Source: Bacteroidales bacterium (GTDB lineage: Bacteria > Bacteroidota > Bacteroidia > Bacteroidales > F082). From it: DNA of 64,000 nucleotides. The stretch spans positions 98,657 through 162,656 of the forward strand of contig JAFXLL010000005.1 of the NCBI GenBank assembly GCA_017531225.1, read 5' to 3'. Both the position numbers and the translations under genes were made by a program. Numbering within the stretch: position 1 is the first letter of the stretch; the number at the start of each line of letters is the position of its first letter. Below the pieces are notes generated by a model that saw only the letters and a list, made by a program, of their open reading frames with translations, did no database searches and was not told the origin of the DNA. Shown here piece by piece: positions 1 to 64,000 of the stretch.

Positions 1-171
1 GAAAGACAGCCCACCAGGACGGTTGCTGGCATCGACCAAACCTAACTGGTCGCATCGCTCGATGATGGCGGGAGGGTAGTTGAAGATGGTCTTGATGGGG
101 TTTCTTGACATCAGGAACACAAACAGCGTGAACAAGGCGCACGCGATGATGGATTCGATGAAAAAGGTCAT
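1..171 (-). CDS. Partial membrane protein, unknown
   Basis: N-terminal 57 residues of a gene whose 3' end lies beyond the window start. It opens with MTFFIES, has one hydrophobic segment at about residues 4-21, then a polar stretch (RNPIKTIFNYPPAIIERC). The ATG overlaps the TGA of the upstream metallo-hydrolase gene in the ATGA arrangement, so the two are probably co-transcribed and translationally coupled. I do not recognise the family with certainty; the NYPPAIIER region recalls small membrane proteins next to intramembrane proteases, but that is only a resemblance. Confidence 0.6.
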   Translation of the reverse strand, partial: MTFFIESIIACALFTLFVFLMSRNPIKTIFNYPPAIIERCDQLGLVDASNRPGGLSF

Positions 172-1205
172 TTATCTATCTTTTGGTGATGAAAAATACG
201 ATCAAAAAGGAATAATTCGCCTATCTGACAAGCAACCAACCGAAGTCCAAATTGCTCTGCCGCCTTGCGTTCGTTTTTCCGAGGTTCATCCCAAGGGTGG
301 TTCGAGAGGCAGAACTTGGAGTGGTGGACGGTGACGAAACGTTTAGCACCGAGTTCAGCAACGGCTTGGCCCAATTGCTCGGGCATGGTGTGGATCTGGC
401 TCCAGTTGACATCGTATTGACCGTTTTCCATGATGGCGAGGTCGATGTCGCGAAACTGCTCCCCAAAGCGCTTAAAGCGACTGCTATAGCCTCCATCGCC
501 AGAGAAAAAGACCTTTCTCGATGGTGATTCCATCAGCCATGAGGCTGGCATTGTCTTGGATTTCCAAAAGCCGCGCCCCGAAAAATGTTGAGTGGGCAGA
601 CAATGGAAGGTCAAGCCGTCGGAGGTGGCACTTTCATACCAATCCAATTCGATGAGTTGCTGCTTGTCGTAGCCCCAGTATTCAAAGTTCTCGCCCACGC
701 CCAAGGGACAAACTACCTTCTTTACTCTGTCTTTCAACTCGATGACCGTCTGGTAATCCAAGTGGTCCCAGTGGTCGTGCGAGATGAGGAGAAAGTCGAT
801 TTCCTTGGGCATGTTCTTAGGTTTGTAGAGGTCAGTCCCAAGAAAGGCCCGATTGACGAACGAAACGGGCGAGCCTTTATAAAAGACGGGGTCAGCAAGG
901 ATGGTCTTTCCGTCCAAGCGGAGCAAAAAGGAACTGTGCCCAAACCAAAGGTAAAAGTCGCCCGATTCAGGCAAATGGCTCAAGTCGGTCTTGACAACAG
1001 GGATCCTGCCCAACTTTGGGATTCGATTCTTCGGTTTTTTCCCAAAGAGGAACTTCCCAAGATTCTTCAGCATGCCGCCTTGACCCGTGAACAATGTGGT
1101 CGGTTCCTCGTTCTGGAACTTGTCATTCACAAAATGAGGTGACTTTCGGATGCGTTCGAGGCGTTCGCCACGAGCGGTTCGCCCAAATTGCTTGATGAGG
1201 TCCAT
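168..1205 (-). CDS. MBL-fold metallo-hydrolase (UlaG/NAPE-PLD-like)
   Basis: A 345-aa metallo-beta-lactamase-fold hydrolase. The metal-binding HDHWDHLD motif is at residues 143-150, with further ligands likely at H207 (QHFSGRG), D237 (SGDGGY) and the HH pair at 294-295. The GHSSFLLRLDGKTILADPVF-type strand at about 89-108 is typical of the RomA/UlaG/NAPE-phospholipase-D branch, which acts on lactones or phosphodiesters. There is no signal peptide, so it is cytoplasmic. Length fits the family. The true substrate cannot be read from the sequence. Its 3' end overlaps the next gene by 4 bp. Confidence 0.85.
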   Translation of the reverse strand: MDLIKQFGRTARGERLERIRKSPHFVNDKFQNEEPTTLFTGQGGMLKNLGKFLFGKKPKNRIPKLGRIPVVKTDLSHLPESGDFYLWFGHSSFLLRLDGKTILADPVFYKGSPVSFVNRAFLGTDLYKPKNMPKEIDFLLISHDHWDHLDYQTVIELKDRVKKVVCPLGVGENFEYWGYDKQQLIELDWYESATSDGLTFHCLPTQHFSGRGFWKSKTMPASWLMESPSRKVFFSGDGGYSSRFKRFGEQFRDIDLAIMENGQYDVNWSQIHTMPEQLGQAVAELGAKRFVTVHHSKFCLSNHPWDEPRKNERKAAEQFGLRLVACQIGELFLFDRIFHHQKIDK

Positions 1206-1253
1206 AAAATGCTGTCAGGCTGTTGCCGGTCATGTGCTTTGCACACAGCGACA

Positions 1254-1787
1254 TCAATTCATCAGCCTGCTTTCGCCCCAAGTGTATTGAGGATAAGCTT
1301 TTTTGAGGTCATTGGCTGAACCTTTCACGCCGCTTCCACCGCTGGTGGCAAAGACATTAAGGGTCTTGCCGCTTAGGTCATGGGCTTCAATGAAAGTGTT
1401 GACGATGGTTGGGGCAGTGTACCACCACACAGGGAAACCAATCCAAACGACATCATAGTCGGCAATGTTTTCGCAACGGCCTTTGATGGCGGGACGCGAT
1501 GATTTGTCCTGCATTTCAATGGTTGAGCGTGACTGCTTGTCGCGCCAGTCGAGGTCGGCAGCGGTGTAAGGTTGTTCTGGTGTGATTTCGTATAAGTTGG
1601 CGTTGAATTCTTTGGCCAGTTTTTGTGCGGCAGCCTTAGTGATACCTGTAGCTGAGAAGTAGGCGATTAAGGTCTTTTTCATGGTTTTATCGTTTGATTG
1701 ATTGTTTGTGTTATTGTTGTTTGTGTTTTGTCCACAAGCTGTTAACATAAGACAGCAGAAGGCGATAATTAGGGTGATGCGTTTCAT
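1254..1787 (-). CDS. Flavodoxin-family lipoprotein
   Basis: A 177-aa flavodoxin-like protein with a lipoprotein signal peptide: lipobox LTAC with the acylated Cys at residue 18, then an Asn-rich linker. The flavodoxin domain starts at about residue 37 (KTLIAYFSATGITKAAA, the phosphate-binding loop) and contains the WIGFPVWWYTAP loop at about 116-127 that packs on FMN. It probably acts as an envelope-anchored electron carrier or reductase. It precedes or follows two other envelope proteins on the same strand. A truncated, internally deleted relative lies at 54900-55244 and shares most of its sequence. Confidence 0.85.
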   Translation of the reverse strand: MKRITLIIAFCCLMLTACGQNTNNNNTNNQSNDKTMKKTLIAYFSATGITKAAAQKLAKEFNANLYEITPEQPYTAADLDWRDKQSRSTIEMQDKSSRPAIKGRCENIADYDVVWIGFPVWWYTAPTIVNTFIEAHDLSGKTLNVFATSGGSGVKGSANDLKKAYPQYTWGESRLMN

Positions 1788-1796
1788 ATTTCTGAA

Positions 1797-2831
1797 TTAT
1801 TTGTCGATGTTTACAATGGTGTACTTTTTAGTTCCTAACCCGATGGCTTCGGCATGGTCGATAGTGTGGGTGCCGTGTTGCTTGTCGATGCGGCTGAGCA
1901 GGTCGGTGGGGTCGTTGGTGGCGGTCACCTGCTGGTTGTTGATGATGTCCACGCAGGCTTGGTCGAGGGCGACGGGGTCGGTGCTGGCAAGGATACCATA
2001 GTCCTCAAGCTTCACGGGGGCGGGATGGTCGACGCAGTCGCAGTCGATGCTCATGTTGTTCATCACGCTGATGTAGATGATGCCCTGTCTCTTTTGGAAG
2101 TAGTTCGTCACTGCTTGTGCTGCTGCAGCCATGCTTTCAAGGAAGCCGTCCTGGTCGCCAATGTATTCAGGAGTCCAAAGCTTGGCCATATCGAGTTTCT
2201 CCATCTTTCCCGAGGAGTGGATGTAGGCTTTACCGTTGCTACTGGCACAGCCGATGCTGAGGTTCTTCAGCGCACCGCCGTAGCCGCCCATCGGGTGACC
2301 TTTGAAGTGGTTAAGGGCAATCATGAAGTCGTAGTTGGCGATATGTCCGCCCACAATGTCGTATTTGATGTGCCTCTGGTCCTTCACGGGGATGCGGATT
2401 TCGTCGTACTCGTCCATGATATCGACAGGGAAGTAGTCGGTGAACCCATGACGGCGGATCACTTCCCAGTGGACGGCCGAGTTGTTTCTCTCGTCCTTCT
2501 CGTCACCAGGACCATTGCCGTAAGCGGTGTTGCACTCCACGATGGTGCCATCTACTTCATGCACAAGGTCTTTGATGAGTTCGGGCTTCAGATAGTTGGG
2601 GTTGCTGCCTTCGCCGGTGGAGATTTTCACGGCCACGCGGCCTTTGGCTTCCACGCCTAAAGCCTTGTATATCTTAACCAATGCCTCAGGACTTATTTCG
2701 CGGGTAAGATAGACTTTTGCTGTGTTTTCCATATTCGTGTTGATTTGGTTATTTTTATTGTCTTCAGGTTGGTTATTGGTGCAGGCGGCAAAGGCCAAAG
2801 CACATAAAAGGGTTATTGCTAATTTCTTCAT
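1797..2831 (-). CDS. DUF362 domain lipoprotein
   Basis: A 344-aa DUF362 protein, a family often associated with ferredoxin-like redox proteins. It has a lipoprotein signal (AFAAC, Cys 17) and an Asn/Gln-rich linker, then the conserved core including KISTGEGSNPNYL (about 69-81), FKGHPMGGYGGALKNLS (about 175-191) and a Cys pair in SIDCDCVDHPAP. The gene is 9 bp from the flavodoxin lipoprotein and probably in one operon with it. The exact activity of DUF362 proteins of this type is not known. Confidence 0.85.
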   Translation of the reverse strand: MKKLAITLLCALAFAACTNNQPEDNKNNQINTNMENTAKVYLTREISPEALVKIYKALGVEAKGRVAVKISTGEGSNPNYLKPELIKDLVHEVDGTIVECNTAYGNGPGDEKDERNNSAVHWEVIRRHGFTDYFPVDIMDEYDEIRIPVKDQRHIKYDIVGGHIANYDFMIALNHFKGHPMGGYGGALKNLSIGCASSNGKAYIHSSGKMEKLDMAKLWTPEYIGDQDGFLESMAAAAQAVTNYFQKRQGIIYISVMNNMSIDCDCVDHPAPVKLEDYGILASTDPVALDQACVDIINNQQVTATNDPTDLLSRIDKQHGTHTIDHAEAIGLGTKKYTIVNIDK

Positions 2832-2876
2832 CGTTTTGGTTATTATATGGTTGCAAAAATAGTAAAAAACCTCAAT

Positions 2877-3632
2877 TCACCGTACCATCCCCGCCAGCGG
2901 GTTGACATCAATCAGTTTCAGACTCTTCACCATTTGGGCCGTGCCTTCCTTGTATTTCTTGAAATGGGCGGTTTGGATGTGGCTTTGGTAGGCCTCTTGG
3001 TCGGCGTAGATTTCCAAGATGTAGATCTTGCAGGGGTCTTCCTTGGTTTGCATGGAGAAAAGGGTCAGCACGCCAGGTTCCACTTTCACAGAAGTCTCGC
3101 CGACTTCCTTGGCGAAGGCCATATATTCCTCCAAATACTCGGGCACCACTTCGATTTCGGCGAGGCGGACAAGCTTTTCGCCAGCTTTCACTGGTGAGTT
3201 GAACTCCTCATCGGTCACTTTTTGGAGCTGAACGGCGTGTTCCTCGCCTGGCACGATGTCCGTCACGGTGAGGCACTCGATGCTGCTGTCGGGGGTGGCA
3301 CCGTTCCAGTGGCGGGTGTTGGGTGCCGTGACGATTACATCGCCTTTGCGGATGAGTTGCTTGTCTTTCCCTTCCTCTTGGTAATAGCCTTCGCCATCAA
3401 GCACCATCAGCACTTGGGTGGCGTTGGGGTGGTAATGCCACGAGTTGCGGCTGCCCTTTTCGAAAAGGAAATTAGTGGTCATCTGGTGGTCGCTGTGACT
3501 GACAACAGAGATGTGAACCGTACCCGTATTAAACTCCTCAGGAGCAATATGTTGTGCTGGGAAAATGGTTTGTTGTGCCATGGTAGTCAAGGATATAAGG
3601 AAAATACCGAGTAAAAAGGCTAATTTCTTCAT
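2877..3632 (-). CDS. Secreted cupin + antibiotic-biosynthesis-monooxygenase fusion
   Basis: A 251-aa protein with an N-terminal signal peptide ending near TTMAQQ (about residue 20). The first domain (about 40-130) is a cupin with WHYHPNATQVLMVLDG and a late His in NTRHWNG. The second domain (about 155-245) is a dimeric alpha/beta-barrel of the ABM type (RLAEIEVVPEYLEEYM, SHIQTAHFKKYKE). Such two-domain proteins are usually annotated as carboxymuconolactone/quinol-type oxygenases; the substrate is unknown. It overlaps the upstream amidohydrolase by 4 bp (ATGA), supporting co-translation. Confidence 0.8.
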   Translation of the reverse strand: MKKLAFLLGIFLISLTTMAQQTIFPAQHIAPEEFNTGTVHISVVSHSDHQMTTNFLFEKGSRNSWHYHPNATQVLMVLDGEGYYQEEGKDKQLIRKGDVIVTAPNTRHWNGATPDSSIECLTVTDIVPGEEHAVQLQKVTDEEFNSPVKAGEKLVRLAEIEVVPEYLEEYMAFAKEVGETSVKVEPGVLTLFSMQTKEDPCKIYILEIYADQEAYQSHIQTAHFKKYKEGTAQMVKSLKLIDVNPLAGMVR

Positions 3633-4633
3633 TTATGGAATAGTTTTAATGCGTTCTTGTATAGGATCATCTCTTTGTAAGGTTCCAAATCGGGCTCGTC
3701 CGTCAGGTATTGCTGCATCCGTTGAAGGCCATTCACGAGCACTTGGGGGGCGACATAGGGATAGTCGGAGCCATAGAGCAAATGGTCGGGTGTGGTAATG
3801 GTGAGCATCATTCGGATGACCTCGGGACTATGGGCACCGGCCAAGTCATAGTAAAGCGAATTCAGGTTGGCTTGCCAGTCGATTTCGCCCACCATCTTGT
3901 TGGCTTGCATCACGGCGGTCAGCGACTTCATGCGAGGGACAGCCAAAGGCAGGTAGGCTCCGCAATGGGGCACGACCACCTTCACTTGAGGATAACGCGC
4001 CAACACGTTACGACTGATCATATTGGCTACGGCCCTTGTGGTTTCCGACAGGTATTCCTGCATGGCCAACGGTGTTTGCTGCATCACCTGCCGGTTGATA
4101 GGTTCGGGACGATGCGGATGCAAGATGACGACAGCCCCGCGCTCGTTGAGCACGAAAAAGAGCGTATCGAGTTCGGGTCCTCCAAGATATTGGCCATAGG
4201 CATTGGTCGCCAACTTGATGCCGTCGGCCTTCAAGGTGTCGAGGGCGTAGACGGCCTCGCGGATGGCGGCATCGACATCAGGCAAAGGCAGCGCGGCACA
4301 AAACATGAAACGCTCGGAATAGCGTACTTTCAAGGCGGCACATTCCTCGTTGAACCTGCGGCAAACCGCCGCCGAAGCCTCGGCATCGCCGAAATATGGC
4401 TGCGGGGCGGGCATGGTCAGTACCGAGGTCTGGATGCCAGCCTCGTCCATGAAAGCAAGGTGTTTTTCGACATCCCATGCAGGGATGGGGAAGCCTTCGT
4501 CCATCTCCGCCCCGTTGGCCTTGATATAATCAATGTAGTCCTTCGTGATGGCATGGCTGTGGAGGTCGATTTGGGCGATGGATTGGATTGCTGAGAAGGC
4601 CATGATCAAAAGTGTTATGATGCTTTTCTTCAT
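3629..4633 (-). CDS. Secreted amidohydrolase (ACMSD-like)
   Basis: A 334-aa metal-dependent amidohydrolase of the Amidohydro_2 group (2-amino-3-carboxymuconate-semialdehyde decarboxylase-like). A signal peptide covers about residues 1-20, immediately followed by the metal-binding IDLHSH (H25, H27). Other expected ligands are visible: ILHPHRPE, VVVPHCGAY and the catalytic Asp in YGSDYPY. Family members decarboxylate or hydrolyse aromatic-derived acids through a Zn site. Start chosen because it gives a complete signal peptide. Overlaps the downstream cupin gene by 4 bp. Confidence 0.8.
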   Translation of the reverse strand: MKKSIITLLIMAFSAIQSIAQIDLHSHAITKDYIDYIKANGAEMDEGFPIPAWDVEKHLAFMDEAGIQTSVLTMPAPQPYFGDAEASAAVCRRFNEECAALKVRYSERFMFCAALPLPDVDAAIREAVYALDTLKADGIKLATNAYGQYLGGPELDTLFFVLNERGAVVILHPHRPEPINRQVMQQTPLAMQEYLSETTRAVANMISRNVLARYPQVKVVVPHCGAYLPLAVPRMKSLTAVMQANKMVGEIDWQANLNSLYYDLAGAHSPEVIRMMLTITTPDHLLYGSDYPYVAPQVLVNGLQRMQQYLTDEPDLEPYKEMILYKNALKLFHK

Positions 4634-4649
4634 TGTGACGGTGAAAACG

Positions 4650-5555
4650 CTAACAACATGTCCTCGTTTGCCTCAGTTGTTCCTTCCTGGCCGATGGGAT
4701 AATTTCTTCATGGTAGAAATAGTTGACCACCACGGGTGGCTGGCCATGCTTAGAGCGTACGGAGTCATCGTTGCGGACGTAGGGAAGCCCCTCTGCCTTG
4801 CAGAAGGCTCGCATCTGCATATCGAGCTGCATCCAGTAGGAGCGGTCTTTGCGGGTATAGATGTCGTGGTAGAGCTGGTCCAGTTCGGGGTGGTTTTCGT
4901 GAATCCAGGCGAGAATCTTTCCCTTGTAGTCGCCCCGCAGGTTCAGGTTCTCGAGCCAAACTAAATTGCAGAAGCCCTTGGCCCGTTTGATGATGGCCTC
5001 CACGTCGGTGATGCCAGGAAATATCGGAGAAATGAAGCAGGTGGTCTCAACGCCTGCCTCGTAGAACTGACGTATGGCCTCCAGTCGGCGTTCGATGCTG
5101 ACGGCCACGTCCATCTCGCGGCGAAACGACTCGTCGAGCGTGTTGATACTCCACGACACACGGGCATGGGGGAAGGTCTTGATGAGGTCGAGGTCGCGCA
5201 ACACGAGGTCCGATTTCGTGGCGATGCTCACGCTGATGCCACTGTCTTGTAGCTGTTCCAGCAGGGCGCGTGTCCGCTTGTATTTGGCCTCATGTGGCTG
5301 GTAGCAGTCGGTCACGGAGCCGAAGAAGGCTTCCTTGCCCGCATACCGCTTGGCATTCTTGATTTCTGGCCAGTACTTCACGTCGATGAACTCGCCCCAC
5401 GGCTCCGGATGGTTCGTAAACCGCTTCATGAACGAGGCGTAGCAGTACTTGCAGCCGTGCAGACAACCCACGTATGGATTCACCGAGAAGTCGGCCACCG
5501 GCAGGTTTGACTTCGTCATCACCGACTTTACTTCAATCTCTTGTATCTTCACCAT
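4650..5555 (-). CDS. Radical SAM protein (SPL/Rv2578c-like)
   Basis: A 301-aa radical SAM enzyme. The [4Fe-4S]-SAM triad is C31-x3-C35-x2-C38 in GCLHGCKYCYA, followed by the SIATKSDLVLRD and SWSINTLDE strands of the TIM barrel. This arrangement matches the group annotated as spore-photoproduct-lyase-like radical SAM proteins of about 300 aa. The reaction is not known for most of them. It lies 16 bp upstream of the amidohydrolase operon on the same strand. The last residues (QTRTCC) carry a Cys pair. Confidence 0.8.
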   Translation of the reverse strand: MVKIQEIEVKSVMTKSNLPVADFSVNPYVGCLHGCKYCYASFMKRFTNHPEPWGEFIDVKYWPEIKNAKRYAGKEAFFGSVTDCYQPHEAKYKRTRALLEQLQDSGISVSIATKSDLVLRDLDLIKTFPHARVSWSINTLDESFRREMDVAVSIERRLEAIRQFYEAGVETTCFISPIFPGITDVEAIIKRAKGFCNLVWLENLNLRGDYKGKILAWIHENHPELDQLYHDIYTRKDRSYWMQLDMQMRAFCKAEGLPYVRNDDSVRSKHGQPPVVVNYFYHEEIIPSARKEQLRQTRTCC

Positions 5556-5598
5556 GCTGCTTCTTGTTTTTGGCGCTGTTCAATGTGTTTTATTCCAT

Positions 5599-6840
5599 TT
5601 ACTTGTTCTCTCCCTTGAACTCGAAACCTGCCTTTTCGACAGCTTTTTTGACTTCGTCGGCAGTGGCAGTGCCCGTGACCGTCACGGTTTTTGCGCCAAG
5701 ATTAACCTCGGCTGCGGTCACGCCCTTGATTTCGCCCACGGCTTTCTCGACGGCAGCCTTGCAGTGGTTGCAGTGCATACCCTCAACGGTGTAGGTCGTC
5801 GTGCCTTCAACGGCCTCTTGTTTCTTGAATTTGTCAAAGAGTTTCAGACTTAATGCGATTATGATAAATGTGACTAAAAGTACAGAACAAATGCTGCGGA
5901 ACACACTTGGATGGTGCACCGTGGTGGAGCAACAACCGACGTTTTGGGCAGCGGGCGCAACAAGGTTGGCACCAATGCCCAAGGCGTTGATGAGCAATCC
6001 GAAGAGAACGGAAAAGACGACAATCGTGAGCAGATAAATCGTGGTGAAACGCCGCCCAAGCGATTTGTTCACCACAAGGATGGAGGCCAAATTGACCGCC
6101 GGACCCGCCATCAGCATCACCAAGGCCGCGCCTGGCGACAAGCCTTTCATCATCAGTGCCGCCGCCACGGGGATGCTGCCCGTAGAGCAGATGTACATCG
6201 GCACGGCGATGGCGAGGATGACCAACATTTGCAGCAAAGGATGGTTGCCGAAGGTAAGGAAAAACTCGTCGGGAACGGCCACGTTAATCAATGCGGCCAA
6301 GAGCAAACCTATGACGAGGCGCAGCCCAATGTCTTGAATCATTTCAAAGTAGGCGTACTTGAACACGCGCCAGATTCGGTTGCCTTGTTCTACGCTGCAG
6401 GTGGTGGCCGCTGCGTTGTCGTATTCTTCATCTTTCACGAAGCGGTTCACTAACAAGCCGCCGCAAACTCCCGTAACCAAAGCAGCCACGGGGCGCACGA
6501 TGGCAAACCCCAAGCCCATCAGCGAAAAGGTGGCCAAAATGGAATCGATGCCCGTTTGTGGCGTTGCGATGAGGAACGAAGCCACGGCCCCTTTCGAGGC
6601 GCGCTCGTTTTTCAGTCCGATGGCTGTGGGAATGACCCCGCATGAGCATAAGGGAAGTGGGATGCCCAATAGAGCCGCCCAAAGCACCGAAAACCTGTTG
6701 CTTCGCGACAAATACTTGGCGTAGAAGTTCTTGGGTACAAAAACGTGCAAAATCCCCGCGATGAGAAATCCCAACAACAAATAAGGACTCATCTCATTGA
6801 TAATGTGCAGAAACGAAGCAAAGAAACTCTGAAGGCTCAT
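5599..6840 (-). CDS. SO_0444-type Cu/Zn efflux permease with C-terminal HMA domain
   Basis: A 413-aa inner-membrane permease of the DUF318/ArsP-like group, with about eight to ten membrane segments. PLCSCGVIP at 63-71 and a later CSTGSIP segment are characteristic Cys-containing intramembrane motifs. The final 70 residues form a heavy-metal-associated domain with MHCNHC (C357, C360). Family knowledge assigns Cu/Zn or related soft-metal export. Gly/Ala-rich linkers join the two halves. The small winged-helix gene directly upstream may be its regulator. Confidence 0.85.
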   Translation of the reverse strand: MSLQSFFASFLHIINEMSPYLLLGFLIAGILHVFVPKNFYAKYLSRSNRFSVLWAALLGIPLPLCSCGVIPTAIGLKNERASKGAVASFLIATPQTGIDSILATFSLMGLGFAIVRPVAALVTGVCGGLLVNRFVKDEEYDNAAATTCSVEQGNRIWRVFKYAYFEMIQDIGLRLVIGLLLAALINVAVPDEFFLTFGNHPLLQMLVILAIAVPMYICSTGSIPVAAALMMKGLSPGAALVMLMAGPAVNLASILVVNKSLGRRFTTIYLLTIVVFSVLFGLLINALGIGANLVAPAAQNVGCCSTTVHHPSVFRSICSVLLVTFIIIALSLKLFDKFKKQEAVEGTTTYTVEGMHCNHCKAAVEKAVGEIKGVTAAEVNLGAKTVTVTGTATADEVKKAVEKAGFEFKGENK

Positions 6841-6967
6841 GGCAAAATTTGGTTATAAACCGGTTTTTGTTACCAGTTGCAAAGATACGGAATTTCTTCA
6901 AAAACACAAAAAGTGCACCAGTTTGTTGGTCTGATGCACTTCGATCTGATGGCTCGTTACCAGTGGC

Positions 6968-7141
6968 TTATTTGGCAGGCTCCCACTTGCAGCGGACGGG
7001 CGACACGATGGCACCTTCCTTTTTCAGTTCGGCGAAAGCCTTGTCGACTTCCTTGCGGTCGGCATTCAAGGCCTTGGTGACGTCGCCAGCCGAGACGGGT
7101 TTGCCCGCCTCGCGCATGGCCTGTAATACTTGCTCTTTCAT
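6968..7141 (-). CDS. Small winged-helix-type protein (57 aa)
   Basis: A 57-aa protein beginning MKEQVLQAMREAGKPVSAGD and ending KCKWEPAK-like (VRCKWEPAK). The pattern (helix, VSAGDVTKAL, helix, then SPVR strand) fits a minimal winged-helix DNA-binding domain of the kind found in Bacteroidales transcription regulators. It lies 4 bp from the PNPOx gene and upstream of the metal permease, so it may act on either. Its single Cys could sense metal, but that is inference. Confidence 0.65.
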   Translation of the reverse strand: MKEQVLQAMREAGKPVSAGDVTKALNADRKEVDKAFAELKKEGAIVSPVRCKWEPAK

Positions 7142-7145
7142 CTTT

Positions 7146-7544
7146 TTAGAATTTGATTGTTTCTTGTGTTTCCATCATCTTGTAGAATGTGGCGGTGGCG
7201 TTGCTGAGGTAATACATCACACTTTTTTCGCCGTTTTCGCCAAGGGCGGGTTTCAGGACGGGCATCTTTTCAATCAACGCCTTCTGGATTTCGGGGCGAT
7301 TGTCTTTCACCAAGGTGCATTCGATGCGCAGCGTGAGACCTTTGAAGGCACAAATCTCGGCCTTGGGGTTGGCCTCAATCTGTTTGGTGGCGTTGGTGTC
7401 GCCAAAGGCCATAATATAAATCTTGTCGTCGCGGAGCATCATTGCGCCGTAGGGACGCACGCGCGGTTGGCCGTCTTCAACGGTGGCCAAATAGAAGGTT
7501 CCTGCATTCTCCAGGAAATCATATACTTTTTTTACTGATTCCAT
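7146..7544 (-). CDS. Pyridoxamine 5'-phosphate oxidase-family protein
   Basis: A 132-aa split-barrel flavoprotein. It has the usual opening (YDFLENAGTFYLATVEDGQPRVRPYGAMM) and the later KAEICAFKG and YYLSNATATFYK segments. Small members of this family bind FMN or F420 and reduce small molecules or act as stress proteins; a role in B6 synthesis is unlikely at this length. It is 4 bp upstream of the small winged-helix gene and 21 bp downstream of the ferritin-like gene, so the three probably form an operon. Confidence 0.85.
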   Translation of the reverse strand: MESVKKVYDFLENAGTFYLATVEDGQPRVRPYGAMMLRDDKIYIMAFGDTNATKQIEANPKAEICAFKGLTLRIECTLVKDNRPEIQKALIEKMPVLKPALGENGEKSVMYYLSNATATFYKMMETQETIKF

Positions 7545-7565
7545 AATTGATATACTTATAGGGTT

Positions 7566-8027
7566 TTACATCATTTCAATAAGGAAATTCTCATAACCGA
7601 GCTTGTCGATATAGTTGAGGTACTGAGCCTCCCAAGCCATGTGATCCTTCTCGCCGTCGATCCACTTGTAGATTAATTTCTGGGTCGGGTAATCGTCGGC
7701 GAAGGCGGCTGCCATCTCGCTCATCTGCTTGATTGCATCAGGATTGTAGTCTGACTCAATCTGCTGTTTCGGGTCGTCGTAGAACGGGAACTCCATCGTC
7801 TTCATGGTCTCTTGCAGGTCGGCGGGCTTGCAGCCGAGTTCCACAAGGCGGTTGAGCACTTCCTCGGCCTCATCCCATTCCTCTTCGGCTTCCTCCTTCC
7901 ATTTGTCGGCCAGCTTGTTCCAACCGTTCAGACGGCAATAGGCCGAGAAGGCAAAATGTTGTTTGCTGTTTCCAAACCATGCAGCGCCATACATGGCAAA
8001 CTGCTTCAATGCTTCTTCTTTTGTCAT
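7566..8027 (-). CDS. Ferritin-like protein
   Basis: A 153-aa all-helical ferritin-like protein. Candidate di-iron carboxylate/His positions are spread as in four-helix bundles (KQHFAFSAY near the start, WKEEAEEEWDEAEEVLNRL in the middle, DGEKDHMAWEAQYL near the end). It probably stores or detoxifies iron. It is divergent from the AraC-type gene at 8177. A 25-codon remnant of a second copy lies at 55923-56000. Confidence 0.75.
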   Translation of the reverse strand: MTKEEALKQFAMYGAAWFGNSKQHFAFSAYCRLNGWNKLADKWKEEAEEEWDEAEEVLNRLVELGCKPADLQETMKTMEFPFYDDPKQQIESDYNPDAIKQMSEMAAAFADDYPTQKLIYKWIDGEKDHMAWEAQYLNYIDKLGYENFLIEMM

Positions 8028-8100
8028 ATGATATTCTGTTTTACAGTTTTAATATTGTTAGGATTGCAAAGTAACGCCTATTTTTTGATTTCTCTGCTAT

Positions 8101-8136
8101 CCGAAACGACACAAAATTTGTCTGAAACGATACAAA
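8101..8136. promoter_or_regulatory. Direct-repeat operator between ferritin-like and AraC genes
   Basis: Two near-identical 15-bp units, CCGAAACGACACAAA at 8101-8115 and CTGAAACGATACAAA at 8122-8136, lie 21 bp apart, exactly two helical turns. Direct half-sites at this spacing are typical of AraC-family regulators. The pair sits just upstream of the AraC gene's -7 element. Confidence 0.55.
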
Positions 8137-8152
8137 CTTGAAATACTATTCG

Positions 8153-8160
8153 TATTTTTG
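8153..8160 (+). promoter_or_regulatory. -7 promoter element TATTTTTG
   Basis: Matches the Bacteroidetes -7 consensus TAnnTTTG and lies 17 bp upstream of the AraC-type start codon at 8177, which supports that start. Confidence 0.5.
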
Positions 8161-8176
8161 CTGTCAAATTTGGCTT

Positions 8177-9055
8177 ATGTATACATTGAAAGAAGGCTGG
8201 ATAGCCATGCATGGCGAGATGCCGACTGACGATTGGGACGGGAAGCTCTTTTGCGATAAGACAGATGCCGATAGGACTTTCCTTACTAACAGGATACAAG
8301 GATTCCTGGCTGCTTACACATTCACCCTCGTCATTCAAGGCCAGCTTACTATTGTTTATAACGACAGGGAATTGATGCTCCAAGCCGACGACCTTTTCTT
8401 CTACTCGCCTGGCATGTCTGTTACCATCATTGCTGCCTCTGCCGACTATCAAGGGCTCTGCCTGCTGGCCGATGAGAATGCCACCATTGAACTCACCACT
8501 GTGCGCGACCTTGTTTACATCGCTTACGCTCCCATTGTCCAATTGCACGAGCCGAAACTGGCCCTACCTTATGTTGAAGCACTGCGCTTGGCCGAAAGGA
8601 TGTATGAAATCATCAACTACCTGCACTCAGAGCACCTTTATAAGACCGAAATCCTGCGTCTGCTCTATGCCATTTTTTTGCTCGATGTGCAGAACGCCCA
8701 GCAACGTGCCATCATCCACCGACAGACCCCGCAGCGTGTGGAAGAGATCTTCATCGGTTTTATCCGTCTATTGCCCCAATACTTTGCTGAGCATCACGAC
8801 ATCGGCTTTTATGCCTCAGCACTCAACATTTCGTCTGTCTATCTCTCGCGTGTCGTTCGTCAAGTTACGGGTCGAACAGTCGTGGACTACATTAACCAAA
8901 TGATTGTGATGGAAGCTTCGTTTTTGTTGCGCACTTCAACGATGAACATCACACAGATTGCCGACCGGCTTCATTTTGCCGACACGCCGTCGTTCAGCAA
9001 GTTCTTCTCAAGACTAAAAGGAGTTTCGCCGAGGGAATACAGGACCAAACAATAA
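8177..9055 (+). CDS. AraC-family transcriptional regulator
   Basis: A 292-aa regulator with an N-terminal sensor region of cupin type (about 20-170) and a C-terminal double helix-turn-helix (about 195-290). The latter contains LNISSVYLSRVVRQVTGRTVVDYI and the signature TQIADRLHFADTPSFSKFFSRLKGVSPREYR. The ATG at 8177 is preferred over one 13 codons upstream because of the -7 element at 8153. Twin direct repeats just upstream suggest autoregulation, possibly also of the divergent ferritin-like gene. Confidence 0.85.
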   Translation: MYTLKEGWIAMHGEMPTDDWDGKLFCDKTDADRTFLTNRIQGFLAAYTFTLVIQGQLTIVYNDRELMLQADDLFFYSPGMSVTIIAASADYQGLCLLADENATIELTTVRDLVYIAYAPIVQLHEPKLALPYVEALRLAERMYEIINYLHSEHLYKTEILRLLYAIFLLDVQNAQQRAIIHRQTPQRVEEIFIGFIRLLPQYFAEHHDIGFYASALNISSVYLSRVVRQVTGRTVVDYINQMIVMEASFLLRTSTMNITQIADRLHFADTPSFSKFFSRLKGVSPREYRTKQ

Positions 9056-9106
9056 TAATTGGCCAATACTGTCATCGTTTCAGGACTTTCGTTTGAAAAC
9101 CATTAG

Positions 9107-9886
9107 CTAACCAAGCACCACATCCAGCACCATCATCAGCACAAAACCGATGGCGAAGCCGATAGTGCTAAGGTTGGAATGGTCGCCAGATGAAGCCTCG
9201 GGGATGAGCTCCTCGACGACGACGTAACACATGGCACCGGCAGCAAAGGAGAGGAGATAGGGGAGGATGGGCATCAGCCACGATGCAAGAAGTACTACGG
9301 CCAAGCCGCCCAAAGGCTCCACGATGCCGCTAAGACTAGCAATCGAGAAAGAACGCCACTTGCTGTTGCCTTCGGCACACATGGGCATGGAGATGATGGC
9401 TCCTTCGGGGATGTTTTGGATGGCAATGCCCACAGATACCGCTACGGCGCTGGCCAAAGTGATGCTTTCGGCCCCTTGCGAGGCGGCGGCTATCACCACG
9501 CCCACCGCCATTCCCTCTGGCAAATTGTGGAGCGTGACGGCCAAAGCCAACATTGCCGTGCGTGATAGGTGCGAGCGGGGCCCTTCGGGTGCGTCGGCGC
9601 CCAAATGAAGGTGAGGCGTCAACTCATCCAACAACAGCAAAAAGCCGATACCGGCGAGAAAGCCAACGGCAGCTGGCACTACCGACCAACTGCCGTTGCC
9701 GGCATTCATCTCGATGGACGGGATAAGCAGCGACCATACCGAGGCCGCAATCATCACGCCCGAGGCAAAGCCTAATAGTGATTTTTGCAAAGCGGGTTTC
9801 ATCTCTTTTTTCATGAAGAAGACAAAACTCGCGCCAAGCATAGTGCCCAAAAGGGGAATGAGTAATCCTATTGCGGTGCTCATCAT
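9107..9886 (-). CDS. ZIP-family divalent metal transporter
   Basis: A 259-aa ZIP permease with about eight membrane helices. The binuclear metal site is seen as HNLPEG at 120-125 and QNIPEG at 157-162; a His-containing loop PHLHLG lies at 91-96. ZIP proteins import Zn, Fe or related ions. The conserved C-terminal stretch (VLMMVLDVVLG) is echoed by a short relic at 14876-14905. It is convergent with the AraC gene. Confidence 0.9.
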   Translation of the reverse strand: MMSTAIGLLIPLLGTMLGASFVFFMKKEMKPALQKSLLGFASGVMIAASVWSLLIPSIEMNAGNGSWSVVPAAVGFLAGIGFLLLLDELTPHLHLGADAPEGPRSHLSRTAMLALAVTLHNLPEGMAVGVVIAAASQGAESITLASAVAVSVGIAIQNIPEGAIISMPMCAEGNSKWRSFSIASLSGIVEPLGGLAVVLLASWLMPILPYLLSFAAGAMCYVVVEELIPEASSGDHSNLSTIGFAIGFVLMMVLDVVLG

Positions 9887-9908
9887 CGTAGGTTTGCCTC
9901 TTGGTTTG

Positions 9909-10472
9909 TTACTTCAGTTTCAATCCGTCCTTAAAAGCTTCGCCAACGCGCTTCGAAACTTGGTAATAGCCGTGCGTGTAGGGGTCAAAAGTGATGGCTT
10001 GCAGGGCTTCGATATCAACCTTGCCGTCCTTCATCTTGTCGGCCTCGACCGAGGTTTGCAGCACCTTGCCGATGACGCCAAGACCTGTGTCGTCGCTTTG
10101 GTATTCAATGAACTCACACTCCATGGCGATGGGCAGCTCGTTGATGATGGGGGCATCAACCAGATTGGACTTTGTCGCAGTGAGACCGCTTTTGGCAAAT
10201 TTGTCTTTCTCGTTTTTGCCTGAGACCACGCCAAACCAGTCGGCTTCAACCATGTGGGGCGCATCGGCGATGTGGACCACAAAACCTTTGCGTTGTTTGA
10301 TGTTCTCCACGGTCTTGTGGGTTTCGGTCAGGTTGAGGGCTACGCGGTTGCGGTCGAGCATGGTGCCCCAAGCGGCGTTCATCACATCGATAGTGCCGTC
10401 TTCGTTGTAGGTAGCCACGAGCAAAACGGGCATCGGGAAAATGGCTTCTGTTACTTTAATGGGTTGTTTCAT
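9909..10472 (-). CDS. Flavin reductase-family protein
   Basis: A 187-aa split-barrel flavoprotein of the flavoredoxin/flavin reductase family. It opens with FPMPVLLVATYNEDGTIDVMNAAWG and has the typical LNLTETHKTVENI and GVVSGKNEKDKF segments. It reduces flavins or passes electrons; the partner is unknown. It is 22 bp upstream of the ZIP gene on the same strand. The first ATG gives the expected family N-terminus. Confidence 0.85.
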   Translation of the reverse strand: MKQPIKVTEAIFPMPVLLVATYNEDGTIDVMNAAWGTMLDRNRVALNLTETHKTVENIKQRKGFVVHIADAPHMVEADWFGVVSGKNEKDKFAKSGLTATKSNLVDAPIINELPIAMECEFIEYQSDDTGLGVIGKVLQTSVEADKMKDGKVDIEALQAITFDPYTHGYYQVSKRVGEAFKDGLKLK

Positions 10473-10609
10473 AATGATATAGCGTTTAATGAATTGTGCA
10501 ATGCTACTATGATGGCAAAGATAAGGAAAAACTCTGAAACACCAGACAATTGAGTATGGGAATTTATAAAGTATTATTTATTTAGTTTTATTTGATTAAA
10601 TGAAATTTG

Positions 10610-10617
10610 TATTTTTG
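10610..10617 (+). promoter_or_regulatory. -7 promoter element TATTTTTG
   Basis: TAnnTTTG match 24 bp upstream of the start at 10641, within an AT-rich stretch at 10550-10640. Confidence 0.5.
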
Positions 10618-10640
10618 CAAATTTAATAAATATATTCAAG

Positions 10641-11378
10641 ATGCAGATAAATAGATTTGGATATTATTGGTTGGATACATGGGTGTTGGGCAATATCATA
10701 CAATTAGCCACGCAAGAATTCTGTAACCGCTATCTCAACCGTAGCAACGACCCTTGTGGTCGACAGTACGATCAAATGACACAAGCTGCGCGTTCTGTTC
10801 CCGCAAACATCGCTGAAGGGAATTCTCGGCATTCCACTTCAAAGGAGACGGAAATGCGCCTCACTGACGTGGCTCGGGCTAGTCTGGCTGAATTGGCAAA
10901 TGACTATATTAACTGGCTCATGCGATACGAGAATGTTCCTTGGTCAGTGAAATCAGTCGAACATAGAATAGTTAGTTATATCGTCCTGGATCGTCCTAAT
11001 TATAAAGATGATGTACAGTGCCAAAGTAGCATCCACATACTGAAGCAAAAACATAAGTTTGATCAATGGCTTTGTTCAAAAGATTCAATAATAGAGGCAA
11101 ACTGTTTGTTAGTCCTTTGCAACCGGCTGATTATGATGCTTGGTAAACAAATTGAAAACCAGCTTGAAGCATTTAAGGAAGAGGGCGGTTTTTCAGAAGC
11201 TTTGTCAGCTGAGAGGCTTGCTCGTAGAGCAGAACAAAATGCTCAAAATGATGCACCGTTTTGTCCAAAATGTGGAAAGCCAATGATAAAACGGATAGCA
11301 AAAAAAGGTAGAAATGCTGGTAATGCTTTTTGGAGTTGCACAGCCTATCCCGAATGTGATGGAACGAGGAATGCTTAA
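10641..11378 (+). CDS. Four-helix-bundle protein with topoisomerase-type C4 zinc finger
   Basis: A 245-aa fusion. Residues about 12-190 match the four-helix-bundle (S23 intervening-sequence-like) family, with ARSVPANIAEGNSR as its hallmark. Residues 208-239 form a C4 finger of the topoisomerase I type (C208, C211, C233, C239; CPKCG...SCTAYPEC). Such proteins are common in gut Bacteroidales; their role is unknown, though the finger suggests single-strand nucleic-acid binding. Confidence 0.8.
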   Translation: MQINRFGYYWLDTWVLGNIIQLATQEFCNRYLNRSNDPCGRQYDQMTQAARSVPANIAEGNSRHSTSKETEMRLTDVARASLAELANDYINWLMRYENVPWSVKSVEHRIVSYIVLDRPNYKDDVQCQSSIHILKQKHKFDQWLCSKDSIIEANCLLVLCNRLIMMLGKQIENQLEAFKEEGGFSEALSAERLARRAEQNAQNDAPFCPKCGKPMIKRIAKKGRNAGNAFWSCTAYPECDGTRNA

Positions 11379-11439
11379 ATTGGTTTTTCGTTATAACGTC
11401 ATGAAAAAAATACCGTAATACCGTTATAACGTAATACCA

Positions 11440-12126
11440 TTATTCCGTGCTTCTTAAAAATTCCCCATCTATTATAGTAAGCCTTTCCGCCATCCGTCGG
11501 CCAGCATCGAAGGCTTTTTGCAGGTCTTCTTCCCAGTGCTCCTCGCGATAATTTCGTTTGGCTTCTTCCGAGAATCCTCCCAACTCGAAATTGGCGTAGT
11601 TCTTCACTTGATAGGTGTTGTTGGCAAACAGTTTCTCGGGTTGTCCGAGGGCTTTGGCGATGCAAGGCTCCATCGTGCCGTAGCCATTGCAGTTGCTGCC
11701 GCCCACGCCACCGTTTTGCGTTTCCACCAACACCACGGGCATCCGTTTCGGTGCGGTGATGCTGTAGTCGTTGTAGGAGAGCCAAGGGAAGGCCAAACGC
11801 TCCAAGAAAGCCCGCATCTGGCCAGTAATCTCACCGAAATAGTTGGGCGAGCCTAATACCAAGCCATCAGCTTGCGCGATCTCCTCCAAAACAGGAGTCA
11901 GTGCGTCCTTGAACTTGCATACATTCGAGGCTTTGCCTTTGATTTTGCAGGCCATGCACGACATGCAGCCTTTGTAATCGAGGGCATAGAGGCGAATGGA
12001 CTTTACCTCGATTTCGTTGCTGACGAAACCGGCTCCTTCAGCGAATTTCTTAAGCATAGAGGCCGTGTTGAAAGTGGCTCGCGGGCCTCCGTCGATGATG
12101 ATGATCTTTTTCATTGTCGTTGTCAT
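11440..12126 (-). CDS. NADPH-dependent FMN reductase / flavodoxin-family protein
   Basis: A 228-aa flavodoxin-fold reductase. The FMN phosphate loop is GGPRATFNTASML near the start, and the middle has GLVLGSPNYFGEITGQMRAFLERL. A Cys cluster (CMSCMACK and a later C) may bind a metal or form disulfides. It could start at either of two in-frame ATGs (12126 or 12114). A decayed relative with an internal deletion lies at 41701-41931. Confidence 0.85.
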   Translation of the reverse strand: MTTTMKKIIIIDGGPRATFNTASMLKKFAEGAGFVSNEIEVKSIRLYALDYKGCMSCMACKIKGKASNVCKFKDALTPVLEEIAQADGLVLGSPNYFGEITGQMRAFLERLAFPWLSYNDYSITAPKRMPVVLVETQNGGVGGSNCNGYGTMEPCIAKALGQPEKLFANNTYQVKNYANFELGGFSEEAKRNYREEHWEEDLQKAFDAGRRMAERLTIIDGEFLRSTE

Positions 12127-12209
12127 TTTATTATCGTTCGCAAAACGTCACATATTCCCTCGTTTTGAAGGATGACGGCGTCGAATTCGTATGGCGTTGC
12201 TGTGGCCAT
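12123..12209 (-). pseudogene. Possible DUF1905 N-terminal relic (28 aa)
   Basis: A 28-codon frame MATATPYEFDAVILQNEG followed by 10 unrelated residues. Its opening resembles the start of DUF1905/YdeI-type proteins, which continue much longer. The stop overlaps the next start (ATGA). It is best read as a gene fragment, or a short leader peptide of the reductase gene. Confidence 0.3.
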
Positions 12210-12210
12210 G

Positions 12211-12747
12211 TTATTTCTTGAGGTTTTTCTGATGCGTCTTCAACAGCTTCACCGCCTGCCCGTAGGGGCTTGAGGTCACGCTCACGAAATAAGCCGCCAT
12301 GTCGGTGGTGTAGGTGTTTTTGTAGTAACCTTTGGTGAAGAGTTCCTCTTCAGTGAAGCTCTCGGCGAGGCGGAGCATTTCCTCATGGGTCTCGTTCAAC
12401 AGGCGCTTGGCTTCCTCCAAAGGCGTGTTTTGGTGCTTCTCCACCAGCATCTTGTCCATCTCGTGATAGTTCTTGCGGTACGCGTCGGGCAGATAGTCAC
12501 GAGGGTGACCTTCGCGGATGTTGTTCACAAACTCGCGCATCAGCACCTGCCATTCGTGAAGGTGGATCAAAAGGTCGCGGAGACAGCGGTCGTATTGCCA
12601 ACGCACACCGCATTTCTTTGGATCAGCAGCGAAGTCAAAGGTGGCTGATATGGCTTCCTCGCTCATCTTGGCTATCTGTTCATTGAGTTGGGCATAGCCC
12701 TCGGCCATGGCGGCGAGCAACTCTTGTTTGTTGCTGGGATTGGGCAT
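12211..12747 (-). CDS. ClbS/DfsB-family four-helix-bundle protein
   Basis: A 178-aa protein of the ClbS/DfsB (DinB-like) family. Recognisable segments are MPNPSNKQELLAAMAEGYAQL at the start, the RDLLIHLHEWQVLMREF helix with a candidate metal His, and YAFVSVTSSPYGQA-like C-terminal sequence. ClbS itself is a cyclopropane hydrolase protecting against colibactin, but most relatives are uncharacterised. No biosynthetic cluster is nearby, so a resistance role is not shown. Confidence 0.8.
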   Translation of the reverse strand: MPNPSNKQELLAAMAEGYAQLNEQIAKMSEEAISATFDFAADPKKCGVRWQYDRCLRDLLIHLHEWQVLMREFVNNIREGHPRDYLPDAYRKNYHEMDKMLVEKHQNTPLEEAKRLLNETHEEMLRLAESFTEEELFTKGYYKNTYTTDMAAYFVSVTSSPYGQAVKLLKTHQKNLKK

Positions 12748-12771
12748 GATTATAAAATCGTAAATTGTTGA

Positions 12772-14796
12772 TTACTTCACAGTTACCTTCATGGTCTCAA
12801 TGCCCTTCGTGGTCTCAACCTTGATGAAGTACATACCAGCACCTTGATGGCTGAAGTCGTATTCAAAGGAATTGCCATAGGTGGAGCCTTCAAAGACTCT
12901 TTCTCCAAGCATATTGAAAATGCTGATGTTCTTCATGTTTTCGACCTCGATTTTAACCAAACCATTCGTTGGATTGGGATAAACGGCGGTAAAAATACCG
13001 TCAACTTCTGAAACTGCGGTGCAATCTTCGATAAACTCGTTGAAGCCATTCAATCCGTAGGGCTCGTACCAACTGGAGTTCCGATACGCTTCCACACATC
13101 CGCAAGGAACGACGAGGATGGGATAGCCAAAGTTTTCAAACACCAAACCACCAAATTCGTCATCAAGGACAGGAGGCGTGGTGGCCAAAGATACCGCTCC
13201 TGTAAAACCAGAGCAATTTCTGAATGCTTCGTCACCAATAAAAATGACGGATTCACCTATGGTAAGGGTACCGCCGAAGCTTTGGCAATAGAAAAACGCG
13301 CCTGCGCCAATGGTATCCACAGAATTCGGGATGGTCAAATCGCCCGTCAGGTCATAGCAAAAAGCGAAAGCGTTCTCTCCAATATATGTCACAGAACTCG
13401 GGATTTCAATGGAGGTCAATCCTTGCACGCCCCTGAAGGCACAATAGCCGATGGATGTAACTGTGTTGGGTATCACGGTGTTTTTGCATCCTGTAAGCAA
13501 CTCGTTGGTGCTCGTTTCGATGATGGCGTTGCAGTCGTTTCTTGAGTCATAGACGCTGTTTTCAGGGTCGACGACGATGCCGCTGAAAGCGCAATAGCCG
13601 AAGGAGTTTCCGCCGAGCGATTGTACGTTGCTCGGAATGTGCAGTATGCCCGTCATGCCGTCGCAAGAATTGAAGGCATAGTCGCCGATTTCGGTGACAG
13701 AGCTGCCTATGATCAAATCACCATCAAAACCAGGGCAAATCTGAAATGCGCCATAGCCGACAGTGGTCACGGAGTTGGGGATCACCAAATCGCCGGTAAA
13801 GCCTTGGCAATAGGCAAAGGCACTCGCTTCGATGGTGGTTACCGTATTGGGGATGGATAGGTTCGTCAAATAGAAGCAATACAAGAATGCGCTTTCGCCA
13901 ATGGTGGTCACGGTATAATTGTGTCCTTCGTAACTCACCGATTCCGGGATAATCAAGTCTCCGGTGGCCTCATAACCGTTAACATGGCCTATGACCGTCA
14001 CGGACACTTGATCGTCATTAACACGATAAATCAGATCGCCGACGGTGAATTCCGACGGATTGGAGCCGTATGCCATAAACAGGCAGGTCGGATCATAGCT
14101 GTTGGTTCCATCATAAAGAGGCCCTAAGACGGTATAAGCTCCGGTATTGGTGTTAATCTGATACAAATTGCCATAGTAAGTGCCAAACAATTCGCCCGTC
14201 AGCATGTCAAAAGCCATCTTGATCGGCAAATCAATCGGGTTGATCACGGTCAATTGCGCATTGGAAAGATTCAATGAGCCAAACTCACCCCAAGAGCTTA
14301 TCATATAAGCGTTACCATCAGCGTTGATAGCCAAATTGAAGCCATCATGCTCAATCGCGCCATGGTCTTGCATGTTGCTGGGGTTGGCTGGATCAAAGCT
14401 TTTCAGGTGCTCATTAATAATGATATAAATCAATCCGTCGGCAGGATTGTAGGCCATATCAGTAACGTATGAGAGGCCTGCAACCATCACTTCAGGTGAA
14501 TCGATAAAATTATTGGTGGCATCAAAGCTTGACTTGCAAATGTTATAACCATTGTCATTGTTCACGCTCCACACATAGCCGTTGGCAAAGGTGGCTGTCG
14601 ATACTGCCGGGAGCTCGTCCGATGCAATGGAAACCGAACCTAAATCCTGCATGGTGAATGAGATATACTTATTTTCTGCCTGGTTAGGTGGTAAGATGTA
14701 TCCAAACCAATGGGCAGTAGATGAAGGTTGTGCATTGGCAAAGCCTATGAATGTGAATAACAACAAAAAGAGATGTAAATACTTTTTCATGATCAC
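12772..14796 (-). CDS. BspA-type leucine-rich-repeat surface protein with T9SS sorting domain
   Basis: A 674-aa secreted protein. It has a signal peptide (about 1-22, ending FANAQ), an N-terminal domain of unknown fold (about 25-245), and roughly nine BspA-type LRR units (about 280-560; recurring motif VTTIGESAFLYC..LTNLSIPNTV). The type IX secretion C-terminal domain covers about 595-674 (AVYPNPTNGLVKIEVEN ... KVETTKGIETMKVTVK). It should be exported by the Por system and anchored at the surface, where BspA-like repeats often bind host matrix or other bacteria. Confidence 0.9.
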   Translation of the reverse strand: MIMKKYLHLFLLLFTFIGFANAQPSSTAHWFGYILPPNQAENKYISFTMQDLGSVSIASDELPAVSTATFANGYVWSVNNDNGYNICKSSFDATNNFIDSPEVMVAGLSYVTDMAYNPADGLIYIIINEHLKSFDPANPSNMQDHGAIEHDGFNLAINADGNAYMISSWGEFGSLNLSNAQLTVINPIDLPIKMAFDMLTGELFGTYYGNLYQINTNTGAYTVLGPLYDGTNSYDPTCLFMAYGSNPSEFTVGDLIYRVNDDQVSVTVIGHVNGYEATGDLIIPESVSYEGHNYTVTTIGESAFLYCFYLTNLSIPNTVTTIEASAFAYCQGFTGDLVIPNSVTTVGYGAFQICPGFDGDLIIGSSVTEIGDYAFNSCDGMTGILHIPSNVQSLGGNSFGYCAFSGIVVDPENSVYDSRNDCNAIIETSTNELLTGCKNTVIPNTVTSIGYCAFRGVQGLTSIEIPSSVTYIGENAFAFCYDLTGDLTIPNSVDTIGAGAFFYCQSFGGTLTIGESVIFIGDEAFRNCSGFTGAVSLATTPPVLDDEFGGLVFENFGYPILVVPCGCVEAYRNSSWYEPYGLNGFNEFIEDCTAVSEVDGIFTAVYPNPTNGLVKIEVENMKNISIFNMLGERVFEGSTYGNSFEYDFSHQGAGMYFIKVETTKGIETMKVTVK

Positions 14797-14833
14797 ATTG
14801 TTTGTTTAACTTTTCTATTTTTTTAAATTGCAG

Positions 14834-14841
14834 CAAATATA
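14834..14841 (-). promoter_or_regulatory. -7 promoter element TATATTTG
   Basis: The minus strand reads TATATTTG here, about 38 bp upstream of the BspA-type start. Confidence 0.5.
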
Positions 14842-14875
14842 GGATAATTTCATTAAAGCGGCATAACTATTATCC

Positions 14876-14905
14876 CATCACTACATCCAATACCATCATC
14901 AAAAC
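14876..14905 (-). pseudogene. Relic of a ZIP transporter C-terminus
   Basis: The minus strand encodes VLMMVLDVVM, matching the last residues of the ZIP transporter at 9107-9886, and the DNA matches it at about 25 of 30 positions. It overlaps the 3' end of the PhzF gene in another frame, so it is a recombination scar rather than a gene. Confidence 0.45.
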
Positions 14906-15732
14906 AATACTCCTTCAGCTACTATAGCTGCAGTGCCGCCGACAAAGATGTTTCCGTCGGCTTGAATCCTTGTGGCGACCACTGAAGGCCGTCCCATAGC
15001 CTCGCCTTGGATAAATGAACACTCTGCTTCTTTGCCTATACTGCCACATTGCTGGAGGTAATGAGTCAACGAGGCATTGGCAGTGCCAGTTGCAGACTCT
15101 TCAGGTATGTCGTAGAGGGGCGCAAAATCACGCACGTGGGCGGTATAGCCATCGTTGCCGAAGGCGAAGACATGGAAACTAACGGAATCGTATTTCTTGG
15201 TGATGGCAGCAATGGCATCCATATTAGGCTGGAGCGACTGTAAAATATCCAAAGAGGGGAGAGGGATCATGATGTCGGGAAGTCCAGCATATACGATCTG
15301 GACCGGCATCGTCGGATGATAATCCTTCATACCTAAAGCCCGATAGATCTCTTCGGTTTCGGTTAGGGTTGCTACAATGCGAGGTTTGGCCATTTGCATC
15401 ATCACTTTCTCCCCAACTTCGATGTGCAAGTCGCCAGCTTTGGTGTGGCAAAGACATTGTCCTGAAGCCAATCCTTTTTGATGCAGCATGAAAAACGAGG
15501 CTATCGTTGCATGTCCGCACAAATCCACTTCCGCTTTTGGGGTGAAGTAACGAATAGTGTATTCCTGTGCGGAATGTCTGCGGATAAAGGCCGTTTCCGA
15601 ATAGCGCAGTTCGCTGGCAATGCTCAACATCAGATCATCTTTCGGAAAAGCATCTGAATCAAGCAACACCACACCTGCGGGATTGCCTCCAAAAGGCTTG
15701 TCTGTGAATGCGTCAACGATGAAAAGTTTCAT
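14899..15732 (-). CDS. PhzF-family isomerase
   Basis: A 277-aa PhzF-type protein of two diaminopimelate-epimerase-like halves. Hallmarks are DAFTDKPFGGNPAGVVLL at the N-terminus, the Glu in RYSETAFI, and DLCGHATIASF. Starting at 15732 gives the standard MKLFIVDAFTD opening. PhzF proper isomerises a phenazine precursor, but isolated homologues are of unknown function; no phenazine genes are visible here. The start lies 1 bp from the end of the glycosyltransferase gene. Confidence 0.85.
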   Translation of the reverse strand: MKLFIVDAFTDKPFGGNPAGVVLLDSDAFPKDDLMLSIASELRYSETAFIRRHSAQEYTIRYFTPKAEVDLCGHATIASFFMLHQKGLASGQCLCHTKAGDLHIEVGEKVMMQMAKPRIVATLTETEEIYRALGMKDYHPTMPVQIVYAGLPDIMIPLPSLDILQSLQPNMDAIAAITKKYDSVSFHVFAFGNDGYTAHVRDFAPLYDIPEESATGTANASLTHYLQQCGSIGKEAECSFIQGEAMGRPSVVATRIQADGNIFVGGTAAIVAEGVLF

Positions 15733-15733
15733 G

Positions 15734-16900
15734 TTAGTGGTGATTTGCTTTAACAAAAGTGCAGTAGTCTTCGTAAACGTCCCGCACGACATCGTCCCAG
15801 TTGAGGTAAAGGTCGCGACGAGCAGCAGCAGAGATGCGTTCGTAAGCTTCTGGATCAGCCATGATGTCCATGATCATCCGAGCATAACTGTCTTCGTCAG
15901 GTGGGCAAACATAGCCATTGACACCAGGCGTGATGGTAGCCGCCGTGCGAGCGCCTTCTAAGAATACAGCAGGCGTGCCTTGGCAAGCGGCCTCGATCTG
16001 TACCAACGAGTTGGCATCATAGAGCGACGGGAACAGGAAAAGCTTAGCTCGTGAATAAAGGTTTTCCAGCATCTCTTTGTCCGTCAGGCCGCACATAACC
16101 ACTTCCTCCGTCAGTCCTTGTTCTTGCACGAGAGCGGCAAGTTTTTCTTCGTCCTGTCCCTTGCCGGCAAACAACATCCGGAAGTTCTTCAGACCCATTA
16201 TCTTGGCTTTCGCTAAGGCGCGAATGGTAAAGTCGATGTTCTTGATGAAATTGATCCGTCCCACAAAAAGGAAGACCGTGGCATCATCAGGGATGTCGTA
16301 GGTTTCGTTGACGATCTGAGCGGCTTTGGCAGGATCAGGAACTGGATGATGGTCGGTGGCGTTAAGGCGTACCTTGCAGGGAGCGGTCAGGCCGTATTCG
16401 TGGACATAAAGATCCTTGATGCCGCCGTTCACAGCCCAACATTCGTCGCAGGCATTGAACACACGCATGATGGTGTCCATCGCTATATCCATGGTCAGTT
16501 TGAGCTTGAGCGATTTCTCGAAATCCTGCTTATATTGCGAATGCAAGGTAGCTACCACTGGAAGCTTGTGAATTTTGGCATACAGGACTCCAGCCCTACC
16601 TAATGCAAAGGGAGAATGGATATGGACGAGGTCAATGCCGCTCTTGATAAGCTGCGCCTCAAACTTTGGATCCAAAACGGGTGTGGGCAAGTCATAATCG
16701 CTCATGATAAGTGGCAACGACGAGCACCTCACCACCTTGTACGGCAGTTTCGCATCCTCTTTCTTGTTGCTGTTCCGTGCCTTTGGGCAGAACACCACCA
16801 CATCACAATAGTTTACCAGTCGGCGGGCGTAATTGTCCACCACTTTGATGACCCCGTCAACCATGGGGTACCAAGTATCAATGAAAAGTCCAACTTTCAT
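15734..16900 (-). CDS. GT4-family glycosyltransferase
   Basis: A 388-aa retaining glycosyltransferase with two Rossmann domains. The N-terminal half has MKVGLFIDTWYPMVDGVIKV and HIHSPFALGR; the C-terminal half has FLFVGRINFIKNIDF and the nucleotide-sugar-binding FPSLYDANSLVQIEAACQG with its conserved Glu. This layout fits diacylglycerol glucosyltransferase or mannosyltransferase relatives. It overlaps the phosphatase gene by 4 bp. Confidence 0.85.
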   Translation of the reverse strand: MKVGLFIDTWYPMVDGVIKVVDNYARRLVNYCDVVVFCPKARNSNKKEDAKLPYKVVRCSSLPLIMSDYDLPTPVLDPKFEAQLIKSGIDLVHIHSPFALGRAGVLYAKIHKLPVVATLHSQYKQDFEKSLKLKLTMDIAMDTIMRVFNACDECWAVNGGIKDLYVHEYGLTAPCKVRLNATDHHPVPDPAKAAQIVNETYDIPDDATVFLFVGRINFIKNIDFTIRALAKAKIMGLKNFRMLFAGKGQDEEKLAALVQEQGLTEEVVMCGLTDKEMLENLYSRAKLFLFPSLYDANSLVQIEAACQGTPAVFLEGARTAATITPGVNGYVCPPDEDSYARMIMDIMADPEAYERISAAARRDLYLNWDDVVRDVYEDYCTFVKANHH

Positions 16901-17757
16901 AGCTCATTTTCTTTCAACAGTTCGGTTTCAATGACCTGCACTTCCAAACATAAGTAACGTTCTCTCAGTATCTCAAAATCCTTATCGGTCAGGCCCAAAG
17001 CATTGCGCAAATAGGCGTCCATTGAACCGTATTCTGCATTGATCAGGTCGAGGGCCTTGATGAAATTATCTGTGTTTGCTCCGATGAGAGCTTTCACCAC
17101 GGCAAACTCTTCTTCATTGCCGCCTAATAGTTTCACCCTGTTGCAGAATTTGTGAACATCCTGGGCATATACTTGATTGGTCTTGTCGAAATCGGCGACG
17201 ATGGTCTCTCGGTCAACACCTAGTGACGATAACAAGTAGGCAGCCGCGAGACCAGCACGATCCTTTCCCTGAGTGCAATGGAAGTAAATGGTTCCTTGGG
17301 GAGTATCAATAACTTCTCGAAGAAAAGCAGCAAATTGTTTCTGACATTTTGATTGCATAACCAACCTAGAATACATTTCCTTGGCAAAGACTTTTGCTTT
17401 CTCATTGAAAGCCGCAAACATGATGAGTTTGGAGATGTCGAACGACTTGCGATTGGTTATTTCTTCGGGGGCTTTCCCTTCGTCAATAGGTTGGATGGGT
17501 AGACAAATATAATCGGCACCAGGCAGTGACCTATTTTCTTTGCCTTTTTTCTCGAAGTCTGTTCTGAAGTCGATGATCTTGACCACAGGAAAGGCTGCCA
17601 GCATTGTGAGGTCGGCATCTTTTGCCGTCGCCAATGATGCCCCGCGGATGATCATTCCCTTTTTGATCGTCTTGCCCTCTGCTGTTTTATAGCCACCAAG
17701 GTCGCGTGCGTTGGGAATTCCTTTGAGGGGTAAAAAATGTTCGTCTAATAATGCCAT
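16897..17757 (-). CDS. Tyrosine-protein phosphatase (Y_phosphatase3 type)
   Basis: A 286-aa phosphatase with the P-loop HCTQGKDRAG at 160-169 (nucleophile C161) and the family opening IPNARDLGGY at 14-23. The start at 17757 avoids 17 upstream codons that run into a hairpin relic. Its last 13 residues (CLEVQVIETELLK...) are encoded by a 39-bp stretch almost identical to part of the MmcQ gene at 44530-44568, so the natural C-terminus may have been replaced. Confidence 0.85.
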   Translation of the reverse strand: MALLDEHFLPLKGIPNARDLGGYKTAEGKTIKKGMIIRGASLATAKDADLTMLAAFPVVKIIDFRTDFEKKGKENRSLPGADYICLPIQPIDEGKAPEEITNRKSFDISKLIMFAAFNEKAKVFAKEMYSRLVMQSKCQKQFAAFLREVIDTPQGTIYFHCTQGKDRAGLAAAYLLSSLGVDRETIVADFDKTNQVYAQDVHKFCNRVKLLGGNEEEFAVVKALIGANTDNFIKALDLINAEYGSMDAYLRNALGLTDKDFEILRERYLCLEVQVIETELLKENEL

Positions 17758-17795
17758 AGAATGTTTAGAATTGTTTTCATGGCTGCGAAAATACG

Positions 17796-17830
17796 AAAAA
17801 ATCCGCAACCCAAGCCTTCGCTCAAGTTTC
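17796..17830. repeat. Partial copy of the TCCGCAA hairpin repeat
   Basis: Contains ATCCGCAACCCAAGCC but the right arm is degraded (CTCAAGTTTCC). Related intact copies lie at 35551, 37141 and 63107. Confidence 0.6.
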
Positions 17831-17867
17831 CATTTTTTTATTGCAAGTTACAGCCTTTTCTGTATAT

Positions 17868-17893
17868 ATTATTATCTCTATAGAGATAATAAT
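17868..17893. promoter_or_regulatory. 26-bp perfect palindrome
   Basis: ATTATTATCTCTA at 17868-17880 is followed directly by its reverse complement to 17893. It lies between the divergent phosphatase and DUF6266 genes. It may be an operator or a short hairpin. Confidence 0.5.
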
Positions 17894-17923
17894 TGGTACG
17901 GTTTTTGCATTAAGAAGTGACTA

Positions 17924-17969
17924 TAGGGTGATTCTACTGAAATTGTAGGGTAATTCTAGGGTGATTATA
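17924..17969. repeat. Three TAGGGTGATTCTA-type direct repeats
   Basis: Units TAGGGTGATTCTA (17924-17936), TAGGGTAATTCTA (17946-17958) and TAGGGTGATTATA (17957-17969) lie about 80 bp upstream of the DUF6266 start. They could be regulator half-sites. Confidence 0.5.
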
Positions 17970-18048
17970 GGGGATTAAGTTCGGAGTAAGCCCAGACTTG
18001 GCTCGCACCAAGCCTACACCAATAACACAATATAATAACACCACAACC

Positions 18049-18735
18049 ATGTCGAAGATAGATGCATCAGGAATGGAGCACGGCAAGCGCGGCGGCAAAG
18101 TCTACCAGGAGGTCAGAGGCCAGCAGATTGTCAAGAATCTCTACAAACCCACCAATCCGCGCAGTCCCAAGCAACAGCAGCACCGCGCCAAGCTTGCTTT
18201 CATTAACCGCCTCTCGGCGCATTTGGCCGAAGCTGTCAACCTCGGCTTTGCCCATGTGCCCGATGCTGATGAAAGGCATACGCCACGCAATGCCTTTGTC
18301 AAGGCCAACTGGGACAACGGAGCCTTGCTTTGGAACGAGGAGACGGCCTTGTGGGAACTCTGTCCCGATCGTCTGAAGGTGGCCGACGGTCCGCGCTATG
18401 TCCCTGACAATATGACAGCCGAAGTCAGCGATGGACGGTTGTACATCACCTGTCCCGACCCCGGATTGAGCCAGAAGAATGCCGTTGCCGATGAGCGGCT
18501 CCTCATCCTGGTCTATTGGCCTGATGCCTCCATGTCATGCCTTTATTCCGGCCCCCTGCGGAAAGACTGCTCAAGATTCTTCATCACCCTGCCCGAGGAA
18601 CCATGTTTGGCACAGGCCACAATGCACGTCTATGTCTGGTTCCAGGCCCCTTACTACCACCGCGCTACCGACGGCCACGACCGTGTCTTCATCGAACACG
18701 CCAGCCCCAGCCGGTATCTGGGGACGTTTGGATGA
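18049..18735 (+). CDS. DUF6266-family protein
   Basis: A 228-aa protein with the DUF6266 opening: GMEHGKRGGKVYQEVRGQQIV then KPTNPRSPKQQQHRAKLAFI, the most conserved part. The rest is predicted to be mostly beta strand. Proteins of this family are abundant in gut Bacteroidales, often near R-M genes or phage-type loci; no activity is known. It precedes, and converges on, the MmeI-like R-M gene. Confidence 0.75.
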   Translation: MSKIDASGMEHGKRGGKVYQEVRGQQIVKNLYKPTNPRSPKQQQHRAKLAFINRLSAHLAEAVNLGFAHVPDADERHTPRNAFVKANWDNGALLWNEETALWELCPDRLKVADGPRYVPDNMTAEVSDGRLYITCPDPGLSQKNAVADERLLILVYWPDASMSCLYSGPLRKDCSRFFITLPEEPCLAQATMHVYVWFQAPYYHRATDGHDRVFIEHASPSRYLGTFG

Positions 18736-18751
18736 TACGTGATTTCATCCT

Positions 18752-21529
18752 TTAATGTAGGTTTCCCACCATCCCCTGATACAACCTAAACAGCTCCGCC
18801 ACGCATTCGCTTTCTTGGAAGGTTGACTTCACAGGGAAGCCGTAGGCTTGCATCACAGCGCGGTCGTTCTCCTGATGAGCACGGCGCAGCTCGGGTGTCA
18901 TGGCCGCTTCGTCATAGAGGTCGGCAAGGCTGCAGTCCGGAAACTTGGCGCGAGCGTCAAGGATGGCTTGCGCCGTCTGCTCAATCTTTGTCTTTTGTGC
19001 TTCAGTAGGATTCGGCCAGGGAAAGTTATTATAGACGATGGTGTTGCTGTATCGATAACGCATTTCCAATCGTCCGCAGACAGCCCGCATCCAAGCATTA
19101 TGTACATTTGAAACCAAGACACCGAAATGATATAACGAGGCCGAAGGTACCACGTTTGCCGAATCATTGCAAATAATGTCCGCTGATACGTAACCTATTG
19201 GAATATATCTTCGGCTCTCCGATGAATGACGTGGAAATAACAGATAGTCAGTTTTTGGCTGCCTACATTCCATGAAGCGAGTCGGGTAATCCGCAAACCT
19301 TCTTGTTGCCTCCTTTGTGCTATTTAATCGCATTTCTCTAACTTTTTCAATGCGTTCCATAACAAGGGGGCATCGTCTTAATTCAGCAGGATTTGCGTCT
19401 TGTAACCATAGACAAAAACGCTCTTTGTTATGGATAAAGTCCTCTGAGCCAACCATTCTTTTGATGAATTGTTTCGCATTGGGATCTCTGCGGACAAAAT
19501 CTTCGTAATCTTTTGCCTCAATAATTAAATTGCCTCCATCGACAGGGCTACTGCCTTTTATCATTTCAGGAACATCGCACAAAGGTTTCTTGCGATTCTC
19601 TATAAACACATCCGGCGCATCCAAGAGATAGCCATTGATATTCTTGGCCTGAATAGGCTGCGCTTCGGAAAGATAGATGATCTTATGGCCAACACTTGAA
19701 GCAACAGAAAAGCCCAAAATCACGCAATGCACATGCGCCTTGATATCTGCCTCACTGTCCCAACGGAAAGTTCGGTAGGCAAAATCAAAGTGAACGCCAT
19801 ATTGCTCAAAGAGCGGCTTCCATATTGCCGCCACTTGCTCGCCCTGGGTGATTGAATTGGTGGAAACAAGAGCGGCTCGGATCTTCGGATTCTGAGCCAT
19901 CATCTCAGCCGATTTGAGATACCAGCCAGCCACATAGTCAATGTTACTTCCAAAGCCCTTCATGATGGCTGCCAGGTCTTCTTTCTGCTCCTTGCTTTGG
20001 TATGCATACTCCACAAACGGCGGATTGCCCATGATATAATCCAGCTTTTCCGCTGGCACCACCTCGTTCCAATCCACCCGCAGCGCATTGCCCTCAACGA
20101 TGTTGGCATAGCTCTTCAGCGGCAGAAAGTCGATGTCATGCTGCACAATCTGTTCCGTCTTGGTCAGCATCTGTGCCTCCGAAATCCACAGCGCGGTGGT
20201 GGCCACCGTCACGGCAAAGTCGTTAATCTCTATGCCGTAGAACTGGTGGATGCTCACCTTCACCGGGCTGGTCTCTTCAAACCCAAGGAACGACTGGCCA
20301 TGATACCGCTCGCGGATAACCTCGTTCTCCAACCTTCGCAAGCTCAGGTAGGTCTCAGTCAGGAAATTGCCGCTACCACAGGCAGGGTCGAGGAAGGTCA
20401 ACGAAGCCAGTTTAGCCTGGTACTCGTCGAGACGGCGTAAGCGCGTCTTTTCCACCTTCTCTTCCAGTATCTCATCCAGCTCGCGGCGTAGGTCGTTCAG
20501 GAAGAGAGGATCTATCACTTTGTGGATATTCTCAATGCTCGTGTAGTGCATTCCGCCGCTGCGCCTTGTTTCAGGGTTCAGCGTACTCTCAAACACAGCA
20601 CCGAAGATGGTCGGCGAAATCTCGCTCCAATCGAAGTCAAGGCTTGCGTTCTGGAGCAGCGTCTGTTTCAATTCCTCCGTAAACTGCGGAATTTCAATCG
20701 CCTCTTCAAACAGGCCTCCATTGGTATAAGGGAAGGCCTTCAAGTCTTCTTTCAGATACTTGCTGCGTTTCTCCAGAGGTGTATTAAGTACATTGAAAAG
20801 CTTCAGAAGCGCATCGTTGAGGTCTTCTGCATTATAGCCATTGAGGTAGTCGTGGAACTGGTCGTGCCGGAACACTCCAGCATCCTCGGCATAGAGGCAG
20901 AACACAATTCGAACGCACAGGATATTCAGCCAGCGCAACGCCTCAGGGGAATTATCGTCATACTGCTTCAGCAAAGCTTCGTAGATTCTGCCGACAATCT
21001 CTCCGGCTTTCATCGAGACCTGCATCTCCTTGGTGATGTGTTCGCTCTTCACATCGACGAGGAACTGGAGGCGATAGTATTCCTTGCCCAGGTCCTTCAG
21101 GAAGATCTGCTCAGGCTCACCATTAGGCTGCTCCATGTCATAGACCAGGAACTCCGCGAAGTTGCACGTCACAATCCACTTCGGATGCTGGGAGAGGGGC
21201 ATGTTGGCCACATACTTCTTTGCCTGTTGGAACGGTGTGAGCTTGCCGCCCTCGCTTTGCGGCACAGGTGCCCGCAAATCCTTGTCGATGGATTTCTGCT
21301 CGATGAGCACCCTCGTCGATGGGATATGGCCATCGATGAAGTTGGTGGAATCCACCATGCTGCTCACTCGCTCTTCGTAGCGAATGAAATCAGGCAGGTT
21401 TTCCACGCCATAGACATTTGTAAGCAGGTCAGCCCAAAACAGCTGGGACTCACCCCGTTCATATCCTCTTCCTTGCCATCTTTCGGCAAACGCGGCAGCC
21501 GCCGCAGCAATTTGTTTCTCCGTTTTCAT
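18752..21529 (-). CDS. MmeI-like type IIL restriction-modification enzyme
   Basis: A 925-aa single-chain R-M protein, close to MmeI in length. The N-terminal endonuclease has D66 and the E77-Q-K79 triad (IEQKS), matching the D...ExK of MmeI. A helical spacer is followed by the N6-adenine methyltransferase with motif I DPACGSGNFL (381-390) and motif IV NPPF (502-505). Beyond about residue 620 lies the target-recognition domain and a C-terminal helical region. One protein would cut and methylate, with specificity set by the TRD. The frame appears intact. Confidence 0.85.
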   Translation of the reverse strand: MKTEKQIAAAAAAFAERWQGRGYERGESQLFWADLLTNVYGVENLPDFIRYEERVSSMVDSTNFIDGHIPSTRVLIEQKSIDKDLRAPVPQSEGGKLTPFQQAKKYVANMPLSQHPKWIVTCNFAEFLVYDMEQPNGEPEQIFLKDLGKEYYRLQFLVDVKSEHITKEMQVSMKAGEIVGRIYEALLKQYDDNSPEALRWLNILCVRIVFCLYAEDAGVFRHDQFHDYLNGYNAEDLNDALLKLFNVLNTPLEKRSKYLKEDLKAFPYTNGGLFEEAIEIPQFTEELKQTLLQNASLDFDWSEISPTIFGAVFESTLNPETRRSGGMHYTSIENIHKVIDPLFLNDLRRELDEILEEKVEKTRLRRLDEYQAKLASLTFLDPACGSGNFLTETYLSLRRLENEVIRERYHGQSFLGFEETSPVKVSIHQFYGIEINDFAVTVATTALWISEAQMLTKTEQIVQHDIDFLPLKSYANIVEGNALRVDWNEVVPAEKLDYIMGNPPFVEYAYQSKEQKEDLAAIMKGFGSNIDYVAGWYLKSAEMMAQNPKIRAALVSTNSITQGEQVAAIWKPLFEQYGVHFDFAYRTFRWDSEADIKAHVHCVILGFSVASSVGHKIIYLSEAQPIQAKNINGYLLDAPDVFIENRKKPLCDVPEMIKGSSPVDGGNLIIEAKDYEDFVRRDPNAKQFIKRMVGSEDFIHNKERFCLWLQDANPAELRRCPLVMERIEKVREMRLNSTKEATRRFADYPTRFMECRQPKTDYLLFPRHSSESRRYIPIGYVSADIICNDSANVVPSASLYHFGVLVSNVHNAWMRAVCGRLEMRYRYSNTIVYNNFPWPNPTEAQKTKIEQTAQAILDARAKFPDCSLADLYDEAAMTPELRRAHQENDRAVMQAYGFPVKSTFQESECVAELFRLYQGMVGNLH

Positions 21530-21533
21530 GCCG

Positions 21534-21541
21534 CAAATATA
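21534..21541 (-). promoter_or_regulatory. -7 promoter element TATATTTG, near-leaderless
   Basis: The minus strand TATATTTG ends only 5 bp from the ATG (21527-21529), so the R-M transcript would have almost no leader if this element is used. Confidence 0.4.
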
Positions 21542-21602
21542 GTTTTTATTCTCAAAACTCCTTGCGGTTTAGAATAAACATCCATAAACACCCTGCCTTT
21601 GC

Positions 21603-21640
21603 ATCCGATAAATCTGTCACATGTGACACAAATATCGGAT
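21603..21640. promoter_or_regulatory. Nested palindrome upstream of the R-M gene
   Basis: A perfect 14-bp palindrome TGTCACATGTGACA (21615-21628) lies inside outer arms ATCCGATA (21603-21610) and TATCGGAT (21633-21640). It could bind a controller protein or form a hairpin. The rest of 21542-21830 shows no gene. Confidence 0.5.
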
Positions 21641-21853
21641 AAATTGCTGAGTATAGAAAAATCTCCAAAAAAGTCGTTAGCACGATAGTACATATACCGA
21701 ATCCTTTTATATCTATCTACACCTATCTATATTTTCCCTATCTTTACCGCCTCAAAAACAAACACACATGCCTAACTCCTGAAAAAATCAAAGTAATAGA
21801 ACAGATAATTTAAACACATAAAACTATGATCGAACCCATTAATACAATCTGTA

Positions 21854-22122
21854 GTTAAGGGAACCAGGCATATTGGCTTGAAGGCTTCCTATATCAAGAA
21901 CAAGAGTTTTGACGATGACTACTTCAAAAGACTGATTGTAGATTACTCTCTAAATTCGGGAAAGCCTCGCGTAAGGAGATTGACGAGTTGCTTAGAAACA
22001 AACTATCTGAGGCATTGAACGAACGCCAGAAATATGACAAAATCACCAACCTTTTGTCTTCGCTGAAACGCAAAGGAATTATCACCTTTGACAAAAACAA
22101 AAACTGGATTCTTGTAAAGTGA
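21854..22122 (+). pseudogene. C-terminal remnant of a RecG-like/AlbA_2 ATP-binding protein
   Basis: Encodes LKASYIKNKSFDDDYFKRLIV, then after a frame change near 21946-21951 continues SKFGKASRKEIDELL ... KGIITFDKNKNWILVK and stops. This is the winged-helix C-terminal end seen in RecG-like, AlbA_2-domain proteins of Bacteroidetes, usually of 450 residues or more. The N-terminal bulk is missing and the tail is frameshifted, so it is inactive. Confidence 0.6.
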
Positions 22123-22141
22123 CGGATTAACAAGAAAAAAA

Positions 22142-22450
22142 TATGAAAAACACCGTGTAGCGTATAGCAATCAAGCCTTTGAATATTGGTTCCTCCTACA
22201 TTTCAACAGGTACATGGGAGCCATTCACCGCAACCAATATCCTGACATGCTGTCAAAGCTGATAGGGATGCCTTATAGAAAGATCCAAGGTTTTGGAGCG
22301 TTGATGTATCGGCTTCTCCTGAGCCGTCAGCAACAAGCCATCGAAAATGCCGACATTGTACTGGTCGAAGTCTCCCACGGGAACCCTGCCCAAGAAGAAT
22401 CTTCCACAACAGTCCAAAAACTGGTTGTTGAGCTAAAAAAATACCTCTAA
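22142..22450 (+). pseudogene. C-terminal remnant of RloB
   Basis: An open frame without an early start encodes KHRVAYSNQAFEYWFLLHFN, then HRNQYPDMLSKLIGMPYRK and ends VVELKKYL. The SNQAFEYWFLLHF block is the signature of RloB, partner of the RloA ATPase in anti-phage RloAB-type loci. The N-terminal half and RloA are absent, so this is a fragment left in the island. The only internal ATG (22214) would start after the signature. Confidence 0.65.
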
Positions 22451-22470
22451 CCATCAATCCCTCGTTTTCC

Positions 22471-22543
22471 AGTTATCTTTCCAAAACTCGAAAGAAAACT
22501 GCCGAATTTGTAAGATTTTTGCAAATTTTCGAGTTATCTTTCC
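22471..22543. repeat. AGTTATCTTTCC direct repeat and AACTCGAAA inverted repeat
   Basis: AGTTATCTTTCC occurs at 22471-22482 and 22532-22543; AACTCGAAA (22485-22493) pairs with TTTCGAGTT (22527-22535). They lie in a gap between the RloB remnant and the AbiE pair and may be a remnant regulatory site. Confidence 0.45.
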
Positions 22544-22555
22544 TGATTCTGGATT

Positions 22556-22705
22556 TTAACTTGTCAGCGAATACCCCACCGGCACAAATATGTTGATGCC
22601 CAAAGCCTGTTCATTGTCCATCAACTCCCATTCCCAATCAATACACACCCCAACAAACGAAGTAATCCAACTCGCAACCAGGAAGAACCTGATAGGTTCA
22701 GCCAT
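22556..22705 (-). CDS. Small open frame of unknown status (49 aa)
   Basis: A 49-codon frame beginning MAEPIRFFLVASWITSF, with a hydrophobic first third and the end FVPVGYSLTS. No family recognised; it may be the leftover C-terminus of a lost gene in this decayed stretch. It lies just downstream of the AbiEii toxin gene on the same strand. Confidence 0.25.
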   Translation of the reverse strand: MAEPIRFFLVASWITSFVGVCIDWEWELMDNEQALGINIFVPVGYSLTS

Positions 22706-22767
22706 CTTGATCCAGTTGGTTTTTTGTTATTTCCTTGGATTTTCATCCAACCAATTGATGCCTAGAA

Positions 22768-23835
22768 TCAATACTGCATTGCCTGTATCTCATTAAAATA
22801 ATAGAATGCCTCCGGATGGGTCTTCTTCAGCTTGTTGAGCTTCGTCGGCATGGGCTGTTGAAGAACCTGGTCTGTCAGCTCAACCAACAAGTTGGGGTTG
22901 TAATGGTGTATTTCGTTGCGACCTTTTTCAATGAGTTTGCTCAGGTAGGCAGCTTTGGCAGCATTCACAATGGCTGAGTCAAGAGTGTATTTTCCGCCTA
23001 TCATAAAGCCACCTATCCGATTGATGCCGTCTTGCAACAGCTTGTATTCATCAGGGTTTTGCAGACCTCTCAAGCAAATGCAAATGGCCGTCTGATAAAT
23101 GTCATCAAGTACCTGCTGAATGTTATCGGGGTTCTGGTGGCGATATTGGAGCTCTATCGCTGCAAATTTTGCAAAGGTCTCTCGGGTAGTGGCAAGTTCA
23201 TCGGTGATATCGAACAAGGAGGCTATGTCAAATAGTTGCTTGATAATCTCCATCGAACACTTTTTTTCTCCTTTGAAATACGGAATGCCGGTGGTATGCG
23301 GCGCAAAAGCGGTCAATTTATCACCCAACAAATCCTCATGGCTTGGCAAATTGATCATGACCATAGGCTCATCCGTAATAAGCACAGGGCTTTGAATGGG
23401 CAACGATACAATCTTTGAATAGTGCGTTTCCTCAAAGAGTACGTCCAAAAGGATTTTGTCTTGTCCGCCATTGCCAGGATAACTCACTTCATAATAGAAC
23501 TTGGCATGTTGTTTCGGCACGTCCGTCCGAGATATCCGTGCAACAAGTTCCACTTTACCAAAACCATATTCTTCTGCATATTGGCCAAGGTAGTTCTCAA
23601 TCACTGTACCAGGGGGACAAATGATGTCGATGTCAATCGACAAACGTTTGCTGGTGTTCAGGTGAAGCATGAGTGAGCTGCCGCCTTTAAATAGGAAGGG
23701 ACAGCCGGAACGCCCCAATGCTTCAAGAAGCGAGAAGGCGCGGATGGTCTTCTCAACCAAGGCGATATCGTGAACGCCCAAACGATGGGCGGCTTCTGTA
23801 ATCCATTCAAGGGATCTACTCTCCGGATTGATCAT
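22768..23835 (-). CDS. AbiEii/AbiGii-family nucleotidyltransferase toxin
   Basis: A 355-aa toxin of the AbiEii type, a DNA-polymerase-beta-like nucleotidyltransferase. The FKGGSSLMLHL motif is at 49-59 (GGS 51-53) and the catalytic aspartates D68 and D70 are in RLSIDIDIICP. Members of this family (AbiEii, MenT) block growth by modifying tRNA or another target, aborting phage infection. It overlaps the antitoxin gene upstream by 20 bp, the arrangement expected of a type IV toxin-antitoxin pair. Both frames are intact. Confidence 0.85.
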   Translation of the reverse strand: MINPESRSLEWITEAAHRLGVHDIALVEKTIRAFSLLEALGRSGCPFLFKGGSSLMLHLNTSKRLSIDIDIICPPGTVIENYLGQYAEEYGFGKVELVARISRTDVPKQHAKFYYEVSYPGNGGQDKILLDVLFEETHYSKIVSLPIQSPVLITDEPMVMINLPSHEDLLGDKLTAFAPHTTGIPYFKGEKKCSMEIIKQLFDIASLFDITDELATTRETFAKFAAIELQYRHQNPDNIQQVLDDIYQTAICICLRGLQNPDEYKLLQDGINRIGGFMIGGKYTLDSAIVNAAKAAYLSKLIEKGRNEIHHYNPNLLVELTDQVLQQPMPTKLNKLKKTHPEAFYYFNEIQAMQY

Positions 23836-24559
23836 GGTTAATGGTGTTAAGGATTCGTTCTACTTGTTCTTTACGGTTGCGGCGAGAGGCATAGCGCAGC
23901 AGCTTGCTCTTGTTGACATTAACACGGTTACATACATCTTCAAAGATATAGTAAATTTCAGAGCCACTGGTATAAAATAGTTCATTGTCGCCTACGGCAT
24001 CCACTAGGATTTTCTCTATGCGAGGCACAATGCAGCCTTCTACTAGTGTCAATGGCGATTGGCCTATCAGCAAACGCACTACAATGGCGTCTGTTCCTGT
24101 CAGATAGCGTTCACATTCTTGGGCGGTCGGGGCTAGAAGAATGTTTCGTCCGAGATTCATGTTCTGTAAGGCATGAAAAACGGCTTCCATGCCATCTTTC
24201 TCAACATCCACAAAGGTATAGCCGACATTGGGAACATGAAGCATGTACGATGATAGAACCTTTGGACTCCAAATGCAAAACTCAAGAAAAGGGAACTGCT
24301 TCTTCAGATTTTGAAAAATTTCTTTCTCGGTTTCTGAAGGGTGGTACACAAAATCAGGCAGGCTTTCCCCCGTTAATTGATATTCTCCTCGGCCTTTGCG
24401 CATAAGTCTGCCAGATGCAATCAAGCGGCTTATCTGCAAATCCACTGCTCTTACCTTTATTGAGGTTTGTTCACCGGCAATCTCTTGCAGTAACTCTTTC
24501 CTTAGGAAGGTTCCACCATGGGCAGCTGCATAGTTCAGTATGTTTTCAGTCGTTGTCAT
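23816..24559 (-). CDS. AbiEi-like antitoxin / autorepressor
   Basis: A 247-aa protein with an N-terminal winged helix (about 5-65: VRAVDLQISRLIASGRLMRKGRGEYQL) and an AbiEi-like C-terminal domain. AbiEi proteins neutralise AbiEii and repress their own operon. An inverted repeat at 24589-24621, close to the -7 element, is the likely operator. Alternatively it may be classed in one of the DUF6088/DUF6577 relatives; the context with AbiEii favours the antitoxin role. Confidence 0.75.
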   Translation of the reverse strand: MTTTENILNYAAAHGGTFLRKELLQEIAGEQTSIKVRAVDLQISRLIASGRLMRKGRGEYQLTGESLPDFVYHPSETEKEIFQNLKKQFPFLEFCIWSPKVLSSYMLHVPNVGYTFVDVEKDGMEAVFHALQNMNLGRNILLAPTAQECERYLTGTDAIVVRLLIGQSPLTLVEGCIVPRIEKILVDAVGDNELFYTSGSEIYYIFEDVCNRVNVNKSKLLRYASRRNRKEQVERILNTINHDQSGE

Positions 24560-24575
24560 GTTTTATTATGTGCCG

Positions 24576-24583
24576 CAAAATTA
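24576..24583 (-). promoter_or_regulatory. -7 promoter element TAATTTTG of the AbiE operon
   Basis: Minus-strand TAATTTTG 17 bp upstream of the antitoxin ATG. Confidence 0.5.
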
Positions 24584-24588
24584 CATCT

Positions 24589-24621
24589 TTTTTGTCAAAA
24601 AATCAAGATATTTGACAAAAA
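24589..24621. promoter_or_regulatory. Inverted repeat, probable AbiEi operator
   Basis: Perfect 11-bp arms TTTTTGTCAAA (24589-24599) and TTTGACAAAAA (24611-24621), separated by 11 bp. They cover the region expected for the -33 element, so binding would block transcription. Confidence 0.55.
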
Positions 24622-24662
24622 TTGATAATAATTCTCTTATTTATCTTTCCAAATTCCCGAAT

Positions 24663-24893
24663 TTAACTTTTCGCCTCCTCCCAGACATAAACTCTCTCAT
24701 ATCTCCGTTTCGCTTTGGTCTCGAAAACATAGTCTCCACGTTGCCCTTTGACCACCTTTTTGTGGTTCTCTCCGAATATCTTTTCAGGAATCAAGTCAAA
24801 AGCTTTGCAACGGAACGGGTTGTCTGTATCAACGTGGATACAGTCCTGACATGTGAACGGCACAGGTTTCGTTTGATCAATAAGATGTTTCAT
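24663..24893 (-). CDS. Small Cys-containing protein, unknown (76 aa)
   Basis: A 76-aa protein with a CQDCIH motif at about 15-20 and a further Cys at 29, followed by a basic stretch (KKVVKGQRGDYVFETKAKRRY). It could be a small metal-binding protein; no family recognised. The start overlaps the stop of the preceding 54-aa gene (ATGA). Confidence 0.5.
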   Translation of the reverse strand: MKHLIDQTKPVPFTCQDCIHVDTDNPFRCKAFDLIPEKIFGENHKKVVKGQRGDYVFETKAKRRYERVYVWEEAKS

Positions 24894-25054
24894 TGTTTCT
24901 CCTTGTTTTTGTCGGCCTCAAGCCATTCACGATACCTATCGGGATGCTCCTTCATGTCATCGTTTAACGTGATGAGCCCAATAAACCCACCAATAACGGT
25001 GATAATACCTATGGCAATCCACCAAGCCGCAGTATTTGAAAGTAGCAGTACCAT
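24890..25054 (-). CDS. Small single-pass membrane protein (54 aa)
   Basis: A 54-aa protein: MVLLLSNTAAWWIAIG leads into one membrane helix (about 10-30, IITVIGGFIGLITL), then a charged tail (DDMKEHPDRYREWLEADKNK). It overlaps the next gene by 4 bp and begins 2 bp after the end of the frameshifted gene upstream, so the three form one operon. Function unknown. Confidence 0.6.
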   Translation of the reverse strand: MVLLLSNTAAWWIAIGIITVIGGFIGLITLNDDMKEHPDRYREWLEADKNKEKQ

Positions 25055-25056
25055 GT

Positions 25057-25376
25057 TTATTCAGTAGGAGTCAGTTTAAAAGTTAGGTTCCAGATGCAGC
25101 TGTCTCCATTCGGGTCATCAACACTCGGCTCGCCTGGCTTGTCTCCAAAACAGAAGGAAACACCCCGTTGTTATGGAAATAGCACCCATGATACTTCAAG
25201 GGCGTTTCTTCTACATTTAATATATAGCCCTTGAATTCTCCATCGATGTATTCCACAAAGAGAGGAGCCGTCTCATCATCCAGTCCAATGGTAATCGAAT
25301 CTCTTTTTCCTGAAAAGAATTCCTTCATCGTCTTCTTGTCAATGGCAATGCCTACGGTGTTCTCTTGTGTTATCAT
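25057..25376 (-). pseudogene. Unknown protein interrupted by a 1-base frameshift
   Basis: Starts MITQENTVGIAIDKK and reads to YHGCYFHNNG. As written it then leaves its frame and stops at 25083. In the alternative frame the sequence continues VSFCFGDKPGEPSVDDPNG ... NLTFKLTPTE and stops at 25057, 2 bp before the next gene's ATG. The break is at a run of four G (about 25165), as if one G were lost. The spacing to the next gene favours the longer product of about 106 residues. It is either a recent pseudogene or a sequencing/assembly error. Confidence 0.6.
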
Positions 25377-25486
25377 AGCCCTGTGTTTTAAATTCCATGT
25401 CAAAATTAAACCTTTTTAGTTCACCTATAATGAACCAATCCAGAAAATTTGTAGCCAATAGGAGTAATTCAGTGTAAACCGGCGTC

Positions 25487-25523
25487 ATTGCGAGCGGAAC
25501 GTAGTGGAGCGTGGCAATCCACA
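25487..25523. repeat. GTCATTGCGAGCGGAACGT-type dispersed repeat
   Basis: The string CGTCATTGCGAGCGGAACG...GGCAATCC resembles the short intergenic repeat (GTCATTGCGAG...GCAATCC) scattered in many bacterial genomes. Only one copy is seen in this window. Confidence 0.5.
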
Positions 25524-25553
25524 TGTAAGGTGTTAATTGTCTTTTGGTTTGTT

Positions 25554-25705
25554 AGGGCGCGTCCCCCGGCGGCAGCGGCAGTGAGTCGGGTAGGGTAGAG
25601 GTGTCTCGTAGCCGCCGGCGGTCGGGCTTTCCGGGGATCGCTTCGCTCCGTGCTCCGTTGCACTCCGCGCCAAGCCCCTCCAATCCTTCGCGCGCTGCCA
25701 ACCCC
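25554..25705. repeat. GC-rich dispersed repeat, copy A
   Basis: Begins GGGCGCGTCCCCCGGCGGC, contains GCCGCCGGCGGTCGGGCTTT and ends near CAAGCCCCTCCAATCC. It shares these blocks with copies at 26958 and 32571 but its interior is diverged. No coding potential of its own; frames through it are low-complexity. Confidence 0.8.
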
Positions 25706-25726
25706 TCCGGGGCCGGCGCTCTTCTT

Positions 25727-26221
25727 TCAATCTTCCTCCTGCGGATGGAATCGTCCTTCGATGCCTGCCAAGGGATAGTTTTCCATCCAACCTTGGTCAA
25801 CGTAGGGAAGCATGCTGAAACGCTGGGCATGAAGGTTCAGCTCGGGGAACTCATTAGTAACGAAGGCATGCAACGACTTGGCCTTGACGTTTTGCTCGGC
25901 CTTGACTTCACAAGGGAACACCTGTCCGTCGTACTGAACCAGAAAATCTATCTCGAGAGTGGAGTTGTCCTTGCTGTAGTAATAGGCAGGGATACCACCT
26001 ATACCAACGAGTTCCTGCAGGAAGTAACTCTCGGTGAAGGCTCCCTTGAACTCAGTGAAGGCATTGTCACCAAGGAGCATGTCCTGCAGACGTGCCTCGG
26101 ACATGAGTGCCAGAAGGCCGCAGTCGAGCATGTAAATCTTGAAGGCATCATTGTCCTTATAGAACTTGAGAGGATATTTTGGCGTGGAAACGCGACAGAT
26201 TTTGTAGTATTCCGGCAGCAA
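25727..26221 (-). pseudogene. Truncated DUF4143 AAA-type ATPase C-terminus
   Basis: The 164-residue frame LPEYYKICRVSTPKYPLKFY ... FLVQYDGQVFPCEVKAEQN is the C-terminal DUF4143 portion of the ATP-binding proteins common in Bacteroidales, which are normally about 380-400 aa. The whole AAA domain (Walker A/B) is missing. The frame begins directly after a set of 32-bp-spaced repeats, as if a deletion joined promoter DNA to the gene middle. Confidence 0.7.
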
Positions 26222-26225
26222 AAAT

Positions 26226-26308
26226 ACACTTTTATGAGGGAATAAACAAACAAACCAACATTTTTATGAGGGAATGTTTTAAAGAAAATACATTTTTATG
26301 AGGGAATA
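26226..26308. repeat. Three 19-bp repeats at exact 32-bp spacing
   Basis: ACAYTTTTATGAGGGAATR occurs at 26226-26244, 26258-26276 and 26290-26308, with unrelated 13-bp spacers. The 32-bp period is close to three helical turns. They lie just upstream of the truncated ATPase gene and are likely its regulatory sites. Confidence 0.7.
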
Positions 26309-26366
26309 TCCCCAGCCCCACCCCGCAATAATGCTTTTCACCAGCAACGAGCATGATGAACCTATT

Positions 26367-26912
26367 CTATAAAGCTTTCAACTTCTTGCATCCGCTCAGA
26401 TCTCCAAACCCGTTCCCTTGATAATGAAAAACCAGAACATCTGGGACTATGTTCGATGGAGCGTTTGTTGGCTGTCTTTTCCATACCGACGCCTCTGTCG
26501 GCTTCCACCATTCGTTGATCACAAACACATCCTTTGCTGGAAACAGCGTGTTGGTGGCGTTTAGGACGTTTCTTTCCCCAACAGCATCGGCCAAACTGGC
26601 TGTGATGATCTTCTCGGCAAGGAATATCTGTTTCCTTGTGGGTCGCTTCACATTTGCCAACTGCCCGACATAGATGGAATTCAACCGTTCCTCGATTTCC
26701 TGTATATGGTGCCCCTTATCCGTCAGTCTTTTGTAAATATGACGAATCGACATACCACAATAATATCTCTCCCTTGTCTTAGCATACTTCAGTTTTCCAT
26801 GTAGGAGATACAATGAACATTTTGTCTCTTTATGCTCCTTCTCCCATTGCTCTACTCTTTCAGTACAGTCAAAAGGGCCGTACCACTTAATCAGAAAAAC
26901 GTTATTCTCCAT
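26367..26912 (-). CDS. GIY-YIG-like protein, unknown
   Basis: A 181-aa protein. Segments FLIKWYGPF, LYLLHGKLKYAKTRERYYCG and MSIRHIYKRLTDKGHH recall the GIY-YIG nuclease core (two tyrosines, Gly, then Arg/His), and a charged helix region follows with ARKQIFLAEKII-like sequence. The match is weak and catalytic residues are not certain. The start at 26912 is chosen because a TAAATTTG -7 element lies 25 bp upstream. It is flanked by copies A and B of the GC-rich repeat. Confidence 0.5.
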   Translation of the reverse strand: MENNVFLIKWYGPFDCTERVEQWEKEHKETKCSLYLLHGKLKYAKTRERYYCGMSIRHIYKRLTDKGHHIQEIEERLNSIYVGQLANVKRPTRKQIFLAEKIITASLADAVGERNVLNATNTLFPAKDVFVINEWWKPTEASVWKRQPTNAPSNIVPDVLVFHYQGNGFGDLSGCKKLKAL

Positions 26913-26936
26913 ATTGTTACCGCGTGTATCACTGTG

Positions 26937-26944
26937 CAAATTTA
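26937..26944 (-). promoter_or_regulatory. -7 promoter element TAAATTTG
   Basis: Minus-strand TAAATTTG 25 bp from the start of the GIY-YIG-like gene. Confidence 0.5.
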
Positions 26945-26957
26945 ATAAAATTTCCTT

Positions 26958-27110
26958 TGGGCGCGTCCCCCGTCGGCCAGCTCTGTTTTGTCATTGAGTG
27001 GCAGCATCACTTTGGCCGCCGGCGGTCGGGCTTTCCGGGGCTCCGCTTCGCTCCGGTGCTTTTTTCAAAAGCACCAAGCCCCTCCAATCCCTCGCGCGCT
27101 GCCGCACCCT
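26958..27110. repeat. GC-rich dispersed repeat, copy B
   Basis: About 150 bp from GGGCGCGTCCCCCGTCGGCC to CGCGCGCTGCCGCACCCT. Its first 105 bp differ from copy C by about one base; the centre has a short hairpin GTGCTTTTTTCAAAAGCAC. It is in the same orientation as copy C 5.6 kb away. Confidence 0.85.
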
Positions 27111-27197
27111 ACCAATGTCCCACCCCGCACTATCCCTGCTGGTGGCCAACCACAAAAAATATTTTACATTGTGCAGCGATTTGGCATAAGTTCTCTT

Positions 27198-27205
27198 TAA
27201 CTTTG
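27198..27205 (+). promoter_or_regulatory. -7 promoter element TAACTTTG of the Nmad operon
   Basis: TAACTTTG 26 bp upstream of the start at 27231; likely the promoter for the four-gene run to 29757. Confidence 0.55.
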
Positions 27206-27230
27206 TACCGTAAAAACAATACATAACACC

Positions 27231-28250
27231 ATGGAAGCACAGCCATACTCCTTCAACGCCATCTACGACCTCTGCCGTTGTCACTATGAGGACATCCTTA
27301 TGCGCAAACCCTTGAAGCACATTTTGGACAATAGACGTGTACGCTTCATTAATCCCCGAGGAAAATTCGATTATTGCTATTTTGGCGATTTCTATTTCAG
27401 CTCTGGTAACGTGATGATGTTCATCACAAACAGCATCGATTACGTCCGCTACCATCGCCCCGACCAGCTGTCCAACACCCTGTGGTCAACGGTACCGGTC
27501 ATCTTTGCCGGTGTCGAAACCAATGTGTGTGATGACAATGGCAATGCCATTTTCACCTACGACATCTGCGATTTCAGCATGTATGCGCTCATGGTCCAGT
27601 ACATGAGTTTCAATGAGCCTTGCCTCCTGGCCGACAATCACTCGGTGCCGCTCTCATGGGCAAGACAGCATGGAGGCTTCCGCAAGTCAGGCACCGCCTT
27701 CTACGATTTGAGCAAAGACCTGTTTGAGGCCTTCGACCAGTATGCCATCTGGAACATCAACCAGTACGACGATCCCACTGAGCGCCAAAAGGCTTACGCT
27801 GCGCTGAAAGCCCCTATGTTCATCGACGGCCTGCCCGAACCCAACATGAAATGGTCCCGTAGTTATCTGGATATCAACGAAGCATTGGACGAAAACACCG
27901 TGCTTTGCTGCTTCAAGAGCTCCTTCAAGGAAGCCTTTGTTGATGAAGATGGAGAATTTATAGAAGATTATGTACTGTTTGCCAACAACTATCCGGAGGA
28001 CTATACTGGAGAACGCCTTGAAATAGTCATCAATGACGACAACATCGAGCAGCAGGTGACCGATCTCATGCTAAAAGCCCATCGCACTCCAGAGAATGGT
28101 TTTGTCTTGTGCGATTTCTTCGACAACAATGTGTTCTGCGATGAAGACCGCCACACCTATGCCCAATACTTCAAACCCTTGGTGGATTATCACATCCAAA
28201 ACGTAATCATCCCAAACTGGATACTTGAGGAATGGATTAAGGACATTTAG
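27231..28250 (+). CDS. Unknown protein, first gene of the Nmad operon (339 aa)
   Basis: A 339-aa soluble protein of unrecognised family. It is rich in aromatic and acidic residues (RCHYEDILMRKPLKHIL; a run of F/Y residues at about 40-60; IIPNWILEEWIKDI at the end), with no signal peptide, membrane span or obvious nucleotide-binding loop. It is 9 bp upstream of Nmad2, so it is probably part of the same transcript. Its co-occurrence suggests an effector or partner of the Nmad proteins, but that is inference. Confidence 0.7.
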   Translation: MEAQPYSFNAIYDLCRCHYEDILMRKPLKHILDNRRVRFINPRGKFDYCYFGDFYFSSGNVMMFITNSIDYVRYHRPDQLSNTLWSTVPVIFAGVETNVCDDNGNAIFTYDICDFSMYALMVQYMSFNEPCLLADNHSVPLSWARQHGGFRKSGTAFYDLSKDLFEAFDQYAIWNINQYDDPTERQKAYAALKAPMFIDGLPEPNMKWSRSYLDINEALDENTVLCCFKSSFKEAFVDEDGEFIEDYVLFANNYPEDYTGERLEIVINDDNIEQQVTDLMLKAHRTPENGFVLCDFFDNNVFCDEDRHTYAQYFKPLVDYHIQNVIIPNWILEEWIKDI

Positions 28251-28259
28251 TATTAGTGT

Positions 28260-28841
28260 ATGAAAGACAACGGTAAATTTCTCTATTGCTATAAAATGAC
28301 CCATGATACAGGCTTTGCGCCCAATCCCTATCATGGTATACTTACGCTGGCCACTTGCAAGCCCACCATCCGACGTTGCGCCCAAGAGGGTTATTGGATA
28401 TCCGGTTGGACTTCCAACACCGTTCAAGGTAAAAACCAAAAGTTCAACCTGAAGGGTGAACCTCAAAAGTTGATTTACCTTGCATTGGTTTCCAAGAAAC
28501 ACAGCATCGCTGATTACTGGGTTAAGTATCCCCAGAAACGTTCCAAAGGCCTGACGGATTCTGGCGACAACATCTATGAGCCCCTGGCGGATGGCGGATT
28601 CAAACAGCACGATAATGGCGGTGGTCATGGTCCCGACAATAAAGAACATGATTTGAGCGGCCTTTCTGTTCTTGTTTGTGAAGAGTTCTATTATTTTGGA
28701 GTGGAACAAGCATTGCCCGTCGACAAAGACTTTGTCGTACCCCGCTGTAAAAAAATTCCATTGGACGACGACAGAGCTCTGGGTATCATTAACTATGTCA
28801 AAAACCATTTCAAACCAGGAATAAATTCCGTCCCTCTATGA
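28260..28841 (+). CDS. Nmad2-like putative nucleotide-modification protein
   Basis: A 193-aa protein matching the nucleotide modification associated domain 2. The family opening is clear: KFLYCYKMTHDTGFAPNPYHG then ILTLATCKPTIRRCAQEGYWISG. Later parts contain LVCEEFYYFG and a conserved Asp/Lys-rich end. Nmad2 was defined in phage and bacterial base-modification contexts; its reaction is not established. It overlaps Nmad3 by 4 bp. Confidence 0.75.
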   Translation: MKDNGKFLYCYKMTHDTGFAPNPYHGILTLATCKPTIRRCAQEGYWISGWTSNTVQGKNQKFNLKGEPQKLIYLALVSKKHSIADYWVKYPQKRSKGLTDSGDNIYEPLADGGFKQHDNGGGHGPDNKEHDLSGLSVLVCEEFYYFGVEQALPVDKDFVVPRCKKIPLDDDRALGIINYVKNHFKPGINSVPL

Positions 28842-29638
28842 AAATTGTTTTAAGCAGAAAAGGTTTCGATTCGGCCAACGGTAGCCAGCCCAATCCCATC
28901 ATGCCCGATGGGACGCTGCTGTCGCTTCCCATCCCCGACGAAAAGAAAGGCAACAATCCGTTTGGCTCTCTTGTTTGGAACGGCCAAAGTTATTTTGACA
29001 TCATCCATTCTTTGAAACCCAACACGAAGTTGAAATCCGACAGCATGTGCCACCTCGACCCCGATTTAAGAAAAGATGTTCGGGCTAGGGAAAAAGGTTG
29101 GCAGCCCGCCTTTGGCCAAACAGGTACAGCTTTAAAACACCTTCGCAACCACGACGTTACCGTTGGCGACTTGTTTCTCTTCTTTGGCTGGTTCAAACAA
29201 ACTGAAATGAACGACGGTCGTCTGGTGTACAAAAAGGATGCTCCCGACATTCATGCCATATATGGTTATATGCAAATTGGCGGCATTATTGAAGAGCAGT
29301 CCGATATCCCCAAGTGGTTAAAAGACCATCCTCATGCCGACCGCCCAAAAGCTTGGGCCAATCACACCAATGCCATCTATCTCCCCACGAACAAGCTGTC
29401 CTTACTGCCCACTCTCAAAGGCTGCGATGTCCTCGATTATCGTAAGGACAGGGTGTTAACCAAGCCAGGCGTGTCCCGTTGCTATTGGGATTTGCCCGAC
29501 TTCTTTAAAAAAGTTGAAATCACCTACAACCCCAATCCTTGGCGCGATGGCTGCTTCAAATCCACAGGCCGCGGCCAGGAATTCGTGATGGATTCCACTC
29601 CGGAGATTCTTGATTGGGTCAAACATATCATATCATGA
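28838..29638 (+). CDS. Nmad3-like putative nucleotide-modification protein
   Basis: A 266-aa protein with the Nmad3 signature start MKIVLSRKGFDSANG and the PIMPDGTLLSLPIP strand. Further blocks are DPDLRKDVRAREKGWQPAFGQ and VGDLFLFFGWFKQ. Nmad3 is thought to act with Nmad2 and similar proteins on modified nucleotides; the chemistry is unknown. ATGA overlaps join it to Nmad2 before it and the 40-aa gene after it, so the three are tightly coupled. Confidence 0.75.
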   Translation: MKIVLSRKGFDSANGSQPNPIMPDGTLLSLPIPDEKKGNNPFGSLVWNGQSYFDIIHSLKPNTKLKSDSMCHLDPDLRKDVRAREKGWQPAFGQTGTALKHLRNHDVTVGDLFLFFGWFKQTEMNDGRLVYKKDAPDIHAIYGYMQIGGIIEEQSDIPKWLKDHPHADRPKAWANHTNAIYLPTNKLSLLPTLKGCDVLDYRKDRVLTKPGVSRCYWDLPDFFKKVEITYNPNPWRDGCFKSTGRGQEFVMDSTPEILDWVKHIIS

Positions 29639-29757
29639 CGAACATCATCGGGGTTGAGCATAGCCTGGTATATAAGATAATGAGAGAGTTGAAACAGATG
29701 GGTTTCGATATTGCTCCCGTTGAGGACAAAGATGATGAGGATGAGAAAAATCATTAA
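29635..29757 (+). CDS. Small acidic protein (40 aa)
   Basis: A 40-aa frame MTNIIGVEHSLVYKIMREL... ending in an acidic tail (VEDKDDEDEKNH). It starts inside the Nmad3 stop (ATGA) and its stop codon is the first part of the next gene's -7 element (TAACTTTG, 29755-29762). Such placement argues that it is real. It could be an antitoxin-like or regulatory partner; no family recognised. Confidence 0.55.
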   Translation: MTNIIGVEHSLVYKIMRELKQMGFDIAPVEDKDDEDEKNH

Positions 29758-29762
29758 CTTTG
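29755..29762 (+). promoter_or_regulatory. -7 promoter element TAACTTTG of the WYL gene
   Basis: TAACTTTG overlaps the stop of the 40-aa gene and lies 19 bp upstream of the WYL start; it gives the regulator its own promoter. Confidence 0.55.
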
Positions 29763-29780
29763 CCCCAAAAGAACATAGAA

Positions 29781-30692
29781 ATGATAGTCGATAAAATCAG
29801 ACGTTACGTGTGGCTGCTCGATACCATCTATCGTGCCGGTGAGAATGGCATCACCTTCGATGAGATCAACCAGAAGTGGCAACGTTACGATTTGTTGTCT
29901 GAAGGAAGATCTTATCCAAAAAGGACTTTCGAGCAGCACAAGGAAGAGATCCAGCAAACCTTCAGCATTGAAATCTGCTGCGACCGAAAGACCAACCGCT
30001 ATTTCATCAGTGACCGTGAAGAGTTGCGCAACCAGTCACTCATGCTTCGGTGGTTGATCAACACCTTCAACCTCCAAAACATCATTGGCCAAAGCAAGAG
30101 CCTTAAAGACCGCATTGGGCTGGAGGACATTCCTGCTGGCCAGGACCATCTTATCGACATCATCGACCTGATGAACAACAGCTGCACTTTCGACATGGAG
30201 TACCAAAAGTTCTATGCTGACGAAAAGAAGTTCTATCGTAACATGGAACCTTACGGAGTCCACATCTTTCAGCGTCGTTGGTATGTGCTGGCTCGCAACC
30301 CCGAAAACGACACACTTCATACTTACTCCTTGGATCGTGTGAGTAGCTTGAAGAAAAACAGCGACACTTTCAAGATGCCCAAGGATTTCTCAATCAGCGA
30401 TTTCTTCCGCGACTGCTTCGGCATCATCAAGGATGCCGCTCCCAAGCAGCACATCGTTTTAAAAGCAAATGCTTTTCAAGCGAAATACCTCAAAACGCTG
30501 CCACTCCACGAGACCCAGCAAGTCGTTTCCGAAGACGAAAGCTTTACTGTCTTCTCCTACGACCTCTGTCCCACCTACGACTTCAAGCAGAAGGTTCTTT
30601 CCTATATGCGTGATGTGGAAATAATAGAGCCTCAATCATTCCGCAATAATATCATCGAGGAGATTGAGGCTATGAGGAAACTTTACCGATAG
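29781..30692 (+). CDS. WYL-domain regulator
   Basis: A 303-aa protein with an N-terminal winged-helix region (about 5-60) and a WYL domain (about 130-215) containing KFYRNMEPYGVHIFQRRWYVLARN, whose WYV is the name-giving motif. A C-terminal WCX-like extension ends EAMRKLYR. WYL proteins sense nucleic acid or nucleotide ligands and often control anti-phage genes, which fits the Nmad neighbours. Start set by the -7 element at 29755. Confidence 0.8.
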   Translation: MIVDKIRRYVWLLDTIYRAGENGITFDEINQKWQRYDLLSEGRSYPKRTFEQHKEEIQQTFSIEICCDRKTNRYFISDREELRNQSLMLRWLINTFNLQNIIGQSKSLKDRIGLEDIPAGQDHLIDIIDLMNNSCTFDMEYQKFYADEKKFYRNMEPYGVHIFQRRWYVLARNPENDTLHTYSLDRVSSLKKNSDTFKMPKDFSISDFFRDCFGIIKDAAPKQHIVLKANAFQAKYLKTLPLHETQQVVSEDESFTVFSYDLCPTYDFKQKVLSYMRDVEIIEPQSFRNNIIEEIEAMRKLYR

Positions 30693-30725
30693 AGTTTATT
30701 TTGCGATCTAAAACCGCTTGCTGTT

Positions 30726-31430
30726 TCAAATCTTTACATTTAAATAGTTACACAATAAATCCACCTCGTCCGCATCCATTTTCTTTTCCGGATGAATTGT
30801 TAAATATTGGCAGTTCTGGTAAGGACAAACAAAAAGATAATTCAACTTTGTTTCATGCAGAGTCGCAAGAATCCTATCTTCATTATCCTGCACGCCTCTA
30901 ATCTTGTATAACACACCTTTACCCCCGATTTCTACAGGCAACTTTATTTGCTCCAGATCATAACCCATCCATGGGTGTTTGGGGTTGGTGCCATAGTAAA
31001 ATGCCGACGATTTATTCGCATGTATGATGAGCTGTGGTTGCAATCTTTCTATCTCAGCCTGAGTAACACGCAAAATTTCCGCTTTTAACTCCAGTGGCAC
31101 AATCCTCTCAAACTCTGCTTTCTGCTTGCTAACACGCAATGGAAATAAATCGACATATCCAGCTTTGTTATGCGAAAGTGCATGTTGTAAATTTGCTTGC
31201 CATTTTTCCCAATATGTTCCTGTACAATCTCGAAACGCACAGTTCCCTGGTTTGCCATTAGATGGATTTACTCCCGTTAACAATAACCCTTCTTGAGGAT
31301 TATCCAAACACAGCCAAAACCCTCTATCAAGGATTTCTCGAAGGTCGGTGGGAATTACTTTATTATCCTTTAGCCATGCGTTAATTACTTCTTGATATTT
31401 GTTCTGTATCTCTTCCATCATTCGAAACAT
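30726..31430 (-). CDS. Uracil-DNA-glycosylase-superfamily-like protein
   Basis: A 234-aa protein. LLLTGVNPSNGKPG (49-62) resembles UDG motif 1 (GxNPS), followed by YVDLFPLRVSKQ (92-103) and LIIHANKSS (134-142), a layout seen in diverged UDG-fold proteins. The usual catalytic Asp/His pair cannot be assigned. If the fold is right it may bind modified bases, which would fit the nearby Nmad genes. It is convergent with the WYL gene. Start could also be 9 or 12 bp downstream. Confidence 0.55.
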   Translation of the reverse strand: MFRMMEEIQNKYQEVINAWLKDNKVIPTDLREILDRGFWLCLDNPQEGLLLTGVNPSNGKPGNCAFRDCTGTYWEKWQANLQHALSHNKAGYVDLFPLRVSKQKAEFERIVPLELKAEILRVTQAEIERLQPQLIIHANKSSAFYYGTNPKHPWMGYDLEQIKLPVEIGGKGVLYKIRGVQDNEDRILATLHETKLNYLFVCPYQNCQYLTIHPEKKMDADEVDLLCNYLNVKI

Positions 31431-31440
31431 TTGTATTGTG

Positions 31441-31448
31441 CAAATTTA
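31441..31448 (-). promoter_or_regulatory. -7 promoter element TAAATTTG
   Basis: Minus-strand TAAATTTG upstream of the UDG-like gene; nearly leaderless if the first ATG (31430) is used. Confidence 0.4.
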
Positions 31449-31521
31449 CAAACCTCTTATGCAAAACCAAAGCACAAGCTAAAAAATATTACTTCCACAT
31501 TGTTTTCGCACAAGCCTGATC

Positions 31522-31529
31522 TACTTTTG
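31522..31529 (+). promoter_or_regulatory. -7 promoter element TACTTTTG
   Basis: TACTTTTG 26 bp upstream of the start at 31555. Confidence 0.5.
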
Positions 31530-31554
31530 CTCCAAAACCAATTAATAACAGCCC

Positions 31555-32553
31555 ATGAGCATCATAGAATACCTACTCAATAACCAAGATTCAAGCATCG
31601 ACATCATAAAGCACTTGGTCAGCTCCTTGTCAAATGACCAGCTGGTTGAACTGCGTGACCGAACCACCAACGATGATCTTTGGTTCTATGCCGACAAATA
31701 CATCAATCCCAAGCCAACAGAGGATAAGGTAAAAATGGCCAACCCTCCACTTCAGCAGTTGCTTGATACGTTTGCCAACAGCAGAGGCGAACAGTTGAAG
31801 CATGCCAGGCGTGAACTTCAGAAGCGTTTCGATGGGCAGTCGTTTCCCGATCAGGAATCCATCATCGAGGCCTTTATGAAAAAGGGCACGAAAACCGATG
31901 TGGTCTGGTGCTCCAAACACCTCGTCGAGAACTATGCCGAAACAGTGGTTTATCAAGACCAAACCTTCAACGTTTACGGCACGCTGTTTTGGAAGGATGA
32001 GTTTCTCGATGTCGTGAAATACCATTGGGAACGGGACATGGAGAATTATAAATTGCTGAAGGTAATCACCCAATTCGATTCCCCCGAGTATTTAAAGGCG
32101 AAGATAAGGTCAATGGAAAACGATTGCGAGGGAGTTATTGATGGTGTTGCGTATCCCGATCTGCTGCTGAAAGTCTGTGAGAACAGTGACTATCCATTGC
32201 CCAAAGACCGCCTAACACCTTTCCAATATGCATATATCTCTGCCAAAACCAATCGCCAAATCTCCGAAGCAGAGGCAACTGCTGCCATTGCTTGGGCTGC
32301 AGAACACGAAACTTTCTGGCATTCCCATTTTGTTCGAAGCAACAACGGTCGCATTGTATTTCACGATTACAAATTCAGCATCATTGGCCTTGCCCTTTGG
32401 TCGCTTTCCAAGCTCGGCCACACTTCCACTATCATTCGTTTCAACGAATGGATTCTGTCGGTGATAAAAACATTAGAAGCATCCGAATACCTTGATTTCG
32501 CAACCATCGACAACACCATTCAAGAGAATCTGAACGAGTTAAAAGTTTTTTAG
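31555..32553 (+). CDS. Unknown protein (332 aa)
   Basis: A 332-aa soluble, mostly helical protein (MSIIEYLLNNQDSSIDII...). Two regions stand out: KSSLRELQKRF-like charged helices at about 75-100 and TNRQISEAEATAAIAWAAEHE at about 235-255. No catalytic motif or membrane segment is seen. It has its own promoter and sits directly before copy C of the GC-rich repeat, so it is the last gene of the bracketed cassette. Confidence 0.65.
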   Translation: MSIIEYLLNNQDSSIDIIKHLVSSLSNDQLVELRDRTTNDDLWFYADKYINPKPTEDKVKMANPPLQQLLDTFANSRGEQLKHARRELQKRFDGQSFPDQESIIEAFMKKGTKTDVVWCSKHLVENYAETVVYQDQTFNVYGTLFWKDEFLDVVKYHWERDMENYKLLKVITQFDSPEYLKAKIRSMENDCEGVIDGVAYPDLLLKVCENSDYPLPKDRLTPFQYAYISAKTNRQISEAEATAAIAWAAEHETFWHSHFVRSNNGRIVFHDYKFSIIGLALWSLSKLGHTSTIIRFNEWILSVIKTLEASEYLDFATIDNTIQENLNELKVF

Positions 32554-32570
32554 TTCTTTCTTGTTCTTTT

Positions 32571-32762
32571 GGGCGCGTCCCCCGTCGGCCAGCTCTGTTT
32601 TGTCATTGAGTGGCAGCATCTCTTTGGCCGCCGGCGGTCGGGCTTTCCGGGGCTCCGCTTCGCTCCGGTGCTTTGTTCCATTCCACTTCGGTCTGACGGC
32701 TCCCTCCGTTCCATTCCACAAACCACCAAGCCCCTCCAATCCCTCGCGCGCTACCGCACCCT
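32571..32762. repeat. GC-rich dispersed repeat, copy C
   Basis: About 190 bp, near-identical to copy B over the first 105 bp and over the end CAAGCCCCTCCAATCCC...CGCACCCT; the centre has a different insert of about 55 nt with two TTCCATTCCAC motifs. Same orientation as copy B. Confidence 0.85.
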
Positions 32763-32946
32763 GAGCTTTCGCATCCTTAAACCAAAAGCCAAGGAGAGCC
32801 CGTGCATTTGAAGCCGGATACTTCACCCTTGGCTTTTATTGTTAATAGTTCCCGCCCCTCAAGGAGTTCAGACCTTCTGGCTTCACATCTTGTTCATCCC
32901 GCCCGCAAAACCTACCGACGACAACCACATCTTCGCAAATTTTCAT

Positions 32947-32954
32947 TACCTTTG
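32947..32954 (+). promoter_or_regulatory. -7 promoter element TACCTTTG
   Basis: TACCTTTG 25 bp upstream of the HD-domain start at 32979, which supports that start. Confidence 0.5.
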
Positions 32955-32978
32955 CCCCAAATAGGGAAGGAACCAACC

Positions 32979-33419
32979 ATGATCGACATCGAGCAAGTAA
33001 AGCAATGGGCAATTGACCGCTGGACGCTGGGCGAGCTTCACGGCATCGCACACTGGGAGCGTGTTGACCGCAACGGCCAGCTGCTGGCCACTCCCGATTG
33101 CGACTTGACCGTGATCCGTCTCTTCGCCTACCTCCACGACAGCTGCCGCGAAAACGACAGCTACGATGAGCAGCACGGCCCCCGTGCCGCTAAAATGATC
33201 AAAAGCTTAAGGAAAACCCTCCTGAAGGACTTGACTGACCAACAGTTCGACCTCCTCCAATCCGCTTGTTATCTCCACACCACCACCCACAGTACCGGCA
33301 ATCCCACCATCGACGCCTGTTTCGATGCCGACCGCCTCGACCTCGGTCGCGTAGGAATCACCCCTGACCCCACCAAGATGGCCACCACCAAAGGCAAGGA
33401 GCTGGCCAGTAAACTTTAA
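32979..33419 (+). CDS. Small HD-domain phosphohydrolase-like protein
   Basis: A 146-aa protein. GELHGIAHWERVDRNG, RLFAYLHDSCRENDSYDEQHGPRAA (HD pair in LHD) and LHTTTHSTGN, then DADRLDLGRVGI, together give the His/Asp metal ligands of an HD phosphohydrolase. Such short proteins are found widely and act on nucleotides or related esters. The frame has more than 50 upstream codons in which I see no similarity, so the ATG at 32979 is used. It is tail-to-tail with the hydrolase fragment. Confidence 0.8.
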   Translation: MIDIEQVKQWAIDRWTLGELHGIAHWERVDRNGQLLATPDCDLTVIRLFAYLHDSCRENDSYDEQHGPRAAKMIKSLRKTLLKDLTDQQFDLLQSACYLHTTTHSTGNPTIDACFDADRLDLGRVGITPDPTKMATTKGKELASKL

Positions 33420-33700
33420 TTGTTTCTGATCCAATCATCCAAGAACCGCATTTGCTCTTCAGTGTGAAACCAATGCTCGCCGCTATCCATGACGGTTAGT
33501 ATGGCATGGTGCTTTTTCGCAAATTCTTTTATGGTTTCCAGTGAAATCAGGCTGTCATTGCTTCCGTATAGAATATGTGTCGGCACATTCCATTCGACAG
33601 GATGATTCTTGACATAATGAAGCCATTCTCCCTCCAGCTCAACACCATTTAACTTCTCCATATCGACCACGGGTGAAACGAAATAAGCTTTCTGGATCAT
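33416..33700 (-). pseudogene. Alpha/beta-hydrolase C-terminal fragment
   Basis: A 94-aa frame (KAYFVSPVVDMEKLNG ... ILYGSNDSLISLETI ... DSGEHWFHTEEQMRFLDDWI) equals the last half of a small alpha/beta hydrolase, with the catalytic Asp (GSND) and His (GEHWF) but no nucleophile serine region. The normal N-terminus is missing, so it is a truncated pseudogene. Confidence 0.65.
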
Positions 33701-33710
33701 TTGGCCGATA

Positions 33711-34133
33711 TCAAATCCTCAACGGCTTTGAGTATTTCAACCCATTCAACTTCCGTTCTATCTTGTTCAATGTGTCGAAAAATCGATAAGTGGCCACAGC
33801 AGGGCCGAACAGCAACACACCGAAAGTGTTCCACCCGAACATGTGCCACCAAGAAGTATAAGGCCCCTCTATGCCCATTTCTATCGCCTTGGCTTTCAGT
33901 TCCTCTGCAATCCTTGCCATCCAAACCAGTGTGTAGATAAACGCTGTTGGAATACCCAACAAATACGCCACCCAGTATCGTTGCGTCTTTCGCCCAAGTA
34001 TTTCGTCCAACTCATCCTGCAACCCGCCCAGCGGCATATAAAATAGGAAGAACAGCCCGAAAGTGCAAAAGTCGATAAGCCCAAGCAAAAAGCCAGGCCT
34101 ATTGGTGTGCCGGTATTTTTTTTCCTGCGTCAT
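33711..34133 (-). CDS. DUF4234-type membrane protein
   Basis: A 140-aa protein with about three hydrophobic segments: TFGLFFLFYMPLGGL, WVAYLLGIPTAFIYTLVWM and WNTFGVLLFGPAVATY. The pattern matches DUF4234-type small membrane proteins. Its start overlaps the end of the lipoprotein gene (ATGA), so they are co-translated. Role unknown. Confidence 0.65.
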   Translation of the reverse strand: MTQEKKYRHTNRPGFLLGLIDFCTFGLFFLFYMPLGGLQDELDEILGRKTQRYWVAYLLGIPTAFIYTLVWMARIAEELKAKAIEMGIEGPYTSWWHMFGWNTFGVLLFGPAVATYRFFDTLNKIERKLNGLKYSKPLRI

Positions 34134-34516
34134 CGCACCTCTAATCGTGGTTTCACTGGATCCGTCAAGTGGTAGATGTGGTCGTATTCCACGCTGGTCA
34201 CTCCCTCAACCTTCCTGAAATACTCCATGGTCTCTTCCAGCGTCTTATCCTCCGGCTTCTTCAAAGCCATCCCCGTGATGATGTTATAGTCATAAACTAT
34301 TTCACATCCGTAATCCTCAATTGCCTTCTGTAAAGGCGCTTTCCCAACCTCAGCATCATACATCACCAAGAAAACGTACTCCGAATGTTCAGGCACATAT
34401 TCTCCGCCTTGGATGGGCTTAGGGGCTTCAACCACCTCCTGTTTTGTCCCACACGAGACCATCGTTATCATGGTCACAAGGAAGATGATCAATATGTTAG
34501 TGTTTCCCAGCATCAA
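34130..34516 (-). CDS. Small lipoprotein with I9-propeptide-like fold
   Basis: A 128-aa lipoprotein: signal ending MVSCG (Cys 22), then EYVFLVMYDAEVGKAPLQKAIEDYG and a final VEGVTSVEYDHIYHL. The second half resembles subtilisin-propeptide (inhibitor I9) modules, which act as protease inhibitors or folding aids, but the similarity is modest. Overlaps both neighbours by 4 bp. Confidence 0.6.
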   Translation of the reverse strand: MMLGNTNILIIFLVTMITMVSCGTKQEVVEAPKPIQGGEYVPEHSEYVFLVMYDAEVGKAPLQKAIEDYGCEIVYDYNIITGMALKKPEDKTLEETMEYFRKVEGVTSVEYDHIYHLTDPVKPRLEVR

Positions 34517-35406
34517 GATTTGGCTTTTAGTTCTGCCACCAGCTCATCGCTGATGTTGTTTCCGATCTGCTGGCACACATCTTGGCTCCATCGCTGCGCC
34601 ATCTCGATCCGCTGTGCCTGCTCATCCTTGCCCTGAAACATGGTATAGATGTAACCGGCATTGAAATTGTCCCCGGCTCCAACTGTGCTGACCGTTTCTA
34701 TCGCTTGGACGGGGTAGGTCTCGCAACCATCTGGGGTATAGACTCGGATTGATTTGGCCCCGTCGGTTAGTATCAACGTGCTGCAAAGCCTACTCACACG
34801 GTCATAGATGGCATCGCCATCATTCAAGCTAAACAGATATCCGAAGTCCTCCATCGAGCCGCGCACCACATCTGCCAACCGCATGTTCTCTTCAATGTTC
34901 GGCATCACCTCAGGCAGCTCAGCAATATGGTTTTTGCGAAAGTTTACATCATAGTAGAGCCAAGCACCGGCGTTGCACGCACCACGCAGCAAATCACCCA
35001 CTACTGGCCGAATAGCTGGATTAATGGCAAAGTACGATCCGAAAAGCACCACGTCATCCTTGCCAATCTCTGGCAGTTTCCCATCCAGCCACACCGAAGC
35101 GTGATCCTTATAGAACTGGTATTGCGCATCGTTGTTCTCATCAAGGAAAGCCAGTGTCACATGCGACTTGTTCTTTTCATGTCGGCACACATACTCAGCC
35201 GACACACCATTGTCCACCAAAAAGTTGCAAATGATGTCGCCCACGTGGTCGCCGCCAACCTCCGTCACCATCGCACAATCCACCCCGGTACGTCCTAGCG
35301 ACACAATGCTATTGAACGTCGATCCACCCGGCACCGCCTTCATCGGCTGGTCGTTCTTAAATAGGATGTCCAAAACCGTTTCGCCTATTCCAACTACTCG
35401 TTTCAT
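34513..35406 (-). CDS. PfkB-family carbohydrate kinase (fructokinase-like)
   Basis: A 297-aa ribokinase-fold sugar kinase. The N-terminal substrate region (GIGETVLDILF; PGGSTFNSIVSLGRTG) and the anion-hole signature TVGAGDNFNAGY near residue 235 are clear. It phosphorylates a small sugar such as fructose. The start at 35406 is favoured by a TATCTTTG -7 element 29 bp upstream (35435-35442). The gene starts the operon with the lipoprotein and DUF4234 genes. Confidence 0.85.
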   Translation of the reverse strand: MKRVVGIGETVLDILFKNDQPMKAVPGGSTFNSIVSLGRTGVDCAMVTEVGGDHVGDIICNFLVDNGVSAEYVCRHEKNKSHVTLAFLDENNDAQYQFYKDHASVWLDGKLPEIGKDDVVLFGSYFAINPAIRPVVGDLLRGACNAGAWLYYDVNFRKNHIAELPEVMPNIEENMRLADVVRGSMEDFGYLFSLNDGDAIYDRVSRLCSTLILTDGAKSIRVYTPDGCETYPVQAIETVSTVGAGDNFNAGYIYTMFQGKDEQAQRIEMAQRWSQDVCQQIGNNISDELVAELKAKS

Positions 35407-35434
35407 CGTCAAAAACTCTCTTAAAAATCGAAAG

Positions 35435-35442
35435 CAAAGATA
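35435..35442 (-). promoter_or_regulatory. -7 promoter element TATCTTTG
   Basis: Minus-strand TATCTTTG upstream of the PfkB start. Confidence 0.5.
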
Positions 35443-35550
35443 CTCATTTTTCGCATGCAATTCCTTGGATTGAAGATTTCCTTGTAAGGTTTCGGAATTA
35501 TTATGCCTATAGAGTTGTTATTCCTTTTTGTTGAAATAACACAACAAAAA

Positions 35551-35590
35551 AAATCCGCAACCCAAGCCTTTGCCTGAGTTGCGGATTTTG
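35551..35590. terminator. TCCGCAA hairpin terminator repeat
   Basis: AAATCCGCAA (35551-35560) pairs with TTGCGGATTT (35579-35588); the minus strand continues into a T-run. It follows the hydrolase gene at 35591 and belongs to a family of near-identical hairpins in this window. Confidence 0.75.
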
Positions 35591-36337
35591 TCATTTCTTG
35601 CAAAACATCATATTGAGAATCCTGGTTGCTATCTCTTCCGGATGATCCACCAATAATTGCCCATGATTCATTTTTGGAAAGACCTTGATATGAGCATCAG
35701 GGCATAGCTTCAGCAGATGCTTCACCTGGGGCTTGGCCACAAACGCCTCCTTTGAGCCGTACCAAAAATGGATGTCTGCACCTTGGATGGATTCCAGTTT
35801 ATGGGTATAGACGTCCTTATAGCCATCGCGCACGGCCTTTCCTTTGCCATAAGGCCAAACTTTCTTGCATTCGTCCAGTAAGACATCGAAATAGTGCGAA
35901 TGAAACACAAACCTCCAAAATCCAGTCCAGTGGTAGCAAGTCCAAACATTAAAGCTCTGGTAGTATCGCAGTGGGTTCACGCTCCACTTGGGCATAGGTA
36001 GCAGCGGTGCGGCATCCAAAATGGCGTGGTCAATGACAATCTCGTTCCGTTCCATGATTCGGGACAGTATCTTTCCACCCAATGAAAGACCATAGGCAAC
36101 ATCCAAATGTCCTCCAAAATTCTCTTGATCAAACCCGATTACCTGAACGGCCTGGTCGTCAATAGAGGTAAACTGCGACTCTTGGCCAATCAGAAAACCA
36201 TCGATACCAACTGCAACGATGTAGTATTTGTCTTTAAGCATCTCAATCAGTGGCAGGAATATCTCGTATGATACCCCCAGCCCAGGGATTAGCATCAAGC
36301 TTGGATTCTCTTTATTTCCGTATGTGTTGAAGGTCAT
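35591..36337 (-). CDS. Alpha/beta hydrolase, copy 1
   Basis: A 248-aa alpha/beta hydrolase with the GLSLG nucleophile elbow (S85), an acidic residue near FWYGSKEA, and the catalytic His in MNHGQLL. No signal peptide. It has a close paralogue at 41988-42749 (most residues identical), so the pair arose by recent duplication. The substrate is unknown; the size fits esterases and lysophospholipase-like enzymes. Confidence 0.85.
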   Translation of the reverse strand: MTFNTYGNKENPSLMLIPGLGVSYEIFLPLIEMLKDKYYIVAVGIDGFLIGQESQFTSIDDQAVQVIGFDQENFGGHLDVAYGLSLGGKILSRIMERNEIVIDHAILDAAPLLPMPKWSVNPLRYYQSFNVWTCYHWTGFWRFVFHSHYFDVLLDECKKVWPYGKGKAVRDGYKDVYTHKLESIQGADIHFWYGSKEAFVAKPQVKHLLKLCPDAHIKVFPKMNHGQLLVDHPEEIATRILNMMFCKK

Positions 36338-36349
36338 AATGTGAAAAAG

Positions 36350-37102
36350 TTACGGATTTTCATTTAATACTTTCAAGAACCGCTTGTCGTTCATTTGCTC
36401 GTTGGTCAAATATGCGCCGTCACGGAAGAACGCGTAGGTTGTGATGGGCGTAGGGGCGTTTTGTGCCTCCGCCTTGCTCCGCAAGTGAATGGCTTTGAAC
36501 GGTACTCCTTTCTCCTTTGCGACGGCTTCAAGAACCGGGACATACTTGGCGTTAAACGGGCACTGGTTGGTGTAATACAGCACATACCCCTTTTCGTCGG
36601 TATGCGGATGCTTGGCACACGCCTTGAATTTCGGGGTCTCGGCATCTTTCGAAAAGGGCAAATGCCAAAGCTGGATGCCGTTGTCAGCCTCGTCGCAAAC
36701 CGTGAATCCTTTGTGTATCAGATATTTCGGGTCGGCTAAAAAGGGCTTTTTCTTTGCTGACGATAAGATGCACAATCCACTCTTCCCTTGCTCCTTACTG
36801 TCGCGAATACACTCGTTAAGCAAGTCGTTTGAATAGCCGTTTCCCTTGAAACTGCCTGATACCCAAAGGCAATCGATATACATGTAGTTGTCGGCCACAA
36901 TCGGGTTCCAGGCATTCTCGGCAGGGATGTACTCGATAAAACATTTCCCCCGTTCGACACTTTTCAGAAACACGAGGCCTTCGTCGAAACGTTCTGCCAA
37001 CCACGCCTTTTTCGATGCCACCTGATCGTCCTTATTGTTGGAAATCGCACAGCAAATATGCTCTTGCTCAAGATTCTCTTTCGTTACTCTGATATATTCC
37101 AT
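36350..37102 (-). CDS. GNAT acetyltransferase with YoaP-like C-terminal domain
   Basis: A 250-aa protein. Residues about 3-150 form a GNAT fold (acetyl-CoA loop near SGSFKGNGYSNDLLNECI) and the last 60 residues (YYTNQCPFNAKYVPVLEAVAKE...) resemble the YoaP domain, a thioredoxin-like module. YoaP-type fusions are of unknown role. The start at 37102 is used because earlier codons translate the hairpin repeat at 37141. Confidence 0.75.
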   Translation of the reverse strand: MEYIRVTKENLEQEHICCAISNNKDDQVASKKAWLAERFDEGLVFLKSVERGKCFIEYIPAENAWNPIVADNYMYIDCLWVSGSFKGNGYSNDLLNECIRDSKEQGKSGLCILSSAKKKPFLADPKYLIHKGFTVCDEADNGIQLWHLPFSKDAETPKFKACAKHPHTDEKGYVLYYTNQCPFNAKYVPVLEAVAKEKGVPFKAIHLRSKAEAQNAPTPITTYAFFRDGAYLTNEQMNDKRFLKVLNENP

Positions 37103-37140
37103 GGTTTGTAGTGAATGTGGCGGCAAAGGTACAAAAAAAG

Positions 37141-37171
37141 CCGCAACCCAAGCTTTCACCTGAATTGCGGA
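37141..37171. repeat. TCCGCAA hairpin repeat
   Basis: CCGCAA (37141-37146) pairs with TTGCGG (37165-37170), preceded by an A-run. It lies between the divergent GNAT and serine hydrolase genes, where no gene needs a terminator. Confidence 0.65.
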
Positions 37172-37212
37172 TTATCTTCTTTACAACCATAACTATAAAA
37201 CAAACTTTTTTG

Positions 37213-37220
37213 TAATTTTG
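37213..37220 (+). promoter_or_regulatory. -7 promoter element TAATTTTG
   Basis: TAATTTTG about 93 bp upstream of the serine hydrolase start; implies a leader of about 85 nt. Confidence 0.45.
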
Positions 37221-37312
37221 CAGTGTCGTTATCTTCTGGTTCTGTTCAATGGACTTCGGCGGAATCGGATGAAACGTCGCAAAAATGTCAAAAAGGAGTC
37301 CCGTTTATTTAT

Positions 37313-38635
37313 ATGAAACAGTATCGTAAATTATTAGCGCTCATGCTCTTACTAATAGTAAGTGGCGGCGTATTTGCACAAGATCTTTTCGACAAGGCAA
37401 AGTTGGATAATTACTTTAGTATACTTGAAGAAAACAACAAGTTTATGGGAAGTGTTGCCGTCACGAAGAACGGGGAGATTATCTACACAAAAACAGTCGG
37501 CTTCGCTGAGGTCGAAAACAATGTAAAAGCAACTGAAAAATCCAAATATAGAATTGGTTCCGTCTCGAAATCGTTTACAGCGGTTCTGGTTTTAAAGGCG
37601 GTTGAAGAAAAGAAAATAGACCTTGACCAAACGATTGACAAATGGTTTCCGTCAATCGCAAATTCACAGAAAATAACAGTAAGGCATTTGCTAAGCCATA
37701 GGAGCGGAATACACGATTTTACACACAACGATGACTATCTGACCTGGTGCACGCAGCCTAAGACAGAAAAAGAAATGCTCGGGATTATTGAGAACGGCGG
37801 CAGCGACTTCGAACCCGACAGCACGGCCGAGTACAGCAATTCGAACTATGTGCTGTTGACATACATGCTTGAAAAGATTTTCTCGAAACCCTATTCCGAC
37901 CTGTTGCAGGAATACATTGTCGAGCCCATTGGTTTGGCTGACACATACGTTTTTGGCAAAACCAATCCTAACGACAACGAATGCCGATCATATCGCTTCT
38001 TGGGCTCTTGGGTGGTTGAAAACGAAACGGACTGTACTGTTCCGATGGGGGCTGGTGCAATAGTGTCAACGCCGACCGACTTGACAAAATTTGCTGATGC
38101 TTTGTTTGGAGGGAGGCTTGTGGCTGATGAAAGTCTCGAAATCATGAAAACCATCAAGGACGAATATGGTCTCGGGCTGTTCGAGATTCCTTTTGGCGAT
38201 AACATTGGTTTAGGACACACGGGTGCAATAGATGGTTTTGTTTCTGTTTATTCGCATTATGCAGATGGAAATGTTTCGTATGCCTTGACTTCTAACGGGC
38301 TTAATTTTAAACTCGGAGATATTAAAAAGGCGGTTTTAGGCGCAGTTTACGGCAAACCTTATGAGTTGCCGGAATTTTATAATGTCGCTTCGGAGGACTT
38401 GGACATTTATTTAGGCGTGTATGTTTCCACGGAACTCGGTTTGGATATTATTGTAACAAAAGAAGGAAACACATTGATTGCGCAGATTGGCGATGATGTT
38501 TTTGCGTTTGAAGCAGTTGACAAGGACAAATTTAAGTATGACCCGATAGAGGCAACATTTGAATTTGATCCGGAAAAGAACACAATGACTTTATTTCAAT
38601 ATGGAGTAGAAATAGTTTTTCAAAAGAAAAAATAG
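37313..38635 (+). CDS. Serine hydrolase (class C beta-lactamase-like)
   Basis: A 440-aa secreted serine hydrolase. The signal peptide ends near GVFAQD (about residue 23). The active-site SxxK is S83-V-S-K86, a YSNSNY box lies near residue 165, and HTGA (about 303) stands for the KTG triad. A C-terminal lipocalin-like region (about 350-440) follows. Such beta-lactamase-fold enzymes are usually esterases or D-aminopeptidases rather than antibiotic hydrolases. Start chosen to give a proper signal peptide. Confidence 0.85.
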   Translation: MKQYRKLLALMLLLIVSGGVFAQDLFDKAKLDNYFSILEENNKFMGSVAVTKNGEIIYTKTVGFAEVENNVKATEKSKYRIGSVSKSFTAVLVLKAVEEKKIDLDQTIDKWFPSIANSQKITVRHLLSHRSGIHDFTHNDDYLTWCTQPKTEKEMLGIIENGGSDFEPDSTAEYSNSNYVLLTYMLEKIFSKPYSDLLQEYIVEPIGLADTYVFGKTNPNDNECRSYRFLGSWVVENETDCTVPMGAGAIVSTPTDLTKFADALFGGRLVADESLEIMKTIKDEYGLGLFEIPFGDNIGLGHTGAIDGFVSVYSHYADGNVSYALTSNGLNFKLGDIKKAVLGAVYGKPYELPEFYNVASEDLDIYLGVYVSTELGLDIIVTKEGNTLIAQIGDDVFAFEAVDKDKFKYDPIEATFEFDPEKNTMTLFQYGVEIVFQKKK

Positions 38636-38700
38636 TTTTCCTGTGAGTTGGACCTGTTTGGCCACAGGCCGAGGGGGTCTGCCGACCACGACCCGCAAAA

Positions 38701-38738
38701 AAAATCCGCAACCTAAGCCTGTGCCCGAGTTGCACTTA
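38701..38738. repeat. Degenerate TCCGCAA hairpin repeat
   Basis: ATCCGCAACCTAAGCC with a damaged right arm (GAGTTGCACTT). It directly follows the outer-membrane protein gene at 38736 on the minus strand. Confidence 0.55.
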
Positions 38739-39494
38739 ATTGATTAACCAAGCCACTCCGCCGCTGATGACATAGAACTTCCCAAGGTTCTGGAAGTCCA
38801 AGTCGCCAGAAAGATCGAGTTGTACACGGCGCGACACCAACCAAGTGAGGCCAAACTGGGTCAAGTACTGGTTGCCTTCAGGATGGATGTAGTTGTAAGT
38901 CTCCACAAAGGTGCCAATGTGTTCCGTGATGTCGAAATAAACCCCAAAGCCCAAATAGGTTGTTGGCGAGGCCGTATCGCCATCCCATTCCGCTCCGACA
39001 TTATAGCATATTCCCAACCAATCGGTAAAGGTATGTTCAAACAAAAGGTGTAAAGATGGCGCCAGGTGAGCAGGAAGCAGTTCTTTTGTTCCAACATGGG
39101 GAGACTTCAACTCGGCCAACATTGAGATGGAAGGCAGATAGCCTGTGCCTTCGTAGAATCTTGTCTTCATCCCGATGGTGAGCGGAGCCAAGCCGAAAGA
39201 GGGCTCCATTGCCTGTCTGTCGTTCCACATCAGGAAATCTGTCCCGATGCGAAGTTCGGCATTTTCAAAGAGGCCGAATCTCAGCAAGGTGTTATTGAGG
39301 GTAAGGGTCTGCGTCCCGCCTTTCGTCGATTCATATCCCATTCCCGTTTCCCATTGCAGTTTGTGCAACGGCATCACGTCGGTTCCGGTCAAGGCACCAG
39401 GACGGTCAGCGGAGATGGCAGGCAGTTCTTCTTGCGCATGGCAAAGGCCGCAGATGAAAACCAAAGCTATTAAAAGGAGTCTTCTTGTCGTCAT
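38736..39494 (-). CDS. Outer-membrane transporter-like protein (MetA/phenol family)
   Basis: A 252-aa beta-barrel-type protein. Signal peptide about 1-20 (CGLCHAQ), then alternating strands ending in an aromatic-rich tail with a C-terminal GGVAWLIN. SADRPGALTGTDVMPLHKLQWE is typical of the family annotated as MetA-pathway of phenol degradation transporter. It is translationally coupled to the Na/Pi gene (overlap 39491-39494). Confidence 0.7.
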   Translation of the reverse strand: MTTRRLLLIALVFICGLCHAQEELPAISADRPGALTGTDVMPLHKLQWETGMGYESTKGGTQTLTLNNTLLRFGLFENAELRIGTDFLMWNDRQAMEPSFGLAPLTIGMKTRFYEGTGYLPSISMLAELKSPHVGTKELLPAHLAPSLHLLFEHTFTDWLGICYNVGAEWDGDTASPTTYLGFGVYFDITEHIGTFVETYNYIHPEGNQYLTQFGLTWLVSRRVQLDLSGDLDFQNLGKFYVISGGVAWLIN

Positions 39495-41164
39495 TGTTTT
39501 ATCGTATTTCCTACATTAATCAGATGGTCAGCGATTCGTTCCGTATTTTTCGCCAAGGAAAGATATTCCGCTCCGACCTGTGGCGTGCATTCACCATTGA
39601 CAAGTCGCTGGATGTGATTGCGTTCCATTCTTTTGGTCATGTTGTCGACTTCCTCTTCAATCATGTAAGCTCGCTCCAAAGCATTGTTGTCATTGTCGTG
39701 ATAGGCTTGCTGGATTTCTTCATATAAGGCTTCGATATACCTTTCCATCTGCCGAATCTCTTTCACTGCTTTCGCTGAAAAAGAAGCGTTTTGTGCTTTT
39801 AGGCTCTCTGCATATTCCACGATATTCTCGGCATAGTCGCCAATGCGTTCCAAGTCGCTCACACTACGGATGCTTGCGTTCAAGAATTGGTTGTCGAATT
39901 TACCGAGCGGTTTGTCCGACAAGAGTACCATATAGCGCAACAACTCACTATTGAGGTAATTGAGTTCTTGCTCGGTCTTGGCAAACTTTTCAGCCTCACT
40001 GAAATCCAAGATGGTAACGATATTAATCGACCGCTTGAAGTTTTCTATTGCCAAAGCCGCCATGTTTTCAATCTCCGCTTTCAGTTGTCTCACAGCCAAA
40101 GCGGGGGTCGCCAACATCGAATCGTCAAGGAAATGCAGGTGGAACTTGTCGTCCCTATGGTCGTAAACATGTTCTGGAATGATGCGGCATACCAAGCGAA
40201 CCAATGCTTCGGTAAGAGGCAGGGCCACCAATGTGGTGCATACGTTGAAAACCGTGTGGAACATGGCCAACTGCACCTGCGGCGTGTGTGGAAACAGGAC
40301 TTCAAACACTTTTCCGAAGCTCCAATCCCCTTGGGTGAAAAGATGTAGCAGCACAGCGATAAGCAGGAAAAACACAACGCCCATCACGTTGAAAAACAGA
40401 TGGATGAGTGCTGTTCGCTTGGCGTTTCGGCCACTGGTTATGCCTGCCATGATGGCCACCACGCACGAACCAATGTTGGAACCCATGGTGAGATAGATGC
40501 CTTGGTTGAGCGAGAGCAACCCTGCCACGACCATCGTGATGGCAATGGAGGTGAGTACCGAAGAGGATTGGATGACGGCGGTGAGCAGTGCTCCCAAGAA
40601 TACAATCAGCAGCGGGTTTTTGATGCTGGCGAGGAATTGTTTCACCGAATCGAGTGCAGCGAAATCGTCCATGGCGTTCGACATCATGCCGAGACCTACG
40701 AACAGGATGCCGAAGCCTGTCAAGATGCCGCCTGTGTGTTTCCACGACTCACGTTTGGCGAACATCAGGATGAAAGCTCCCACACCGGCGAGGGCTGAGA
40801 AAATGATGGTGGTCGAAATGCCATTGCCGCCGAGCATGCCCAAGGCCACCAACTGCGCCGTCACGGTAGTGCCGATGTTGGCGCCGTAGATGACCGTAGC
40901 GGCCTGTGTCAACGACATGATGCCGACATTTACGAAGCCGATGACCATAACCGTCACGGCTCCCGAACTCTGGATGGCCGCTGTACCGAGGGCACCGATA
41001 CCCACGCCAGTCCATTTGCTCCTGCCCACACGGGCAAAGAGCAGCTTCAGACGCTTGCTGCCAGCGCTTTCAAGATGCGAGCTCATCAGGTGGCAAGCCA
41101 TCAGGAAAACGCCGATGCCCGCCATCAGGGTTAGGATTGCCGTAAGAATACTGATTGCATTCAT
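39491..41164 (-). CDS. Na/Pi cotransporter-family protein
   Basis: A 557-aa sodium-dependent phosphate transporter of the NptA type. Two inverted repeats carry the QSS signature (QSSGAV at 65-70 and QSSSVL at 199-204); the C-terminal third (about 355-557) is a PhoU-like helical domain. About nine membrane helices. Expected to move phosphate with sodium, or to set phosphate homeostasis. Confidence 0.9.
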   Translation of the reverse strand: MNAISILTAILTLMAGIGVFLMACHLMSSHLESAGSKRLKLLFARVGRSKWTGVGIGALGTAAIQSSGAVTVMVIGFVNVGIMSLTQAATVIYGANIGTTVTAQLVALGMLGGNGISTTIIFSALAGVGAFILMFAKRESWKHTGGILTGFGILFVGLGMMSNAMDDFAALDSVKQFLASIKNPLLIVFLGALLTAVIQSSSVLTSIAITMVVAGLLSLNQGIYLTMGSNIGSCVVAIMAGITSGRNAKRTALIHLFFNVMGVVFFLLIAVLLHLFTQGDWSFGKVFEVLFPHTPQVQLAMFHTVFNVCTTLVALPLTEALVRLVCRIIPEHVYDHRDDKFHLHFLDDSMLATPALAVRQLKAEIENMAALAIENFKRSINIVTILDFSEAEKFAKTEQELNYLNSELLRYMVLLSDKPLGKFDNQFLNASIRSVSDLERIGDYAENIVEYAESLKAQNASFSAKAVKEIRQMERYIEALYEEIQQAYHDNDNNALERAYMIEEEVDNMTKRMERNHIQRLVNGECTPQVGAEYLSLAKNTERIADHLINVGNTIKQ

Positions 41165-41655
41165 AAGATTGTTGTTTGGAAAATGGAACGCGACCCAACT
41201 TCAGGCCGCGTTCCGGCGTTATGAAGAATTTGAGTTAAAAATGATGTGTACGGAACAAAAAAAGTGGCATGGAACGATTCCACGCCACTTTTCATGATTG
41301 ACAAAAGGGTATAGTTATGGCTGTCGGAGAGGTTGTTTCGGGGCGAGTAACGTCTTACCTGTCCTCTCAGCAAAGCCTGTGAACACTTGCTTCCCTCTGT
41401 CTTTTGGCCAATGGTTTCAAGCGTCGGGATGGATGCCCAAGCCTTGTTTTCAACAAAAGAAATGTTGACTGCTTCATCGTCATCATCGTCATCCAAATCG
41501 AAATCGTCGGCAACAACAGCCATGCATGTTGAAGTTGCCGTTTGAATGACGAGTTGTTGAGGATCACCATATTCGTCGGCAACAAGGCACACCATCACCA
41601 TGCCCATCAAGACAAGCATGAAAACGGAGCTATATTTCCTTAATGCTTCAAACAT
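41161..41655 (-). CDS. Small membrane-anchored Asp-rich protein, doubtful 3' end
   Basis: A 164-aa frame: one membrane helix (about 9-26, VFMLVLMGMVMVCLVA), then DFDLDDDDDDEAVN at about 52-65. An intrinsic terminator-like hairpin (41259-41292) lies in the last third, so the reading frame beyond it may be an artefact or the hairpin may act as an attenuator before the Na/Pi gene, which it overlaps by 4 bp. Confidence 0.4.
   Translation of the reverse strand: MFEALRKYSSVFMLVLMGMVMVCLVADEYGDPQQLVIQTATSTCMAVVADDFDLDDDDDDEAVNISFVENKAWASIPTLETIGQKTEGSKCSQALLRGQVRRYSPRNNLSDSHNYTLLSIMKSGVESFHATFFVPYTSFLTQILHNAGTRPEVGSRSIFQTTIL
41259..41292 (-). terminator. Terminator-like hairpin inside the preceding frame
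   Basis: AAAAGTGGCATGGAA pairs with TTCCACGCCACTTTT across a short loop; the minus strand then runs into seven T. It sits upstream of the Na/Pi start. Confidence 0.6.
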
Positions 41656-41700
41656 GGAGCCAATTGTGTTCTTTTTTTGATTAACGGCGGTTTTGGCTGT

Positions 41701-41931
41701 TTATTGCATGCCCTCTGCCATCCGTCTGCCGGCATCGTAGGCTATGATACGCTCTGGCTCGCCGAGGGCTGCCTTGATACAATGCTCCATTGAGCCGTAG
41801 CCCTGACTGTTGTTCCTGTCTGGCAGTCCGTTCATCGTTTCCATCAGCACCACGGGCATCTTCTTTGGAGCCGTCATGCTGTAGTCGTTATAGGACGAAG
41901 GCCACGGCTTGTAGTTCCTGCCATTAAAATG
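41701..41931 (-). pseudogene. Relic of an FMN reductase gene
   Basis: The minus strand encodes SYNDYSMTAPKKMPVVLMETMNG then GYGSMEHCIKAALGEPERI and, after a deletion, AYDAGRRMAEGMQ and a stop. These match the reductase at 11440-12126 but about 40 residues are missing between the blocks and the N-terminal half is absent. Confidence 0.65.
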
Positions 41932-41987
41932 ATTACTCTATCGGAATCTGGATCACCGACAGCCATTTCTCGGGGTCTTTATGATTT

Positions 41988-42749
41988 TTAACTATTTTTG
42001 CCTGTAATACTTTCCCTCTCATGTAAAAGAATCCTGTTGGCAATCTCTTCTGGATGGTCCACCAACAGTTGCCCGTGATTCATTCCCGGAAAGACCTCAA
42101 TGTGAGCATCAGGACAGAGCCTCAGCAAATGCTCAGCCTGAGGTTTGGCCACAAAAGCCTCCTTTGTGCCATACCAAAAAAGGATGTCGGCACCTTGGAT
42201 GGACTTCAGTTTATGGGTATAGACATCCTTATAGCCATCGCGGACAGCTTTTCCTTTGCCGGAAGGCCACACCTTCCTGCATTCGTCCAATAGCACATCG
42301 AAATAGTGGGAATGGAACACCATCTTCCAAAAACCTGTCCAGTGGTAGCAAGTCCAAACGTTTAGACTCTGGTAGTATCGCAATGGGTCCACACTCCATT
42401 TGGGCAGAGGCAGCAACGGAGCAGCGTCCATGATGGCGTGGTCAATGACAATCTCATTCCGTTCCATGATTCGGGACAGGATTTTTCCACCCAAAGAAAG
42501 ACCATAGGCAACATCCAGATGACCGTTAAGGTTTTCCTGAACATAATGAGTCGCCTGTACGGCTTGGTCGTCTACAGAAGTGAACTGCGATTTTTCCCCG
42601 AGCAGAAATCCGTCGATGCCAACGGCAACGATGTAGTATTTGTCTTCAAGTAACTCTATCAGTGGCAGGAATATCTCGTAGGATACCCCCAGGCCAGGGA
42701 TCAGCAGCAAACGCTGATTTCCTCTATTACCGAATGTGTGGAATGTCAT
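41988..42749 (-). CDS. Alpha/beta hydrolase, copy 2
   Basis: A 253-aa hydrolase, a close paralogue of the one at 35591-36337: same GLSLG elbow, IMDAAPLLPLPKWSV block and MNHGQLLVDHPEEIA end. A six-residue extension (RESITGKNS) differs from copy 1. Also lacks a signal peptide. The pair lies 6 kb apart, in the same orientation. Confidence 0.85.
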   Translation of the reverse strand: MTFHTFGNRGNQRLLLIPGLGVSYEIFLPLIELLEDKYYIVAVGIDGFLLGEKSQFTSVDDQAVQATHYVQENLNGHLDVAYGLSLGGKILSRIMERNEIVIDHAIMDAAPLLPLPKWSVDPLRYYQSLNVWTCYHWTGFWKMVFHSHYFDVLLDECRKVWPSGKGKAVRDGYKDVYTHKLKSIQGADILFWYGTKEAFVAKPQAEHLLRLCPDAHIEVFPGMNHGQLLVDHPEEIANRILLHERESITGKNS

Positions 42750-42850
42750 AATGGTTTATTGCTTTTATCTTTCGACCTCTATCCTCATTTCGCAATCTGT
42801 CCCACCACCCAATATGGAATGACAAAGCGTTACGGTGAAGTTCTTGTCCT

Positions 42851-43468
42851 TTATAGTGCATTTATGGATTTTTGCAGTTCATCCAAAAATCTTGCTCCAT
42901 GTCCGCCGTCCATCTGGACATGGTGGAATTGGAAGGAAACGGGAAGAGTGCTTTTGAACAGCCCTTTGCGATACTTGCCCCACATCACCATCGGGTTGCT
43001 GAACTGATCGGTGTATTGGTTGACGATGCAATCCAATTCCGTTTGTATCATGGCGGAGGTACCGACAACCATGTAGTCTTCGAGAAAAGTGCTCCTGCAT
43101 TCGTTTAGTACTGTCGCGGTCAGTTTCAGATAATCACGGTTGAACTGCTGCAAGTCTTCAGTGAAAGGAATGTCGCAGGAGTTGATACCACCCTTGCTGT
43201 TTTGCACGATGACATTGATGGCGAGCCTATCGTAGCGGAACAGCCGTCCACCTTCGGGAAGCATAAAAAACTCCTCCATTTGGCTCGCTGCCTTGCCGAT
43301 ACACCAACACATCAGCGTGGTGAACTTGATGTCACTCTTTCGGCTGACTTTCACCAATCGATGGACATCCATCGTTTTCACCAAAGTCACCATGGGCATG
43401 GGCGACGACATCCACAGACGGAATGCTTCTGCACGGTTGCTGTCTTGGGGTTGTATCTCTGTCTTCAT
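42851..43468 (-). CDS. Chloramphenicol-acetyltransferase-like protein
   Basis: A 205-aa CatA-fold trimeric acetyltransferase. The catalytic HHVQMDGGH is at 182-190 (H183), and the substrate side has FFMLPEGGRLFRYD. The N-terminal region is normal. Family members include true CATs and many of unknown substrate, so resistance cannot be claimed from sequence alone. Confidence 0.8.
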   Translation of the reverse strand: MKTEIQPQDSNRAEAFRLWMSSPMPMVTLVKTMDVHRLVKVSRKSDIKFTTLMCWCIGKAASQMEEFFMLPEGGRLFRYDRLAINVIVQNSKGGINSCDIPFTEDLQQFNRDYLKLTATVLNECRSTFLEDYMVVGTSAMIQTELDCIVNQYTDQFSNPMVMWGKYRKGLFKSTLPVSFQFHHVQMDGGHGARFLDELQKSINAL

Positions 43469-43486
43469 ATTCTTTATTCTATGTTT

Positions 43487-43810
43487 TTATCCCACGATTT
43501 TAAGTCCGACAATAGATAGAATCAATGTGCTGAGGAAAAACACCCGCCAGAAAGTGGCCGGTTCATGAAAGACAAAGATACCCAACAGCACTGCTCCGAC
43601 GGCTCCGATACCTGTCCAGACGGGATAGGCAACACCAATAGGAATGGTCTGCGTGGCTTTCGCCAAAAGCACGGCACTCAGCACATAGAGCACGGCAAAA
43701 CCCGAAATCCATAGCCAATATTCTGTGCCCACTGTGAGTTTGGTTTTGCCGAGGCAGAAAGCGAAGCCTGTCTCACAGAGGCCCGCTATGATAAGGATGA
43801 TCCAGTTCAT
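43487..43810 (-). CDS. SMR-family small multidrug/guanidinium transporter
   Basis: A 107-aa, four-helix protein of the SMR/SugE type. The essential Glu is E13 in AGLCETGFAF, and the WLWISGFAVLYVLSAVLLAKAT and GVAYPVWTGIGAVG helices match the family. It exports cationic compounds or guanidinium as a dimer. The start at 43810 removes 35 upstream codons that overlap the neighbouring gene. Confidence 0.85.
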   Translation of the reverse strand: MNWIILIIAGLCETGFAFCLGKTKLTVGTEYWLWISGFAVLYVLSAVLLAKATQTIPIGVAYPVWTGIGAVGAVLLGIFVFHEPATFWRVFFLSTLILSIVGLKIVG

Positions 43811-43820
43811 AAGTGCCAAT

Positions 43821-44480
43821 TTATTTGCAATGTTTAACGAAGCATAAGAATATGGCCAAACTATCCGGGTCTGTCCTGAACATGTACTCGGGATGCCATT
43901 GGACGGCCCAGACAAAACGCTTGCCTGCCATTTGTACCGCTTCGATGATGCCGTCAGGAGCGACAGCCATAGCTACCAAATCACTGCCGAGCTCTTTAGC
44001 GGCTTGGTGATGCAGCGTGTTCACCTCAAGGTTGTCTTTGCCAATAAGCGTACTGAGGTCACCGCTCAACATGACTTTATGCGTTGGGGTACCATAAGGT
44101 TTGCCTTGTCGGTGGACAATCTCCGAAGGATGCTGAGAGGGGAGGTCCTGCCAAAGCGTACCGCCCAAAAACACATTGATGAATTGAAGGCCACGACAGA
44201 TTCCGAGTATGGCCTTGTCGGACTGCAGGGCTTTCGACAGAACAAGTGTCTCCAATGCGTCACGTTCCGGACACGAACCGACATCCTGACCGCCCGTAAA
44301 CAGGAATCCGTCGCAGGTCTCTATGATACGGTCTGCGTCCGCTTTGCTCATTTCAAGAGGCAAAACGATGGGGATACCGCCAGCAGCCCTGATGCCGTCC
44401 AGATAATCCGGCAGCATCCAAATACTTTTGCGCTCCGCATCCCAAAGTGGCGTGACGCCGATAATCGGTGATTGTTTCAT
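43821..44480 (-). CDS. Class I glutamine amidotransferase-like hydrolase (PuuD type)
   Basis: A 219-aa protein of the gamma-glutamyl-GABA hydrolase group. The nucleophile C95 is in ILGICRGLQF, and the catalytic His/Glu are in VQWHPEYMF. FTGGQDVGSCPERD is the oxyanion region. It cleaves gamma-glutamyl amides, possibly glutathione- or polyamine-derived. It overlaps the MmcQ gene by 4 bp. Confidence 0.85.
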   Translation of the reverse strand: MKQSPIIGVTPLWDAERKSIWMLPDYLDGIRAAGGIPIVLPLEMSKADADRIIETCDGFLFTGGQDVGSCPERDALETLVLSKALQSDKAILGICRGLQFINVFLGGTLWQDLPSQHPSEIVHRQGKPYGTPTHKVMLSGDLSTLIGKDNLEVNTLHHQAAKELGSDLVAMAVAPDGIIEAVQMAGKRFVWAVQWHPEYMFRTDPDSLAIFLCFVKHCK

Positions 44481-44821
44481 TTCTTCTTGTTTTTGGTTCG
44501 AACAATCTCGTAGGAATTGGCAACCAACTCTTTCAACAGTTCGGTTTCAATGACTTGCACTTCCAAACCTATCCAATACTTGGCGTTGAAGTGGTTGTCG
44601 GGAGGACATATCCCTTTGGTGTTTTCCAGAAGCTCAGGGATGCGCTCGGCTTGGCATTTCACGATGACAGTCTTAAAGTCGTCTATGTCGCAATAACAAA
44701 ACGTGTGGCCGTTGACATAAAAGGCCAGCACCGAGTCGCCTCCAGGCATCTTGGCGAAGGGCAACTTTTCCTCAACATCGCCTAATGAAAGGCAGTATTC
44801 ACGAAAGTCTTCGATATTCAT
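44477..44821 (-). CDS. MmcQ/YjbR-family protein
   Basis: A 114-aa CyaY-like-fold protein with the family segments MNIEDFREYCLSLGDVEEKL and WIGLEVQVIETELLKELVANSYEIV. The 39 bp encoding VQVIETELLKE recur at the end of the phosphatase gene (16911-16949). Proteins of this family are usually described as DNA-binding-like, but their role is unproven. A CAAAAATA (minus-strand TATTTTTG) lies just upstream at 44827-44834. Confidence 0.8.
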   Translation of the reverse strand: MNIEDFREYCLSLGDVEEKLPFAKMPGGDSVLAFYVNGHTFCYCDIDDFKTVIVKCQAERIPELLENTKGICPPDNHFNAKYWIGLEVQVIETELLKELVANSYEIVRTKNKKK

Positions 44822-45003
44822 GAGTGCAAAAATACAAAAAATATTTGTCACAATTATAAACAGATGATGAAACCTCGTTAAAATCAATTCGTTATTGCTG
44901 TTTTTTTCTCTTTAAAAAGGTCATTTTTAATGCGATAATGCCTTAAATAAAAGCAGTTTTCCTTTATATATAAGTGAATGACTAAATAAAGGTATTATCC
45001 AAT

Positions 45004-46266
45004 ATGAAAACTAATACGGCCACATTAAGAATTATGATGTTGGAGCAACCCAACAAACAGGGATTATATCCCATCGTCATCCGTGCCCAATGGAATGGAC
45101 GGGCAGAAAGACGTACTGGTATCGCCATTCCGAAGAGTGCATGGGCGGAAAAGACCTCGACTATCAAACCGACCTATCCCAACGCCCAACAACTCAACAT
45201 TACCATTCAGAGAATGTATAACGAGGTAATGCAACGCAAAGTGGAACTTGAAATGCATGGAAACCTCGAATCCGCCAAAGACCTCTTCGTGCATCATTCC
45301 GCAAAGAAATCAACCCTCGATTACCGCACGTTAAAGGATGAAATACAGATTAAACGGGATTCCTCCTATGGTACCCGCAAAACGTATGACGTTGCATATA
45401 ACGCCATCTGTGAGTTTCTCGGGGTTAAGGACTTCGATGTTACCGTATTGGATGCGGACAAATGCCGTTCCTTCGGTAAATACCTGCAACGGAAGGGACT
45501 GAAAAACGGCACAATATTCAATTATATGAGCAGTATCTGCTCTGTATGGCATTATGCAATAAAGGAAGGGCTTGTTTTGGCAAACCTATACCCGTTCGAT
45601 ACCTTCAACTATCGTGTTGCATATCGCACAGAAGTGACGAAGAAGGCAATCTCAAAGGAGGATTTCTACAACATTGAGGACATACTTTTCGACAAAGTAA
45701 TGGAACAACACGACGACCTTTCCAAGTTTTCCAATGTGAAAACCGATGAATTTGCATTGGCGATGTATGTCCTCGGATACCATTTCGGTGGCCTCGCCTT
45801 CGTGGATATGTCCAATCTTCGCAAAAACCAACTCACGATAAAGGAAGAGCATCACGAAACGATTTACGTTTTCAAAGATGTATACCGCCAAAAGACCAAT
45901 CAGCCTGTCCCGATTGCATTGTCTGGAAACATTGTCGTAAACAAATTACTTAAATGGTATATGTCACAACCTGGGGAATACCTTTTCCCCATCAATGACC
46001 ATACAGGCACCCCGAAGGAGCAACATTTGAGAATGAATAGTGTGGAGAAGTCCCTCAACGCCCATCTTCGCAATGTCACAGGACTGGATATTACCTACTA
46101 TTCGTGCCGTCACGGGTATGCCACACATTACCTTAACTGCGAAGGCTCTAACCCGATACATCTTGCCACGATGATGGGGCGTTCTGTCAATGGCATATTC
46201 CGTTATGTGAAAACCATCCAGACCGAGGACGAGATATTAAAAGAAAGGAAACGTATGGGATTGTAG
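45004..46266 (+). CDS. Tyrosine site-specific recombinase (Bacteroidetes integrase type)
   Basis: A 420-aa integrase. It has an Arm-type N-terminal domain (KQGLYPIVIRAQWNGRAERRTGI), a SAM-like core (about 105-200), and a catalytic domain. The box YHFGGLAFVDM (about 263-273) aligns with the usual RG-x2-FVDM, with a glycine where the first catalytic Arg is expected. The RH of YYSCRHGYATHYLN and Tyr of GIFRYVKTI remain. It heads the AT-rich island that runs to about 54.8 kb and probably catalysed its entry. Att sites were not recognised. Confidence 0.75.
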   Translation: MKTNTATLRIMMLEQPNKQGLYPIVIRAQWNGRAERRTGIAIPKSAWAEKTSTIKPTYPNAQQLNITIQRMYNEVMQRKVELEMHGNLESAKDLFVHHSAKKSTLDYRTLKDEIQIKRDSSYGTRKTYDVAYNAICEFLGVKDFDVTVLDADKCRSFGKYLQRKGLKNGTIFNYMSSICSVWHYAIKEGLVLANLYPFDTFNYRVAYRTEVTKKAISKEDFYNIEDILFDKVMEQHDDLSKFSNVKTDEFALAMYVLGYHFGGLAFVDMSNLRKNQLTIKEEHHETIYVFKDVYRQKTNQPVPIALSGNIVVNKLLKWYMSQPGEYLFPINDHTGTPKEQHLRMNSVEKSLNAHLRNVTGLDITYYSCRHGYATHYLNCEGSNPIHLATMMGRSVNGIFRYVKTIQTEDEILKERKRMGL

Positions 46267-46308
46267 TCCTCAAATATCCTTTTATTGCAAGGTTATTTGC
46301 GATATAAC

Positions 46309-46364
46309 AGGAGTTCTCCTATTCCTTTGGCAATTTGCAAGGGTAACAGGAGAACTCCTTTTAA
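46309..46364 (+). terminator. Integrase terminator
   Basis: AGGAGTTCTCCT (46309-46320) and its reverse complement AGGAGAACTCCT (46348-46359) form a hairpin followed by TTTTAATTT, 43 bp after the integrase stop. Confidence 0.55.
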
Positions 46365-46410
46365 TTTGGATTTATTGATGATGCTTTCAGTTTTACCATT
46401 TCATCACCTA

Positions 46411-46704
46411 TCATCCAAAGTATTCCACCAAACCAAATATGGCGAGGGTAAGGAAAAAGAATTGGATGGCATAACCTATTGCGGTCATAAAGCGACTGCC
46501 AGCCAAATTCATACTACTCTTAATCCAAAACCAACGAGGCGGCACCGTGTCTGCCCAACCGACAATGCCAACTACAAGACCGAGGATTGCACTCAATGCA
46601 CCCACAACAAGCGATGCAGGAGAGGGGTCTTCCAGTAGATACAGTCCACCGAGTATTATTGCTATTGGACTAATGAATTGGAATATCCAAAGGAATAGTG
46701 CCAT
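46411..46704 (-). CDS. Small membrane protein, last gene of island operon (97 aa)
   Basis: A 97-aa protein with about three hydrophobic segments: ALFLWIFQFISPIAIILGGLYL, SLVVGALSAILGLVVGIVG and AIGYAIQFFFLTLAIFGL. It likely sits in the inner membrane. It is 3 bp from the coiled-coil gene at 46708 on the same strand, at the distal end of the minus-strand gene set that leads back to the nuclease gene. Function unknown. Confidence 0.6.
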   Translation of the reverse strand: MALFLWIFQFISPIAIILGGLYLLEDPSPASLVVGALSAILGLVVGIVGWADTVPPRWFWIKSSMNLAGSRFMTAIGYAIQFFFLTLAIFGLVEYFG

Positions 46705-46707
46705 ATA

Positions 46708-46968
46708 CTACTTTCTCTTTGCTCTTTCACGTTCTCGTTTGAGACTTTCCTTTGCGCTCTCTATTTGGCGTTTAAGGTTCTCGATATTGCGGTCGTGACT
46801 GGCAGCATGGTCAATCTTTTGTTTGCGGTAACTGGCTTTACTGCTTGGAGAACTGGCACTCTTTATATATGCAGCATATCGCTCATTGTCCTTCTTTTTT
46901 GCTTCTCGTTCCTTGGTCACTTGAGAACGTAAGTCAATAAGGCGTTTGCGGTAATATTCTACAGACAT
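46708..46968 (-). CDS. Coiled-coil protein with SASS-SKASYRKQK motif
   Basis: An 86-aa, strongly basic coiled-coil protein. MSVEYYRKRLIDLRSQVTKE opens it, IKSASSPSSKASYRKQKIDHA lies at about 36-56, and the end is Arg/Lys-rich. The SASS...SKASYRKQKI segment recurs in N-terminal regions of several Bacteroidetes proteins, some defence-related. It may tie other island proteins to a scaffold. Start at 46968 because upstream codons match no family. Confidence 0.5.
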   Translation of the reverse strand: MSVEYYRKRLIDLRSQVTKEREAKKKDNERYAAYIKSASSPSSKASYRKQKIDHAASHDRNIENLKRQIESAKESLKRERERAKRK

Positions 46969-47029
46969 AATAATGTTTAATTGGAATCTGGTGGCAGGGA
47001 GACCTGCCACCAGATTGGTTTATACCGTT

Positions 47030-47377
47030 TTACTTGGCATATTTGGATTTAAGGGCATCCATATCGGCTTTTCGAGCCATTTTCGGAATGTCGGGCAGTT
47101 TGGCAAGGGTCATTTCATCGAGAGCCAATACATGGTCATCGCAAGATGCAACTTGAACTTTCAATCCAAAGTTAGTCATCATGTCCTTCTCGAAACCACC
47201 AACCGTCTTACTTCCACGGCATTCATAACTGCCTGTCTTTGTTGCAACCTCACTTACTTTCTCATCACCAGTAAGGCGTTTCTTTCCTTGATACACACGC
47301 AGAGTACCACCGAACTCATCTTTGAACCTCTTACAGAGGGTTGACACCAAAAGGCGTCCGTCAACTTTGATTTCCAT
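47030..47377 (-). CDS. Small conserved island protein (115 aa)
   Basis: A 115-aa protein: MEIKVDGRLLVSTLCKRF, then LRVYQGKKRLTGDEKVSEVATK and a second half LKVQVASCDDHVLALDEMTLAKLPD. The opening strand-helix-strand pattern loosely recalls a beta-grasp fold, but this is not established. Start at 47377, 7 bp after the preceding gene. It probably acts in the same unit as the 66-aa neighbour and the OmpA-domain protein. Confidence 0.55.
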   Translation of the reverse strand: MEIKVDGRLLVSTLCKRFKDEFGGTLRVYQGKKRLTGDEKVSEVATKTGSYECRGSKTVGGFEKDMMTNFGLKVQVASCDDHVLALDEMTLAKLPDIPKMARKADMDALKSKYAK

Positions 47378-47384
47378 TGCATTG

Positions 47385-47585
47385 CTATTTATTGTTGATG
47401 AAATCAATAAGTTTTGCTCCGAGTTGTCTTGTATTCCATTCGGGATTAACCTCGAATCCCTCTTTCTCTGCCACCTCACGAAGAGCACCTTTAACATTGT
47501 CGTAAACACGGTAAACTTCGATACCGCCACTTTCGAGTACACCAATCATATACTCGCCACTGATTGCTGATTTTTTGTAAGCCAT
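47385..47585 (-). CDS. Small conserved island protein (66 aa)
   Basis: A 66-aa protein: MAYKKSAISGEYMIGVL, then GGIEVYRVYDNVKGALREVA, and the end TRQLGAKLIDFINNK. It looks like a complete small globular protein; I do not recognise the family but such 65-70-aa proteins commonly accompany the 115-aa type in Bacteroidetes. Directly upstream of the 115-aa gene. Confidence 0.55.
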   Translation of the reverse strand: MAYKKSAISGEYMIGVLESGGIEVYRVYDNVKGALREVAEKEGFEVNPEWNTRQLGAKLIDFINNK

Positions 47586-47604
47586 AATAATTGATATTAA
47601 ATGA

Positions 47605-47871
47605 TTATTTGAAAAGTCTTTTGATTTTGTTTTTTAGACTGCCTTTAGCCTTGCGGGCTTTTGCCATACGGGCGGCAGCTTCCTTGCCTTCTTTGGTTCG
47701 TTTGTCCAACTTGCCGTCGGCTCTGCGTTTGGCTCCACTACTCTTTTTAATGGTAGGTTTCTTGGATGCTTTTTTCTGTGCTTCACGTGCCTTGCGGGCG
47801 CGCTCTACCATCTCTTTGTATTCCTTGGTCCTCTTGTCGACCTTGCCAGAGGCTGTTCTCTGTATTGCCAT
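47605..47871 (-). CDS. Lys-rich protein with internal duplication (88 aa)
   Basis: An 88-aa highly basic protein made of two related repeats: RTASGKVDKRTKEYKEMVER (5-24) and RRADGKLDKRTKEGKEAAAR (48-67), each followed by AR-KAR-type helix. Its charge fits nucleic-acid binding. It lies between the 66-aa and TerB-like genes in the same direction. Confidence 0.6.
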   Translation of the reverse strand: MAIQRTASGKVDKRTKEYKEMVERARKAREAQKKASKKPTIKKSSGAKRRADGKLDKRTKEGKEAAARMAKARKAKGSLKNKIKRLFK

Positions 47872-47895
47872 AACTATTTATTTTTTTGAGGGTTA

Positions 47896-48318
47896 TTATT
47901 CAGCCGAAGTGTTTTCACCTTCGACAATTAGGTCTTCCTCTTCGTTTACAAACTCGTCGAGGATTGTGTTGGCTCTTTCTTCATCCACGCCAAGTATTTC
48001 GGCAAAGGCAATAAAGTTATCAACTTCGTCTTGCGATAGTACGGCATTGGCGCACAACATGTGCAGACAGAGTGTCAACACTCCTTCCTCTTCACCTTTG
48101 AAGACGTGTTTGGCGGCTTTTTCCAGATGATCGTTGATTTCTTCCTCGGTCATGTTTTCCGTAGCCTTAATTTCCTTTTCGACTACGACTGGAATTGTGG
48201 GTAACTCCATGTCCTCTGCAAGGTCAAAAAGATATGCCTTTTCGGACTCATCGTATTCGCCATCCGCCCATACCGCTGCGGCTAAAAATGCGGCAAATGT
48301 TCTGTGGTCTGTTTTCAT
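47896..48318 (-). CDS. TerB-like acidic protein (140 aa)
   Basis: A 140-aa, strongly acidic protein resembling the TerB/DUF533 group: FAAFLAAAVWADGEYDESEKAYLF is the typical metal-binding first helix pair, and LSQDEVDNFIAFAEILGVDEERA the second. TerB-like proteins bind metal ions and occur in bacterial stress and defence complexes. It directly follows the OmpA-domain gene (21 bp gap), so they are probably co-expressed. Confidence 0.6.
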   Translation of the reverse strand: MKTDHRTFAAFLAAAVWADGEYDESEKAYLFDLAEDMELPTIPVVVEKEIKATENMTEEEINDHLEKAAKHVFKGEEEGVLTLCLHMLCANAVLSQDEVDNFIAFAEILGVDEERANTILDEFVNEEEDLIVEGENTSAE

Positions 48319-48339
48319 AAGATTGTATATTTGTTTAGA

Positions 48340-49272
48340 TTATTGAATGATTTCGAACTCTGTACGGCGATTCTCTGGTGACATTGGATTATCGGCGTTC
48401 TTAGGTTTGCTGCTACCGAAACCGACAGCCTCCAGACGACTGGCATCAATGCCACCATGCTCAATAAGGAATGTAACAGCAGCCTGTGCGCGAGCTTCTG
48501 AAAGTTTTTGATTCAAATCGGCATTGCCTTCAGCACTTGTATGGCCTTCAATACGCAAACGCATTTCAGGATAGCGGTTCATCAATTTGGCGAGGTCATG
48601 AAGCACAAACTTAGCATCTTCATTTAAAACAGCCTTGCCTTGCTCGAATTGTGCAGCGTTAAAATTCTCCTCAATTGCCTCTAATTGCTGCAAATAAACA
48701 GTATCGGTGACAGTGATGATTTTTTCGACTTCGACCACCTTTTCCACTTCAACTATTTTCTCATTAGGCTTCGGGCGGCAAAGCAATGCTATGATAAGTC
48801 CCACAACAACCACACCGATAATTGCCCACACCCACCACGGAATGCTTTTTTTCACTTCACGTTTAGGAGGCACATATCCATTAAGATACTCCAATCTGAA
48901 AGACCCTTTTTGGCCAATTCCTTTTTCTGCGGCTTCAAATTGGGCAATTTCAATTCCATACTGCAATGCATGACTTACCAAACGTTCAAAACTTGGTTTA
49001 GTCCACATTTTCACAACGGCAACCTTTGAGCCATCGCCCATTGTGAGTAGTTCATCTTCTTTTTGGAAGAAACCATCCCAGTTGGCATCGGTGCCTTTTT
49101 CCCCAGCCTTGACGAAGTTTTTCTTAACGCCGCTGTCGGGATTTAATTCATCTGGAAATGCCTTTTTAAGGTCATCCATAGTGGCTTGTGGATACATCAC
49201 CATGTAGGCGTGCATTATGCCCAGAGCCGTGCGGTTCTGTGCCTTGCCATAAACTCTTACTTTGTTTGCCAT
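48340..49272 (-). CDS. Membrane-anchored OmpA-domain protein with novel N-terminal domain
   Basis: A 310-aa protein. Residues about 1-135 form a soluble domain of unknown fold (KVRVYGKAQNRTALGIMHAY; GSKVAVVKMWTKPSFERLV). A single membrane helix is at 146-164 (WWVWAIIGVVVVGLIIALL), then a VEVEK repeat stretch (174-186). Residues about 205-310 are an OmpA/peptidoglycan-binding domain (GHTSAEGNADLNQKLSEARA). No signal peptide, so the N-domain stays in the cytoplasm and the OmpA domain lies in the periplasm. It may link a cytosolic sensor to the cell wall. Confidence 0.75.
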   Translation of the reverse strand: MANKVRVYGKAQNRTALGIMHAYMVMYPQATMDDLKKAFPDELNPDSGVKKNFVKAGEKGTDANWDGFFQKEDELLTMGDGSKVAVVKMWTKPSFERLVSHALQYGIEIAQFEAAEKGIGQKGSFRLEYLNGYVPPKREVKKSIPWWVWAIIGVVVVGLIIALLCRPKPNEKIVEVEKVVEVEKIITVTDTVYLQQLEAIEENFNAAQFEQGKAVLNEDAKFVLHDLAKLMNRYPEMRLRIEGHTSAEGNADLNQKLSEARAQAAVTFLIEHGGIDASRLEAVGFGSSKPKNADNPMSPENRRTEFEIIQ

Positions 49273-49289
49273 TTATTTTATGTTTTAGA

Positions 49290-49949
49290 TTAAATTTCCA
49301 CAATACAGTAATAAAACTCAACGTTCTCATATACATTCTTATTCCAAGAGATGATATAGTTGTTGTCAAGTTCAAAATTAGGGTGTGTCTTGGCACAGGT
49401 GCTGTTTGGTAGTTGCCAGTGTCTTACTGTGTCATGCAAACCTTCTTCCATACTGAATTTATAATTGTTGGAAGTGCTTTTCCCCTTATTTAGATATTGG
49501 TTGTCATTGGTGACAAACACTGCCAATCCGTTCTTAACAGCATGGAAACGGCGACGTACAAGTTCCACACGGCGTACATCTTTCCAAAAATCGTACATTC
49601 CAAGGTCTTGCGCACCTTGGTTTTTTAACACATCGATTGACTTTTCAAGATTCTCATCGAAACGCAACAGTTGTTTGCTATGCTTTTTAGTCTTGTATTT
49701 CAATTCAACTGGTAAGTATTCGGCATTTTTGCAAACCAGTATGTCCAATTTCAGTTCGCTCTTCCAAACATAGTTATCCAACTCTTCATGTGGCACAAAG
49801 TATTCAACATCCACATCGTCATAATGACCACTGCGAATAAGATGCAGTGCGAGATGCATCTGGAAGTCTCTCTCGTTGAAGAGCAGTTCTCCGTTGCTTT
49901 GGGCAAGGTACTGCATAATGTCTCTTTTTGTCGTATCTATTAGTCTCAT
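49290..49949 (-). CDS. PD-(D/E)xK-type nuclease protein
   Basis: A 219-aa protein. LKLDILV (D69) then YLPVELKYK (E82, K84) gives the D...ExK triad of the PD-(D/E)xK nuclease fold; NERDFQMHLALHLI and the mid-region QLLRFDENLEKSIDVL are similar to uncharacterised restriction-like proteins. It leads the island's minus-strand gene set, 18 bp from the OmpA-domain gene. Upstream lies a long structured hairpin (49998-50110) that would be in its leader. The start at 49949 leaves the upstream codons as leader. Confidence 0.65.
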   Translation of the reverse strand: MRLIDTTKRDIMQYLAQSNGELLFNERDFQMHLALHLIRSGHYDDVDVEYFVPHEELDNYVWKSELKLDILVCKNAEYLPVELKYKTKKHSKQLLRFDENLEKSIDVLKNQGAQDLGMYDFWKDVRRVELVRRRFHAVKNGLAVFVTNDNQYLNKGKSTSNNYKFSMEEGLHDTVRHWQLPNSTCAKTHPNFELDNNYIISWNKNVYENVEFYYCIVEI

Positions 49950-49997
49950 CTTTTGTTTCAGTGGATATAAAAAAAGAACCGCGAACATTTCTTTTGT

Positions 49998-50110
49998 CAT
50001 ATCCGAGGTTCTGCAATACCTATGCTACTACAAAGAAAGCTCACGGTTTCCCGTAAGCATTCCTACTTCTTTGCGTAGCATATTGTGGAAATTTGCAGAT
50101 TTCGGATATG
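49998..50110. ncRNA. 113-nt multi-stem hairpin, possible structured RNA or operator
   Basis: Four nested stems: CATATCCGA (49998-50006) with TCGGATATG (50102-50110); CTGCA (50011-50015) with TGCAG (50094-50098); TATGCTAC (50021-50028) with GTAGCATA (50075-50082); CAAAGAA (50031-50037) with TTCTTTG (50067-50073). A terminal ACGG/CCGT loop lies at 50043-50054. It may be an RNA in the leader of the nuclease operon or a cruciform DNA site. Confidence 0.65.
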
Positions 50111-50467
50111 CGTCAGATAGCAAAAATGCTTTATTTAGATTAATTTATTTCTTTTTTATTATGCCATATATTTTGCGTTTTAATGTGAGGGTACAAAAAT
50201 ATGCATTTTTTCTGATACTGACAAACTTTTTTGATGTATAATTATAAATCATTGAAAATCAATGTTATAAATCATACATTCTCCAACACTCAAAGTCTTA
50301 ATATGCCTACAATTGCCATTTCGATGGAGGATTGATTCACATTTTCAGTCTCATGAACACCCACTTTGGCACTTGACACTAATATACATTTTTGCCACTT
50401 AACTTTTGAGGGGTTTCATTTATACATATGTGTAAAAGAAACAATAATCCATCAAAATATCAAAGTT
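50111..50467. other. Intergenic, AT-rich, no gene seen
   Basis: 357 bp separating the divergent nuclease and 145-aa genes. It contains several short AT-rich tracts and TTTGATG/TTTAATG-type motifs, but no feature beyond the hairpin at its left edge can be assigned with confidence. Confidence 0.5.
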
Positions 50468-50905
50468 ATGGCAAACACAATCAATTCCCACCCCAACCCC
50501 ATCTTTCAATTCACCGAATTGACCCCGAAAAAGTATGAAATGATGCCCGAAAAAGGTCTATACCTACTTCGATGCAAACTGCCCGAGGATGATTGGGCGT
50601 GTATTTGCAAAGGGGATATGAAGGATGAATTATCCAAACAGATACACCATTACGGCATCGGGAATTGGGGCAAGGACAGCGGATTTCATTTCTATTCCGT
50701 TGCGGTGACCGAAAACTTCAAAGAAGGAAATGGAGTATCTCCCCTTTTCATTCTCCATATGCTGTATTGCGGAGAAGGGAGAACCGAATTAGAGAAACAA
50801 CGACAGGAGACTACCCCATATAAGAAACCCAATGTATGTATCAGGGACGGGAGAAACCGTGATTATCCCCTCCAAAATAAAAAATCGCATTTGCTTGCCG
50901 TATAA
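50468..50905 (+). CDS. Unknown island protein (145 aa)
   Basis: A 145-aa protein: MANTINSHPNPIFQFTELT, KGLYLLRCKLPEDDWACICKGDM, HYGIGNWGKDSGFHFYSVAV. No family recognised. It stands alone, divergent from the nuclease operon, and is followed by a bidirectional terminator hairpin. Confidence 0.5.
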   Translation: MANTINSHPNPIFQFTELTPKKYEMMPEKGLYLLRCKLPEDDWACICKGDMKDELSKQIHHYGIGNWGKDSGFHFYSVAVTENFKEGNGVSPLFILHMLYCGEGRTELEKQRQETTPYKKPNVCIRDGRNRDYPLQNKKSHLLAV

Positions 50906-50983
50906 TGCGAGTTCTCAAACAAACCTTACATACTGCAAGGTAATATAGAGTTCGCATGGTAAACGGCAAATAAATGCGCAAAT

Positions 50984-51023
50984 ATAAAGAAATAACAGGC
51001 CGTTTGACCCGTTATTTCTTTAT
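50984..51023. terminator. Bidirectional terminator
   Basis: ATAAAGAAATAAC (50984-50996) and GTTATTTCTTTAT (51011-51023) form a perfect 13-bp stem. It serves the plus-strand 145-aa gene and the minus-strand genes at 51038 onward. Confidence 0.75.
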
Positions 51024-51037
51024 AGATATTGGGGTAA

Positions 51038-51292
51038 TTACTTTCCATCCCCGAATTTCTCCAACAATCTTTCAATTATCTGGTAGGGGTGCTCCATGGA
51101 ATCCTCCACGTATTCGATTCTTTCGTAGTCTTCATCCAAAATCTCCGCAGAGGTTGCAACATACTCCTCTTCATCAAACGGCCAGTCTTTATGAGGGTCT
51201 TTTAGGACTTGTTTAAGGGCTTCTTCGGGAGAGTCTGCCTCTACGGTTGCCGAATACGGTTGACAGATGGTGTAATTGATAGTGTATTCCAT
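51038..51292 (-). CDS. Small acidic island protein (84 aa)
   Basis: An 84-aa acidic protein (MEYTINYTICQPYSATVEADS ... EEEYVATSAEILDEDYERIEYVED). No family recognised. It lies 30 bp downstream of the interrupted gene at 51323-51772 and may be co-transcribed with it. Confidence 0.5.
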   Translation of the reverse strand: MEYTINYTICQPYSATVEADSPEEALKQVLKDPHKDWPFDEEEYVATSAEILDEDYERIEYVEDSMEHPYQIIERLLEKFGDGK

Positions 51293-51322
51293 AACTGAAT
51301 GGTAATTGTTTTAGTGCGTTAT

Positions 51323-51772
51323 TTATCTCTTAAGGTATGCCACACACTCATCAAACTGCTCCTTTGTGAGGTCGTCATAGGCACCATTTTCCTTTATGAT
51401 AAACCAATAAGGCTCTTTATCCTCTTTCTGCCACTGAAAAGCAACACAAACATTTAATTCATCCCAAAGGCACACACTATTGTTGGTGCCAGTGTAAATC
51501 TCTAATGCCTCTATGATTTCTGTATCAATATCATCAATATCATCAATATCACCATCGTTTATCAAATTGACAATATCAATTCGAGTGATTTCAGAGATTC
51601 AGTATCCTTCTTCTATCATATCTCTCCTTTCCGAGGTAATGTTGTCTTTTCCAACGGCGATTCTATTATAACCTTCCTCTTCGTAAAGGATTGCTATAGT
51701 TTCATCATCGGCAGTCTTTGCGGAGTATTTTGATGCCTTAATACTCACGGCGTATGCAATGTTTTCTTCCAT
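51323..51772 (-). pseudogene. Acidic island protein interrupted by in-frame TGA
   Basis: MEENIAYAVSIKASKYSAK ... ERRDMIEEGY is followed by TGA (51599-51601). The frame then stays open without an ATG: ISEITRIDIVNLINDGDIDDIDD ... EQFDECVAYLKR, stopping at 51323. Both parts are acidic and similar in style. This looks like one gene of about 149 residues with a premature stop; it could also be two genes, the second starting at TTG near 51565. Confidence 0.5.
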
Positions 51773-52091
51773 ATATATCTGTATTTTTTCTTGATAACGC
51801 AAAACGTGCAGGTTTATTGCCCATCCCACATATTTCTTTCATAGTATGTGGATGTATTCAAATAATACCGATTGGGGTGGCAGTTCTTACTGATAACATA
51901 GAGTTATTGGAAGAAAATCTATTTTCCCTAATTGTGAAAAATTGATGTATTGAAAGAAGAAAAAATCTGGCAATTCCCCTTATTATTTAAGTAGAGCATC
52001 AAAGAAAAAACATTGAAACCAACCGTTTTCCCTACGCCTTTTGGTTGGCAGATTGGACGGTACTTTTATTTAATCATATAGTGGATATTTC

Positions 52092-52137
52092 AAAACCGGA
52101 TTCTAAAGGCGTAGGAAACCTCGAATCCGGTTTTTTT
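52092..52137 (+). terminator. Strong terminator with loop complementary to upstream sequence
   Basis: AAAACCGGATTC (52092-52103) and GAATCCGGTTTT (52123-52134) pair, followed by T7. The loop contains AAAGGCGTAGG (52105-52115), complementary to CCTACGCCTTT at 52031-52041. No protein gene precedes it on this strand for 900 bp. Confidence 0.7.
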
Positions 52138-52174
52138 ATGGAAACCAACGAAAAACGAGGTTAAACATATAATG

Positions 52175-52182
52175 TATTTTTG
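52175..52182 (+). promoter_or_regulatory. -7 promoter element TATTTTTG
   Basis: 49 bp upstream of the start at 52231. Confidence 0.45.
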
Positions 52183-52230
52183 AGAGAGATACAGGAGCAA
52201 TATAAGAATCAGAATGACGTTATATTAAAT

Positions 52231-53166
52231 ATGGCACGAATAGCAAAACCGTTGACGGAAGAGCAAAAAAGGGAGATTGACAATCTCCGCAGGGAAGGTA
52301 TGGCAATCAAAAGAATCGCCCTCAAACTTCATATTGACCAAACGAAAGTAAGGAAATACTGCAAAACCGAGATGGATAAAGAAACTTTCAAAAGTGTCAA
52401 ACGTGGAGGAAGCATTAAAATTGAAGAAAAAAAACCAGATATAGTAAAGACTATTAAAAGATACATTGAAGAGGATGGGCTTTCTTTAGACGAAATAATG
52501 ATATTTACCGAGATGGACGGGAAAACCATCCGTAGGATTATGGATGAGAATGGCCTGCGGTTCCCTTTGGATATTATGAGGAGTAAATATATTGAAGAAC
52601 CACCTGTCCCTGCAGAATACGACCTAACAATCCGAAGTAAGGAAGAGGATTTGGAAATTGTCAAACATCTTAAAGAGGAAATGGTGAGGCTGAAATGGGA
52701 TGAAAAATTGAGTTCAATTTCATTCCTAATCCATGCTGATGTGGAAATAGGAGGTGAGTTTCATCCATCTATTTCAGATCGAAGCATCACGGAATATTAT
52801 GAAAAGGAGACCCATAAATTTGACATATTCATTCCAGAAACTGGAGATGTTATCTTACCAATAAAGAAAGAAGAAATTCACAGTTGGCTTTCGAGATGCG
52901 GCACGAAAGAAAGCCCTAAAATCCCAGATAAAAAATACTTTGACTTCCTTTTCTATGCGGTTAATAGGTTTGAACTTATTTGGTATGAGCCAGACAAATA
53001 CAGCGAAATGGTTAATCATATCCATTATGATAGATTACCACCCAAACCGATAGAGGAAAAGCCATTCATTGGTTGCACGGAATGCCCGTACCGTGATGAA
53101 TGCGACCATACTGGGTGCAAAGTAAGAGGAATAGAATACACGCATTGGAAGTCGTATCGGCATTAA
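52231..53166 (+). CDS. Unknown DNA-binding-like protein with Cys cluster (311 aa)
   Basis: A 311-aa protein. Residues about 5-45 (TEEQKREIDNLRREGMAIKRIALKL) look like a helix-turn-helix, and a second such region follows at about 80-115 (KTIKRYIEEDGLSLDEIMIF). The C-terminus has FIGCTECPYRDECDHTGCK, a possible Zn or Fe-S site. It may regulate island genes. The ATG at 52231 is preferred to an earlier TTG because of the -7 element. Confidence 0.6.
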   Translation: MARIAKPLTEEQKREIDNLRREGMAIKRIALKLHIDQTKVRKYCKTEMDKETFKSVKRGGSIKIEEKKPDIVKTIKRYIEEDGLSLDEIMIFTEMDGKTIRRIMDENGLRFPLDIMRSKYIEEPPVPAEYDLTIRSKEEDLEIVKHLKEEMVRLKWDEKLSSISFLIHADVEIGGEFHPSISDRSITEYYEKETHKFDIFIPETGDVILPIKKEEIHSWLSRCGTKESPKIPDKKYFDFLFYAVNRFELIWYEPDKYSEMVNHIHYDRLPPKPIEEKPFIGCTECPYRDECDHTGCKVRGIEYTHWKSYRH

Positions 53167-53405
53167 GTAATTCCCGAGCTTTTCCTATAATGCCGCATAA
53201 TATATATAGTATTCTATGGCTGCGGAAATGAAAGGCACGGGAATTTCCATTTCATTATAAGGCGATTATTGATTATTGCACTTTAGGCTGAATATATCCA
53301 TTCGGGCATTAAATAATTCCCGAGCTTTCCCTATCGAGCCGCATAATTATATATAGTAATCTATGGCGGTAGAAATGAAAGGCACGGGAATTTCTACTTC
53401 ATTAT
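53163..53405. repeat. Two ~100-bp direct repeats with internal stem
   Basis: Copy 1 (53163-53264) and copy 2 (53308-53405) share AATTCCCGAGCTTT, GCCGCATAAT, TATATAGTA, TCTATGGC and GAAATGAAAGGCACGGG-AATTTC blocks. In each, AATTCCCG near the start can pair with CGGGAATT near the end, giving a stem-loop of about 90 nt. Confidence 0.7.
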
Positions 53406-53654
53406 CAAACATTTATTTCAATTCGCCTCCACTCTTACCTTTAGTCCATATATGGGACTATGCGTAAAATTTTGATTTTTAGACTTTTGTGTTCAAATTT
53501 GAGACTAAAAATCATTCGTTAATGTTATTGGGATATGGTTTATCTATAGCAGGAGTTCTTTGACAGGATAAGGCACAGGACAAATAGGAAAAGCTTTTTA
53601 ATCACAATAATCATTAGACCGATGGGGGCGATGCGACAACAGCCCATAATCACA

Positions 53655-54230
53655 ATGAAAAGCAACGAGCAAATCAACACCGTCAGCAGCACACGTTACC
53701 TCGTTATCATGCACGGGGACAACATTGCAACCTTCGTGAACACCCCATTCACATCCTCGAAGATGGATATTTACCATCAGTTGCGGAACCTCCGAGTAAA
53801 GGCTGGCAAAGTCGGGCAGGTAGTACTGCATGAATTCTACAACATTCCACAGGAATGCTACCCCTCCGTAAAAACCGCATATGAGAGCCGTCTATGGACG
53901 ATTGATGAAAAGGACGGGAATAATTGGGACAAACTATACAAAGACCTGCTATTGGAACTCGATAAAGAGAAATCCATTAAGGAATCCAAAGAAAAGCCCA
54001 ATAAGGACAAAACCACACCCCAGCCAACCAGTGACCCGATAGAGGCATTGGGGAATATGGAAAATCTTACCGACCCCGAAAACATAATACCCGACGGGGA
54101 CATCAACGACCCAGAAGAACCCGAAATGGCAACGATACCTATAGAGGAAACCAGCCCCGAAGCCCCTGCAACAAAACAGGACGAGGCAAAAAAGGATTCG
54201 AAGAAGGGGAAAAAGGATGCCAAAAAGTAA
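53655..54230 (+). CDS. Unknown island protein with acidic/Pro-rich tail (191 aa)
   Basis: A 191-aa protein. The first half (about 1-95) is globular: STRYLVIMHGDNIATFVN, YHQLRNLRVKAGKVGQVV. The second half is low complexity: SIKESKEKPNKDKTTPQP, then PEE/TPI stretches and a final KKDSKKGKKDAKK. Its charge pattern suggests a flexible linker or nucleic-acid contact. No family recognised. Upstream 53406-53654 shows nothing else. Confidence 0.5.
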   Translation: MKSNEQINTVSSTRYLVIMHGDNIATFVNTPFTSSKMDIYHQLRNLRVKAGKVGQVVLHEFYNIPQECYPSVKTAYESRLWTIDEKDGNNWDKLYKDLLLELDKEKSIKESKEKPNKDKTTPQPTSDPIEALGNMENLTDPENIIPDGDINDPEEPEMATIPIEETSPEAPATKQDEAKKDSKKGKKDAKK

Positions 54231-54366
54231 TCAAACAAAGAGATTGGGAAAGGAGCCATCAGGCTCCTTTTCTTTTATACGGCGATTACATTGCACAAAG
54301 GACATATTTAACCACATAATTCCATATTCTCGTGAGAATATGGCTTCATATTAAAAACTCAAAACG

Positions 54367-54684
54367 ATGAATATAATAGATTTGATAATGGAGGAGCATG
54401 GCCTCAAATCACAGACAACCTTTTGGGACGATTTCACCATTGCCGACCATTTCGGCACCGCAGCAGTGCAGGACACCTACAATCGTGCCTTCAACGAATG
54501 GAAAGATAACGTTGAATACGTTACCGAGCTTGTCCTCGTCCTCAATCATAAAATCTGGCAACATCATGACCATAATATTGAACTGGAACGTATCTATGAC
54601 CGTCTTTGGCGAGAGGCGGACGGATGGTGTGTCGAAAACCTCACGGGGGAGGATGCCAAATACTATTTTGAAGTGACCGATTAA
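54367..54684 (+). CDS. Conserved mobile-element protein (105 aa)
   Basis: A 105-aa protein of the kind common in Bacteroidetes conjugative elements: TFWDDFTIADHFGTAAVQDTYNRAF, then VTELVLVLNHKIWQHHDHNIELERIYDRLW. No activity known. It supports reading this region as a mobile element, and is its last recognisable gene. Confidence 0.6.
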   Translation: MNIIDLIMEEHGLKSQTTFWDDFTIADHFGTAAVQDTYNRAFNEWKDNVEYVTELVLVLNHKIWQHHDHNIELERIYDRLWREADGWCVENLTGEDAKYYFEVTD

Positions 54685-54899
54685 TTGGTTTTCCCTATTC
54701 AGACGCTGTGCAAAATCCCGTAATAAACTGACAGATAGTCTATTATAGCGCAAGGATAAAAGCAGTCAAAAAAGCAGAAGAAGTAGTTAGAAATGTATAA
54801 CTGCTTCTTTTTTAACGACGTTATAATTCGTGGGCGTAATTACAAAAAAAAGCCGTAGTCCGAAGGCCACGGCTTATATCAATTTGGAAGTCTGTTGTG
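54685..54899. other. Intergenic region with AAGCCGTAG hairpin at its right end
   Basis: No gene seen. AAGCCGTAG (54850-54858) and CCACGGCTT (54867-54875) can pair, with an A-run to the left. It may terminate the minus-strand genes starting at 54900. Confidence 0.5.
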
Positions 54900-55244
54900 T
54901 TAATTCATCAACTGGCTTTCACCCCAGGTATATTGAGGGTAAGCCATTTTTAGGTCGTTATAGGAGTCCTTCACATTGCTGCCTCCGCTGGTGGCGAAGA
55001 CGTTGAGGGTCTTACCGCTTAAATCGTGGGCCTCGATGAAACGCCCTTTGATGGCGGGACGCGAAGTCTTGTCCTGCATCTCGATGGTCGAGCGGGAAGT
55101 CTTGTCACGCCAATCGAGGTCAGCGGCAGAGTAGGGGACTTCGGGAGTAATTTCGTAAAGGTCGGCATTGAACTCTTTCGCCAGTTTTTGTGCAGCGGCC
55201 TTAGTGGTTCCCGTGGCTGAGAAGTAAACTATTAAAGTCTTCAT
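54900..55244 (-). pseudogene. Truncated, internally deleted copy of the flavodoxin lipoprotein
   Basis: A 114-aa frame: KTLIVYFSATGTTKAAAQKL ... RPAIKGRFIEAHDLSGKTLNVF ... TWGESQLMN, close to the lipoprotein at 1254-1787. It lacks 27 residues, including the WIGFPVWWYTAP loop, in an in-frame deletion. The lipoprotein signal is gone except for ELACAQNNKK encoded upstream of the start. The FMN-binding loop is lost, so it is probably inactive. Confidence 0.75.
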
Positions 55245-55292
55245 TTCTTTGTTCTCCTTTTTGTTGTTCTGGGCGCAAGCCAGCTCATGGCT

Positions 55293-55907
55293 TTATTTCA
55301 GCATTTCCTCAATAGCCGGCTCCAGCATTTCGGGTGATACCATCGGCTCGAAACGAAGGATGGTCTTGCCGTCCTTGGAAACCAAGAACTTGCCGAAGTT
55401 CCAACGGATGGCATCGCCTTGGTCGAAGCCCGTGCCTGTCTTTTGGTGGATCTCGTCAAGCATGGCCGCAAACTCTTCGGTACCTTCGGGATAACCTTGG
55501 AAAGGTGCTTGTTCCTTGAGGTAAGTGTAAAGCGGACTTTCATTCTCTCCATTGACGTCAATTTTGTCAAACAGAGGGAAGGTGACGTTATAAGTCAGCG
55601 AGCAGAAGCTTTGAATCTCATCGTTGGTACCAGGCTCTTGGCCGAGGAATTGGTTGCAAGGGAAGGCCAGAATCTCCAGACCTTGGTCCTTGTATTTCTG
55701 ATAAAGAGCTTCCAGGCCTTCGTACTGCGGAGTCAGTCCGCACTTGCTCGCCACGTTGACGATGAGCAGCACCTTGCCTTTGTAATTGGCTAATGACACA
55801 TCTTTTCCGTCCATGTCCTTAACGGTGATGTCATAAATAGGGCTTTGTTTCTTGCAGCCTGTGACCATCATCAGAACTGCTACTGCGAGGAATAATGCTT
55901 TTTTCAT
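55293..55907 (-). CDS. Lipoprotein glutathione-peroxidase-family protein
   Basis: A 204-aa protein: signal with lipobox VTGC (Cys 18), then the thioredoxin-like GPx domain. C56 in VASKCGLTPQYEGL is the peroxidatic residue, and FPCNQFLGQEPGTN and IRWNFGKFLV provide the Gln and Trp/Asn partners. It detoxifies hydroperoxides in the envelope, presumably with a thioredoxin-like donor. It lies 49 bp upstream of the flavodoxin remnant on the same strand. Confidence 0.85.
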   Translation of the reverse strand: MKKALFLAVAVLMMVTGCKKQSPIYDITVKDMDGKDVSLANYKGKVLLIVNVASKCGLTPQYEGLEALYQKYKDQGLEILAFPCNQFLGQEPGTNDEIQSFCSLTYNVTFPLFDKIDVNGENESPLYTYLKEQAPFQGYPEGTEEFAAMLDEIHQKTGTGFDQGDAIRWNFGKFLVSKDGKTILRFEPMVSPEMLEPAIEEMLK

Positions 55908-55922
55908 TTTGAGTTGGATTGA

Positions 55923-56000
55923 TTACATTATTTCGATGAGGAAATTCTCATAACCGAGTTTGTCGATGTAGTTGAGATATTGTCTTTCCCAATCCATGTG
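55923..56000 (-). pseudogene. Remnant of a ferritin-like gene (25 aa)
   Basis: The minus strand encodes HMDWERQYLNYIDKLGYEN and FLIEIM then stops. It differs from the end of the intact protein at 7566-8027 at only a few positions; the rest of the copy has been lost. Confidence 0.65.
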
Positions 56001-56125
56001 TAGGCGAATGCTTTTGTTTGTCTAGCACAGGGATCATGATTAAATATTCCTCTTCTTTGGCGATGTCGCAAACAGGCTGCTTGTCCTGTTCCCAAAGCAC
56101 GAGCAATTGAAAAAACACTAAAAAC

Positions 56126-56584
56126 TTATATTGTTTTTGATAATCTATCAATCAACGCTTTATGTTGTGGGTATTGGTTTATAAGGTCAGATTTCTTTGC
56201 CAATTCAAAGTTTTCAAAGGTGAAGGCAGGAGCCACTGCGCAACCTACGAGAGAGAATCCTTTTTTACCTGGCAATTCCGCGGCGAACCACTGCTCCGGC
56301 TCAATAACGACTTGCATTTCGGCATCGGCTGACAGATGGTGGATCGTCAATTCACCGTCGGGGGCTATAACATAGATGTCGAGTGGATCACCGGCATGGT
56401 AATACCAAATCTCAACCACATCGTGCAAACGATGAAAGGCTGAGAAATCTTCATCGCATAGCATGTAATAGATCGTGGAAATCCGTTTTTTACCATTTTC
56501 GTCATTGCCATACACCTGACGGTACCAGCCGCCTTCGGGGTGGGGTGTAAGGTCCAGTTTCTTGATGAATTCTTTAGCTTTCAT
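56126..56584 (-). CDS. Cupin_5 (DUF985) protein
   Basis: A 152-aa single-domain cupin of the DUF985 type. LDLTPHPEGGWYRQVYG opens it, and FSAFHRLHDVVEIWYYHAGDPLDI and FSLVGCAVAPAFTFENFEL are the conserved core, with His/Glu ligands for a metal. The biological reaction is unknown. It is cytoplasmic. Confidence 0.85.
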   Translation of the reverse strand: MKAKEFIKKLDLTPHPEGGWYRQVYGNDENGKKRISTIYYMLCDEDFSAFHRLHDVVEIWYYHAGDPLDIYVIAPDGELTIHHLSADAEMQVVIEPEQWFAAELPGKKGFSLVGCAVAPAFTFENFELAKKSDLINQYPQHKALIDRLSKTI

Positions 56585-56807
56585 AATGTAAACTTTCCCT
56601 TTTTAGGACAGCCTAAAACTAGACTGCAAATATAATTGATTTAGGTTTGAGTTTCAACTTCTCTCGTAAATTTACGTTGTTTCTTCGGACGTTGTTGAGC
56701 GGCTATGCCAAAAAGTGACAAAATTAACACTTTTTGTCTAATTTAGAACTGTCCGATTTTTAAGGAAGGGTACAAGGTCACGAAAACCCTTGCGGCGATA
56801 ACCAAGA

Positions 56808-58133
56808 TTATTTGATTATGATGCTTTTCCGATAGTCTGCTATGGGTGCCACCGTCAACGGATGGCGCGTGGCAATGCGATAGTCGAGGCCAATCTGGCG
56901 GAATTCGTCGAGGAAAGAATCGAGATAAAGATCATCCGCAAACCGCTGCATCAGACTAATACAGAACGTGCCCCCCACGGCGCTCATTTCAATAGTGAGG
57001 GCATACGGTGTATCAGCCTCTGTATACATCTCCCTGACGTATTGTTCGGCAGCACCCAGATGAGCCTTGCCGACATAGCTGACACAAGCTGTAGCTGCCG
57101 ACAACGCTACGCTGAAGGCTTTGGCCATTGCCTGATGACGTCCCTCAAGGGTGGGCACCTTCTCGAACATGTCTTGTGTATTCTGAGTTTGCCAGAACCC
57201 CTCAATGACATTGTCATCGTTCGACTGCAATACTACCATACCTCGAAATATCGTCTGCTGCATTTCAAGATCCATCCCACGCATCTCTTCTTTCAAGGGC
57301 AGCCGAAGCGAGGCTGCCATCGTCTGGCCAGCCTGCGGACAGCCCAAGGCAGGACGCTGGTTGATGGCCAGTACCACCATCGGAACTCCTTCTGCCATGT
57401 TGGGATGCAAGCGGACAATGGCACGGTCAAGCAGCAGAGAAACAAGCGTGGCAGGCGAGGTGTCGCTTGAAGAGACATACTTCATCATATCTTGCTCCTG
57501 AACAAGGATATTGACAGTTTCCACAGCCTCGTTTACCTTCGTCTTAGCCTGTGAGGTAAGATTGATACAACGCGGGCGTTCCGGCAAAGGCAACGGGACC
57601 AGATGATCGGGTTGGGCCTGAGCGGCAGGGTCTTCCCATTCCTCAGGGCCGATAGCGTCACCTGCTACACGAATGATCACTTTGCCCGTTTCACGACTCA
57701 GTGTCGCATCATAGCGTCGACGGCAATACTCAAAGAGAAGGGTGCGCATGATGTTGTAGGCCCCCGTGCCGTCAGTCAGGCAGTGAAAAAAATCCAAGGC
57801 GATGCAGTCGTTCCAAAAACAGAATGCCAGCAGATGGTTGTTCGACTCTGGGCCAATTAGCTGCACCGGTCTTTCACCTTCGTTTACCACCCATGGTTCG
57901 CAGTTGTCTTCATACACAAAGTATTCCGTGCCGGCAGCATCTTTCCTGATGCCGAGCTTCACTTGATAGTATGGATATCGCTGACGCGTTGACTCCACAG
58001 CTTGGCGCAATAAGTCACCGTCAACGGCATCCTTCATCTTCAAGGTCAAGCGGCACGTCCAGCTCATTTGCTCTCCTGCCCATGTCAGGTAGAATCTTTC
58101 TGAAAGCAGTTTCTTTCCTTTATTATAATTCAT
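56808..58133 (-). CDS. Condensation-type/alcohol acyltransferase-like protein
   Basis: A 441-aa protein with the acyltransferase HxxxDG motif FFHCLTDGTGA (H117, D121, G122). The N-terminal half has KKLLSERFYLTWAG and YPYYQVKLGIRKD; the C-terminal half has the SYVGKAHLG-type floor and FCISLMQRFADDLYLDSF. It resembles the wax-ester/alcohol-acetyltransferase and stand-alone condensation domains, moving acyl chains to an alcohol or amine. The natural substrate is not predictable; no NRPS genes are nearby. Confidence 0.75.
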   Translation of the reverse strand: MNYNKGKKLLSERFYLTWAGEQMSWTCRLTLKMKDAVDGDLLRQAVESTRQRYPYYQVKLGIRKDAAGTEYFVYEDNCEPWVVNEGERPVQLIGPESNNHLLAFCFWNDCIALDFFHCLTDGTGAYNIMRTLLFEYCRRRYDATLSRETGKVIIRVAGDAIGPEEWEDPAAQAQPDHLVPLPLPERPRCINLTSQAKTKVNEAVETVNILVQEQDMMKYVSSSDTSPATLVSLLLDRAIVRLHPNMAEGVPMVVLAINQRPALGCPQAGQTMAASLRLPLKEEMRGMDLEMQQTIFRGMVVLQSNDDNVIEGFWQTQNTQDMFEKVPTLEGRHQAMAKAFSVALSAATACVSYVGKAHLGAAEQYVREMYTEADTPYALTIEMSAVGGTFCISLMQRFADDLYLDSFLDEFRQIGLDYRIATRHPLTVAPIADYRKSIIIK

Positions 58134-58220
58134 AGCAGTGGCTCTTACTACGGGTAGATGATAACTAGTTTTGCTGCAAATATACGCTTTTTTTTCAACT
58201 CCCCGCGCACGGTGCCTGTT

Positions 58221-58280
58221 TTAAGCTTCCTCAATAGCTCCCACAGGGCAGCCTTCCTTGGCTTCTTTTGTGATTTCCAT
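58221..58280 (-). pseudogene. Ferredoxin C-terminal relic (19 aa)
   Basis: MEITKEAKEGCPVGAIEEA matches the last part of a bacterial 2[4Fe-4S] ferredoxin (CPVGAI). The remainder and three Cys are missing. It lies downstream of the small gene at 58337. Confidence 0.4.
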
Positions 58281-58282
58281 GA

Positions 58283-58345
58283 TTTTAAACTTTAAACTCT
58301 AAACTTTCAACTACTCTAAACTCTACACTCTCAACTCTAAACTAC
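58283..58345. repeat. CTCTAAACT/CTCTCAACT heptamer-type tandem repeat
   Basis: Variants of ACTCTAAACT and ACTCTCAACT recur about six times between 58283 and 58345. A relative with the complementary reading (TTTAGAGTT) lies inside the MFS gene near 62340-62375. Confidence 0.7.
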
Positions 58346-58573
58346 CTTAACATCAGGGTGTTTCTCTCCGAACTTCTCCTTTAGCACCTCGCCGATTTCT
58401 TCGCGGGTGTTGCCTTTTTTCTCCATCTGTTTGATGGTCTTATAGGCTTGAAACAGCGTGGAAGGTCCGATTTCCGAACTGAAATAACCGATGCCTTGGT
58501 TCCAGGCCAGCAATTCAAACACATCGTCCAAAGCGGCGGAATCGAGGCCGTGGATGTAGGTTACATCAGGCAC
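58337..58573 (-). CDS. Small unknown protein next to the Crp gene (78 aa, GTG start)
   Basis: A 78-aa protein beginning at GTG: VPDVTYIHGLDSAALDDV, then NQGIGYFSSEIGPSTLFQAY and KKGNTREEIGEVLKEKFGEK. It has no ATG; the GTG at 58571-58573 gives the longest conserved form. It is divergent from the Crp/Fnr gene and could be controlled by it. No family recognised. Confidence 0.5.
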   Translation of the reverse strand: MPDVTYIHGLDSAALDDVFELLAWNQGIGYFSSEIGPSTLFQAYKTIKQMEKKGNTREEIGEVLKEKFGEKHPDVKVV

Positions 58574-58581
58574 TTTTTCCG

Positions 58582-58589
58582 TATTTTTG
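58582..58589 (+). promoter_or_regulatory. -7 promoter element TATTTTTG
   Basis: 19 bp upstream of the Crp/Fnr start. Confidence 0.55.
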
Positions 58590-58607
58590 CGCTGAAAAAA
58601 TACTGTT

Positions 58608-59213
58608 ATGGAAGAACTCAAACGAATCAAACTCTTTGCAGGTTGCAGCGATGAGGCTTTGGAACGCCTGCTCAAAAGCCCTTGCCGCCGACAGGAATAT
58701 CCCGCAGGAAGGCGGATGCTCAACCCAGGTGACCCATGTCGTGCGCTGATGGTGCTTGTCGAAGGTCAAGCCGAGGCACGAATGATGGGTGAGGAAGGCC
58801 GCGAGGTGCTCGTCGACCACCTGAAAGCCCCAATGTTGCTGGCTCCAGCGTTTCTGTTTGCCAACAATAATGTCGTCCCTGTGGAAGTCACCGCCCTCAC
58901 TGATTGCGTAGTGTGGCATATCAACCGTGAGGCCTTCTTCGAGTTTATGCAACAGGAGCCGACCGTGTTGCGTGCCTTTCTTGAGATTCTCTCCGAGCGA
59001 GGCCGTTTCCTGAGCCGAAAGATGCGCACCTTCGCCGTCAACAGTCTTCGCAACCGCGTCATCGAATACCTCGAAGCCAATGGCAGCATCACCTCAGTGG
59101 CCGCCGCTGCTGAACAACTTGGCGCAACAAGACCCTCGCTCAGCCGTGTCCTCTCGGAAATGGTGAGCGAGGGCCTTATCACAAAAGATGGGAAAGGCTA
59201 CAAGAAGTGTTAA
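58608..59213 (+). CDS. Crp/Fnr-family regulator (HcpR-like)
   Basis: A 201-aa regulator: cyclic-nucleotide-type sensor (about 10-125; [21 protein letters not shown]) and a C-terminal winged helix (about 145-200; [24 protein letters not shown]). It lies tail-to-tail with hcp and the hcp promoter carries a matching palindrome, so it probably controls hcp in response to NO or related stress, as HcpR-type regulators do. The sensor has no obvious Fe-S Cys. Confidence 0.85.
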
Positions 59214-60871
59214 ATTCCAAACATTCTCATATCTTCCTCAACCGTACTAATCCCGCCAATGCCGAAGTTTTCGACCAAGACTTTGGCCACATTGGATGAA
59301 AGGAAAGCAGGCAAGGTCGGGCCAAGGTGGATGTTCTTCACACCGAGGCTGAGCAGGGCTAACAGAACGATGACGGCCTTTTGCTCGTACCAAGCGATAT
59401 TATATGCGATAGGCAATTGGTTTACGTCGTCCAAGCCAAACACTTCCTTCAGTTTCAATGCGATGAGTGCCAGCGAATAACTGTCGTTGCACTGGCCCGC
59501 ATCTAACACGCGCGGAATGCCATTGATGTCGCCCAAACCAAGTTTGTTGTACTTGTATTTGGCGCAACCTGCCGTGAGGATGACGCAATCCTTGGGCAAG
59601 GCCTTGGCAAATTTGGTGTAGTATTCGCGGCTCTTCATGCGACCGTCGCAGCCCGCCATCACCACGAACTTACGGATGGCACCGCTTTTCACGGCCTCTA
59701 CTACCTTGTCGGCAAGGGCAAACACCTGTTCGTGCGCAAAACCGCCCACAATCTTGCCCGTCTCAATCTCTTTAGGGGCTTGGCAGGTCTTGGCCAAAGC
59801 GATAATTTCGCTGAAATCCTTTTTGCCGTTGGCATCAGCAGGGATGTGCTTCCAACCCGGGAAACCCGTGCTGTTGGTGGTGAAAACGCGGTCTTTGTAG
59901 GTTGCATTAGCGGTCGGAGGCACGATGCAGTTGGTGGTGAACAGAATGGGGCCGTTGAAGGCTTCAAACTCCTCGCGCTGTTTCCACCAAGCGTTGCCGT
60001 AGTTGCCTTTCAAGTGGCTGTATTTCTTGAGTTTGGGGTAATAATGCGCAGGCAACATCTCGCTATGGGTGTAGATGTCGATGCCGGCGTCCTTGCTTTG
60101 TTCCAAAAGCTGCTCAATGTCGTTGAGGTCGTGGCCGCTGATGAGGATGCCCGGACGGTTGCCCACGCCAATATTCACCTCGGTGATTTCGGGATTACCG
60201 TAAGCGGTAGTATTGGCTTTGTCGAGTAGGGCCATCGCTTTCACGCCCCATTCGCCTGTTTTCAGGACAAGAGCGGTAAGTTCGTTGGCATCGTTGCAGG
60301 TCGCCAATTGGCCAAGGGTTTGCAGGATGAATTCATTGATGTCGCCATCGACTTGACCAAGGCGAGCGGCGTGTTCCAAGTAGGCGGCTATACCTTTGAG
60401 GCCGTACATAGTCAACTCCTTCAGCGAGCGGATGTCCTCGTTGGTTTCGGCAAGCACGCCGACAGTTTGGGCTTTCTCGTCATATTGCTCGCTGGGGCAA
60501 TTCCATTCCAATACATCAAGTTTCGGGAGCACGATGCCTTTCTTGTTGGTCACACGGTCTCTGAACATCTCGCGCAATTCCAAGCCTTTATCGATGCGGG
60601 CGTAGATGCTCTCAGCGTCGAAGTTGGCGTTGGTGATGGTCGAAAACAATGCGTCGTTCACGAAGGCGTGGATACTCTTGCGGAAATCGCAATAATCGTG
60701 TCCACATCCGTGCTGATGATGATTGGCGATGACGCCCAATCCTTTAAGGATATAGATCAAAAGATCTTGTGCGTGAGCCACTTGCGGGGTCTTTCCGCAC
60801 ACTCCTGAAATCTTGCAGCCGGTGCATCCGGCAGTTTCCTGGCATTGGAAACAAAACATTTTCTCGTTCAT
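59210..60871 (-). CDS. hcp: Hydroxylamine reductase / hybrid-cluster protein
   Basis: A 553-aa Hcp. The N-terminal cluster motif is C7-x2-C10-x8-C19-x5-C25 ([15 protein letters not shown]), the pattern of the class I/III (4Fe-4S) type rather than the E. coli-like one. Hybrid-cluster ligands are visible further on ([43 protein letters not shown]). Hcp reduces NO or hydroxylamine and protects against nitrosative stress. The start at 60871 is used because earlier codons overlap the promoter. Confidence 0.95.
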
Positions 60872-60906
60872 AGTCTTGTGTGTTGTGTTAGTTGTGAAAT
60901 TTGCCG

Positions 60907-60914
60907 CAAAACTA
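60907..60914 (-). promoter_or_regulatory. -7 promoter element TAGTTTTG of hcp
   Basis: Minus-strand TAGTTTTG 36 bp upstream of the hcp ATG. Confidence 0.55.
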
Positions 60915-60936
60915 CAAGCACGAAACGACTTGGAGC

Positions 60937-60950
60937 GTAACAAATGTTAC
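60937..60950. promoter_or_regulatory. Crp/Fnr-type operator GTAACAAATGTTAC
   Basis: GTAACA-AA-TGTTAC is a perfect palindrome except for the central AA, centred about 43 bp upstream of the expected transcription start, near the position used by class II Crp/Fnr activators. Confidence 0.65.
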
Positions 60951-60998
60951 AGTAAAAAACAAAAATCCGTAAATCAGGTCTCAAACTGTAGCGAGCAA

Positions 60999-61610
60999 TT
61001 ACGCTTTGTTCTCGTTTAATCGAAACTCTTTCTTATAGATATATGTGGTATAGCCAGGAGCGTACGAGTCATAGACCTCGCTGAGAAACTGACCTACCAG
61101 TGTGAAACCATGCTTAGGGTAGTATTCGTGGGTGCAACTGGTGTCGGTCCAAAGGTAAAGATTTCGCAGGTCTCTGCGCTGGAACTCATCCATCATAGCC
61201 TGCAGCAACTGCTTTCCACAGCCTTTCTGATTACTGATGAAGAGCGATAGTTTCACCTCGTCGTCATTCATGCACTGCACCGTTTTCCCGTCAACCTCCA
61301 GCATATAGTCGGCCAATAGACGGAAGCGTTCACGCTCATGGTCGGTCATCTGTGCTTCAATGTTCTCGCGCCATTGATAGACATCTGCCTTGTCGTCATG
61401 GAAGTTGGCAAACAGCACCCCATGAATCACGCCATCATCGCCCACGGCCTTCAAGGCCAGCGAGGGATTGCTGTAATTGTAGCGGAGAATATACTCTGCC
61501 AATGCATCGATAAACCACTGCCGTTCGTCGGCATAAAACTCTCCCCATGCACCAGCAGCCAGTGGTACTGCTTTAGCAAAGTCATCATTCGTGAATTTCT
61601 CTATTTTCAT
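60999..61610 (-). CDS. GNAT-family N-acetyltransferase
   Basis: A 203-aa GNAT enzyme. LFISNQKGCGKQLLQAMMDEF is the acetyl-CoA-binding Q/R-x2-G-x-G/A region; the C-terminal half has DTSCTHEYYPKHGFTLVG, typical of the family's final strands. Substrate unknown. Start at 61610 (MKIEKFTND). Confidence 0.8.
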   Translation of the reverse strand: MKIEKFTNDDFAKAVPLAAGAWGEFYADERQWFIDALAEYILRYNYSNPSLALKAVGDDGVIHGVLFANFHDDKADVYQWRENIEAQMTDHERERFRLLADYMLEVDGKTVQCMNDDEVKLSLFISNQKGCGKQLLQAMMDEFQRRDLRNLYLWTDTSCTHEYYPKHGFTLVGQFLSEVYDSYAPGYTTYIYKKEFRLNENKA

Positions 61611-61795
61611 TTCTATTATTTCCTCATGCTTTATTAAAGTCATATAACACTCTGATAAAGTGTAATTTACTTGTTGATTTGCTTAGTAACCAGAACGCTA
61701 AATTCCGATTATCTGTTTCGCAATTCGGCTGCAAAGTTAATAAAAAGCAATTCAGAAACGGGCGAAATCTACTATCTGCTCCTCTTGAACGAAAA

Positions 61796-62959
61796 TTACT
61801 GCGGCAGCATCTGCCCCTTCCTAGTAACGATGGCCTGAAGCAGATAAACGACCGCGATGATTGCGCCTACCATATATGGTGACAGATGAGCCGTCGCTGC
61901 GATAGGCGAAACAATCAGTGGGGAGAGGAACTGTCCCAAATAAAGTGCAGTGGAAAGCAGAGGCATCACGGTGGTGGCGGCTACCTTGCCCGCTTTCACG
62001 CTTCCAATAGTGTTTAGGTAAGGAACACCGATGCCGTTGGCAATGCCGATGAGCGCCGAGCCAAGCAAAAGAAGCGACAATGAAGTCCCTCCAGCAAGGC
62101 ATAAATATCCCGCCATAAAGCCGATGGGAGCAGTGTATTTCATCTGTGCGGCGAAGCGTTTCATCATTGCGCCAAAAACCAAGCCTACCAGGAAAGCCAC
62201 CACATCCAAGCCCATCATCACCAAGGTGATTCCCGTCACCGAAAGCATCCCTGAGGCCGTCAGCGCGAAGTTGGTGGGGTAGATGAAGAAAAGGATCATC
62301 ACGAGGAACATGCCCACGACCGATGGATGGTATTTCTTTAGTAAGTTTAGAGTTGAGGGTTTAGAGTTTAGAGTTGTTGGGTCTTTTTTCATCAGGCTTT
62401 CGTTGGGCAGGAAAAGCATAACGAGCACCACGGCGATGAGGCCAAGCAGATACACCAAGAAGGCATAATTCCAACTGACTGCCGCCAACATTCCCGCGAG
62501 GAAAGTGGCCACCACGCCGCCCATCTGGTTCATGGCAGCGGCAAGACCCATCAGGCGGGCTTGCTCCTCGGGAGGGAAATAGTAGGCCAAAAGACCCGTG
62601 GAAAGCGGCATGATCATGCCCACACTCACGCCCAACAAGGCCCTGAGTACCAGCAAAACAACGATGTTATCGGCGAAAAAGGCCCCGCTTCCTGCCACCA
62701 CATAAAGCAGCAGACCGCAAAGGGCGATGGTGCGGGTGCGCATCACGCGGCACAGCTTCGGGAAACAGAGGTTGGTGAGGATGATGAACAGTGCGGGCAT
62801 GCTCACCACAAACTGGATGAGCAGCGGATTGGCATCAGCGAAATGGGCACTGATAGCGTTCAAGGCAGGTGCGACGGCGGCTCCCGCCATCACGGTCAAC
62901 AGCGACATCGAAAGGATGGTCGCAACAAGAATCTTTGGATTGGATGAATCTCTCTTCAT
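61796..62959 (-). CDS. MFS transporter with low-complexity loop repeat
   Basis: A 387-aa major-facilitator permease of the multidrug/DHA type. A 12-helix layout is suggested; FLRALLGVSVGMIMPLSTGLLAYYF-like motif is visible at about 110-135. The central loop near 195-210 encodes PTTLNSKPSTLNLLKK from a copy of the TTTAGAGTT repeat. The start at 62959 (MKRDSSN) is chosen over an upstream TTG. Confidence 0.8.
   Translation of the reverse strand: MKRDSSNPKILVATILSMSLLTVMAGAAVAPALNAISAHFADANPLLIQFVVSMPALFIILTNLCFPKLCRVMRTRTIALCGLLLYVVAGSGAFFADNIVVLLVLRALLGVSVGMIMPLSTGLLAYYFPPEEQARLMGLAAAMNQMGGVVATFLAGMLAAVSWNYAFLVYLLGLIAVVLVMLFLPNESLMKKDPTTLNSKPSTLNLLKKYHPSVVGMFLVMILFFIYPTNFALTASGMLSVTGITLVMMGLDVVAFLVGLVFGAMMKRFAAQMKYTAPIGFMAGYLCLAGGTSLSLLLLGSALIGIANGIGVPYLNTIGSVKAGKVAATTVMPLLSTALYLGQFLSPLIVSPIAATAHLSPYMVGAIIAVVYLLQAIVTRKGQMLPQ
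62337..62377. repeat. TTTAGAGTT repeat inside the MFS gene
   Basis: AGTTTAGAGTTGAGGGTTTAG-type units, the reverse complement of the CTCTAAACT repeat at 58283-58345, lie in frame in the loop between the two halves of the transporter. Confidence 0.6.
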
Positions 62960-63106
62960 ACGTAAGAATCTATTCAATTAAACATGTGTCCAACTGGCAT
63001 AGTTCTTACAGATTCACCCTATGTTCGGCTACCGACACGCTCGCCGAAAAACGGGTGCAAAAGTACGGAAAATCGCAAAAATGGTGTTCCTTGAGGATGA
63101 AAAAAA

Positions 63107-63142
63107 ATCCGCAACCCAAACCCCTGCCCGAATTGCGGATTT
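63107..63142 (-). terminator. TCCGCAA hairpin terminator repeat
   Basis: ATCCGCAA (63107-63114) pairs with TTGCGGATTT (63133-63142); the minus strand continues into seven or more T. It lies just beyond the stop of the exchanger gene at 63149. Confidence 0.75.
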
Positions 63143-63148
63143 ATACTC

Positions 63149-64000
63149 CTAAATTACTCCCAATCGGAAAGACAGATAAACCGCATAGATTGTGAGCCAC
63201 AAAGCTCCTCCCCATCGGTTGATGGTTCGCTTTTTGTTGCAGATTAGCAAAAGCCAGACGACAGCCCCACTCAGTGCCACCAAGAAAGAGTCCAATTCAA
63301 CACCTTGATAGGCAGGCAAAGGTCTTATCAAGGCACTTGTGCCCAAAATAAAGAACACGTTAAAGATATTGCTCCCGACAACATTCCCAATGGCAATATC
63401 ACTGTTGTGCTTGAATGAAGCCATCACCGAGGTTGCCAATTCAGGTAGCGAAGTGCCTAAGGCGACAATGGTTAGCCCAATAATTGACTCGGGAATTCCT
63501 GCTTGTTGGGCAATCTTGGTGGCACTCCTGACCACCAACTCGCCGCCAAGAACCAAGGATGCCAATCCGACCAAAACAAGCAATACACATTTCCATAAGG
63601 GCATTTTGTGCTCAGCCTTTTCAGTGACAGCGCTTTTTGCCGATCTAATACTTTTGAACAGAAACCCGACAAAAACGAGCAACATAATACCCCCTTCCAG
63701 TCGAGAAATGCCTTTTACTGTTTCACCACACCAATTTGCCCAGACAAACAAAAGAGTCATTATGCCCGCAATAATGGTCAGGGGAAGCTCAATACGCACT
63801 GTCTCCTTTTTCGCGACAATTGGAAAGACCAAGGCAGAACAACCGAGGATGACCAAGGCGTTGATGATGTTTGAGCCGAGTACATTGGTAATGGCCAAAT
63901 CGGTTGAATGAGTTGAAACAGAGGTCATGTTAACGATGAACTCTGGCATGGATGTGCCGAACGCCACCACTGTAAGGCCAATCATAAGATCTGACACGCC
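63149..64000 (-). CDS. Ca/Na antiporter (CaCA family), partial
   Basis: A cation/Ca exchanger missing its N-terminus at the window edge. GLTVVAFGTSMPEFIVNMTS and the second repeat GLTIVALGTSLPELATSVMAS are the alpha-repeats that form the ion path; about nine helices follow. The family's usual first helices should lie beyond position 64000. Exports Ca2+ using Na+ or H+. Confidence 0.9.
   Translation of the reverse strand, partial: GVSDLMIGLTVVAFGTSMPEFIVNMTSVSTHSTDLAITNVLGSNIINALVILGCSALVFPIVAKKETVRIELPLTIIAGIMTLLFVWANWCGETVKGISRLEGGIMLLVFVGFLFKSIRSAKSAVTEKAEHKMPLWKCVLLVLVGLASLVLGGELVVRSATKIAQQAGIPESIIGLTIVALGTSLPELATSVMASFKHNSDIAIGNVVGSNIFNVFFILGTSALIRPLPAYQGVELDSFLVALSGAVVWLLLICNKKRTINRWGGALWLTIYAVYLSFRLGVI

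Follow-up and report, generated by a model that had tools for sequence, protein, structure and literature searches.

Genes and promoter-like motifs of the locus

The window, i.e. the whole stretch of 64,000 nucleotides that was analysed, contains genes for Nmad2, Nmad3 and a WYL regulator, together with several proteins without assigned family, between two copies of a GC-rich repeat. The features are, from left to right:

18752-21529: MmeI-type restriction-methylation protein, left of the cassette (Pfam)
about 25556..25706, plus strand: structured GC-rich repeat, copy 1, diverged, outside the cassette
26957..27112, plus strand: structured GC-rich repeat, copy 2
27198..27205, plus strand: TAnnTTTG promoter-like motif before U339 (motif scan)
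27231..28250, plus strand: U339, 339-aa protein without assigned family (ORF list)
28260..28841, plus strand: Nmad2, PF18753 (Pfam E 3.8e-36; alignment of 11)
28838..29638, plus strand: Nmad3, PF18754, 266 aa (Pfam E 2.1e-65; AlphaFold model)
29635..29757, plus strand: p40, 40-aa acidic protein (ORF and comparison with loci L021 and L025)
29755..29762, plus strand: TAnnTTTG promoter-like motif before the WYL gene (motif scan)
29781..30692, plus strand: WYL regulator, neighbour gene (Pfam, WYL E 1.3e-10, WCX E 3.5e-8)
30726..31430, minus strand: 234-aa protein, called UDG-like in an earlier note on this DNA (ORF, without profile support)
31448, minus strand: TAnnTTTG motif before the 234-aa gene (motif scan)
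31522, plus strand (that of the gene): TAnnTTTG motif before the 332-aa gene (motif scan)
31555..32553, plus strand: 332-aa protein without family (ORF)
32569..32762, plus strand: structured GC-rich repeat, copy 3

Gene order, strands, overlaps and the assignments of Nmad2, Nmad3 and WYL were as given in the earlier note, judged by open reading frames and Pfam. U339 and Nmad2 are separated by 9 bp, while Nmad2 and Nmad3 as well as Nmad3 and the 40-aa gene overlap by 4 bp. A single TAnnTTTG motif, the Bacteroidota -7 element, lies in front of these four genes, which probably share transcription from one promoter. Such promoter-like motifs precede the U339, WYL, 234-aa and 332-aa genes. The last two each have their own -7-like motif, and that of the WYL gene begins 26 nt ahead of its ATG, which lies 23 bp downstream of the 40-aa gene (the ORF list holds an earlier TTG option at 29760).

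The matches of Nmad2 to PF18753 (124.9 bits) and of Nmad3 to PF18754 (221.2 bits) lie above the curated cut-offs of 26.1 and 27, respectively. The 339-, 234- and 332-aa proteins gave no Pfam match at E values up to 1, in agreement with the description of the first and the last of them as unknown. When compared with the anti-phage system models of PADLOC-DB 2.0.0, these three proteins, Nmad2 and Nmad3 had no match at E values up to 0.1. The WYL protein of the window matched WYL-type models and one Cas3c model, and weak matches were obtained for the 40-aa protein (CARF3, E 0.0062) and for a 181-aa protein encoded at 26367-26912 (Csm2, E 0.02); none of this amounted to a match with a core gene of a known anti-phage system. 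No nuclease profile or other effector domain was detected in U339, Nmad2, Nmad3 or p40 with Pfam, NCBIfam and PADLOC-DB, which is still compatible with a divergent nuclease.

The label of the 234-aa protein was not upheld; it goes back to a GVNPSN-type motif read by eye, and searches of Pfam, NCBIfam and PDB sequences yielded no UDG match, nor did BLAST against plasmid UDGs. For the 332-aa protein, the search of PDB sequences was without useful match. Neither gene had a match at the related Nmad loci compared, which argues against the proposal that both belong to the unit. A relative of the 234-aa protein with 31% identity occurs in one phage record.

The GC-rich repeat and the left surroundings

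Two near-identical copies of the repeat flank the cassette, as had been described, and their 115-nt segments at 26952-27066 and 32564-32678 share 97% identity. All three window copies have strong predicted folding, calculated without shuffle control, and no match was found in Rfam. Among 286 genomes of the order, the exact 18-base core of the repeat was restricted to the window genome, with three copies all within 8 kb. Three of the matches with one mismatch lie on different contigs of genome G591 and have flanks laid out as in the window (GGGCGC..TCCCCCG or a close form, then GGTCGGGCTTTCCG, then CTCCAATCCCT); these three pieces of 1.8-3 kb gave no Nmad2, Nmad3, U339 or WYL profile match. Other one-mismatch matches have flanks without this layout (G527 and G684) or with it at most in part (G706). 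The reversed pattern, used as a control, matched twice in the 286 genomes, and the 28-mer of the repeat was absent from the viral contigs searched. Given the diverged third copy outside and the look-alikes on three G591 contigs, we reject the idea that the two repeats mark where a mobile unit ends, and the suggested role as cassette borders is likewise unsupported. We read the repeat as a dispersed intergenic element that arrived with this stretch.

The left flank contains, besides the MmeI-type protein, an RloB-like fragment (weak Pfam match, E 0.005, under the cut-off), an AbiEii toxin gene with a DUF6577/AbiEi-like partner and a DUF4143 fragment (Pfam), and therefore looks like a partly decayed defence stretch. 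The 181-aa gene had no match to the GIY-YIG-like proteins of the exchange slot described below. An empty site was not found across the eight congener stretches compared, in which the right (PfkB) flank was not syntenic.

Pairing, exchange and neighbours of Nmad2 and Nmad3

Of 395 phylum genomes sampled, 14 had a match to Nmad3 (12 over the cut-off) and 14 a match to Nmad2. Both occurred together in six genomes, adjacent to each other in every case, whereas co-occurrence by chance was expected in ~0.5 genomes (P 1.5e-6, kinship ignored). The profiles of the two families showed no mutual kinship. Of 27 separate loci where Nmad3 was matched strongly, 15 have Nmad2 next to it, and a divergent or partial Nmad2 was found in a further two (L110 and L118). 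The 27 loci were found by several routes with an Nmad3 match at E under 1e-30, and some end near the gene; L095 and L096 are biased for U339 because they entered through the U339 search, and L021 and L025 were counted once, as L076 and L077. Left out were L037, L039 and L042 (weak match), L040 and L041 (no match) and L038, which holds Nmad2 and a PF18754 match but none with our own Nmad3 profile. In L035 and L036, Nmad3 is split over two frames. Recurrence of the gene set across genomes, proposed in the earlier note as a check of the unit, was therefore confirmed for its Nmad2-Nmad3 part, as was variation between related genomes, with Nmad3 present in 5 of 49 genomes of the genus.

The comparison of the window with L021 points to exchange at the level of single genes. 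DNA identity is 86% for Nmad3 versus 59% for Nmad2, and, taken in blocks of 50 nt, it jumps from 46-59% to 94% at the start of Nmad3. The 40-aa gene travels with Nmad3 (75% protein identity); its product, present as described, turned out to be a short form of the 57-aa protein that follows Nmad3 in L021 and L025. Nmad3 is under purifying selection (dN 0.071 and dS 0.644 between the window and L078; two other pairs with window genes were not used because dS was saturated). The association of Nmad2 with Nmad3 is real, and the module is mobile and gets rebuilt one gene at a time.

In 7 of the 27 loci, a WYL gene is found no more than 1 kb from Nmad3; a WYL-profile match in L096 (E 1.6e-4), which overlaps a GIY-YIG-like gene, was left uncounted. 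Six of the seven cases (L023, L024, L074, L076, L077 and L078) represent one arrangement, in which WYL is followed by an RNase_T exonuclease gene, sometimes with one gene between, and by DnaE further on in L024, L074 and L078. The window genome has this chromosomal-type WYL on another contig, 89% identical to that of L074 and accompanied by RNase_T, without Nmad genes. The WYL protein of the window is a different one of the four WYL paralogues in its genome and is about 37% identical to the WYL proteins beside Nmad genes in relatives. According to a hand count (at least 50% identity over at least 200 aa), 32 of the 49 genus genomes have the chromosomal WYL, and Nmad3 lies beside it in four of them.

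In 20 chromosomal-WYL loci, a hand-picked set of which six were known beforehand to hold Nmad3, the gene directly upstream of WYL was Nmad3 (6), a 281/294-aa protein (3), RhuM/Fic (3), GIY-YIG-like (2), PDDEXK-like (1), U339 (1) or another gene (4). The GIY-YIG and PDDEXK assignments stem from weak matches (E 0.0012 to 0.05, under curated cut-offs). UDG identity of the 281/294-aa proteins, considered because of an NPG-type motif read by eye, was unsupported, with no BLAST link. The site upstream of the chromosomal WYL is an exchange slot, and WYL is mainly a neighbour of the Nmad genes, not a constant member of the unit. The idea of a coevolving WYL was rejected, and the view of WYL as a dedicated part was not supported; the Nmad genes occur mainly without WYL, which the earlier note had named as an argument against the unit, but this argument does not extend to the bond between Nmad2 and Nmad3.

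Homologues of U339 immediately precede Nmad2-Nmad3 in L024, L095 and L096, and in L023 one lies a gene further away; those of L023 and L024 are 31% identical, and those of L095 and L096 represent two other families. The U339 family occurs in 9 of 295 order genomes. Nmad2-Nmad3 lies behind it in the window genome, G659 and G711 and is absent behind it in G433, G723 and G710, while G621 and G450 have it at contig ends and G624 gave a weak, broken match. An A1S_2505 N-terminal domain was recognized in two long homologues (NCBIfam E 1.1e-24 and 1.4e-39) and weak YopX similarity in three (E 0.008-0.024, under the cut-off). A single-sequence search of viral contigs with U339 gave nothing useful. U339 is a recurring but optional partner of Nmad2-Nmad3.

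Predicted fold, possible function and relation to known systems

The AlphaFold model of Nmad3 (pLDDT 90.4, pTM 0.90) gave its best structural alignments with PUA-like proteins. The structural neighbours include THYN1, PH1033, the McrB N-terminal domain of Thermococcus, ASCH and YTH; PH1033 and other plainly titled structure entries we take to be EVE proteins. Nmad3 is therefore predicted to be a divergent PUA-like (EVE-type) domain, with conserved blocks SRKGFDS, HLDPD, HPH and GQEF and the invariant residues W88, H139, H164, H166, Q247 and E248. It had no EVE, ASCH, YTH or PUA match in Pfam at E values up to 1, and its profile reached a best E value of 0.46, with other molecules, against PDB sequences, where searches with U339 and Nmad2 also had no useful match. 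The idea that the unit acts on modified DNA or nucleotides gains from the predicted resemblance of Nmad3 to modified-base readers and from the MmeI-type and AbiE-like genes near the pair; it does not carry over to the WYL, 234-aa and 332-aa proteins as members.

On the basis of the pairing, the patchy presence, the exchange, the purifying selection and the fold prediction, we commit to a model of a reader pair in defence. We infer a ligand for Nmad3, partner roles including that of Nmad2, and a defence function as follows. The real unit would be a small, horizontally exchanged Nmad2-Nmad3 module. In it, the PUA-like (EVE-type) domain of Nmad3 probably encloses a modified base of foreign nucleic acid, Nmad2 probably acts together with Nmad3, either in recognition or in processing, and U339 would be an optional front module. 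The module most likely helps anti-phage or anti-mobile-element defence to recognize modified DNA or nucleotides, since it shares its site with nuclease-like and other exchangeable genes. Taken as a whole, we hold this model tentatively, at just short of an even chance, its odds having been lowered slightly because the fold match was not clear-cut. A bolder version appears doubtful, if well worth considering: Nmad3 would be a new branch of PUA/EVE-like readers that forms an autonomous sensor pair with Nmad2, within a WYL-RNase_T cassette slot where nuclease-like genes are swapped and a U339/177-aa front is shared. If true, this would be a so far undescribed, modular surveillance locus for modified DNA. 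Nmad2 and Nmad3 have been named, yet no activity was found reported in the literature searched; a unit with a predicted reader fold turns the label "nucleotide modification associated" into the direct question of which base is bound. The exchange slot may also serve as a discovery route, as the genes that replace Nmad2-Nmad3 upstream of WYL-RNase_T may do a comparable job.

Alternatively, Nmad2-Nmad3 could read modified RNA or DNA of the cell itself, in a regulatory or housekeeping role, and occur in variable regions simply because the cell can do without it. The RNA readers (YTH) and ASCH proteins among the structural neighbours of Nmad3 are consistent with this, as is the report, in a review (PMC7641849), that EVE genes form putative operons with regulators of the YafY (WYL) or MarR type. 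We consider it unlikely in view of the patchy presence in phylum (14/395) and genus (5/49), the gene-level exchange and the restriction, TIR or toxin-antitoxin-like genes close by in several loci. Somewhat less probable still is that U339 is the core sensor or effector, with Nmad2-Nmad3 as one of several interchangeable partners behind it. A 238-aa form of U339 is found between Clp and the WYL site with different or no cargo behind it in five genomes (L090, L091 and L105-L107), and the homologue in L092 precedes a PDDEXK-like gene, but 10 of the 15 Nmad2-Nmad3 pairs are without U339 nearby, and in the phylum sample U339 is confined to the window genome (1/395).

A phage or plasmid origin, in which the module once served counter-defence or base modification as an accessory and is now a passenger, would fit the Nmad3 and Nmad2 homologues on IMG/VR contigs and the naming of the domain in U339 relatives after phage non-structural proteins. 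It is rendered quite improbable by the purifying selection on Nmad3, by the lack of matches of the window Nmad2 and Nmad3 when 50,697 phage records were searched at E 1e-3, and by the TIR and MazG_C neighbours in L115, the one IMG/VR neighbourhood that was profile-tested. Least probable is the unit as proposed in the earlier note, comprising all that lies between the two repeats, controlled by WYL and including the UDG-like and 332-aa proteins. The gene order, the compact first four genes and the closeness of WYL, both in the window and in the seven loci, would suit it, but six of those seven are the single WYL-RNase_T arrangement of a mostly Nmad3-free chromosomal gene, the window has another paralogue with its own motif, neither the 234-aa nor the 332-aa gene was seen at the related loci compared, and the repeat has a copy outside and look-alikes elsewhere.

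Compared with known systems, the favoured reader pair resembles EVE/PUA-like readers in the predicted overall fold of Nmad3, which differs from them in its greater length (266 aa), its own conserved blocks, the missing sequence-profile match and the lack of a detected fused or adjacent nuclease. Type IV modification-dependent restriction (EVE-HNH VcaM4I and similar) would share the PUA-like reading of modified bases, but no endonuclease profile matched Nmad2, Nmad3, U339 or the 40-aa protein. Defence loci controlled by WYL proteins (BrxR) are alike in the WYL regulator adjoining other genes; here WYL is inconstant, has its own -7-like motif and occupies a fixed chromosomal site in relatives.

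A network of nucleotide-centric conflict systems was reportedly predicted by Burroughs et al. in 2015. Among the titles and abstracts of the open-access literature searched, none dealt with Nmad2 and Nmad3 as a pair or with how Nmad3 folds; the EVE review (PMC7641849) does not mention "Nmad", and a DefensePredictor legend includes NMAD and UDG (PMC13092281). The Nmad2 family is common to the window and to TIR-Nmad2 loci with MazG_C, HMUDK or UDG. The window differs in that its Nmad2 has Nmad3 as partner, that the gene upstream, U339, is without TIR match (Pfam), and that a Pfam scan of 15 window genes detected no TIR, MazG_C or HMUDK. In five of the six plasmid neighbourhoods examined, a TIR gene lies directly upstream of Nmad2, and Pfam identified it as ThsB_TIR in the two plasmid neighbourhoods tested and in L115.

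A variable site upstream of chromosomal WYL genes

Across many genomes of the genus, the cargo directly upstream of the chromosomal WYL-RNase_T arrangement varies (compared loci L062, L074, L078, L090, L091 and L097-L107), and we regard this site as a candidate defence-gene slot. One of the alternative cargoes is a 281/294-aa protein containing the motif ILSLNPGY:

L090 9249-10094, slot protein
L097 2471-3355, slot protein
L107 9165-10010, slot protein

In these three loci the protein had neither a profile match nor a PDB sequence match. On visual reading, its motif looks UDG-like.

Paralogous genes occur at two of the WYL loci in the window genome:

L062 45-1700 and 6585-7271
L064 8433-10064 and 11560-12228

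These 551/543-aa and 228/222-aa genes (39% and 27%, respectively, between L062 and L064) are common to both loci, which suggests that a WYL-associated gene set was duplicated.

Nmad2 and Nmad3 in other contexts

A TIR gene is directly followed by Nmad2 on plasmids of Parabacteroides, Mesorhizobium, Beijerinckia, Roseicitreum and Gloeothece (L119, L130-L133) and on one IMG/VR contig (L115); several of these loci are accompanied by MazG_C, HMUDK, UDG or patatin-type genes. Nmad3 occurs with long C-terminal extensions, possibly fused parts, in two loci:

L111 758-2068, 436 aa in total
L026 8001-9221, 406 aa in total

Genes to the left of Nmad2-Nmad3 in the window

Defence-type genes are located near the Nmad2-Nmad3 pair:

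18752-21529, minus strand, large restriction-methylation protein of the MmeI type, in which all five MmeI domains are present
22768-24559, minus strand, AbiEii toxin gene and overlapping DUF6577/AbiEi-like partner

The AbiEii gene and its partner are probably a pair of the type IV toxin-antitoxin or abortive-infection kind. Three 32-bp units with TTTTATGAGGGAAT are arranged in tandem where a DUF4143 gene fragment ends (26219-26314).
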